A stretch of 30,854 nt of DNA from a virus, in IMG/VR virus record IMGVR_UViG_3300021405_000044, positions 1 through 30,854 of that record, one strand, 5' to 3'. The notes under the pieces are model-generated. The model saw nothing but the letters and a program-made list of their open reading frames with translations, was not told where the DNA came from and did no database searches. Position numbers and translations under genes: made by a program. The number at the start of each line of letters is the position of its first letter. Within the stretch, counting starts at the first letter, position 1. This document shows positions 1 through 30,854 of this stretch, in pieces.

Positions 1-693
1 GAAGTGTTCGACCGGCTCCTGGCCGCGCGCCGATCCGAAGAGGACCGCGCCGCCATGCGCGCCTTCAACGTCGCGATGAGCGAAGCCAAGGGCGAGATCT
101 CGCCGGTCCTGAAAACGCGTGATGTCGACTACCCGTCGAAGCGCGAGGGCGGCGCTCGCACCAAGTACCGCTACGAGAGCTTCGCCGATGTCGCCAAGGT
201 CGTCGACCCGGTGTTCGCCGTGCATGGCCTCTCGTACCGCTTCCGCATCAGCCAGAAGGCCGATCTGGTCACCGTCACCTGCATCGTCAGCCACGCCGAC
301 GGCTACAGCGAGGAAACAGCGCCCTTGGAGACGAAGGTCGACCCAGGCTCGACCGGCATGTCGATGGTGCAGGCGCTCGGATCTGCGCTGACCTACCTGC
401 AACGCTATTCGCTGCGCGCGGCAATCGGCCTCGCCGCTGGCGTCGACGATGACGGGCGTGGCGCGGGCGGGACATCGCTCAGGATCGTCGCCGAACAGGC
501 CAACGAGCTGCGCCAGCTCTTCGACCAAACGGGCCGCAGCGTCGCCACGATGCTCAACCTCATCGGCGTCGCTGAGATCGACGACATGAACGTCGATCAG
601 TTCATGCGGGTCAGGGCCGCGCTCAACCTCGCCAACGCCGAACAAAGGCGCAGCAAAAATGCTCCAGGGAACGACAATGCTCCAAGGAACTGA
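1..693 (+). CDS. erf: ERF-superfamily single-strand annealing recombinase (5' end cut by window)
   Basis: Single-strand annealing protein: it would pair complementary ssDNA tails during phage recombination or genome circularisation, working with the exonuclease encoded next. Seen: a basic/aromatic stretch KYRYESFADV (about residues 54-63 counted from the GTG at position 4) and the family core ALTYLQRYSL (128-137), followed by small hydrophobics and an acidic turn VDDDGRG. The last 40 residues are polar and low in complexity. The frame is open at base 1. ERF proteins normally carry more sequence before the 'FDRLL' helix, so the GTG at 4 is probably internal and the gene partial. Its 3' end overlaps the next gene by 17 bases, or 35 if the upstream ATG is used. 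Confidence 0.88.
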   Translation, partial: EVFDRLLAARRSEEDRAAMRAFNVAMSEAKGEISPVLKTRDVDYPSKREGGARTKYRYESFADVAKVVDPVFAVHGLSYRFRISQKADLVTVTCIVSHADGYSEETAPLETKVDPGSTGMSMVQALGSALTYLQRYSLRAAIGLAAGVDDDGRGAGGTSLRIVAEQANELRQLFDQTGRSVATMLNLIGVAEIDDMNVDQFMRVRAALNLANAEQRRSKNAPGNDNAPRN

Positions 694-694
694 C
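659..694 (+). repeat. 18-bp imperfect tandem duplication giving two start codons
   Basis: ATGCTCCAGGGAACGACA (659-676) is followed directly by ATGCTCCAAGGAACTGAC (677-694), three differences in 18. In the erf frame it encodes NAPGND then NAPRN before the stop. In the exonuclease frame it encodes MLQGTT then MLQGTD. The first copy supplies the Shine-Dalgarno sequence (AGGGA) for the second copy's ATG. Confidence 0.8.
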
Positions 695-1306
695 GAGTGG
701 CGCCAGGCGCGCTGCGGCTCAGTCGGGGCGTCTGACGCGCCGCGCGTCGTGCGCCGCACCAAGACCGGCTATTCGGCGGATCGCGACAGCCTGATGGCGG
801 AAAAGGTTCTCGAACGCCTGACCTTGACGCCGGTCGAGATCTTCAAGACCCAGGCGATGCTGCAGGGGACCGCGCGCGAGCCTGAGGCGCGTCTGCTGTA
901 CTCGATGGTGCGCGGCGTCGAGGTCGAGGAAGCGGGCCTGGTCACACACCCCTCCATCAAGGGCTCGCACTGCTCGCCCGACGGCTTCGTCACCGGCATA
1001 TTGGGCGTGGGCCTGATCGAGATCAAATGCCCGCTGCCCGCAGCGCACCTTAACACCCTGCTCACCGAGACGATCAGCAACGACCACCTCGTTCAGATGA
1101 CGTGGCAATTGTCCTGCACCGGCCGCCAGTGGTGCGACTTCGTCAGCTATAACCCAGACTTTCCCAGCGGGATGAGCCTCTGGATTAAGCGCATCAATCG
1201 CGACGCGGCTTTCATCGCGGAACTGGAGCGCGAGATCGCGCAGTTCGTCAAGGAGGTTGACCGCAAGGTCGAACAGCTCTCGCGCCGCTACGCGACGGCG
1301 GCGTGA
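677..1306 (+). CDS. YqaJ-type (lambda-exonuclease-like) viral recombination nuclease
   Basis: Probable 5'-3' double-strand DNA exonuclease that makes the ssDNA tails used by the ERF protein. Counted from the ATG at 659, residues expected for the PD-(D/E)xK fold are present: E74 in REPEARLLY, D108 in SPDGF, and E121/K123 in GLIEIKCP, followed by a QMTWQL helix. The gene has two in-frame ATGs, 659 and 677, created by an 18-bp near-tandem duplication. The ATG at 677 is preferred because AGGGA sits 6 bases upstream; the ATG at 659 has only AAAGG 10 bases away. Length of about 209-215 residues fits the family. Paired erf and yqaJ genes form a common phage recombination module. Confidence 0.88.
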   Translation: MLQGTDEWRQARCGSVGASDAPRVVRRTKTGYSADRDSLMAEKVLERLTLTPVEIFKTQAMLQGTAREPEARLLYSMVRGVEVEEAGLVTHPSIKGSHCSPDGFVTGILGVGLIEIKCPLPAAHLNTLLTETISNDHLVQMTWQLSCTGRQWCDFVSYNPDFPSGMSLWIKRINRDAAFIAELEREIAQFVKEVDRKVEQLSRRYATAA

Positions 1307-1353
1307 TGCGCCCCAAAAAGACCAGCCAAACCCGCTAACCCCGGCTGAAGCCC

Positions 1354-1677
1354 ATGCGAAGTTTCACGTTCACAAATGAGAGAGGCGAGCCGATCCCTAT
1401 TTCATATGAAATAGGGCGCGAAGCCAAGCGCGCGTACCATCGCGCCTATATGCGCGAATGGCGCAAGACGCATCCGCTGAACGCCGAGCAGCGGCGTAAA
1501 GACAACGCCCGATCCTACGCCAAAGAATATCTGAAGCGCGGCAAATTGACGCGAGAGCTCTGCTTCATGTGCGATGGCGACGGCGCAGAGATGCATCATC
1601 CCGACTACGGCAAGCCGCTCAACGTCGTGTGGCTTTGCCGCAAGCATCATCTCGACCTTCACAAGCTGGGCTTCTGA
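1354..1677 (+). CDS. Small HNH-type zinc-binding protein, putative endonuclease
   Basis: Protein of 107 residues with an HNH/treble-clef pattern: C70-x2-C73, then H81-H82-P-D-Y, then C95-x2-H98-H99 near the C terminus. The central part is a basic helix (YMREWRKTHP and on) as seen in many phage HNH proteins. Such proteins can be nicking or homing endonucleases, but activity is not shown here. The start is uncertain: there is no convincing ribosome site before 1354, and a 22-bp perfect palindrome lies at codons 14-21. An alternative ATG at 1450 (residue 33) would place that palindrome upstream of the gene. The following gene begins 3 bases after the stop. Confidence 0.7.
   Translation: MRSFTFTNERGEPIPISYEIGREAKRAYHRAYMREWRKTHPLNAEQRRKDNARSYAKEYLKRGKLTRELCFMCDGDGAEMHHPDYGKPLNVVWLCRKHHLDLHKLGF
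1395..1416. repeat. Perfect 22-bp palindrome
   Basis: CCCTATTTCAT (1395-1405) is followed without spacer by its exact reverse complement, ending at 1416. Eight central bases are A/T except one C and one G, in a GC-rich neighbourhood. It lies inside the longest reading of the HNH gene but upstream of its alternative ATG at 1450, so it could be a protein-binding operator. There is no T-run, so it is not an intrinsic terminator. Confidence 0.75.
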
Positions 1678-1679
1678 GC

Positions 1680-2174
1680 ATGATGGCCTTTGTCTGGAAC
1701 GGCGAGGCGATGATCCCGGCGAGGCCGAAGGCCGCCGACAAGGCGTTCGTGATCGGCCGCCGCTACTGGTTGGAGGAAGTCTCCGACAGGAGCTGGATCA
1801 GCCACAGGCATGAGTTCGCCTGGATCGCCGAGGCCTGGAACAATTTGCCCGCCGCGGTCGCTGAGACGTTTCCGTCGCCAGAACACTTGCGCAAAGGCGC
1901 GTTGATCGCCACCGGCTGGTTCCGCGAAATGGTCATCGAGGCGGGGAGCGCGGCGGCGGCGCTGCGGGTCGCCGCCTACGCCAAGGGGCGGGATGAGTTC
2001 GCCCATGTCGTGACGCGCGGCCCGACAGTCGTCGTGCGGTGGGCGCGCAGCCAGCGCATGCATGGCCTCGACAAGATGGACAAGGCCGAGTTCCAGCAGA
2101 GCAAGGACGACATCCTGGGCTGGATCTCGAACCTGATCGGCGTCTCGCCTGAGCAGCTCAGGGGCGCGGCGTGA
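1680..2174 (+). CDS. Conserved alphaproteobacterial phage protein, function unknown (DUF1367-like in outline)
   Basis: 164 residues from the ATG at 1680 (a second in-frame ATG follows directly at 1683). I recognise the layout MxFVWxGEAMxPxRPxxADKxFVxGxRY, then HRHEFAWIAEAWNNLP, FPSPEHLRKGALI and a C-terminal FQxSKxxILxWIxxLIGV, from proteins that recur in the recombination/early region of rhizobial phages. The start resembles DUF1367 proteins (NinX/YfdR-like neighbourhood of lambdoid phages). No catalytic motif is visible. It starts 3 bases after the HNH stop and its own stop overlaps the next start as GTGA, so it is translationally coupled on both sides. Confidence 0.75.
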   Translation: MMAFVWNGEAMIPARPKAADKAFVIGRRYWLEEVSDRSWISHRHEFAWIAEAWNNLPAAVAETFPSPEHLRKGALIATGWFREMVIEAGSAAAALRVAAYAKGRDEFAHVVTRGPTVVVRWARSQRMHGLDKMDKAEFQQSKDDILGWISNLIGVSPEQLRGAA

Positions 2175-2521
2175 CGCGCGTCCTGTTCACCAAGGCGGCT
2201 GCGAAGGCCATCACGCTCCGCGCGACCGACATGAAGGGGCGAGTCTGGTGCGAGGAGTGCGGCGCCGAGTGCCTGTCGCGCGCCGACTACGAGATCGACC
2301 ACAGCGTCGCCGAGGGCATCCGGCCCGCCAACGACAACCGCAGCCCCCTCACCGCCGACGACGGAAAATTGTTGTGCCTGAAGTGTCACGACAAAAAGAC
2401 TAGGCGCGACGTGTTCGAGATCGCCAAGTCGAAGCGCATGGGGACCAAGCACCGCGTCGTCGGGGCCGGGCCGACGGAGATCGCGCGCCGCTATGGCGTC
2501 AAGCAGGAGCGGGACGAATGA
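2171..2521 (+). CDS. HNH endonuclease-like protein
   Basis: 116 residues, starting with a GTG that overlaps the preceding stop (GTGA). Zinc ligands C27-x2-C30 precede the core YEIDHSVAEGI (H44), followed by NDNRSPL and C69-x2-C72-H73. That is the H-N-C/H arrangement of phage HNH nucleases such as those near recombination genes. A basic C-terminal tail follows. Possible roles are recombination-intermediate or packaging-related cleavage; none is proven. The stop TGA overlaps the ATG of the next gene. Confidence 0.8.
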   Translation: MTRVLFTKAAAKAITLRATDMKGRVWCEECGAECLSRADYEIDHSVAEGIRPANDNRSPLTADDGKLLCLKCHDKKTRRDVFEIAKSKRMGTKHRVVGAGPTEIARRYGVKQERDE

Positions 2522-2796
2522 CGCTCAGGGGGATCATGCTCGCCGCCGCCTTCATGGCCTCGCAGCCGGTCGACGCTGCGGCCTGCCACCGCTACGCGCG
2601 CTGGTACTACCCCTGGCCGCAGCGGTGCGGTGCAATAAGGGAGATGCGTCCCCAAACAATTCGACGCATCTCCCCTATCCTCGAAATCCCCCTTCCCAGC
2701 CTCACCAGCGGCGATCTCGTCGAGCCTGAGGCTGATGAGCCCACCCGCACGCGAGTCCTGCTACGGGCCGCCCTGGAGGCTGTAAATGGTCACTAA
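2518..2796 (+). CDS. Small exported phage protein with a CxxxxxWxYPWPQRC motif
   Basis: 92 residues. The N terminus (residues 1-21, MTLRGIMLAAAFMASQPVDA) looks like a signal peptide with a cleavage site after the DAA stretch. The next stretch, ACHRYARWYYPWPQRC, has two Cys bracketing an aromatic core. Small phage proteins of this pattern occur in early operons of rhizobial phages; their function is not known to me. A 16-bp inverted repeat (2635-2678) lies mid-gene and encodes a run unlike the rest. The start overlaps the preceding stop (ATGA). Confidence 0.62.
   Translation: MTLRGIMLAAAFMASQPVDAAACHRYARWYYPWPQRCGAIREMRPQTIRRISPILEIPLPSLTSGDLVEPEADEPTRTRVLLRAALEAVNGH
2635..2678. repeat. Long inverted repeat, 15 of 16 bases paired, 12-nt loop
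   Basis: Left arm 2635-2650 (ATAAGGGAGATGCGTC) pairs with right arm 2663-2678 (GACGCATCTCCCCTAT); the inner 12 bases of each arm are perfect and one mismatch interrupts the outer four. It would form a very stable hairpin in the + strand transcript. There is no following T-run. It lies inside the small secreted-protein gene, about 330 bp upstream of the integrase start. Confidence 0.75.
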
Positions 2797-2998
2797 GGTC
2801 AACGGCCCCCTGATGGAGGATTACAAGCGGGCGCTCAAGGCGGCGCGGTGGGCGGGCGTCAAGGCGGTGCGCATCGAAATCGGCGCCGGGGCTATTGTCT
2901 TGATTATGGACGATGCATATCTGGAGAAGTTGGCATTGGGCCAACCTCCCGCACAGGAATTAAAGGGGGAGGGGAAGCTCCCAGAGCCAAACTGGTAA
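2786..2998 (+). CDS. 70-aa phage protein of unknown function upstream of integrase
   Basis: The ATG at 2786 follows a good GGAGG at 2775-2779. The frame overlaps the end of the secreted-protein gene by 11 bases. The first half is basic and helical (EDYKRALKAARWAGVKAVRIEI), then a hydrophobic strand AIVLIM, an acidic turn, and a Pro/Gly/Lys tail. It could be a small DNA-binding or excisionase-like partner of the integrase by position only; no helix-turn-helix is obvious. Its stop TAA lies in the ribosome-binding region of the integrase, which suggests coupled expression. The 3' part contains one copy of the TTGGC-N5-GCCAA dyad. Confidence 0.6.
   Translation: MVTKVNGPLMEDYKRALKAARWAGVKAVRIEIGAGAIVLIMDDAYLEKLALGQPPAQELKGEGKLPEPNW
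2929..2945 (+). promoter_or_regulatory. Dyad GTTGGC-ATTGG-GCCAAC upstream of integrase
   Basis: Six-base perfect arms around a 5-base centre, about 65 bp before the integrase ATG. The 18-mer AGTTGGCATTGGGCCAAC (2928-2945) recurs exactly, inverted, at 5709-5726. A variant with one compensatory change per arm is at 25317-25333. It is a candidate operator for a phage regulator that is not encoded in this window. Confidence 0.45.
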
Positions 2999-3009
2999 GG
3001 GAACCTAAA

Positions 3010-4131
3010 ATGCACTCCGTTTCACGCAAGCAAGACGACAACAACCATCTCACCCAGGCCTTCGGGCCGGGCCGCCGCAGGCCGAAGGGCCTGCACGCCG
3101 AAATCGACTTTCGCGGCAATCCGATCTGGACCTATCGCGAAGGCCATGGGCCGCGCATCCGCATCAATGAGACGTTCGGCACGCAGTCGTTCGAGGAGGC
3201 CTACTACAAGGCCCGCCTGACCTACGGCCATGCCGATGCGCCCGTCGAGGCCCCGAAGCCGTTCGGCCTCTCGCCCACCAACCCAGCCTCGCTGGCGTGG
3301 CTGATCGACCAGTTCCTGCGCTCGCCGGGCCAGCGCCAGATGGCCGAGGGGACGCAGAAGCAGCGCCGCAACGTGTTGGGCAGGCTCGCCAAGAAGAACG
3401 GCTCGATTGCGTTCCGCGACATCACCGACGACTGGGTCATGAAGCTGCAGGAAAAGATCGCCGCCACCGGCAAGCTCACCGCCGCCAACGCCGCCGTCGC
3501 CCACCTCAGGCTGGCGTTCATCTGGGCCGTCAAGCAGAAGCATGTCGCGAAGAACCCCTGCCTGGGCGTCGAACCCGTGGCGTACAAGGGCGGCAGCAAC
3601 CACCGCTGGACCGACGTGGAGGCCGACACGTTCGAGCAGGCCTACCCGCTCGGCACGCGCGAGCGGCTCGCCTACGCGCTCCTGCTCTACTCAGGCCAGC
3701 GCGGCGTCGACGTGATCAAGATGGGCCGCCAGCATATCCACGCTGGCCAGTTGTCGGGGCTCAAGGCGCAAAAGACCGGGGCGGCCATCAACGTGCCGGT
3801 CCTACCGGTCCTGCAGGAGGCTATCGACGCCTGCCAGGAGAAGGGCGACCTGACCTTCCTCCTCGATCCCAAGACGGGCGCCCCGTTCAACATCGAGCGG
3901 TTCGGCCGGTGGTTCCGCGCCGCCTGCGACGCGGTGAACGTGCCGAACTGCACGCCGCACGGCCTCAGGCACATGGGCGCCACGCGCTTGGCGCAAAACG
4001 GCTGCAAGTACCAGACGCTCCAGGCGATCTATCATTGGAGCATGGTGACGGCGATCAACTACACCAAGGAGGCCGAACACGCCGCCAGCGCGAAGGCCGA
4101 GATCCACCTCTTGGCCAAGCGCGCCGCGTGA
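3010..4131 (+). CDS. int: Tyrosine-type site-specific integrase
   Basis: 373 residues. It would integrate and excise the phage at attachment sites. Catalytic residues of the tyrosine recombinase family are in place: R231 (SGQRGVD), K255, H317-x2-R320 (PHGLRHMGA), H342 (IYHWS) and the nucleophile Y351 (INYTKEAEH). An arm-binding region (1-80) and a core-binding SAM-like domain (about 95-185) precede the catalytic domain. The ATG at 3010 is chosen because AAGGGA lies about 8 bases upstream, overlapping the previous gene's stop; the longer open frame has no comparable site. A terminator follows 8 bases after the stop. Phage genes continue beyond it, so the attachment site should be close by in the 5.3-5.8 kb region. 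Confidence 0.95.
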   Translation: MHSVSRKQDDNNHLTQAFGPGRRRPKGLHAEIDFRGNPIWTYREGHGPRIRINETFGTQSFEEAYYKARLTYGHADAPVEAPKPFGLSPTNPASLAWLIDQFLRSPGQRQMAEGTQKQRRNVLGRLAKKNGSIAFRDITDDWVMKLQEKIAATGKLTAANAAVAHLRLAFIWAVKQKHVAKNPCLGVEPVAYKGGSNHRWTDVEADTFEQAYPLGTRERLAYALLLYSGQRGVDVIKMGRQHIHAGQLSGLKAQKTGAAINVPVLPVLQEAIDACQEKGDLTFLLDPKTGAPFNIERFGRWFRAACDAVNVPNCTPHGLRHMGATRLAQNGCKYQTLQAIYHWSMVTAINYTKEAEHAASAKAEIHLLAKRAA

Positions 4132-4139
4132 ACGAATAA

Positions 4140-4165
4140 GGGGGCCTCTGAGGCCCCCTTTTTTT
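4140..4165 (+). terminator. Intrinsic terminator after integrase
   Basis: GGGGGCC (4140-4146), loop TCTGA, GGCCCCC (4152-4158), then seven T (4159-4165). It is a perfect stem with a U-tract and closes the left-hand early operon. Confidence 0.95.
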
Positions 4166-4184
4166 GACTGGAAATGGAGCCGTT

Positions 4185-4475
4185 GTGAAAATGACGCTGA
4201 CTTCGGCCGACATCAAAAAAATCGACGAACTCTATCGCAAGCTGGATTACCTCCACACAGACCGCACCAACATCAAGGATGCGATCTTGGATCGTGTATA
4301 CGGCGAAGCCCGCAAGGGGACGAGCGGCGTGGAGCAGCGTACCTTCGGCGGGTTCACCCCAGAGGCGCAGCAGGAAATCCGCGAAGTCATTGCCCGTGAC
4401 CTTCGACGCCGCGCGGCCAAGATCGTTGAAACGCTGCACAAGTATGGCTGCGAGGCGAAGCTCACGGAGGAGTAG
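4185..4475 (+). CDS. Small phage protein of unknown function
   Basis: About 96 residues. GTG at 4185 has GGAG 5 bases upstream (4176-4179); the ATG at 4191, two codons later, is the alternative. The protein is helical and charged: TSADIKKIDELYRKLDYLHTDR at the N terminus looks able to form a coiled coil, and a second helix (FTPEAQQEIREVIARDLRRR) follows. A central linker GTSGVEQRTFGGFT separates them. No family recognised. It begins just after the integrase terminator, so it needs its own promoter or read-through, and the next ATG follows its stop directly. Confidence 0.65.
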   Translation: MKMTLTSADIKKIDELYRKLDYLHTDRTNIKDAILDRVYGEARKGTSGVEQRTFGGFTPEAQQEIREVIARDLRRRAAKIVETLHKYGCEAKLTEE

Positions 4476-4820
4476 ATGCGAAAGCCAGACCCCACCTGCT
4501 GCCTCTGTGGACTGCCCTACGAGCGGATCGGCAACAACCCCGCGCCGCTCTACATGGGCGAGGGGCGCTGCTGCGACGCCTGCAACGAGGTCGTCATCGA
4601 GGCGCGCCTCGATCCAGGGGCGATCTTGAGGGAGATCGAGCGCGTCGCCAATGCGATGGCGCGCGTCGCCATCGACGGCGGGCCGCATCAGATGGCCAGG
4701 ACGGCGATCTGCGCCTCGCGCGGCCCCGGCTTATGGGCCGCGCACAAGGCCGTGCTTATGCAGTTGCGTGAAGCTCACGCACCCGGCGACGGCTCAGAGC
4801 CCCCCACCCAAGCCCAATAA
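4476..4820 (+). CDS. Small zinc-finger-like phage protein
   Basis: 114 residues. Four or more cysteines form a zinc-ribbon-like pattern: CCLCGLPYERIGNNPAPLY, then CCDACNEVVIEARL, i.e. C-x2-C ... C-x2-C. The 'GxGNNPxPL ... CCDxCN' layout is one I recognise from short phage proteins of unknown role. A helical region with ANAMARVAI and a Pro-rich tail follows. The start has GGAGGA 6 bases upstream, and the preceding stop abuts the ATG. Its last 65 bases overlap, tail to tail, the convergent PEP-CTERM gene. Confidence 0.7.
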   Translation: MRKPDPTCCLCGLPYERIGNNPAPLYMGEGRCCDACNEVVIEARLDPGAILREIERVANAMARVAIDGGPHQMARTAICASRGPGLWAAHKAVLMQLREAHAPGDGSEPPTQAQ

Positions 4821-5325
4821 ACCCGACGACCAGCATCGCCCAGGTCGAGGGTTCAGGCACCGTGGTCGCGGTGACCGTGCCGTCAATCGCGATGTGGATC
4901 GGCGCGAGCCCGCTGGCGCCGCTCACCTCCGCGAAGTACGCCCCGGCGTCGAGCGCGTCAGGCGTCACAGTCGCCTCCTGGCCGCCGATCACGTTCGCCA
5001 GCGCCGAGCTTTCGATCAGCGCGCCAAGCGGCTGGAACGGCGACACGGGCGCGGTCGAGGTGAACGTGTTGAGCGACAGCACGCCGCCTACGATCCGCTG
5101 CGCGCCGGTCGCGCTATCGCTCACCGAGAGCGTGACCGTTTCGCGCACCGGCAGCGAGAACTCGAAAAACTGCTCGAACGCGATGCCCAGGCCGGGCGTG
5201 TCCTCGGCCGGGAGGGCGAGCGACTGGTTGAGGACCGCGCCGATGTCCTCGACGGTGATCTGGGTGGCGGCGATGGCGGGCGAGACGGCGAGCGCGAGCC
5301 CGGCGGCGAGAAGGATGGCTTTCAT
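4756..5325 (-). CDS. PEP-CTERM domain protein (exosortase substrate), phage-borne
   Basis: 189 residues. A clear signal peptide (MKAILLAAGLALAVSPAIAA) is followed by a beta-rich, Gly/Ala/Thr-rich exported region. The C terminus has VPEPSTWAMLVVGFIGLGW and then a basic SRRRVRE. This is the PEP-CTERM sorting signal (PEPxxWA form): PEP motif, transmembrane helix, Arg cluster. Known function of such tails is recognition by host exosortase and surface delivery. The region FEQFFEFSL...LDAGAYFAEVSG resembles FxDxF-type PEP-CTERM proteins. The ATG at 5325 has AGGGG upstream and begins the signal peptide; an in-frame start at 5355 would add ten residues. It is alone on the minus strand between integrase and the candidate attP, typical of a lysogenic-conversion gene. 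Confidence 0.85.
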   Translation of the reverse strand: MKAILLAAGLALAVSPAIAATQITVEDIGAVLNQSLALPAEDTPGLGIAFEQFFEFSLPVRETVTLSVSDSATGAQRIVGGVLSLNTFTSTAPVSPFQPLGALIESSALANVIGGQEATVTPDALDAGAYFAEVSGASGLAPIHIAIDGTVTATTVPEPSTWAMLVVGFIGLGWGALSRRRVRELHATA

Positions 5326-5346
5326 GGAGGGGACCCCTTGGTCGAT

Positions 5347-5378
5347 GCGCGACAAGTAAGAAGTACTATTTGTCGCGC
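5347..5378. promoter_or_regulatory. Inverted repeat GCGCGACAA-N14-TTGTCGCGC before the PEP-CTERM gene
   Basis: Perfect 9-bp arms (5347-5355 and 5370-5378) around 14 bases that include AGTACT. It lies 22-53 bases upstream of the PEP-CTERM ATG on its template side, where an operator would be expected. It could equally be a hairpin in the leader of that transcript. Confidence 0.5.
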
Positions 5379-5380
5379 GG

Positions 5381-5572
5381 AAAATCCCGCACCAAATTAC
5401 GTGCGGGATTTTTATTCGTTAAGGGGTTGTTTTCATTGGGGGCGATTTGCCCTGCGGATTTAAACGCTTTTTCCGCATTGAGCTTAAGTTGTTGATAATA
5501 TTGGCGTGCGGGATTTTGGCTGGTTTTTTCACCCTCCTAAACCCGTTAGCTTGCCCGCGTAAAATCCCGCAC
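5381..5572. repeat. Four perfect copies of 12-bp AAAATCCCGCAC
   Basis: Copies at 5381-5392 (+), 5401-5412 (-), 5506-5517 (-) and 5561-5572 (+). The first two face each other with 8 bases between; the last two point away from each other across 43 bases. The copy at 5506-5517 extends to share GCCAAAATCC with a degenerate fifth copy at 5656-5666 (reverse strand). They fit integrase arm-type sites or binding sites of a replication or repressor protein. Confidence 0.85.
5485..5497 (-). promoter_or_regulatory. Exact match to IHF consensus
   Basis: On the minus strand the sequence reads TATCAACAACTTA, which matches WATCAANNNNTTR at every fixed position. It sits between the 12-bp repeats in the most AT-rich part of the region. 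The overlapping TTATCAACA is also one mismatch from a DnaA box, so the reading is not exclusive. Confidence 0.5.
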
Positions 5573-5708
5573 ATTGGTGGATTGGGGCGAGGAGCTTTTC
5601 CACCGCGTCTCAGCCAGTTACCACCGGCGCGTTCGGAACGTCGTTGGCTCATAGAGGCAGGATTTTGGCCGTAAAAGGCAATGGCGCTCGCCCCGGCCGT
5701 GATTATAT

Positions 5709-5726
5709 GTTGGCCCAATGCCAACT
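5709..5726 (-). promoter_or_regulatory. Dyad AGTTGGCATTGGGCCAAC (second copy, inverted)
   Basis: Exact reverse complement of 2928-2945. It lies 34 bp before the ATG of the mini-gene operon at 5760 and directly beside a minus-strand TATAAT (5702-5707). It would be well placed as an operator for either direction of transcription. No good -35 is visible at 17 bp for the TATAAT. Confidence 0.45.
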
Positions 5727-5759
5727 GACGATGAAGAACGGCGATTGAGGATCGATCTC

Positions 5760-5897
5760 ATGACCATTCAAATTGAACGCCTCCGACAAGAAATGCGGAT
5801 GGAGAACCGGAAGTTTGTCGTGCAGCTCGTCCTCGCACTCACGGCTGCGGTCGGCGTCGGCGTGGCGCTGGGGCGCTTCTGGCTCTTCCACGCATGA
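5760..5897 (+). CDS. 45-aa single-pass membrane protein
   Basis: ATG at 5760 has GAGG about 8 bases upstream. A charged N-terminal helix (MTIQIERLRQEMRMENRKF) is followed by one hydrophobic segment (VVQLVLALTAAVGVGVALG) and a short aromatic end RFWLFHA. It is the first of four genes joined end to end. Its stop overlaps the next start (ATGA). The topology would suit a pinholin-like or accessory lysis protein, but there is no endolysin gene beside it, so the role is open. Confidence 0.6.
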   Translation: MTIQIERLRQEMRMENRKFVVQLVLALTAAVGVGVALGRFWLFHA

Positions 5898-5995
5898 AGC
5901 TGCTGATCTCAATGGCTGCCTTACACCTCGTCATGGCGTTCGTTGGCCTTTGGCTGCTCATTCGCATCGCGGCCAAGGTGGGGGCGCTCGGATGA
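5894..5995 (+). CDS. 33-aa hydrophobic peptide
   Basis: Overlaps the previous stop by ATGA and the next start by ATGA. It is almost entirely a membrane segment (LISMAALHLVMAFVGLWLLI) with a short basic tail (RIAAKVGALG). Its reality rests on the continuous chain of start/stop overlaps and sensible topology. Too short for family assignment. Confidence 0.5.
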   Translation: MKLLISMAALHLVMAFVGLWLLIRIAAKVGALG

Positions 5996-6147
5996 ATGCT
6001 CACTGGCCCCACGACAAAGTCCCCGGCGCGATCCAGGGTCTGACCGAAGCCGAGGCGGCGAAGCTCGCGCAGTTCATGCGCCGCCCGCACGCCCTCTCCA
6101 AGCGCGAGCGCGATCAGCTCGTCAAGCTCATGCGAAAGGTGAAGTGA
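5992..6147 (+). CDS. 51-aa soluble helical protein
   Basis: ATG at 5992 overlaps the previous stop (ATGA). The sequence MNAHWPHDKVPGAIQ, then GLTEAEAAKLAQFMRR, then ALSKRERDQLVKLMRKVK, predicts two amphipathic basic helices and no membrane segment. The next gene begins 1 base after its stop region. It could be a small regulator of the cassette. No family recognised. Confidence 0.55.
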   Translation: MNAHWPHDKVPGAIQGLTEAEAAKLAQFMRRPHALSKRERDQLVKLMRKVK

Positions 6148-6148
6148 A

Positions 6149-6376
6149 ATGGATTGGAGCTTTCTCGTTGCCGCCGCCCTGGCCATCTTCGTCATGACCC
6201 AAGTGGAAAACTCAATCGCGAAAAAGACCGCCGACGAGATCGAGCGGCGCAGCAAGCCCCAGGTTGCCCTGGCTCCATCGAAGTGGTCTAGCGTGTTCCA
6301 GTCGCCGAGGTTCGCGCTCATCGGCTCTGCCATTGGCGTGATCGGCCTCTTGGTCGTCATGGGCCGGGGGTTTTGA
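6149..6376 (+). CDS. 75-aa membrane protein, two hydrophobic segments
   Basis: A first hydrophobic segment (WSFLVAAALAIFVMTQV) is followed by a charged 30-residue linker (AKKTADEIERRSKPQ) and a second segment (FALIGSAIGVIGLLVVMG). It starts directly after the 51-aa gene and ends 4 bases before the stop of the convergent late operon. Two-pass small membrane proteins of this kind include holins and superinfection-exclusion proteins; sequence alone does not decide. Confidence 0.6.
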   Translation: MDWSFLVAAALAIFVMTQVENSIAKKTADEIERRSKPQVALAPSKWSSVFQSPRFALIGSAIGVIGLLVVMGRGF

Positions 6377-6380
6377 TCCC

Positions 6381-7178
6381 CTACTGCCCAGGCACCCACT
6401 GATCCCATAGTGGGCCTGGGCTCGACGCCCGCGCCGCCGCCGTTCCGCCCTGAACAAGGCTTCGGATAGCCGCCTGCGCGGCAGGCGAAGAAAGCTTTTC
6501 GGAGGTCCAGTCGACGGCCTTGTTAGCCAACGCATACCCGCCCGCCGCGCCCATCAGCTCCTGACCGGGGAACCATGCCGGGAGCTTATGAGCAATCGCC
6601 GTGCCGATGCCGCCTGCGCCAAGTTTGAGCAGCTCAGGGTTTGCGATTGCCTTGCCAGCGCCATGGCCAACGAGCCCCCCGACGATGCCCCCGGCCGTGT
6701 CCTTGGCGATCTGCGCCAATTCCGACGAGTTCGGCACCCAATCCGGCTGCGAATTGTAGCTCTTGATGCCCTCATGCAGCCCGCCTGCGAGTTCGGGACC
6801 CACGTAGGGGACGAAGTTGAGCGCCGTCGTCGGGCTTCCGAAGTTCCCCGCCACATCCGCGCTCGCCGCCGCTACCGGGCCAAGGCGCTGCCTCGCCGCT
6901 GCGGCCTGCGCTCTGAGCCCAGGAAGCGAGTACATCGCGGCCTCATTCGCGGCGACCGTTGACCAGTCGCCGGGCTGGGCGCCGGTCGTCTGCTGCGTCT
7001 GGTCGCCGCCTGCCTCCTGCTGCGGGGCGACCGCCTTTTTGAAAGTGGGCGTCTGGTATTGCTCCCCGCCCGTCTGGGGTGGGGCGGGCGCTGTCGCATC
7101 GGGCGCAGTTGCTGCGGGCGCGTCGGCCGGGGGCTTTGCCGCGTTCTGGAACGTCGGCGTGAGGTACGTTTCAGCCAT
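6381..7178 (-). CDS. Virion-associated protein of unknown function, Ala/Gly/Pro-rich
   Basis: 265 residues, last gene of the late operon. GAGG lies 6 bases before the ATG. The N-terminal 75 residues are low-complexity and repeat a short motif: YLTPTFQNAA (5-14), then YQTPTFKKAV about 36 residues later. The middle has hydrophobic Gly-rich stretches (AGGIVGGLVGHGAGKAIA; LMGAAGGYALANKAV) able to insert in membranes. By position after the tail and hydrolase genes it is likely an internal (ejection) protein of a short-tailed phage, where such hydrophobic stretches are common. That is inference. Confidence 0.6.
   Translation of the reverse strand: MAETYLTPTFQNAAKPPADAPAATAPDATAPAPPQTGGEQYQTPTFKKAVAPQQEAGGDQTQQTTGAQPGDWSTVAANEAAMYSLPGLRAQAAAARQRLGPVAAASADVAGNFGSPTTALNFVPYVGPELAGGLHEGIKSYNSQPDWVPNSSELAQIAKDTAGGIVGGLVGHGAGKAIANPELLKLGAGGIGTAIAHKLPAWFPGQELMGAAGGYALANKAVDWTSEKLSSPAAQAAIRSLVQGGTAAARASSPGPLWDQWVPGQ
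6387..6420. terminator. Hairpin at the convergent gene ends, weak terminator candidate
   Basis: CCCAGG-CA-CCCACT pairs with AGTGGG-CCTGGG (12 pairs, a 2-base bulge, 8-base loop). It lies in the last codons of the minus-strand gene, just past the stop of the + strand mini-gene operon. No T-run follows on either strand, so it may only slow or block opposing transcription. Confidence 0.3.
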
Positions 7179-7181
7179 CGA

Positions 7182-8690
7182 TCACCTCAACGATGATGTG
7201 TCGAACCCAGCGTCTTTGAGGCCCTTAAGCGCGAACTCTGGGCCGCGATGCTCCAACGCCGTCCAGAAGTCCTGCATGTGCGCTGCGTCTGGCTTCGGGA
7301 GCGGCTTGCCATTGGGTCCGAGGTCGGGCGAGTTCGCCTTCGGCGAGCCGCCGATGTCGAGATCGCCTCCCGACTTATACATCTGGTCGAGGTAATGCTG
7401 GAGGTAGCCGGGCATGCTGTTGGCCTGCCCAGCCGCGCCGTTGGCGTTCGCCTGCGCGGTGAGAGCCTGCCGCATGCGCGGCGCGATGACCGTGTCGCGG
7501 TAGTTGGTGAGGGAGGAGTTGGTGAAATCTTCGGGGGAGGAGCCGAGCGATTTGAGGTTTTGGTTAACGCCCTTCGGGCCGCCGCGCGACGCCATGTCTT
7601 TGGCCTCGTTCTGCAACCCTGTCATGTCGGTCTTTAGATTGTTGACTTCCCCTGGCAGCAGCCCGGCGAACGCCCCGGTCAATATGCCGCCGGTCGACCC
7701 AGTGATCTTGTTGAGGCTGGGATTGTTGGCGACCTTGCTCATGTCGCCGACGAACTTGCCGAGACTGTCATTGACGCCGCCGAACTGCGTTCTCGCGTCG
7801 TTCAGATCCTGGCTATAGATCTTCCACTTCGTCAGGTCTGTCATGTAGCCGGGAGGCGGTTTGCCCTGGTTGGCGGGGTCCGCCAGCCAATGCGATTTAG
7901 CGATGTTCATCGACGCAAGTTCGCCGCCAGCAGCGCCGCCGCCGCCAGCCCCTAAGAGGATGCTCTGCGCCCCTGCGTCGATCTCCTCTGGCGACGCGCC
8001 GGGATGGTTCTTCGCGTAGGTATCGTGCGCCCACTGGTAGTTCTTGATCGTGTTGTCGGGCTCCATCGCCTTGACGAGATCGGCGCCGCGACCGGCCATG
8101 ATCTCCGCTTTGGCAGTCCCCGGCGGCCAGCCGTTTTTCTGGTCAATGGCGTCGGCTTCCGACAGCATCTGCTGCTGCGCCGCCATCTGGTTCTGGCTAT
8201 TGTAGAGGCTCATCAGGTTGCCAACCATCTGGCCAGGATCGCTCTGGCCGCCGGTCAGCGACTGCATGATGCTTTCGCGCATGCTGGGCGGCGAGTGGTT
8301 GGCGGCGATCAGCGCGAGCCCGCTATTGATCCCGCGCATCGCGTCCTGCCGCTGCTGCATCTGCATGTACAGCGACATCAGGTTCGGCGGGTTGGCGAGC
8401 GTCTGGTAGCTCGCCGACTGAGCGGGCGTGGATTGGAGCACCTGCGGCTGCGGCGGTGAACCGGGCGGCGGCGGGTCGCCGGGCGATGGATTGGGAGCTG
8501 AACCAGCGCCGGGACCGGCGCCAGGACCGGCGGCAGCGGGTCCGGCAGGCTGAGGGGGGGCAGAGCCTGGAGGACCCGCGCCGGGCGGCGGCGCACCGGG
8601 CTGTTGTTGCCCAGAGAGCAGCGCCGCGAGCTGCTGAGACGGATCAGGAGCGCCAGAGAGCCGGAAAAATAAATCCCCTATGCCGGGCAT
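7182..8690 (-). CDS. Large low-complexity virion protein, candidate ejection protein
   Basis: 502 residues from an ATG with GAGG 7 bases upstream; a GTG one codon earlier is less well spaced. Residues about 30-95 are almost only Pro, Gly, Ala, Gln and Ser. After that come helical Gln/Met-rich segments (LMSLYMQMQQRQDAM; NLMSLYNSQNQMAAQQQML) and a helical C-terminal half with GGILTGAFAGLLPGEVNNLKTD and an ...GNAYRDTVIAPRMRQ-like region. No enzymatic motif seen. Length, composition and place between hydrolase and last gene fit an internal virion protein. It ends 3 bases before the next start. Confidence 0.62.
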   Translation of the reverse strand: MPGIGDLFFRLSGAPDPSQQLAALLSGQQQPGAPPPGAGPPGSAPPQPAGPAAAGPGAGPGAGSAPNPSPGDPPPPGSPPQPQVLQSTPAQSASYQTLANPPNLMSLYMQMQQRQDAMRGINSGLALIAANHSPPSMRESIMQSLTGGQSDPGQMVGNLMSLYNSQNQMAAQQQMLSEADAIDQKNGWPPGTAKAEIMAGRGADLVKAMEPDNTIKNYQWAHDTYAKNHPGASPEEIDAGAQSILLGAGGGGAAGGELASMNIAKSHWLADPANQGKPPPGYMTDLTKWKIYSQDLNDARTQFGGVNDSLGKFVGDMSKVANNPSLNKITGSTGGILTGAFAGLLPGEVNNLKTDMTGLQNEAKDMASRGGPKGVNQNLKSLGSSPEDFTNSSLTNYRDTVIAPRMRQALTAQANANGAAGQANSMPGYLQHYLDQMYKSGGDLDIGGSPKANSPDLGPNGKPLPKPDAAHMQDFWTALEHRGPEFALKGLKDAGFDTSSLR

Positions 8691-8699
8691 CACATCACC

Positions 8700-9344
8700 T
8701 CACTGCGGCCGAGCCTGGATCGAGCGCAGGGCGTTGAGGAAGTTTTGGTTCATGCCCTGGCCCGCGCCAGCTTGATTGAGGAACGCCTGATTGACGCCGC
8801 CGCTGGGCTGGTAGCCGGTGACCTGCGGCACGTTCGCGCCCATCGTCTGCACCTTGCCGGGATTGCTCAAGGCGTTGATCGCCGCCTGCCAGTTGTTCGG
8901 CGGCCCGCTCGCCTGGGGCGCGGCCTGGGGCGCTGGCTGCTGCTGTTGCCCCATCTGCTGCTGGGCGTAGGCCGGATTGACGATGTATTGCCCTGGCGTG
9001 TTCCTGCCAGCGAGCTGATCGACTTCCTGGCTTCCGCCGCCGCTGTATTGCCCGCCAGGGGCGTAGATGTATTGCGGGATGTTCGACTGCTGCGGCGGGG
9101 CGGGCGCAGCGGGCGTCGTGTTGATGCTCATGCCGCCGGGGTTCTGCTGCTGCCACTGCTGGAACGATGGGATCGGCTGGCCGGTCGCGGCGTTGACCGG
9201 CCCGCCCGCTCCGGTGTTGTACGTCGGCGGCCAGGGCAGCGCGGCGTTGTTGTAGTTCGAGAACTGATTGCTCTGCTGCGTCGGGTCGAACATGGTCGGA
9301 TTGACCATCCACATGTCCGTGAGCTGGGCGAGGTTCTGAGCCAT
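8700..9344 (-). CDS. Gln/Asn/Pro-rich structural protein
   Basis: 214 residues. ATG at 9344 has GGGAG 6 bases upstream and forms TGATG with the preceding stop. Composition is dominated by Gln, Asn, Pro, Gly and Ala, with tracts such as AQQQMGQQQQPAPQAAPQA. Short recurring elements near the C terminus (VNQAFLNQAGAGQGMNQNFLN) suggest an internal duplication of NQxFLN. There is no signal peptide or membrane segment. It is probably a minor virion component by context. Confidence 0.58.
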   Translation of the reverse strand: MAQNLAQLTDMWMVNPTMFDPTQQSNQFSNYNNAALPWPPTYNTGAGGPVNAATGQPIPSFQQWQQQNPGGMSINTTPAAPAPPQQSNIPQYIYAPGGQYSGGGSQEVDQLAGRNTPGQYIVNPAYAQQQMGQQQQPAPQAAPQASGPPNNWQAAINALSNPGKVQTMGANVPQVTGYQPSGGVNQAFLNQAGAGQGMNQNFLNALRSIQARPQ

Positions 9345-10669
9345 CACATGCTCCCTTGCTGTCGAGCATACATGTCATAGGGCGATAGCTGCCCCGACAT
9401 CAGCGCCATCTGCAATTGGCCGGGCGAGTTGAGCGTCGTCCCCGGCATCGCGGGCATGCCGGTCGCTTGGCCGGGCGCCATCGGCTGGATCGTCGACTGG
9501 ATCGTCGAGGGGACGACCGGCTGAGTGCCGCCGCCGCCGAATGCGGCCAGCGTCGGCTGCGTCATGAAGCCCTGCTGGGCGAGCGACTGCTCGGCCGCTC
9601 TCGCCCCGAACGTGTTCTGCCCGCCCGGCCCCATCATCATCGGGCCGCCCATCGCCCGCGCCTGGGGGGCCTGCGGGAGCTGCATCGGGGGCGGTTGGTC
9701 GTCGCCGCCGCCGCCCTTGCCGCCCGACAGCGGCTTCATGGCGCTCGCCAGTTGGCCCGCCAAGCCCCCTGAGGGCGCTGCGGGCTGTCCAGTAGCCGAA
9801 GCGGCTGGAGGGGCGCTGGCGGGGCTCCCAGAGGCTCCTGAGGGGTTTATAGCGTTCGCCTGGATCACGCCGAGGGGCTGGGACGTGTCGATGCCTGGAT
9901 ATTTGGCCACGACCGCGTTGACGGTCGACGAGGCCCAGCGGTTGAGCGGGATGACGCTCGCCACCTTGATCTGCACGTCGCGAGGCGCGCTGTCGGGCGT
10001 GGGATACTGCTTCAGATCCACGCCCGCCTTGGGGGCGAAGTCGTTCCACGTGCCGGTCGTGATCTGGGCGTTGCCCTGCGCCTGCCCGCTCGATGTCCCC
10101 TGGTGGGTGTTGTTGATGTTGCGGTCGCCGCTTTCGGCGTTGAGGACGATGTCAAGCGGGCTCGAATTGAGCGAAGTCCCCGGCGTCGGCGTTCCCGGCC
10201 GGGACGGGGCGGGCGTCGCCCCGGTGTAGGCGATAGCGCCCTGAGCTGGCGCTGGCTGGCTCGCGGGCCGCCAGCCAGCGAGGTGGTACTGGTTGATGTC
10301 GCTGGCGAGGTCGCCCCCCAGTTGGATGTGACCCTTGTCGCTCATGCCGATCCCACTCAGGCCGAACTGCGGCGCCATCGACTGGAGGCGCGCATAGTCG
10401 TTCGGGTTGCTGAGATTGAAATCGGCGGCGAGCCCGTAGTTGTGGAACGAGCGCCACGGCGCCGCGACGACAGAAGGCGCTTCCACATTCGGATAAGGCA
10501 GCGGTTGCCCTGCCGACTTCGCCAGATGATTTTGATACATCTGGTTCTGATACTCAGGCGAGCGGTAGCCAGAGAGGAGGCTGTTCCCGATGCCAGCCTG
10601 GGTCAGCGCGTCGCGGAGCTGGCCGAGCCGCGTCGCAAAGACTGGGTTGAGGTCGCTGAAGTCAGCCAC
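9344..10669 (-). CDS. Virion peptidoglycan hydrolase: M15 peptidase domain plus lytic-transglycosylase-like domain
   Basis: 441 residues, GTG start with GGAGGG 7 bases upstream. N-terminal domain (1-130) has the LAS/M15 (D-Ala-D-Ala peptidase) pattern: LSGYRSPEYQ, SFHNYGLAADF with zinc ligands H76 and D83, and KGHIQL with H114. A Pro/Thr linker follows. The second domain (168-265) looks like an SLT/lysozyme fold: VLNAESGDRN (catalytic Glu candidate E179), GQAQGNAQITTGTWNDFAPKAG, and a terminal RWASS. The rest is Pro/Gly/Met-rich. Such two-activity proteins sit in the virion and open the wall during DNA entry; it differs from the GH19 endolysin elsewhere. Domain 2 is less certain than domain 1. 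Confidence 0.75.
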   Translation of the reverse strand: MADFSDLNPVFATRLGQLRDALTQAGIGNSLLSGYRSPEYQNQMYQNHLAKSAGQPLPYPNVEAPSVVAAPWRSFHNYGLAADFNLSNPNDYARLQSMAPQFGLSGIGMSDKGHIQLGGDLASDINQYHLAGWRPASQPAPAQGAIAYTGATPAPSRPGTPTPGTSLNSSPLDIVLNAESGDRNINNTHQGTSSGQAQGNAQITTGTWNDFAPKAGVDLKQYPTPDSAPRDVQIKVASVIPLNRWASSTVNAVVAKYPGIDTSQPLGVIQANAINPSGASGSPASAPPAASATGQPAAPSGGLAGQLASAMKPLSGGKGGGGDDQPPPMQLPQAPQARAMGGPMMMGPGGQNTFGARAAEQSLAQQGFMTQPTLAAFGGGGTQPVVPSTIQSTIQPMAPGQATGMPAMPGTTLNSPGQLQMALMSGQLSPYDMYARQQGSM

Positions 10670-12104
10670 TCATCAGCCCTCCAGCGACGCGCGGCATGGC
10701 GGCGTTCGGCCGCAGGCGCTGCGGTCGCATGGCGGCGCCCATCGCGCCGTTGAGCCCCATCGGTTGCGGCGGCGCGAGCGCGCCTGGGACCCGCGTCGCA
10801 AACGCGCCGTTCGCGCCCGGCATGCGGCGCGGCCTGATCGCAGGCCCGTTGTCGTTCGCGCCCATTGGCGGCCCGGCCTGATTGAGCGCGGCCATGTTGA
10901 CGGTATGGAGCGCCTGCCCGGTGGGCGCGTGCACGCCGACAGTCTGCACCGCGTGCGGCGCGACCTGCATCGCGTCCTCGGCCATCGGCCCGGTGACCTT
11001 GGGGAACGACTTGGGATCGCCCTTGTAGCGATAGCTGTACAGCGGCAAGCCCGTCGGCGGATGGACGCCAACCTTGGTGATGTCGGTCTTGAGGTGGCTG
11101 TCCGAGCCGCCGAAGAAGTTCGCCAAACCCGTCAGCGCGCTTGTGCCGCCAGCGGGCGCGGAGGCCAAGCCGCCGAGCGCCTGCAGGCCGCCCGTGACAT
11201 CGGCCATCAGCGACGGCGTCGTCGTCTGCTGCGTCTGCCCGGTCGATGAGCCCATCGTCGTCGAGCCGTAAGGCGTCATGCCCAGAGCCGACTGCAGGAT
11301 GCCGAGCTGCTGGCCGGGATATTGCTGCGCCGCGTTGAACTGGTTCATCTGCGCGTTGATCTGGTTTTGCGCCTGCTGCTGCTGCTGCGCGCCAGCGGTG
11401 CTTTCCTCGAGGAATTGCTGGCGCTGGTTCTGCTGCGCTTGACTGCCGAGATTGCCGAGGCCGCCAGCCGCCGCGATCAGCGAATTGATGTTGGCCTGAT
11501 TGGCGCTCTGGTTGCCCTGCGCCGCCTGGAGGTTGCGGGTGATGTCGCCGGTCGCCGCCTGCTGCGCCTGCTGAAAATTCGCTTGGTTCAACTGCGACGC
11601 CATCTGGCCGATGTTCATCGCGCCCTGCGCCTGGGCGACGCCCTGCTGCACGCCCTGCCGCGAGCCGCCGAAGGCGTTGGCCGAATTGGCTTGGTTCTGC
11701 TGCTGGTTCTGAGCGAGCGCGTTCTGCTGCTGCATCAGCGGCAGCGTGTTGTTGATCACGCTCTGCGTGTAGGGGTTCATGTAGGGCTGCAGATTGGTGT
11801 TCGAGAGCTGCTGCGCGTTGACCTGCGTCGCGGGCGTCCCGGCCGCCGTGAGAAAGCCAGCCTGCGCGGCGTTGTACTGATCGGCGCCCGCGCCGCCGCT
11901 GGTCGCCGCCAAGTTCCAGGCCTGCTGGGTTTGCGGGCCGATGTCGGCGACCTGCTGGCCTGAGAACTGGGTGAGCGGCCGGTTGGCGATGTTCTGGGCC
12001 AGCGCATAGTTCTGCTGCGCCGCCTGATTGACCCACGGCGGCAACTGCGTCTGGCTGATGCTCTGCTGCTGCGAGGAAGTGTCGGTCGAACCGGAACTGC
12101 CCAT
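10662..12104 (-). CDS. Gln/Asn-rich structural protein with C-terminal S74-like domain
   Basis: 480 residues; AAGGA lies 8 bases before the ATG. Residues 1-290 are strongly Gln/Asn/Ala-rich with an FGGSRQGVQQG element. From S334 the sequence SDSHLKTDITKVG, then GLPLYSYRYKGDP, then GPMAEDAMQVAPHAV follows the intramolecular-chaperone (peptidase S74) pattern, with Ser334 and Lys339 spaced as in the self-cleaving Ser/Lys dyad. A basic Met/Pro/Arg-rich tail of about 70 residues follows. In fibres this domain assists trimerisation and is then released; here it ends a non-fibre-like protein, as in several short-tailed phages. Cleavage itself is not shown. Its last codons overlap the next GTG. Confidence 0.72.
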   Translation of the reverse strand: MGSSGSTDTSSQQQSISQTQLPPWVNQAAQQNYALAQNIANRPLTQFSGQQVADIGPQTQQAWNLAATSGGAGADQYNAAQAGFLTAAGTPATQVNAQQLSNTNLQPYMNPYTQSVINNTLPLMQQQNALAQNQQQNQANSANAFGGSRQGVQQGVAQAQGAMNIGQMASQLNQANFQQAQQAATGDITRNLQAAQGNQSANQANINSLIAAAGGLGNLGSQAQQNQRQQFLEESTAGAQQQQQAQNQINAQMNQFNAAQQYPGQQLGILQSALGMTPYGSTTMGSSTGQTQQTTTPSLMADVTGGLQALGGLASAPAGGTSALTGLANFFGGSDSHLKTDITKVGVHPPTGLPLYSYRYKGDPKSFPKVTGPMAEDAMQVAPHAVQTVGVHAPTGQALHTVNMAALNQAGPPMGANDNGPAIRPRRMPGANGAFATRVPGALAPPQPMGLNGAMGAAMRPQRLRPNAAMPRVAGGLMSG

Positions 12105-12105
12105 G

Positions 12106-12465
12106 TCAGAGTTCCTTCTGGTAGAGGTGGCTCTTGGTTTTCAGCCGCCAGCCGAAGCGCGCGAAGCTTCCCTCGCGAAGCCATCCGAGCCGTCCATAAG
12201 TTGAAAGCAGCCCGGCGTTGACCGCGCCCGCGTAGTCTACAATTTTCGCGTGCAAGGGGTCGAGGTCAGCGAGATCACCAACCATGGCGAGGAGCTGCAA
12301 TTGCCGCGCGCGGGGGAAGGTTTGCACCTGGGTGATCGCCCATGAATTGTTGACGACGTGGCTCTGCATCTTGCCCTCGCCGATGGCGGTCAGGATGTCG
12401 TCGACCAGATAGACGCCGCCCATGCGGTCGAGGACGCGCGCGAGCTTCTGCTCGTAGCCGATCAT
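12106..12465 (-). CDS. GNAT-like protein encoded among virion genes
   Basis: 119 residues, using the ATG at 12465 that overlaps the previous stop (ATGA); the longer open frame upstream is the shadow of the neighbouring gene. Features consistent with an acetyltransferase-like fold: VYLVDDILTAIGEGKMQ, central strand QLQLLAMVGDLADLDPLHAKIVDYAG (helix after a beta strand), then YGRLGWLREG and a C-terminal GWRLKTKSHLYQKEL. T7-type phages encode an acetyltransferase-like gp13 at a similar place; the link is inference. No acetyl-CoA loop is clear, so it may be structural only. Confidence 0.55.
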   Translation of the reverse strand: MIGYEQKLARVLDRMGGVYLVDDILTAIGEGKMQSHVVNNSWAITQVQTFPRARQLQLLAMVGDLADLDPLHAKIVDYAGAVNAGLLSTYGRLGWLREGSFARFGWRLKTKSHLYQKEL

Positions 12466-12740
12466 GGCTGGCCGCTCCCAAGCGGGACCTGGGTGGTCCG
12501 AAAGGAGCCGTTGCTCAAGACTTCCAGCTTCCACACCGAAGGCGTTGTCCCGGCGGGCGCGTCGGCCGCCTGGAACATAATCCCCGGCAGCGCCTGACTG
12601 GCGGGCAGCTTGTCGGCGAAGCCGTTGCGGCACCACAGCGCGAAGGTGCGCAGATAGGCCGTCATCACCGGGCTTACATCCGGCATCGAGGGCAGATCGG
12701 GCGGCGGCTGCGGCGCGGCGGTTTGCGGCTTGGGGGCCAT
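12462..12740 (-). CDS. 92-aa phage protein of unknown function
   Basis: ATG at 12740 has AGGAG 7 bases upstream and forms TGATG with the previous stop. The Pro-rich N terminus (APKPQTAAPQPPPDLPSMPD) is followed by a helix with aromatic residues (TAYLRTFALWCRNGF) and a beta-like end WKLEVLSNGSFRTTQVPLG. Coupled on both sides. No recognised family. Confidence 0.6.
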   Translation of the reverse strand: MAPKPQTAAPQPPPDLPSMPDVSPVMTAYLRTFALWCRNGFADKLPASQALPGIMFQAADAPAGTTPSVWKLEVLSNGSFRTTQVPLGSGQP

Positions 12741-14590
12741 CAACGATCTCCTCTTGGCACGGCGTCGATCAAATGTTGCCCCAGCGTGAACGGTTGGATC
12801 ACAGACGACGCCATGTCGATGCGCAGACGGATGTCGCGCCCGGTCTGGCGGAAGTCGACATAGCCGTCGCTGCGCACCGGCCTCGGCGGCGATTGCAGCT
12901 CAGGCGAGCCGAGCGAACGCGAGTTCCGGTAGAAGATCGAATAGCGCAGGTTGCCGATGGCGTTGGCCGTCGAGGCATCGTCGGGCGCGTCGAGCGCCTC
13001 CACGTCGGGGATCATCTGCTTGACGGTGATCAGGCGCGAGCCGCCGAGAAGGTTGAGGTCGAACGTCTCGGCGAACGGCAATTGCACCGGCATGTTAGCG
13101 CTGGCGTAGGTCACGCCCACTTCATGCTGGAACGCTACGAAATCATCGGCGAAGATCGGGTGGCTGGTGTAGCTCGACGTGATGCCCGCCGAGCGCGACA
13201 ATCTGCACTGGCTGAACCATCCTTCCTTGTAGTTGTAAACCATCGCCTTGGTGTTGAAGGGCGAGTTCAGCTCAGGGAAGAACCACCACCACTCCGAGAA
13301 CTCGCCCAGGTGCGCGGCGAAGCTCAACTCGCGCACCGCGATAGGGTCGATGTCGTCGTCGATCCAGGGCCGCACCAAGCACGGCACAGGCACGATGGAG
13401 GTGCCGTCGTAGGAGAACATGCCCTGCTCGCTGAACCATAGCGTGAGCGCCGACGTGGTCGTCATCGACTGCGGCGACCACGGCGTCGTGCCGTCGGCCA
13501 GCTCGGTCGAGTTGTAGACGTAGGGCAGGCCCAGGAAGCGCGAGGTGTAAACCTTCTTGCCGGTCCAGAAGATCACGCCGACGCGGGTGGCGAGTGCGCA
13601 GATGATCGGTGATGCGGGCTCGATGTCGAGGAAGCCCGCCTGCGAGGTGACGTTGCTATAGTCCCACGCGCCGGGGTTCTCCTGATCGCACCATGCGAAC
13701 CTCCTCGGCCCGCCGCCGCTGGTCCCGCCCGCCGTGCCGTCGTTGACCGAGCCGAAGATCATCACAAATCTTTCCGGCGTGACCACAAAGCAGCGCCCGT
13801 GCGGCACCGGGCCGCGCCCGCTCGCAGGCGGCTGGACAACCGCCAAATTGCTGAACGTCAACTGAGCGCCCAAAGCGCCGCCAACCAAGGCGTTGGCCGC
13901 CAAGACGAGAGCCGTTCCGGTGTACGAGAGGACCGTGCCGACGAGCTGATGGCTGGCGTTGAACACGCTCATGTTCGGGTTCACCCAGCCGGGGTTCGAG
14001 GCCGCCATGGTGATGTTGGGCGAGGTCGTGACGAACGCCGCGCCAGTGGCGAGAGAGTTCGGATTAGCGCCCGCAGGACCGACGCCTGGGTCCCACATCA
14101 GGAGCCGACTATCGGCCGAGGTCATCGCGTAGAGGATCGAGCCGAAGTTATCGAGCGAGTAGGCGTCGGGGACCTTGGTGACGGAGACGCTGCTGGGGAT
14201 CGAGCGCGGCGTGCCATAGAGGTCCGTGTTGTAGAGGCCGTCGCCGAAGCCGCCCACCAGCCCGCTCGGCGCGACCAAGCCGCCCGCTGGCGTGATCTCG
14301 GTCAGCGTCCCGCCCGTGTCGATGTAGAGGTTCGTCTCGCAGAGGTAAGCGATGTGGTAGACCCCAGCCAGATCATACCAGCCGTGGATCATCTTGCAGC
14401 GCGAGGCGAACTGATACTGTTCCACGCCGCCAACGACGTTGGTGAATTGCGACTGCCCGCCCATCGGCATGAGCTGGCCTTCGCGCCAGCGCATGAAATT
14501 GACCTCGGCCCAGTTCGAGGACTGCATCTTCTTCGTCGCCATCGAGACGACGCCGGGCGGGATCTGGATCGGGCGAAACTGGGTGCTCAT
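12740..14590 (-). CDS. Tail nozzle-like beta-propeller structural protein
   Basis: 616 residues, ATG at 14590 overlapping the previous stop (ATGA). It is rich in beta strands and aromatics, with recurring blade-like pieces: FGSILYAMTSADSRLLMWDP, RCFVVTPERFVMIFG, NPGAWDYSNVTSQAGFLDIE, VGVIFWTGKKVYTSRF, LTLWFSEQGMFSYDGTS, FSEWWWFFPELNSPFNTKAMVYN. Repeated 'what is read, at what value' strands of this kind are typical of the propeller nozzle (T7 gp12 / tail tubular B analogues) of short-tailed phages, and the adaptor gene is a few genes upstream. The identification rests on pattern and place, not on a family signature. Confidence 0.6.
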   Translation of the reverse strand: MSTQFRPIQIPPGVVSMATKKMQSSNWAEVNFMRWREGQLMPMGGQSQFTNVVGGVEQYQFASRCKMIHGWYDLAGVYHIAYLCETNLYIDTGGTLTEITPAGGLVAPSGLVGGFGDGLYNTDLYGTPRSIPSSVSVTKVPDAYSLDNFGSILYAMTSADSRLLMWDPGVGPAGANPNSLATGAAFVTTSPNITMAASNPGWVNPNMSVFNASHQLVGTVLSYTGTALVLAANALVGGALGAQLTFSNLAVVQPPASGRGPVPHGRCFVVTPERFVMIFGSVNDGTAGGTSGGGPRRFAWCDQENPGAWDYSNVTSQAGFLDIEPASPIICALATRVGVIFWTGKKVYTSRFLGLPYVYNSTELADGTTPWSPQSMTTTSALTLWFSEQGMFSYDGTSIVPVPCLVRPWIDDDIDPIAVRELSFAAHLGEFSEWWWFFPELNSPFNTKAMVYNYKEGWFSQCRLSRSAGITSSYTSHPIFADDFVAFQHEVGVTYASANMPVQLPFAETFDLNLLGGSRLITVKQMIPDVEALDAPDDASTANAIGNLRYSIFYRNSRSLGSPELQSPPRPVRSDGYVDFRQTGRDIRLRIDMASSVIQPFTLGQHLIDAVPRGDR

Positions 14591-15366
14591 TGGTACTTGA
14601 TGATGAAGTTGACCTGCTGGAACGGCGGCAGGTTGTTGTGCGCTGCGCCGCCGCCGGTGTTTGCAGCGACAGTGATGGCGGGCTGCGCTGTGGGAACGGT
14701 GATAGCAGGCGCTTGAGAGTCGGTATTCCCGCCGAGATTGCCCGCCGTGTCGGTATTCCCGCCGAGATCCCCCGCAGTCGAAGTCGTTTGAGTTCCTAAT
14801 TGCGCGCCGACGCCGCCTGGAACTCCAGAACCGGCGCTGAAACTGACCGAATTTGGAACCGTGTGATTGTGGGCTCCGGTATGGATGGCGTGCGAGTGAC
14901 CGCCGGTCGCGATATTGTGCGCGTGCGTGGCCTGAGTAGCGGCGTGACCGTGAGCCGCTTGTGTCGCCGGGTGCGTGTGCGCCGGGATCATGGTCGCGTC
15001 GAGAGTGACGGTCGCCGCGCCGCCGACTGCGCCGAGCGTGCCAGCGCCCATCGGAAATCGGTTGCGGAGATCGGGCAGATTGAAGTTCGCCCCAGAGCCG
15101 CCGCAGGTGTAGCCGAGGATGGCGAACAGGGCCGCATAGGTTCCCGTGGTCGAGAGCAACGCGCCGTTGCAGATCAGCCAGTTGGTCGGCGGCGTTGCGG
15201 CCAGCCACATCACCGTCGCGCCGACTGGAACCCCGGCCTGCTGGTTCAGAAAGACCTGATTGTCGACCTTCTGCGTCGTCGCGTTGAGCGTCGCGCCCCA
15301 GGTGTTGGCGGACGCGCCGGGGTCCGGCATCGTCCAGCCATAGTTGACTGTAGTTGTCTCAGCCAC
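14587..15366 (-). CDS. Tail-collar domain protein with His-rich segment
   Basis: 259 residues. GTG at 15366 is preferred: GGAGG lies 6 bases upstream, and the frame beyond it is the shadow of the overlapping gene. The N-terminal block NYGWTMPDPGASANTWG is nearly the same as the tail fibre's N terminus, suggesting a shared virion anchor. Next comes the phage tail-collar fold: PVGATVMWLAATPPTNWLIC, then YAALFAILGYTCGGSGANF, then LPDLRNRFPMGAGT. A His-rich region with repeated HxH (HTH, HGH, HAH, HSH, HNH) could bind metal ions as in other fibre tips. A 10-residue tandem repeat (GGNTDTAGNL) and a C-terminal strand PPFQQVNFIIKY follow. Confidence 0.85.
   Translation of the reverse strand: MAETTTVNYGWTMPDPGASANTWGATLNATTQKVDNQVFLNQQAGVPVGATVMWLAATPPTNWLICNGALLSTTGTYAALFAILGYTCGGSGANFNLPDLRNRFPMGAGTLGAVGGAATVTLDATMIPAHTHPATQAAHGHAATQATHAHNIATGGHSHAIHTGAHNHTVPNSVSFSAGSGVPGGVGAQLGTQTTSTAGDLGGNTDTAGNLGGNTDSQAPAITVPTAQPAITVAANTGGGAAHNNLPPFQQVNFIIKYQ
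14719..14768. repeat. 30-bp-period tandem repeat in the collar gene
   Basis: GTCGGTATTCCCGCCGAGAT occurs at 14719-14738 and again at 14749-14768. It encodes the GGNTD repeat of the collar protein on the minus strand. The exact DNA identity suggests a recent duplication. Confidence 0.85.
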
Positions 15367-15616
15367 TGGAGGCCTCCAGTTGATCGACGCGCGTTTCGAG
15401 ATCGGCGACGCGATCCTCGACCGGCGTGACTTCCGGCAGCGTCGAGACGGGCGGCGTCGCTGACTTCGGCGCGTTGCCCTCGTCGAGCCACGCCATGTAT
15501 TCCTGACAATCGACGTTGTCGGGGTCCATCGGGATGAACGCGCCGTCCGCGTCACGCTGGATCGTAGTTTCGCTGGGCTGACCCGTCATGTGATCCCAGA
15601 CTTGCGTGTAGGTCAT
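15359..15616 (-). CDS. Fibre-associated small protein, chaperone-like (XkdW-like motif)
   Basis: 85 residues from the ATG at 15616, with GGAG 8 bases upstream; a TTG two codons earlier overlaps the fibre stop. The middle has IPMDPDNVDCQEYMAWLDEGN, close to the 'IPxDPxNxDYxxYxxWLxxGN' motif of small proteins encoded after tail fibres (tail fibre assembly / XkdW-like). The C terminus EDRVADLETRVDQLEAS is a coiled coil. Position between fibre and collar genes supports a folding or assembly role. It overlaps the collar gene's start by 8 bases. Confidence 0.65.
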   Translation of the reverse strand: MTYTQVWDHMTGQPSETTIQRDADGAFIPMDPDNVDCQEYMAWLDEGNAPKSATPPVSTLPEVTPVEDRVADLETRVDQLEASSG

Positions 15617-15618
15617 GC

Positions 15619-17772
15619 TCAAAGCTCCGCTGTTGCAGTAAATCCGGCCACTGCAAGACCCGCCCCACCAGCAGCAGCAGCAACAAAGTTCATAACAAAA
15701 CGCGACTGAGATATTGATGTGATGTTAAAAGTACTCATGTTTGTGTTACCTGACTGCGTGCCGGGAGCAATTGTAGGAGTTGCTCGCATTGTTACGGGAA
15801 GCGCAAAAGGCACGTTGCTAAATCCACTAACCGCCCATGAGTTAAATCCAACTGAGTATGACGTTGGATCACTGAAATAATACCTCTGGCAATCCGCCAA
15901 AGACTTGGTAAGCGACTGCCGATTGTAGGGCGTTGCTACGCTGCCGATCTCCAGCTTGACGCCAGTGATGTTGAAGATCGCGCCGTTGGTCGCGACAACG
16001 CTGACCGCCCCGGTCACACCGAGGAAATTGCCGTTTTGCCAAGAGTTCGCCGTTGACCGTAAAGTCGAGCCAGAACCAAGATCGAAATCAACAGTCAACC
16101 CCCCGCCGTTGCCCGACATCACCCACGTTCCGGCGCTATCGCCGGGGATGGTGACGGCGACTTTCGTCCAAGTGCTCGCGGTCGGCAGGGAGAAAGTAAA
16201 AGGATAAGAGCGGTTCGACGCGGTGTTGCGGATCGCCCCGGCGAACGTCCCGGCCAATGTCGAGAACGCCAAGAACGATACCGTTACTGGTTGCGCGTTC
16301 GGCGTTCCCCACGCGAAATCGCTGACCGTGTCGGCTTCAATCGGCTGAGTGAACCTAAAAACATCCGCCGCTGCCGCCGCATATGCAGACGACGATGTAA
16401 AAGAAAGATAATTCGCAAATCCAGCCGCCTGAAGAGCCGGTGCGCCAACAGCAGTTCCGCGCGCCCACGTTCCCTTGCTTGCTTGGTTTGAGCCATAGAA
16501 CCAACGATCAACCGTATAGACGCCCAACGCTGTTCCGGCCGCGCCGTTGTTGCGCTGGTCGATCCGCATGTCGCCGTTGATGATGCGGTTGTCGCCAATA
16601 GCTTGCGGCGGGAGTGGATGAACGTGATCGCCGCGTGACCACGCTATCGACGAACCAACCGCCGCCGTTCCGCTCGGCAAGGGCGTCGTGGTGGAGGCGA
16701 CCGGGACGCTGGAAGTCAACGCGTAGGGCGCAAGCGTCGCCGTCCAGTCGGTAATGTCGGTATGCGTCAGATGCGCCCAGGCGGCGCTCTTGCGAGCGTA
16801 GGCCGTGCCGTCGTTGGGCGCGTCCGAGATCCCGCCGCCGCCGCCCGCTGGCGTCGCCCAGGACAGGACGCCTGAGCCGTTGGTCGAGAGGAACTGCCCC
16901 GACGTGCCGCCTGGGAGGATGAACGACCCAGGCCCCTGCAGCGCAAACGAACCGTTGACCGCCGCGCCCGCGTTCATGTTGACGGGACCGTTAAGATTGG
17001 TCGAGCCGTCAGCGCGGTTGATGGTCAGCCAATTGCCGAGAAACGCGCCCGTGGCGCTGTAAGCCGCCAAACTGAAATTCGAGCCGGTGTTGTTCAATCC
17101 CTCGGTGGTTTGATCGCCGAGCGTCAGCACCCAACGAGAAACGTTGGACGCCATGCCCAAAATGGAACGCTGATTGCCGCCGGTCACAGGCGCGTTCAGC
17201 ACCAAACTGTTGCTGCCCTGCACGGTCAGCACCTGATTGACCGTCAAGCTGCCTGTGACGGTGCCGCCCGCGATGGGCAGATAAGGGCCGCCAGTGACCG
17301 GCGTCACCCAGGACAAATTGCCGTTGCCATCGGTCGCGGGGACTTGGCCGAGAGAGCCGCCGCCAAGCTGCAGTTGGGCGATTGTCGGCACCGAGCAGAC
17401 CGCCGAGCCCGCGAACAGAAGCGCGCCGCCCGTCACCGCCCCGCCCGCGCTCAGATTGGTCTGCCCGGTGAACGTCCCGCCTGCGGCCGGAACGACGAGG
17501 TTCCAAGCCCCAGCCGTGCGCCCGTAAGTCTGGTTGTCGGGCGCATCATCGACGCCGCCCCCAGGCGGGCCTTGCGGCCCAGGCGGCCCCACAGGTCCTG
17601 GCGGCCCCAGAGGCCCAGGCGGTCCTTGCGGCCCTGTCGTGCCGTCCTCGACGGTCCTGAGCTGCGCGTCGATGGCGTCGAGATCGATGTTGAGCTTGTC
17701 GCCCCACGTGTCGTCGCTCGCCCCGATGTCGGGCTTCGTCCATCCGTAGTTCAGCGTGAAGCTGTCAGCCAC
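15619..17772 (-). CDS. Tail fibre with collagen-like segment and divergent tip
   Basis: 717 residues from the GTG at 17772 (GGGGGCG about 8 bases upstream). Order: anchor [17 protein letters not shown] (8-24) shared with the collar protein; nine Gly-X-Y triplets (about 47-73, [15 protein letters not shown] and on); repetitive shaft with [10 protein letters not shown] and [10 protein letters not shown] units, i.e. the GGTxTG fibre repeat; then [17 protein letters not shown] and a beta-rich region that looks like a carbohydrate-binding receptor tip ([20 protein letters not shown]). The tip-coding DNA (about 15,640-16,500) is only 42-48 percent GC in hand-counted lines, unlike the shaft, which suggests exchange of the receptor-binding part. 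Confidence 0.85.
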
Positions 17773-18046
17773 GTCGACGCCCCCATGGCGACGGCGCGGC
17801 GGGCGCCTGCTGGGTGAACGGCGCGCAGACCATCGACGATCCCCAGAGATCGCCGCCGATGATCGCGCAGCGCCCGTAAGGCCCCATGCCGTAGGCGGCG
17901 ACGCCATAGGGCCTGCGGCAGATGGTGACGCCCGTCCAGCCCGCGTCGTCCTCGCACGGCCCCGGCGGCCAGGGCGTCAGCGGCGGCAGGACCTCGGTCC
18001 AGCCCGCATCGTCCTCGCAGGGATCAGGCGTCCACGTCCCATTCAT
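17765..18046 (-). CDS. Small Cys-rich protein with duplicated PCEDDAGWT
   Basis: 93 residues; its ATG overlaps the adaptor stop (ATGA) and its end overlaps the fibre GTG. The first 34 residues contain two copies of PCEDDAGWT separated by a Pro-rich linker (EVLPPLTPWPPG). The rest has aromatic-Gly pieces (YGVAAYGMGPYGRCAIIGG) and three further Cys. No family recognised. The composition (Cys, Trp, Gly, Tyr) suggests a small structural or decoration protein. The duplication is visible at DNA level too (17,936-17,960 and 18,000-18,024). Confidence 0.55.
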   Translation of the reverse strand: MNGTWTPDPCEDDAGWTEVLPPLTPWPPGPCEDDAGWTGVTICRRPYGVAAYGMGPYGRCAIIGGDLWGSSMVCAPFTQQAPAAPSPWGRRRG

Positions 18047-18669
18047 CCGAAGCTCCGATGGCGCGGCCGGGTGACGCGCGAGCCGCTCGCCTTCGAGCCA
18101 AGGTGGGCGGCGTTGAGCTTTTGGATCTCGTCCTCGGCGAGCTGCTTGAAGTTCGCGGCCCCCTGCTCCTCGCCGACGGCGTGCAAACCGGAGTGCATCA
18201 ACGCGGCGAACAGGTAGAGTTGCGGGTGCTTGGTGTAGATCCAGCTCTGCTGCGTGTCGGAGAAGATCGGGACCTCGCCGTAGTAGGCGAGCTTGTACTC
18301 GATGCCGTCGACTGGATCGGGCGTGCCGCCGAAGTACATCGTCGAGCCGACGAGCGTGTAGTACATCCACGTGTGGCTGTCGCGCTGGTTGAAGAACTCG
18401 TCGCGGCTCTTGTAGCGGGCGGTGAGGAAGCCGTCGGCGCCGTTCTCGTTGGCGACGCGAACGAGGTCCATCGCCAGCCAGTCATCGGGCAATTGCGCGC
18501 AGCGCGAGGTGATGATCCCGTCGTCCATCTGGATCATCTGCGCGACGCGCAGCTCTTGATTGAATTTGCTTTCGGCCATGCGGACAAACGACGTGACGAG
18601 CGCGTCGGTCCAGTCCTGGCGGTTTGCAAAGTCGGCAATCTGCGCCTTACAATCAGAGAAATCAGACAT
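18043..18669 (-). CDS. Head-tail adaptor (P22 gp4 / T7 gp11-like)
   Basis: 208 residues from the ATG at 18669, with GGGAGG 5 bases upstream; an earlier start at 18696 lacks one. The pattern is that of phage adaptor proteins: helix ALVTSFVRMAESKFNQELRV near the N terminus, LPDDWLAMDLVRV, the central beta part (YYTLVGSTMYFGG), IEYKLAYYGEVPIFSD, then HPQLYLFAALMHSGLHA and a C-terminal helix. It would form the ring connecting portal and nozzle. Placed after the lysis cassette and before the fibre gene. Confidence 0.82.
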   Translation of the reverse strand: MSDFSDCKAQIADFANRQDWTDALVTSFVRMAESKFNQELRVAQMIQMDDGIITSRCAQLPDDWLAMDLVRVANENGADGFLTARYKSRDEFFNQRDSHTWMYYTLVGSTMYFGGTPDPVDGIEYKLAYYGEVPIFSDTQQSWIYTKHPQLYLFAALMHSGLHAVGEEQGAANFKQLAEDEIQKLNAAHLGSKASGSRVTRPRHRSFG

Positions 18670-18775
18670 GGGGGCCTCCCGCTTGGCTAGTTTCAAAGAC
18701 CTCGCCGGTCAGCGTTTTGGCTGGAACTGCCGCTGGGGCCACTTGGGTGGAGCAGGCCAACAATCGTCGTCATGC

Positions 18776-18949
18776 CTAAATCCGTCCCAGCAAAACGAGG
18801 ATGAGAAGGATGACGAGGACAAGCCCGACGCCGCCGACGCCGTAGTGGCCGAAGCCGTAGCCGTAGCCCCATGGCGCGACTGAGCCCCCGCCCAGGCCGC
18901 CGAACAGGGCGACGATCAGGATGATGACCAGGATCAGGCCAATGGACAT
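18776..18949 (-). CDS. 57-aa membrane protein, DUF3309-like
   Basis: ATG at 18949, sharing the GAGGATAA region of the preceding stop. It has two hydrophobic segments (SIGLILVIILIVALFGGLGGG and GVGGVGLVLVILLILVLLG) around an aromatic-Gly turn (WGYGYGFGHYG). This matches the layout of the DUF3309 family of small bacterial membrane proteins (Leu/Ile-rich, WGYGxxGGLGLVLVxLLI). DUF3309 members are chromosomal in many Proteobacteria; a phage copy beside a holin gene suggests a lysis or envelope role. Function unknown. Confidence 0.72.
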   Translation of the reverse strand: MSIGLILVIILIVALFGGLGGGSVAPWGYGYGFGHYGVGGVGLVLVILLILVLLGRI

Positions 18950-18954
18950 GGGCG

Positions 18955-19125
18955 TTATCCTCGGATCATCGGGCCAAACGTCGCCCATCCGAGGCAGGCC
19001 AGAAGCACCCACAAGAGGAAGCTATTGGCGTAGCCAAGACGGTTGTCGCTGACGCCCCACCAAATGCCGAACTGGGTCAGCAGCCAGAACAGCATGATCA
19101 CCCAGAAGATTAGACCGATTGGCAT
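18955..19125 (-). CDS. 56-aa two-pass membrane protein in lysis cassette
   Basis: It has an excellent ribosome site (AAGGAGGA, 5 bases before the ATG at 19125). Two membrane segments: LIFWVIMLFWLLTQFGIWWG and NSFLLWVLLACLGWATFG, joined by VSDNRLGYA. Trp/Phe-rich. Its position directly after the holin-like gene suggests an accessory holin or an antiholin; there is no sequence proof. Confidence 0.68.
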   Translation of the reverse strand: MPIGLIFWVIMLFWLLTQFGIWWGVSDNRLGYANSFLLWVLLACLGWATFGPMIRG

Positions 19126-19147
19126 GGTTCTCCTCCTTGCGCGCCGA

Positions 19148-19462
19148 TCATTGCGGTGGGCCTTTCATGTTGCGGCCGAGCCAGAAGGCGATGACCGCGC
19201 CGAACGACGCCGTCAGGCCGCCGATCACCGAGGAGGTGATTTCATCGTTGGGGATGGTGAAGAGCGCGCAGAAGATGACGAGGCCGAGGAAGCCCAGGAC
19301 GACCAAGAGCGAGATGGTGAGCGCGCCGCCCGTCATGTCGAAACGGTTGATGACGATGAGCAGGATCGTGACCAGCGCAACCGCGATGCCGATGCCGATG
19401 GACGCCGGATAGTCCATGAGCTTCGGCAGCGGGTTGGGCGTGACGACGAGGTTGTCGGCCAT
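19148..19462 (-). CDS. Holin-like protein, three membrane segments
   Basis: 104 residues, ATG at 19462 sharing one base with the endolysin stop. Three hydrophobic segments: IGIGIAVALVTILLIVINRF, LTISLLVVLGFLGLVIFCAL and TSSVIGGLTASFGAVIAFWLG, ending in a short basic/Pro tail NMKGPPQ. Three-pass topology, size and coupling to the endolysin are those of class I holins, which perforate the inner membrane to release the endolysin. Confidence 0.75.
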   Translation of the reverse strand: MADNLVVTPNPLPKLMDYPASIGIGIAVALVTILLIVINRFDMTGGALTISLLVVLGFLGLVIFCALFTIPNDEITSSVIGGLTASFGAVIAFWLGRNMKGPPQ

Positions 19463-20004
19463 CAGGCGAGCGCCTTCTTGGTCGAGGCCAGATAGGCGAT
19501 GCGGCTGTCGAGGCCGTTCAGGCCGCCGTTGATGATCTTGGTGACGGCGCGCACGTCGTCGCGATCCGCATGCTGGTTGAGCTTGCGCGTGTCCCAGAAC
19601 CACGCCGAAACATCGGCGGCGGCGGGGAACCGCTCGACCAGCTCAGGCTGTTCGACAAACGGCTGGCCGAGCGCCTTGGCGGCTGCGGTGTAGTTCGCCC
19701 GGCCAGTGAGCTGGATCAGCCCGCGCCCCTTGAAGCGGGGGCCGTCGCCGGGCTGAGTGTTGCCCAGGTCCTTGCGCCCATTGTAGGCCGCGCCTGAGGC
19801 GTACTCTTGCGTGGTCTTGAAGTGATCGCACTCATGCGCGCACTGGCTGATGAAGTGCGCCTGCCGGTTGACCGTGTTGATCTCGAACTTCTCGCAAATG
19901 CCGGGCAGGGCGTCGGCGAAGCCGTCCAAGATCCATGGCTTGCCCTTGGGGGCGATCTTGACGAGGACCGCTCGCCACTCGGCCGGGGTCAGAGTGGCGC
20001 TCAC
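19462..20004 (-). CDS. Endolysin, glycoside hydrolase family 19
   Basis: 180 residues. The GTG at 20004 is chosen because GGGAGG lies 7 bases upstream. The GH19 (chitinase/lysozyme-like) signature is visible: FISQCAHECDHF with E58, TTQEYASG with E67 (two acid catalytic residues), then GPRFKGRGLIQLTGRANY (89-105) and the C-terminal ITKIINGG-like motif (VTKIINGGLNGL). No signal peptide, so holin-dependent export is expected. Length is normal for phage GH19 endolysins. It would cleave the glycan strands of host peptidoglycan at lysis. Confidence 0.92.
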   Translation of the reverse strand: MSATLTPAEWRAVLVKIAPKGKPWILDGFADALPGICEKFEINTVNRQAHFISQCAHECDHFKTTQEYASGAAYNGRKDLGNTQPGDGPRFKGRGLIQLTGRANYTAAAKALGQPFVEQPELVERFPAAADVSAWFWDTRKLNQHADRDDVRAVTKIINGGLNGLDSRIAYLASTKKALA

Positions 20005-20051
20005 GACCAACCTCCCCTATATACGAGGGCTTGAGTTAGCCCAGGTGCAAC

Positions 20052-20315
20052 ATGACCAAACTTGTCCGCTTTCCCCGCCGATCCTTCTCGGCCGACGACC
20101 GCTATCGGGCGTGGCCCCTTTGGCGCGGCGGCCAGTGGGTGCTGGAGGTCTTTCACGACGAGGAGACTTGCTGCGAGGTCCCGCTCGACGATGTCCTTGC
20201 GCTGCGCGAGGTCCGCGCGCTTTTCACCAATATCGCGGAGCATCAGGAGCGCCTCCCTGCGCCGTCGCCCCTGGTTGCTGCAGCGAGGCCCAAAATTGCT
20301 GCACCAGAGGAGTAG
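20052..20315 (+). CDS. Plus-strand 87-aa protein inside the late operon
   Basis: A gene on the strand opposite to all neighbours. ATG at 20052 has AGGTG 5 bases upstream. The protein has a basic N terminus (MTKLVRFPRRSF), a compact middle with WPLWRGGQWVLEVFHDEET and CCEVPLDDVLALREVRALF, then a Pro/Ala tail. The middle reads like a real folded domain rather than a shadow. It starts 47 bases from the divergently oriented endolysin, with TATATA (20018-20023) between, and its last 92 bases overlap tail to tail the 580-aa gene. No family recognised; could be a moron. Confidence 0.5.
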   Translation: MTKLVRFPRRSFSADDRYRAWPLWRGGQWVLEVFHDEETCCEVPLDDVLALREVRALFTNIAEHQERLPAPSPLVAAARPKIAAPEE

Positions 20316-21966
20316 CGAGCGCCCCGCTCCCGGCGACGCCGAGGAGCGGATGAACGCCGCGCCAGAAATTGTTCTCAACATCAGACTGCGTTGAGCCTGT
20401 GCGGTAAGCGGTGTTGTTGATGCGGTTCTGGAAGGCCTGAGCCGCCGTTTCCGGCGGCGATCCGAGCCCGGTGACCCCGCCGCCGCCGATCCAGCCCCCG
20501 GCCTGGGCCTGCGCCGGATCTTTGCCGAGGCTGGCGGCCATGCCCTTCCAGTACTGCTCCATGGCTGGATATTCGTTTTTCGGATTGGGCGCGTCGTCCC
20601 ACCACGTCGGGTTCTTGAACGCCTCGTCCATGCTGACCTGACCGCCCGTCACCGCCTCTCTCGGATTGAAGTCTGGATAGCCTGGGGCGCCCTTCGGCAC
20701 GCCAGTCGCCAGGAAACGCGGATCGCGCGACAGCATGGCCGGGAGCTTGAAGGCGTGCATGTCGACGGCGACCGGCGAGTAGTTGCCGAGCAGGTCCTGA
20801 TTGAACGATGGCGGCTTCGGGTTCTCCTCCGAATTGTAGGCCGCCGTCGGATCGTATCCGGCATCGGTGATCTTCTCGACGTTCTGCATATGCTGGCCCT
20901 GGACATAGTGTCCGTAGAGCGGGGGCGGCGTTTCCGTCCCGCCCTGGAGCTTGCCCTGGAGCGGCGGCATGCCGTTGGCGTCGCGCCAGTAGTAGTAGCT
21001 CGCTCCCCTGAGGTTGGGCGGGAACTTCTGCTGCGGCGACGTTCCGCCGACGAGGGCCATGTATTTCTCGTAGGCGGCTTGCCCGTCGTCCGCTCCCAGC
21101 GCCCTGACGGCGCTGTCTTGGATGGGCGAGGTGTTGTACCAGCGGTCGCCGATCTGCGAGCCCTGCTGCACATAGTCCATGACCTGCTTACGGACATCGG
21201 GATTGGCGATGAGATCGGCGACGCGGGGAGAGACGGCCGGGCCACGCACCATCGAGCCGCGCGGCAGATCGAACTGCTCGACGCCTGCCGGGCGCTTGGC
21301 GAGCGCCGGATCATTCGGATCGAACATGTTGGGGTAGCTTGGCCCGCCCTCTGGGATGGTGAGCGGCGCGGAGGTGATCGGCTTGCCATTGTCGGTGAGC
21401 CAACGCTGCTGGGCGGGGTCCCAGGTGACCTGGGGCAGGCCCTTGGCGGCCCTCGTTGCGGCGCCCGTGAGGGCGTCCTCGGTGACGCTGGGCGTCGGCG
21501 CGGCTCCTGTCATCCGGTCGAGCGCCGCTTGCCCAGGGGACGCCTGGGCGGCCCTGGAGGCCTGCGCAGCGGCGTCGGCGTCGGCCGAGGCTGTCCTTGC
21601 CCCAGTGGCGATCTCCTCGGCTGTCCTGGCCCCTCTGGCGGCCCTGGCGGCCAGGGGAGCGACGGCGAGCGTCGACGCGCCAGCCATCGGGCTCATGCCG
21701 CCGCCGAAGGTTGGCGAGGTGAGCATCTGGTAGGCTTCCCTGCCGAGCGTAGGCTGGCTGAAGCCCTCTCCCACGGGCTGGCCGGTCGCGTAGTCGATGG
21801 CGTGTCCCACGCCCTGCGCGCCCTGATCCATGAGCCCGCCGACGACCGCACGCGGATCGACCGGCATGAGCGGCGTGTTGTCGGGGAGCTTCGGCCTGCG
21901 CGGCGAGCCGGGCAGCGGTTTGCCGGGCGGCAGGTTGCCGAAGATGCTGTCGTCCCAGCCCGCCAT
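20224..21966 (-). CDS. Conserved large phage protein, unknown domain (GNYxPVAVDMHA motif)
   Basis: 580 residues from the ATG at 21966, which shares a base with the previous stop (TAATG). The N-terminal 200 residues are Ala/Gly/Pro-rich. The C-terminal 350 residues form a domain with recurring phage motifs: VADLIANPDVRKQVMDYVQQG, DRWYNTSPIQDSAVRALG, SPQQKFPPNLRGASYYYWRDANG, KPPSFNQDLLGNYSPVAVDMHAF and EYPAMEQYWKGMAASLG. I recall this layout from large internal proteins of phages, with no assigned activity; the conserved His/Asp hints at a possible enzyme. Located between capsid-side genes and the endolysin. Confidence 0.6.
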   Translation of the reverse strand: MAGWDDSIFGNLPPGKPLPGSPRRPKLPDNTPLMPVDPRAVVGGLMDQGAQGVGHAIDYATGQPVGEGFSQPTLGREAYQMLTSPTFGGGMSPMAGASTLAVAPLAARAARGARTAEEIATGARTASADADAAAQASRAAQASPGQAALDRMTGAAPTPSVTEDALTGAATRAAKGLPQVTWDPAQQRWLTDNGKPITSAPLTIPEGGPSYPNMFDPNDPALAKRPAGVEQFDLPRGSMVRGPAVSPRVADLIANPDVRKQVMDYVQQGSQIGDRWYNTSPIQDSAVRALGADDGQAAYEKYMALVGGTSPQQKFPPNLRGASYYYWRDANGMPPLQGKLQGGTETPPPLYGHYVQGQHMQNVEKITDAGYDPTAAYNSEENPKPPSFNQDLLGNYSPVAVDMHAFKLPAMLSRDPRFLATGVPKGAPGYPDFNPREAVTGGQVSMDEAFKNPTWWDDAPNPKNEYPAMEQYWKGMAASLGKDPAQAQAGGWIGGGGVTGLGSPPETAAQAFQNRINNTAYRTGSTQSDVENNFWRGVHPLLGVAGSGALATPLVQQFWASLQQPGATAQGGAPDAPRYW

Positions 21967-22265
21967 TAGACGCGCCCCTGCCAAACACGGAAGGGGGCGG
22001 CCTCGGCGCTATTGAGATAGCGCGCCCAGTCGGCCTCGTCCCACTGCTGATGGACGGCGCGCTCGTAGACTTCGATGGGGATGCGGGCGAGCAGCCGGTT
22101 GACGCCGTTGTGCGGCATCGTCTCGCGGTCGCGCGCGATCCCGGCGAGGATCTCGTCGAGGACCTGCTCGGTCTGGATGACGAAATCCTCAGGGCGCTCG
22201 TCGTCGGTGATGAGCGTGCGCCGCACGCCGTCGCCGTTGCGGTACGTCGTGCGGCGCTCAGTCAC
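21966..22265 (-). CDS. 99-aa phage protein of unknown function after the capsid gene
   Basis: GTG at 22265 overlaps the capsid stop (GTGA). The N terminus TERRTTYRNGDGVRRTLITDDERPEDFVIQTEQ is basic then acidic. The central part has DEILAGIARDRE, and the C terminus RIPIEVYERAVHQQWDEADWARYLN is helical and aromatic. It resembles small proteins found directly downstream of the capsid gene in related phages; no function known. Confidence 0.65.
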   Translation of the reverse strand: MTERRTTYRNGDGVRRTLITDDERPEDFVIQTEQVLDEILAGIARDRETMPHNGVNRLLARIPIEVYERAVHQQWDEADWARYLNSAEAAPFRVWQGRV

Positions 22266-23254
22266 TTCTTGATGCCGTTGAACAAAATGTGCGCCAACGG
22301 GTTGCGCATTTCGAGGCCCCATTCGCACACGATCATGCGCGTCTCGGCGTCGCCGACGCGGGCCATCAGGAACTGTCGGAACGCCCTGAAAAAGGCGACC
22401 GCAGCGTAGTCTGGATCAATCAGCAATCCGACATCAGGTAACAGCCAACGCGACGGAGCAACTTTGATGCGTCCGAAGTCGGTCGCGATCACGTCAATGG
22501 TTGATACAACCTCCGTTTTACCAACCAAGACTTGCGTTGTGCTTCGGCCGGTGAATGTCGAGATGGTTCTCTTCGGCCCTGGCGGCACGATCCACATGGT
22601 GGGCGAGCCACCGTTCTGGTATGCCTGCTGCATCGCATCGCCGAGCATCTGTTCGGTGATGCTGACTTGGCTACCGACGGCGACGTTGCCGAACGGGTCG
22701 GTCGCCGCCACCGGCAGGCCGGTGGTGACGGTGCCGGGCGCGATGGCCGCGTTGACGTTCGAGTTCTTGTCGGTGGCTCGGCCGAGCCAGTGCGAGAAGG
22801 CCTCGGTGGTGCGCGGGGTCGTCTGGTAGTTCGCCGAAGTGTCGGCGCTGCGCGGCTGGCGAGAGCAGAGGATGCTCTCCATGTCGCTCTTCAAGACCTT
22901 GGCGGCGAGCGCCATCTGGTGGGCCATCTCTGACCCTTTGCCCGCCGCGTCGCTCTCCTCCTGCGAACCAGACACGGTCGCGTCGCGTTCGCTGATCTGG
23001 GTGATGTTGTTGCGACGGATCGTCGGCTGAGACGGGCCGTTAGCCAGCGCAAACCCTTCCAGTTGAGCATTCGCAAGGTTGACCAGCGGCAGGAACTCGG
23101 TCTGCCAGTCGAACAGCCGGTTCTTTACATTTCGCCTCCGAATAGCCGACATGACCGGCGTGTCGAAGGGGTCGATGTTGTAGATGGCGTTCGAGAGATC
23201 TTCGCGGTTCGCTTGGGCGTTATAGGTAGTGAAGGCGTTCGTGACCTGAGGCAC
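22262..23254 (-). CDS. Major capsid protein (SU10/DUF5309-like, HK97 fold expected)
   Basis: 330 residues, GTG start with GAAAGGAT about 8 bases upstream. N terminus TTYNAQANREDLSNAIYNIDPFDTPVMSAI is the characteristic 'NREDLSNxIYNIDPxDTPxMSxI' of DUF5309 capsid proteins. It continues with beta-rich blocks (SEMAHQMALAAKVLKSDMESIL, MWIVPPGPKRTISTFTG, DFGRIKVAPSRWLLPDVGLLIDPDYAAVAFFR) and MIVCEWGLEMRNPLAH near the end, all typical of that family. It forms the head shell. A structured leader with four stem-loops separates it from the scaffold gene. Confidence 0.92.
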   Translation of the reverse strand: MPQVTNAFTTYNAQANREDLSNAIYNIDPFDTPVMSAIRRRNVKNRLFDWQTEFLPLVNLANAQLEGFALANGPSQPTIRRNNITQISERDATVSGSQEESDAAGKGSEMAHQMALAAKVLKSDMESILCSRQPRSADTSANYQTTPRTTEAFSHWLGRATDKNSNVNAAIAPGTVTTGLPVAATDPFGNVAVGSQVSITEQMLGDAMQQAYQNGGSPTMWIVPPGPKRTISTFTGRSTTQVLVGKTEVVSTIDVIATDFGRIKVAPSRWLLPDVGLLIDPDYAAVAFFRAFRQFLMARVGDAETRMIVCEWGLEMRNPLAHILFNGIKK

Positions 23255-23283
23255 GGGGTGATCCTTTCGGGCAAGAGGGAATA

Positions 23284-23377
23284 TCCGCCGGTCAGTGGCG
23301 GACTATTGGCTCTAGCCCGAAGGTCTAGACTATGCGCTCCAGCCCTAAGACTGGACATAAGCTCCGGTTACCCCGGA
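23284..23377 (-). ncRNA. Candidate structured RNA: four tandem covarying stem-loops before the capsid gene
   Basis: In the 127-base gap between scaffold stop (tandem TAATAA) and capsid start, the minus-strand transcript reads four hairpins in a row. H4: TCCGG/CCGGA (23377-23373 with 23367-23363). H3: TCCAG/CTGGA (23355-23351 with 23342-23338). H2: TCTAG/CTAGA (23329-23325 with 23315-23311). H1: TCCGCC/GGCGGA (23302-23297 with 23289-23284). The stems differ by paired changes while the flanks stay similar: ATAGTC (or ATGTC, ATAAGTC) before and GAGC after each. Loops include UUCG closed by CC/GG (H2) and UUAG (H3). Spacing is 24-27 bases. It may act as RNA that stabilises or regulates the capsid message, or as protein-binding DNA. 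Confidence 0.6.
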
Positions 23378-23381
23378 CTTA

Positions 23382-24536
23382 TTATCGGCCCCGAATAAAC
23401 TGGGCCATCACCGCCGCTGCGTCGTCGACGCGGCCGGTGCTTGCGAGCCTCTTCTGGGCGTCGTTCATCGAGCGCGCCGCGCCATTGCCGACGCGCGGCG
23501 CCGATCCCGGCCGCAGCGCCCCCTGGCGCTCAGGCTGCACGGGGAAGGGCTTGTTCTCCATCATGCGGTCATACTTGGCCGCCTTGTGCAGGATCGACAG
23601 CATGCGCTCGTCGTAGGTCGTGCCGATCTCGTCCTCGCTGAAGCCGTGCGACATCGCGGTGCGGCGCATGCCGGTGATGGCGTGGTCGACCTCGGTCTGG
23701 TTGGCGAGCCGGTTCTTGGAGCGGAACTTGTCGAACTCGGCCCGCGCATATTGCGCCGTTTGCTGGGCGTGGGCTTGATAGGCCTCGCGCTGCGCATATT
23801 CGCGGCGCTGGCGGATCTGGTTGAGCGTGCCGTAGACCTGCCGGTAGTTCAACTCCAACTGGCGGGCGGCGGCCGGGTCCTGCTTGTAGAGGGCGTCCCA
23901 GTCGGGCTCCTTGGGGATCACCGCCTGGAACTCTTGCTCTTGGTTCTGGCAGAGCTGGATGTAGGCCTCGCGCGCCTGCTGGGCTTCGGCGCCGCGCTGA
24001 TCGATGGTCTTGGCGACCTCGACCATCTGGCGCATGCGCGAATTGAACGTCTCCTCGCGCTGGTAGCCCCTGAGCGCCTCGTTGAGGCTGACCTCGCGCT
24101 CTTCGCCGTCTATCTGGATCTTGTACCGGGGCGAGGAGTCCTCGCCTTGTTCCCCGTCGGGACCGGCCCCCTTGTCTGGTTTTTGAGCGTTTGGATCGGC
24201 ATCGTCGGAACCTTCGCCGATCCGCTCTGGCGGCTCATCTTGGGTTGCGTCGTGTTCGTCGTTGGCGGGGGCTGCAGCGCGTTTCGCGGGCCTCGGAACG
24301 GCGTCCCCTTCTTCAGACCGGCCATCAGCAATTCTCCTCTCCTGTTCGAGCAGGCGCGGGTCTGCGCCGCCGTCGGACGTGTCGCCGCGCTCGTCGCCTT
24401 CCGTCTCGCGGGGCTGGAAGATCGGCTCAGGCTTGTTGGTGGAGACGAAGCGTCCGCCCTGGTCGCGCTGGCGCGTCGCCTGGGGGATCTCCTGTGCGAA
24501 GGCCTCGCGGGCCTCGTCCAATCCCTCTGGGGGCAT
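23382..24536 (-). CDS. Head scaffolding protein
   Basis: 384 residues. ATG overlaps the preceding stop (TGATG). The N-terminal 150 residues are highly charged and disordered (acidic, Pro/Asp/Glu-rich). The middle has YKIQIDGEEREVSLNEALRGYQR, which matches the 'KVxGxExExxLxELxxGYxR' element of phage scaffolds, then long Gln/Glu/Ala/Arg helices (QQAREAYIQLCQNQEQEF; QRREYAQREAYQAHAQ). The basic C terminus (KRLASTGRVDDAAAVMAQFI) is where scaffolds contact capsid. Order portal-scaffold-capsid is standard. It would guide procapsid assembly and then leave. Confidence 0.8.
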   Translation of the reverse strand: MPPEGLDEAREAFAQEIPQATRQRDQGGRFVSTNKPEPIFQPRETEGDERGDTSDGGADPRLLEQERRIADGRSEEGDAVPRPAKRAAAPANDEHDATQDEPPERIGEGSDDADPNAQKPDKGAGPDGEQGEDSSPRYKIQIDGEEREVSLNEALRGYQREETFNSRMRQMVEVAKTIDQRGAEAQQAREAYIQLCQNQEQEFQAVIPKEPDWDALYKQDPAAARQLELNYRQVYGTLNQIRQRREYAQREAYQAHAQQTAQYARAEFDKFRSKNRLANQTEVDHAITGMRRTAMSHGFSEDEIGTTYDERMLSILHKAAKYDRMMENKPFPVQPERQGALRPGSAPRVGNGAARSMNDAQKRLASTGRVDDAAAVMAQFIRGR

Positions 24537-25027
24537 CAGGCGGCCCTCCTCGGAATTGGCTGGAAGGGAACGCGCTTCGCGCGAGCCTCAAGGTAAGCGG
24601 CGTGAGCCTGCTCTCTGCTGTCGAACAGGCCGAGGTAAACGTACTTTCGATTGACGCATATTCGCGCTTGCCACTTACGCCCGACAGCAGATGTGCCTGC
24701 GAACTCGCTCAGAGCGATGTTGTGGGTGCTTTCGCTATGGTTTGCCGCTCGAAGATTATCCTGGCGATTGTCGCTTTCGACCCCATTGCGGTGGTCGACA
24801 ATCGCTTCCGGCCATTTGCCGGTTACGAGCGCCCAAATCACCCGATGGGCGAGCAATTGATGGCGGACGCCTTTGCACCGCAAGTCAACCGCGATGTAGC
24901 CCTCGCTGTTGAGATGTCCCGCGATCTGACCGCGTCGCTTTTTCCGGCGCCAAATGAGATGACCACCGAGCGGGTCGTAATCGAAGGCCTCGCGCAAGAC
25001 CTCAACCGAGAGATCGGCCTCAGGCAT
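24536..25027 (-). CDS. Free-standing homing endonuclease, HNH plus AP2 domain
   Basis: 163 residues; AAGGCGG lies about 6 bases before the ATG. The N-terminal half has the HNH core: LLAHRVIWALVTGKWPE, then AIVDHRNGVESDNRQDNLR and a trailing ESTHN. The C-terminal part is an AP2-like DNA-binding domain: GRKWQARICVNRKYVYLGLF, then DSREQAHAAYLEA. The pair is typical of phage homing endonucleases that cut an uninfected copy of a nearby gene. It overlaps the previous gene by 8 bases and shares one base with the scaffold start, so insertion left both neighbours readable. One line of its DNA counts 53 percent GC, lower than the neighbours. Confidence 0.9.
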   Translation of the reverse strand: MPEADLSVEVLREAFDYDPLGGHLIWRRKKRRGQIAGHLNSEGYIAVDLRCKGVRHQLLAHRVIWALVTGKWPEAIVDHRNGVESDNRQDNLRAANHSESTHNIALSEFAGTSAVGRKWQARICVNRKYVYLGLFDSREQAHAAYLEARAKRVPFQPIPRRAA

Positions 25028-25316
25028 TGCGGGCCGCCTTCTGGGCGTCGGTCCGGTAATTGTCGACGAGGTTGCCTAGCGCCACCGGGATGTGATCGAG
25101 GGTGCGCAGGCGGGTCGCCAGTTCGTCCTGCTTGGGGCCAGCATGCGGCGTGTCCAGAAGCTCGTTGAACCACTGGTTGCGGAGCTGCCGGTAGACGTGA
25201 GCGAACGCCTGGTCGGAAAGCAGAGCCTTGGCGGCGGCCGAGAGTTCCCGCCGCTCGCTCAGGTTTTCGATCTTCTCTCTGCTGCCCAGCGCCGACATCT
25301 GATCATCGGCAACCAA
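25020..25316 (-). CDS. 98-aa phage protein between portal and scaffold
   Basis: Mostly helical, with SERRELSAAAKALLSDQAFAHVYRQLRNQWF and RLRTLDHIPVALGNLVDNYRT. The longest reading starts at TTG 25316; the ATG at 25298 (MSALGSREK) is an equally possible start, and neither has a good ribosome site. Small helical proteins at this place occur in related phages; no function known. A strong hairpin-like dyad lies directly upstream. Confidence 0.6.
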   Translation of the reverse strand: MVADDQMSALGSREKIENLSERRELSAAAKALLSDQAFAHVYRQLRNQWFNELLDTPHAGPKQDELATRLRTLDHIPVALGNLVDNYRTDAQKAARNA

Positions 25317-25333
25317 GTTGTCATTGGGACAAC
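25317..25333 (+). promoter_or_regulatory. Dyad GTTGTC-ATTGG-GACAAC (third, variant copy)
   Basis: Sits in the 48-base gap between two late genes. Compared with 2929-2945 it has the same centre and one change in each arm (G to T and C to A) that preserves the symmetry. Perfect 6-bp arms would also form a hairpin in the late transcript. Confidence 0.45.
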
Positions 25334-25364
25334 TCTGCAGGTTGCTTGGATGATTACTTCGATT

Positions 25365-25568
25365 TTAGCCTTCGGGCAAGCCGCCCTTCCGCCCGTCGAA
25401 GCCATCCAGCGGGTAGAGCGCCAGGAGCGTCGCCTCGAACAGCTCCTCGTCGTCCGCTGGGTCCCAACCCGCTAAATCCTCACGCTCGCGCCGAACCAAC
25501 TCCTTGACCAAAAGCTTAAGCGCAGTCCGCTTCCACCAATCTGGATCGACGAACACCCGCATATCCAT
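25365..25568 (-). CDS. Small acidic phage protein after the portal gene
   Basis: 67 residues from ATG 25568 (TGATG with the portal stop); a GTG one codon earlier overlaps as GTGA. Content: MDMRVFVDPDWWKRTALKLLVKELVRREREDL, then GWDPADDEELFEATLLALYPLDG. It is helical with a Trp pair and an acidic second half. No family recognised. The gene is kept because of its tight coupling and plausible composition. Confidence 0.6.
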   Translation of the reverse strand: MDMRVFVDPDWWKRTALKLLVKELVRREREDLAGWDPADDEELFEATLLALYPLDGFDGRKGGLPEG

Positions 25569-27730
25569 CACGCGCCGCCATCGCTTGACGGCGTCGACGG
25601 CGTGGTCGCCTTGGCCATGTCGACCACGACCTGGGCCATGTCGACCTGATGGTCGAGGGCGAGCTGCGCCTCCTGCACGCGGATCTTCTCGGCCTCGTAG
25701 GCCGCCTCCTGGGCGAGCTTGTCGCGGCGGAACGCCTCGTCCTGGGCGGCCTTCTGGACGTTGAACTGCTGCGTGCCGATGTCCTTCGCGGTCTGCGCCT
25801 TCACCCGCTCGTTGTTGGCCATCGCGGCGATGGTCATCGCGTCCGGCTCCTTCGGCGCTTGCTGCATTTGCTGGATGACCTGCGGCGGCGGCGTCTTGAA
25901 GTAGCGCGACACGTTTTTGATGTTGGCGATCTCCAGCATATCGCTGATGGTGTTGAGCATCTCAGGGATGCCGACGACCGGGTTCTGCGGCCCGAACTGC
26001 TGGAACACCATCGCCTGATCGTTTTTGATCTGCTGCAGCGTCATCATTCGCACCGTGTCCGAGCCCTTGCCGAGCGTCGGGTTGACCTCGACCGACATGT
26101 CGGCGTCGAACATCGATGTGTCGTAGCTCGTCCATTTGCCGTTGATGCGCAGCGTGCGTTGCTGGTTCTCGTTCTCGACGATCTCGTTGAACAGCCCATG
26201 GAACAGGTCGCGGTAGCCTGTCTCGGCCAGGACGCGCGCCACCAGTTCGGTGCGCTCCTGCTGGCCGTTGATGACCGCCTCGACGCCGATCATGGTCGAC
26301 GATTGCAGGGCCTTCGGATCGAGGCCCCTGGCGGCGTCTGAGAGGCCGGTGCGGCGCTGCTGGACGCTGTCGAGGTATTCGAGGACCGGCAGCGCCTGCT
26401 GGCCGACGAACGGCGTGGTGGCGAATTGCACGGCGGCCGAGGGGTCGCCCCTGGTCCTGATGACCGCGCCCAGGTCGTCGTTGAGCGCGTCGTCGAGGTT
26501 GGTGACCAGTTCGTTGACCACGGTCTTGGGGTTGATCGACTCCGCGAGGCTGTCGAGGACGCCGCGCGTCATGTTGGTTTTGATCCTCTGGATGTCGACG
26601 GTCAGGTCCGCGATGCTGTCGCCGACGAGCGTGTGCGAGATCGGATCGCAAGAGAAGAGCGCGAACTTGATCCGGTTGGCGGGTTCGTCGCGGACCAGGG
26701 CGTGATCCTCGCCCATGGTGCAGATGTAGCGCAGCTCCGCGACGCCATCGCCGTCAGTGTCGACGCGCACGTACCACTCGCCATAGAGGACGCCGTCGCC
26801 GACGCGGCTCGACATGCCGCGGCCTGGGTTGCGGATCATGTTCTCCATGGTGAAGTTATGGATGTCCTGCGTCTGCAGGTAATTCGCGGCGAGGTCGCGC
26901 GGGTAGCCCATCGCGGTCAATTCGTCGATGGAGACGATGCGCTCATGGCCGACGATGCGCGACTTGGCGAACGTCCTGGCGTAGCGATCCAATCTCATCT
27001 CTTCCGGCGGCACGCCCTCGACGCGGGTGATTGGTTTGTTCTGCGTGCCTTCGATGACGACATCGATGCCGCCCGTTTCGTTCTGCTGCAGAGAGCCAGG
27101 CACAACCTTGGCGGTCTGGTCCTCGGACATCAACATTTGCAGTTGCTGCATGGTGATGTTGACGAACTTCTTGCGCTTCACCTCCTTGGCGTTGTCGGTC
27201 CACCATTTGATGTAGCCGGTCTTGACGGTGAGCGCGTCCTTGACGGCGCCGTACAGCGTCAAAAATCCAGCGTTATCCTGCCAGAAAACATAATTGACAT
27301 AGTTGGTCGCCTGCTCGGCCATGTCGTCGTCGTCGGGCGTGCGCGGGACGAGGCTGATGACGTTCTCGGAGGCGGCGAAGATGCGCACCAGCGAGGGCAG
27401 CATCATCAGGACGGCGTCGCGCACGTCGGTCGAGACGAACGAGCTTTTCGAGGGGCCTTCGCCGGGGCCGAGGATCTCTTCGTAAGTGGCGTTTGGGTCC
27501 TCGATGATCAGCGTGTCGCTATAGGGGCTCCCGTTGGGGTTCAGCGACGGCAGCATGCCGTAGTAATATTTTTGCGCCTCATCGCGCTTGGGTGCGAGCA
27601 CGCTGTTCTCGTAGTCACGGGCATCGCTTATCAAAGCATGGATGAACTGGTGATAAGTAGCTGGATCGCCTGGGTCGTAGGAGTGCGGTGTTTCGCTGTC
27701 CTTGAATGTGAATAGCCTCTCCAGAGCCAT
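25568..27730 (-). CDS. Portal protein
   Basis: 720 residues from ATG 27730, with AAAGG 8 bases upstream; an ATG two codons earlier (27736) has too short a spacing. It forms the dodecameric ring for DNA packaging and exit. Recognisable portal pieces: RDYENSVLAPKRDEAQKYYYG near the N terminus, DVRDAVLMMLPSLVRIF, EGVPPEEMRLDRYA, GEWYVRVDTDGDGVAELRYI, SIADLTVDIQRIKTNMTRGVLDS, DAARGLDPKALQSSTMIGVEAV and the C-terminal helices (EAYEAEKIRVQEAQLALDHQ-like barrel). The length suits the large P22-type portals of short-tailed phages. An HNH gene is inserted directly upstream, its last codons overlapping the portal ribosome site. Confidence 0.9.
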   Translation of the reverse strand: MALERLFTFKDSETPHSYDPGDPATYHQFIHALISDARDYENSVLAPKRDEAQKYYYGMLPSLNPNGSPYSDTLIIEDPNATYEEILGPGEGPSKSSFVSTDVRDAVLMMLPSLVRIFAASENVISLVPRTPDDDDMAEQATNYVNYVFWQDNAGFLTLYGAVKDALTVKTGYIKWWTDNAKEVKRKKFVNITMQQLQMLMSEDQTAKVVPGSLQQNETGGIDVVIEGTQNKPITRVEGVPPEEMRLDRYARTFAKSRIVGHERIVSIDELTAMGYPRDLAANYLQTQDIHNFTMENMIRNPGRGMSSRVGDGVLYGEWYVRVDTDGDGVAELRYICTMGEDHALVRDEPANRIKFALFSCDPISHTLVGDSIADLTVDIQRIKTNMTRGVLDSLAESINPKTVVNELVTNLDDALNDDLGAVIRTRGDPSAAVQFATTPFVGQQALPVLEYLDSVQQRRTGLSDAARGLDPKALQSSTMIGVEAVINGQQERTELVARVLAETGYRDLFHGLFNEIVENENQQRTLRINGKWTSYDTSMFDADMSVEVNPTLGKGSDTVRMMTLQQIKNDQAMVFQQFGPQNPVVGIPEMLNTISDMLEIANIKNVSRYFKTPPPQVIQQMQQAPKEPDAMTIAAMANNERVKAQTAKDIGTQQFNVQKAAQDEAFRRDKLAQEAAYEAEKIRVQEAQLALDHQVDMAQVVVDMAKATTPSTPSSDGGA

Positions 27731-27735
27731 TGGCA

Positions 27736-28197
27736 TTACCTTTCGGCGTATCGGTAGGCTTGGCCTTCGGCTCGCGGGCCGAGCTTGATGGCGCGCTCAA
27801 TCGACATTCCTGTTCGCACACGGTAGCGAACGAGGGCGCGATCCTTGACGCCGTAGCGGGACATCGCGACCTTGAGCGGTATCGTCTCGCCGTCGATTGT
27901 CACGCCACCGTGATAGAGCCTCCGATTAGCGAGGTTCTCGGCGCGCGTCGCCCAGCGGCAATTGCCGGGTTCGTATCCCTTATCATTGTCGATGCGCTCC
28001 AGCGTCAGCGACGGATCGGGCTTAGGCCCTATGTCCTTAAGGAAAGCCGCGAAGCTATCCCGCCACCGCTTGCAGACGGCGATCCCGCGTGCGCCATAAT
28101 TCTTATAGGAGATATGGCTTGGGTTGGCGCAACGTCTGCGCATGTTCTCCCAAGCACGATACTCTGGCGTCTTTGACATTCGATTGGAGATGGCCAT
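27736..28197 (-). CDS. HNH-like homing endonuclease
   Basis: 153 residues. SKTPEYRAWENMRRRCANP, then YKNYGARGIAVCKRW, then FAAFLKDIGPKPDPSLTLER, then IDNDKGYEPGNCRWATRAEN: this is a well-known phage family (YRAWxxMxxRCxNPxxxxYxxYGGRGIxVCxRW ... LDRIDNDGxYxPxNCRWAT), considered HNH-type homing nucleases. A C-terminal NUMOD-like DNA-binding helix (KVAMSRYGVKDRALVRYRVRTGMSIE) follows. ATG 28197 has GGAG 11 bases upstream. Its stop TAATG overlaps the portal's upstream ATG. It is located between terminase-side genes and portal. Confidence 0.82.
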   Translation of the reverse strand: MAISNRMSKTPEYRAWENMRRRCANPSHISYKNYGARGIAVCKRWRDSFAAFLKDIGPKPDPSLTLERIDNDKGYEPGNCRWATRAENLANRRLYHGGVTIDGETIPLKVAMSRYGVKDRALVRYRVRTGMSIERAIKLGPRAEGQAYRYAER

Positions 28198-28327
28198 GGG
28201 CCAACATGCTCCGAGGAAGTCGAACCAGCGGAAAGCCGGTCCCTCGGAGCGTCCCGAACCGGGGCGACCTTATCCTGATTTCATCGGTCCTCAAATGCCG
28301 CCGCAGTGGTGGCTGGCCCAGGCTTAA
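28196..28327 (+). CDS. Possible plus-strand 43-aa peptide gene
   Basis: ATG at 28196 has GGAG 6 bases upstream (28186-28189). Sequence MGQHAPRKSNQRKAGP, then EPGRPYPDFIGPQMPPQWWLAQA: basic, Pro-rich with a Trp pair. It is divergent from the HNH gene and its start lies in a near-dyad ATGGC-CATGG-GCCAA. It ends just before the stop of the 73-aa gene. The alternative is that this 130-bp gap is simply noncoding. Confidence 0.35.
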   Translation: MGQHAPRKSNQRKAGPSERPEPGRPYPDFIGPQMPPQWWLAQA

Positions 28328-28330
28328 GCC

Positions 28331-28552
28331 TCAGTGGCGTCTGTCAAGAGTTTCGCGATAGAGGTCTAGGAGCGCGTCGGCGTCGTAGGTCGTGGCCATC
28401 TCGTATTCTGACATGCCGCGTTTACATGCTGTTGCTTGCATTTCCAGGATGAGCGCCACCACTTTTTCGCGGTCCTCGCAAGTCGTTTCCTTGAACCCGA
28501 TTGCGCGGATAAACCGCCGAAACTCAGCCAAGGCGTAGGCTTTAGTCGGCAT
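28331..28552 (-). CDS. 73-aa phage protein after terminase
   Basis: ATG at 28552 shares a base with the terminase stop; a GTG one codon earlier gives GTGA. Content: MPTKAYALAEFRRFIRAIGF, then TCEDREKVVALILEMQATAC, then SEYEMATTYDADALLDLYRETL. It is all helical. No family recognised. It could relate to packaging or head assembly by position only. Confidence 0.6.
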   Translation of the reverse strand: MPTKAYALAEFRRFIRAIGFKETTCEDREKVVALILEMQATACKRGMSEYEMATTYDADALLDLYRETLDRRH

Positions 28553-29895
28553 CACACGATGCCCCTGATCTTGCGGCGCATCGGGCCGCGCCTGAGCATC
28601 GAGGCGGAGAGGCCGGTGACGAGGTGGAAGCCGACGGCGGCGGTCTGGAAGGCGTCGGCCCCGTGTGAGTGCGGGCCTGGGCCGTGGACCGGCAGGCCCA
28701 TCGCGCTCTTGTGGTAGCCGCGCAGCATGGCGAGGCCCAGCTTGCAAGCGTCCTCGTCGAAGTAGGCCGAGCCGAGCATGGCGCGCGAGGCGTTGATGCC
28801 GTCCTCTTTGGAGCGGATGCGCGGCACGGTGATGATCGGCTCGTCCTTCGGGATCAATTCGCCAAGCATCTGGCGGCGCGACTTGGCGGTCGAGATCTCG
28901 CGCGCCTCGATGTCGTGCGGCAAGAGGTGGCACTGGTAGGAGAAGCCGCCGAGCGTCGCCTTCTTGCGCAGATATCCGGCCCAGTGGTCGAGGCCCTTGC
29001 CGACATCCATGACGTAGTCGACGAAGTGGACCTCGCGGCCGACGTTCTGCCAGCTCCAGATCGAGCAGTAGTCATGCACGCCCAGGTCCCATGAGGTGAT
29101 GACCGGCGCGGAGAGGTCGACCGGCACCTTGCAGACGCGGCCCTGAGCGGCGACGGCGTTGAGCTGATCGGCGAAGTAGGCGCCCTCGACCGGGGCGTCG
29201 AAGCTGCACTCCATCTCGCGGGCGTATTCGTCGGCGCTCATGTCCTGGGTGAGTTCGGCCGCCTCGGCGTAGGACAGCGCCTCCTCGCCTGTTTCGGAAA
29301 GCGGGATGATGAACACGTCCCATCGTTCTGGATCGGCGAGCGCGCGGAGTCTGAGCTTGTTGAAGTGGTCGTCGCCGTTGCTCGTTCCCGACACGATGGC
29401 CCAGCCGCGATAGTCGGCGAGGCAGGGGCGCACCACGGTCGAGAACACCGTCTTTTGCAGCAGCGGATATTCGTCGAGCGCGATGCCGTCGAAGTACATG
29501 CCTCTCATTCTCTCGTAGGCGGACATGCCGCCATAGAGCTTGATGATCGCGCCGTTGTGCGGAAGCACGATGGCCAGCTCGCCTTCGAGGAAGCGCACGC
29601 CTTCGATGGTCGCCGTGTATTGCTTCAGGTACGACCAGACGAGATCCTTGGCTTGCTCAAAGCTCGGCCCGACGTAGCCGTAGCGCGGCGGCGGCCATTG
29701 CCTGCCGTTGAGGTATGCGGCGCGGATGAGGTGATTAGCGATGGCGACGGTCTTGCCTGCGCGCCGGTGGCAGCAGGCGAAGATGAACCTCCTCTCGGAG
29801 GCGTGCAGCTTGAGGAAGTGGCGACGCGGCCGGTAGGGAATGACCAGCGGCGCGTCGGCGTCGCTGGCGAGAGTTGCAGTGTCGGCGAAGGACAA
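28552..29895 (-). CDS. terL: Terminase large subunit
   Basis: 447 residues. Packaging motor ATPase and genome-cutting nuclease. Walker A is CHRRAGKT (42-49); Walker B is YFDGIALDE with D141 and E142; the coupling motif region is VSGTSNGDDHF. RNase-H-like nuclease acids: D270 (SWDLGVHDYC), D328 (LPHDIE) and D414 (HGADAF). The start appears to be TTG at 29895, right after the previous stop; no better start or ribosome site is visible, so the exact N terminus is uncertain. Gene order terminase then portal then scaffold then capsid is canonical. Confidence 0.93.
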   Translation of the reverse strand: MSFADTATLASDADAPLVIPYRPRRHFLKLHASERRFIFACCHRRAGKTVAIANHLIRAAYLNGRQWPPPRYGYVGPSFEQAKDLVWSYLKQYTATIEGVRFLEGELAIVLPHNGAIIKLYGGMSAYERMRGMYFDGIALDEYPLLQKTVFSTVVRPCLADYRGWAIVSGTSNGDDHFNKLRLRALADPERWDVFIIPLSETGEEALSYAEAAELTQDMSADEYAREMECSFDAPVEGAYFADQLNAVAAQGRVCKVPVDLSAPVITSWDLGVHDYCSIWSWQNVGREVHFVDYVMDVGKGLDHWAGYLRKKATLGGFSYQCHLLPHDIEAREISTAKSRRQMLGELIPKDEPIITVPRIRSKEDGINASRAMLGSAYFDEDACKLGLAMLRGYHKSAMGLPVHGPGPHSHGADAFQTAAVGFHLVTGLSASMLRRGPMRRKIRGIV

Positions 29896-29896
29896 A

Positions 29897-30304
29897 TCAG
29901 CGCGGCGGGTAGGCCTTGGTCGTCCAGCTCGCCGTTTTCGGGTCCCAGACGCTCACGACGTATTGGCTGTAGATGTCCTCTGGCGGCGGCAGCGGCTGAT
30001 ACTCGTCGGGCGGAACGTCAGTGCCGCCCATGGGCGGGACAATCGGGCCGGTCGAGGGATACTCGCCGCCCCAACCAAAGCCGGGATCGACGGGGCGGCC
30101 GGGGCGCACGGGGCCGGTCGAGGGATGCTCAGGGTTCCACGATCCAGGCGGCCGGTTGCTGACGTGCGGCGGACGGCCGCCGCCGGGCAGGCCCTGATCG
30201 GGGTAATATTCGCCGCCGGGCAGGCCCTGGTCGGGGTGCAAGCCGGGGATATAGCCCGGCGCATCGCCGAGCGGGATGATCAAAGCAATTTGAGCGCGTG
30301 CCAT
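29897..30304 (-). CDS. Proline/glycine-rich repeat protein (HPDQGLPG type)
   Basis: 135 residues, with GGAGG about 9 bases before the ATG. N terminus MARAQIALIIPLG is followed by repeats: HPDQGLPGG, YPDQGLPGG, then EHPSTGPVRPGRP and EYPSTGPIVPP, and an end with YVVSVWDPKTASWTTKAYPPR. Proteins with PDQGLPG repeats near the terminase occur in rhizobial and other short-tailed phages; I know no function. The repeats are low complexity; the N-terminal strand and C-terminal W-containing end may be the conserved ends. Confidence 0.72.
   Translation of the reverse strand: MARAQIALIIPLGDAPGYIPGLHPDQGLPGGEYYPDQGLPGGGRPPHVSNRPPGSWNPEHPSTGPVRPGRPVDPGFGWGGEYPSTGPIVPPMGGTDVPPDEYQPLPPPEDIYSQYVVSVWDPKTASWTTKAYPPR
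30181..30237. repeat. 24-bp direct repeat, period 33 bp
   Basis: The stretch CGCCGGGCAGGCCCTG-x-TCGGGGT occurs at 30181-30204 and 30214-30237 with one difference. It encodes the PDQGLPGG unit of the proline-rich protein. Low-complexity coding repeats of this type expand by slippage. Confidence 0.8.
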
Positions 30305-30382
30305 TAGGGGGTTCCTCCTGTGGAGGCCTTCGGCCTTATCACGCGGTTGTGACAGCCGTCATCGCATGGCGCGGGGCCAACA

Positions 30383-30766
30383 TCATGCGACGACTACCGG
30401 CCCTACGAACTCGGCTGGCGGGCGCGGGATCTCCCGGCCGTCGTTGGGCCGCCACAGGTGCAGGCAGAAGGGATGATGATTGACGTGGTCCGACGACGGC
30501 ACGTGGAGCTGCATCGCCGTCTCGTCGTCGGCGAAGAACATCCGCTTGGCGAAGTCCATTTCGAGCCAATTGGGAATGCGGTGGGCGACGCTCACCGACA
30601 CGTGGTCCCAGCCATCGCCGTTCGAGGCGAGGCAATGCAGGTAGGTCCCGGTGCGCTGGCAGAGCAGGCGGAACACGCCGTTGCCGCCGTCGCCGAACGA
30701 GCCGTACATTTCGAGGATGCGCCGGTCGCGCTGCCGGAACTCATCGAGGGCGGCGAGGTCCTTCAT
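30383..30766 (-). CDS. DUF7694-like conserved phage protein
   Basis: 127 residues from the ATG at 30766 (overlaps the previous stop, ATGA). N terminus MKDLAALDEFRQRDRRILEMYG, then FRLLCQRTGTYLHCLASNGDGWDHVSV, RIPNWLEMDFAKRMFFADDE, MQLHVPSSDHVNHHPFCLHLW and REIPRPPAEFVG. The 'SNGDGWDHVSVS ... PNWxEMDFxKRxFFxxxE ... QLHVPxxDHxNxHPFCLHLWR' pattern is a distinct phage family I associate with DUF7694. Many His residues; function unknown. The overlap with the gene before and its position upstream of terminase suggest a late-operon start region. Confidence 0.78.
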   Translation of the reverse strand: MKDLAALDEFRQRDRRILEMYGSFGDGGNGVFRLLCQRTGTYLHCLASNGDGWDHVSVSVAHRIPNWLEMDFAKRMFFADDETAMQLHVPSSDHVNHHPFCLHLWRPNDGREIPRPPAEFVGPVVVA

Positions 30767-30854
30767 TTTTTCGTCACTCTGATGAAGGCGTCGGGGCCGC
30801 GCAGGCGGCGGACAAAGTCGGCGAAGCTTTCGGAGCCGCAAAGGGCGCGGATGT
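30763..30854 (-). CDS. C-terminal end of a cut-off gene
   Basis: An open frame enters from the right edge and ends at TGA 30763-30765: ...IRALCGSESFADFVRRLRGP, then DAFIRVTKK. It overlaps the next ATG (ATGA). About 29 residues are visible, too few to name the product. A small terminase subunit would be expected upstream of this region in many phages, but nothing here shows it. Confidence 0.6.
   Translation of the reverse strand, partial: IRALCGSESFADFVRRLRGPDAFIRVTKK

Follow-up and report, generated by a model that had tools for sequence, protein, structure and literature searches.

A conserved leader before the major capsid gene of one clade of SU10-type phages looks like a bistable ribosome-binding-site switch

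The leader of the major capsid gene in a 30.9-kb virus record (the window, meaning the whole stretch of 30,854 nucleotides that was analysed) looks like a bistable ribosome-binding-site switch, because two of its predicted folds exclude each other and yet both are conserved. One is a short hairpin (hairpin 3), and the other is a long hairpin running into the Shine-Dalgarno sequence of the capsid gene. The bistable leader is the simplest reading of the folds predicted for this and related leaders, and on balance we favor a cis-acting two-state RNA switch that sets the translation of the major capsid gene. A first-pass annotation, made from the letters of the window, had described the leader as an array of four hairpins and offered several jobs for it, but overlooked both the long hairpin and the fact that it and hairpin 3 exclude each other. 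Of these jobs, the evidence speaks most for translational control: the Shine-Dalgarno sequence is where the conserved long hairpin ends, and GUG is the usual start codon.

SU10-type portal and capsid genes are present in the window. The leader comprises the 127 bases between the scaffold stop codon and the capsid GTG start (23381-23255, minus strand); the first-pass annotation had named these two genes as its borders, and the phrog_3927 and PF17236 matches bear this out (Table 1). Two HNH endonuclease genes on the minus strand (24536-25027 and 27736-28197; phrog_99 and phrog_3377) flank the portal gene, and the former immediately precedes the scaffold gene. The phage is probably temperate, since an integrase gene lies on the plus strand at 2848-4131 (phrog_1, E=8e-34); no relatives of the capsid were confirmed in bacterial genome contigs. 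A short direct repeat, GTCGGTATTCCCGCCGAGA in plus-strand orientation, stands opposite a virion gene at about 16062-16136, a coordinate that is uncertain (14719-14793 on the plus strand by script), and is probably a coding repeat.

Table 1. Features of the capsid leader and its neighboring genes in the window
Feature	Position	Strand	Description
Scaffold gene, upstream of the capsid gene	23382..24536	-	phrog_3927 head scaffolding protein, E=4e-35
Hairpin 1	23358..23381	-	UCCGG-GGUAA-CCGGA, outer UAAG/CUUA, one bulged G; from the fold
Hairpin 2	23338..23355	-	UCCAGUC-UUAG-GGCUGGA; from the fold
Hairpin 3	23311..23329	-	UCUAG-A-CC-UUCG-GG-CUAGA; local alternative fold, in every array leader
Hairpin 4	23280..23307	-	Forms the end of the long hairpin; subtypes differ in its sequence
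Long hairpin	23260..23325	-	(GA)CCUUCGGGC-u-AGAG-cc-AAUA-g-UCCGCC...GGCGGA-UAUU-cc-CUCU-u-GCCCGAA-a-GG(aUC); excludes hairpin 3
Shine-Dalgarno AAGGA, capsid gene	23262..23266	-	From the sequence; its GG is paired in the long hairpin
Capsid gene	22262..23254	-	PF17236 SU10_MCP, E=4.5e-77, phrog_1328; GTG start at 23254-23252

Capsid searches of viral contigs, combined with DNA patterns for the element, yielded 39 distinct array leaders, the window included. Of these, 38 formed the main folding set and one (L425) was folded separately. A loose pattern scan returned mostly chance matches.

Folding the 127-base leader, as the first-pass annotation had proposed, gave -55.7 kcal/mol on the minus strand, compared with -39.8 ± 3.9 kcal/mol for dinucleotide shuffles (z -4.04; none of 200 shuffles was as good). 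Only this comparison singles the leader out; by absolute fold energy it ranks 228 among 1025 windows of a GC-rich genome. On the minus strand, the 120-nt segment with the lowest fold energy is 20431-20550 (-71.7 kcal/mol), which overlaps long open frames. All four stems named in the first-pass annotation exist in the leader, although successive units begin at intervals of 22, 26 and 27 nt and not 24-27. Hairpins 1-3 are indeed look-alikes, with the pattern GUC-stem-loop-stem-GAG, but hairpin 4, with no GAG after it in the window, is not an equal fourth unit. Among the relatives, the repeat unit reads (A/G)UC-stem-loop-stem-GAG(C/A) and occurs two to four times per leader. Its stems change with the pairing kept (UCCGG/CCGGA, UCAGG/CCUGA, UCCAG/CUGGA, UCUAG/CUAGA, UCUGA/UCAGA, UCUAU/AUAGA and UCUCG/CGAGA).

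Covariation had been claimed within the single array of the window. The 38 further leaders from viral contigs extended this to paired changes between phages, so that the structure is kept there as well. Hairpin 1 is near-invariant; it is absent from at least six leaders (L012, L015, L017, L021, L022 and L218) and carries a CG to AU double change in L034. The stem of hairpin 2 varies with its pairing preserved (UCCAGUC/GACUGGA, UCUAGUC/GACUAGA and a U-G wobble), and at least six leaders lack it (L005, L006, L016, L018, L029 and L031). Between phages, the paired changes in hairpins 1 and 2 are CG to AU and CG to UA or the reverse. For hairpin 3, 99.4% of the cells were paired across 35 leaders, and three of the five pairs were changed on both sides, a result matched by none of 500 shuffles. 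These changes between phages include AU to GC, GC to AU, GC to UA and UA to CG, and L425, which had been kept out of alignment building, shows an AU to CG paired change.

A conserved small reading frame through the leader (a 77-aa ORF at 23125-23358) was considered and rejected, since its ATG occurs in few leaders only and the gap lengths vary by steps other than three. Intrinsic terminators in tandem were sought on the minus strand at 23100-23800, where no G+C-rich hairpin followed by a T run was found.

The first-pass annotation had set hairpins 3 and 4 side by side. The best fold joins them as the long hairpin. There, CUCU and GCCCGAAAGG, the latter overlapping the capsid Shine-Dalgarno sequence, pair with the loop and the 3′ half of hairpin 3. 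The pairing partners are CC-UUCGGGC and AGAG on the hairpin 3 side, and GCCCGAA(A)GG and CUCU on the other. Hairpin 4 supplies the tip, which stands at one place with differing letters (UCCGCC/GGCGGA, UCCAGC/GCUGGA or ACCGGC/GCCGGU). The long hairpin was the minimum-energy fold in all 38 leaders of the main set and in L425, three very divergent leaders included. Its region folded better than shuffles in every one of the 38 (z < -2, median -4.35), and RNAalifold picked it unaided from the alignment. In the Shine-Dalgarno-side helix, 93.1% of the cells were paired, as compared with 37-59% when the partner was slid, and three pairs showed double changes, which occurred in 0 of 500 shuffles. This helix is mostly invariant, and its covariation is carried by few leaders.

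Within the long hairpin, paired changes were found in L024 (UUUCGAG/CUCGAAA) and L016 (GGGU/ACCC), and G-U wobbles in L008, L342 and L034, while in L027 the two arms are shortened to match. With other letters (UAGCC/GGCUA, UAGAG/CUCUA and AUCGG/CCGAU), L079 builds a hairpin of identical layout, closing AGGCUA with UAGCC from the 5′ arm of hairpin 3. The Shine-Dalgarno sequence is AAGGA in 36 of the 39 array leaders and mostly GAGG in the sister phages. Hairpin 3 stands 78-81 nt from the start codon in all array leaders.

Alignment columns 20-24 belong to both hairpin 3 and the long hairpin, and each of the two is conserved with paired changes. The 5′ arm of hairpin 3 lies outside the main stems of the long hairpin, and only its end contributes, in some leaders, minor pairs that close the base of that hairpin. 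This arm covaries with the 3′ arm, which is needed by both folds. Hairpin 3 is weaker than the long hairpin by 2-15 kcal/mol, but transcription completes it about 50 nt earlier. The direct-path barriers between the folds came to 5.5-16 kcal/mol (median 11) as rough estimates. A pseudoknot, in which the lower stem of hairpin 3 is kept and its loop pairs with the Shine-Dalgarno region, could form as well and would fit much of the same conservation. The long hairpin is favored over it, because the conserved CUCU complements AGAG and because L079 rebuilds the hairpin.

Occlusion of the capsid ribosome-binding site by the predicted long hairpin is plausible. In nearly every leader, the predicted fold pairs the two G residues of AAGGA, but beyond a bulge or a G-A mismatch; L034, for which a free GG is predicted, departs from this. 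Strong occlusion of the Shine-Dalgarno sequence alone was expected, but its opening cost proved only moderate. It averaged 4.3 kcal/mol, compared with 3.5-5.1 kcal/mol in the sister phages without the array, and was ordinary against shuffles in most array leaders. Opening the whole stretch from the Shine-Dalgarno sequence to the start required 11.2 kcal/mol versus 6.1 kcal/mol in the sisters in a 90 nt context (p 1e-13), and 11.7 versus 10.0 kcal/mol in a 130 nt context, so that the array leaders were clearly harder to open over this stretch in the shorter context only. In the sisters, ribosomes translating the scaffold gene would keep the start context open, and the scaffold stop of the array phages would be too far away to help.

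The sense strand was expected to fold better than the antisense strand. This was contradicted in 33 of the 38 leaders, where the antisense strand folded slightly better, and the strand was therefore argued from position and from a small excess of sense wobbles. Sense G-U pairs outnumbered sense A-C pairs by 8 to 4 in the Shine-Dalgarno-side helix, and the excess was larger in hairpin 2.

The first-pass annotation knew of no named RNA family with this layout, and a search of the window against Rfam 15 agreed: there were no matches at the gathering threshold and, at the relaxed setting of E<=10, only a chance match on the other strand (E=9.5). In the annotated phage and plasmid collections, no DNA similar to the leader was found. 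The nearest isolate, Ochrobactrum phage OH (64.5% capsid identity), is without the leader and has 1 nt between the two genes. Among the 91 proteins of a capsid tree, those from the 33 array phages formed one group. L079, the most divergent member, was basal among them. The tree placed the array as one change (support 82/53), as did 84% of the bootstrap trees, a distribution compatible with a single origin. Capsid genes without the hairpins, which the first-pass annotation had named as evidence against its reading, made up 58 of the 91, all outside the group, but the array phages form one clade and none inside it has lost the array. The element is thus lineage-specific and not general to the SU10-type capsid gene.

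A covariance model found one copy per genome, at the capsid leader, in seven of seven array genomes, matches that are partly by construction since several of these genomes supplied leaders to the model; it found none in six non-array genomes. Nothing rose above noise in the capsid regions of OH, MJing1, phiM5 and MW202496. At the leader itself, weak matches on the other strand come from the inverted repeats. When held out, L425 scored 76 bits and L079 was missed at E<=5. The gap between scaffold and capsid measures 101-139 nt with the array versus 7-18 nt without it, and the capsid start codon is GTG in 36 of the 39 array phages versus ATG in 44 of 44 without the array, two links that are confounded by the single clade. 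Two leader subtypes, represented by the window (23252-23381) and L001 (2851-3000), coexist in phages with 97% identical capsids. This suggests that the leaders recombine or change fast while the fold is kept, with recombination at the scaffold-capsid junction. Comparing the genes of array and non-array phages by co-occurrence named no partner, since clade membership confounded the comparison too strongly. A small cysteine-rich protein (CCLCGLxYERIGNNP...CCDACNEVV) is common to array phages (window 4476-4820, G001 22496-22846, G005 10510-11158). It has two copies in one array phage and no PHROG match, and it is a candidate nucleic-acid-binding partner, as seen among array phages.

Message processing or stability is another job that the long, imperfect hairpin could serve, given its place immediately before a single late gene that is presumably highly expressed. 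A host enzyme of the RNase III type would cut the hairpin, or the hairpin would shield a processed 5′ end, and removal of the upstream strand would free the Shine-Dalgarno sequence. RNase III cleavage is known to expose occluded ribosome-binding sites, for example in lambda cIII and in E. coli adhE (PMC5371410). The leader region holds no sigma-70-like promoter, so an internal message end would need processing or another promoter type. However, the helix is broken by mismatches and internal loops at conserved places, and processing alone leaves both the conserved competing hairpin 3 and the shared GUC...GAG of hairpins 1-3 unexplained. We consider this explanation unlikely.

Another candidate is an operator array, in which the look-alike hairpins would be bound by the coat, the scaffold or another phage protein, and a surplus of that protein would repress capsid translation without a conformational switch. 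A protein reading the flanks and the helix shape would be expected to leave such a pattern, two to four units whose flanks are conserved and whose stems change freely, and the hairpin operator of T4 gp43, located upstream of the ribosome-binding site, offers a precedent (PMC3014915). Set against this, no candidate binder for such repression was found. The Com zinc-ribbon family of phage Mu (PF10122) was absent from all 13 genomes searched, the window and six array phages among them, some of which may be incomplete records, and the clade-specific genes were too numerous to single one out. The operator array also fails to account for the conserved pairing to the Shine-Dalgarno sequence, and we rate it as quite improbable. 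Finally, the inverted repeats exist in DNA too, the antisense strand folds as well or better, and leader subtypes are swapped between phages of near-identical capsids as at a recombination joint, but the pairing of hairpin 3 with the Shine-Dalgarno sequence, the near-constant start distance, the linked start-codon change and the sense G-U pairs indicate RNA of the capsid strand, which makes a DNA-level feature (short inverted repeats at the gene boundary for recombination or DNA-protein binding) very improbable.

The two-state switch has parallels among known systems. The message of the lambda cIII leader has two folds that exclude each other, and one of them partly covers the ribosome-binding site (PMC4166951). 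The capsid leader is likewise predicted to form two exclusive folds, one reaching the ribosome-binding site, although its target is the capsid gene and cIII is a regulatory gene, and the Rfam and phage-collection searches revealed no sequence kinship. To our knowledge, the cIII leader has no array of look-alike hairpins. In phage Mu, the GUG-start gene mom is held in a translation inhibition structure, which the activator Com opens by binding a nearby short hairpin, and the Com motif contains GAG (PMC6483171). The capsid leader shares a GUG start that goes with a predicted RNA structure, and GAG-bearing hairpins, but mom has one hairpin site as opposed to two to four, and its product is a DNA modifier.

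The leaders of the T4 genes e, soc, 49 and I-TevI have occluded start regions, and the gene e structure is formed by longer early messages (PMC3014915). Occlusion of the start region is plausible for the capsid leader too; the T4 gene e structure, in contrast, is tied to promoter choice, and no competing conserved hairpin is described for the T4 leaders. T4 gene 32 has a structured regulatory leader with a pseudoknot operator bound by gp32 (PMC3014915). The capsid leader could form a similar pseudoknot between hairpin loop and Shine-Dalgarno sequence, but its main predicted fold is not a pseudoknot and it has no known binder. The resemblance to lambda cIII, mom and T4 e/soc/49 is one of mechanism; neither descent nor the full set of tested defining features can be claimed for any of them.

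In the two-state switch that we favor, the most stable fold would be the long hairpin, where pairing of hairpin 3, through its loop and 3′ half, with the surroundings of the Shine-Dalgarno sequence would block or slow ribosome entry. The alternative fold would have hairpin 3 closed on itself, hairpin 4 standing alone and the Shine-Dalgarno sequence free. A new message should start in this open state, because hairpin 3 is transcribed before its competitor is complete. The likeness of hairpins 1-3 suggests a unit-binding factor, which would recognize the shared GUC...GAG, hold hairpin 3 closed and keep capsid translation on. From the predicted folds and their conservation, we infer a lowering of translation by the long hairpin, a role for the folding order and the binding of a factor to the units. 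The state could be selected by the folding order, by processing of the RNase III type or by a protein reading the GUC...GAG unit, and such a protein would have a counterpart in Com of phage Mu. A more specific version, which we put forward only tentatively and consider unlikely as it stands, is that a phage protein binds the two to three look-alike hairpins and locks hairpin 3, so that the capsid ribosome-binding site opens and, in this clade, capsid output is uncoupled from the scaffold gene.

We would file the leader as a candidate new RNA family located before the capsid gene; its proposed mechanism is of a familiar kind, and its layout is unusual. In tailed phages, the excess of capsid over scaffold protein made from adjacent genes is usually ascribed to coupling and to ribosome-site strength. 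Here, one clade has apparently swapped a short, probably coupled junction for a structured leader whose ribosome-binding site has two states and whose start codon is weaker. Should the proposal hold, the leader would be a compact dosage control for head proteins that can be compared with sister phages without the element.
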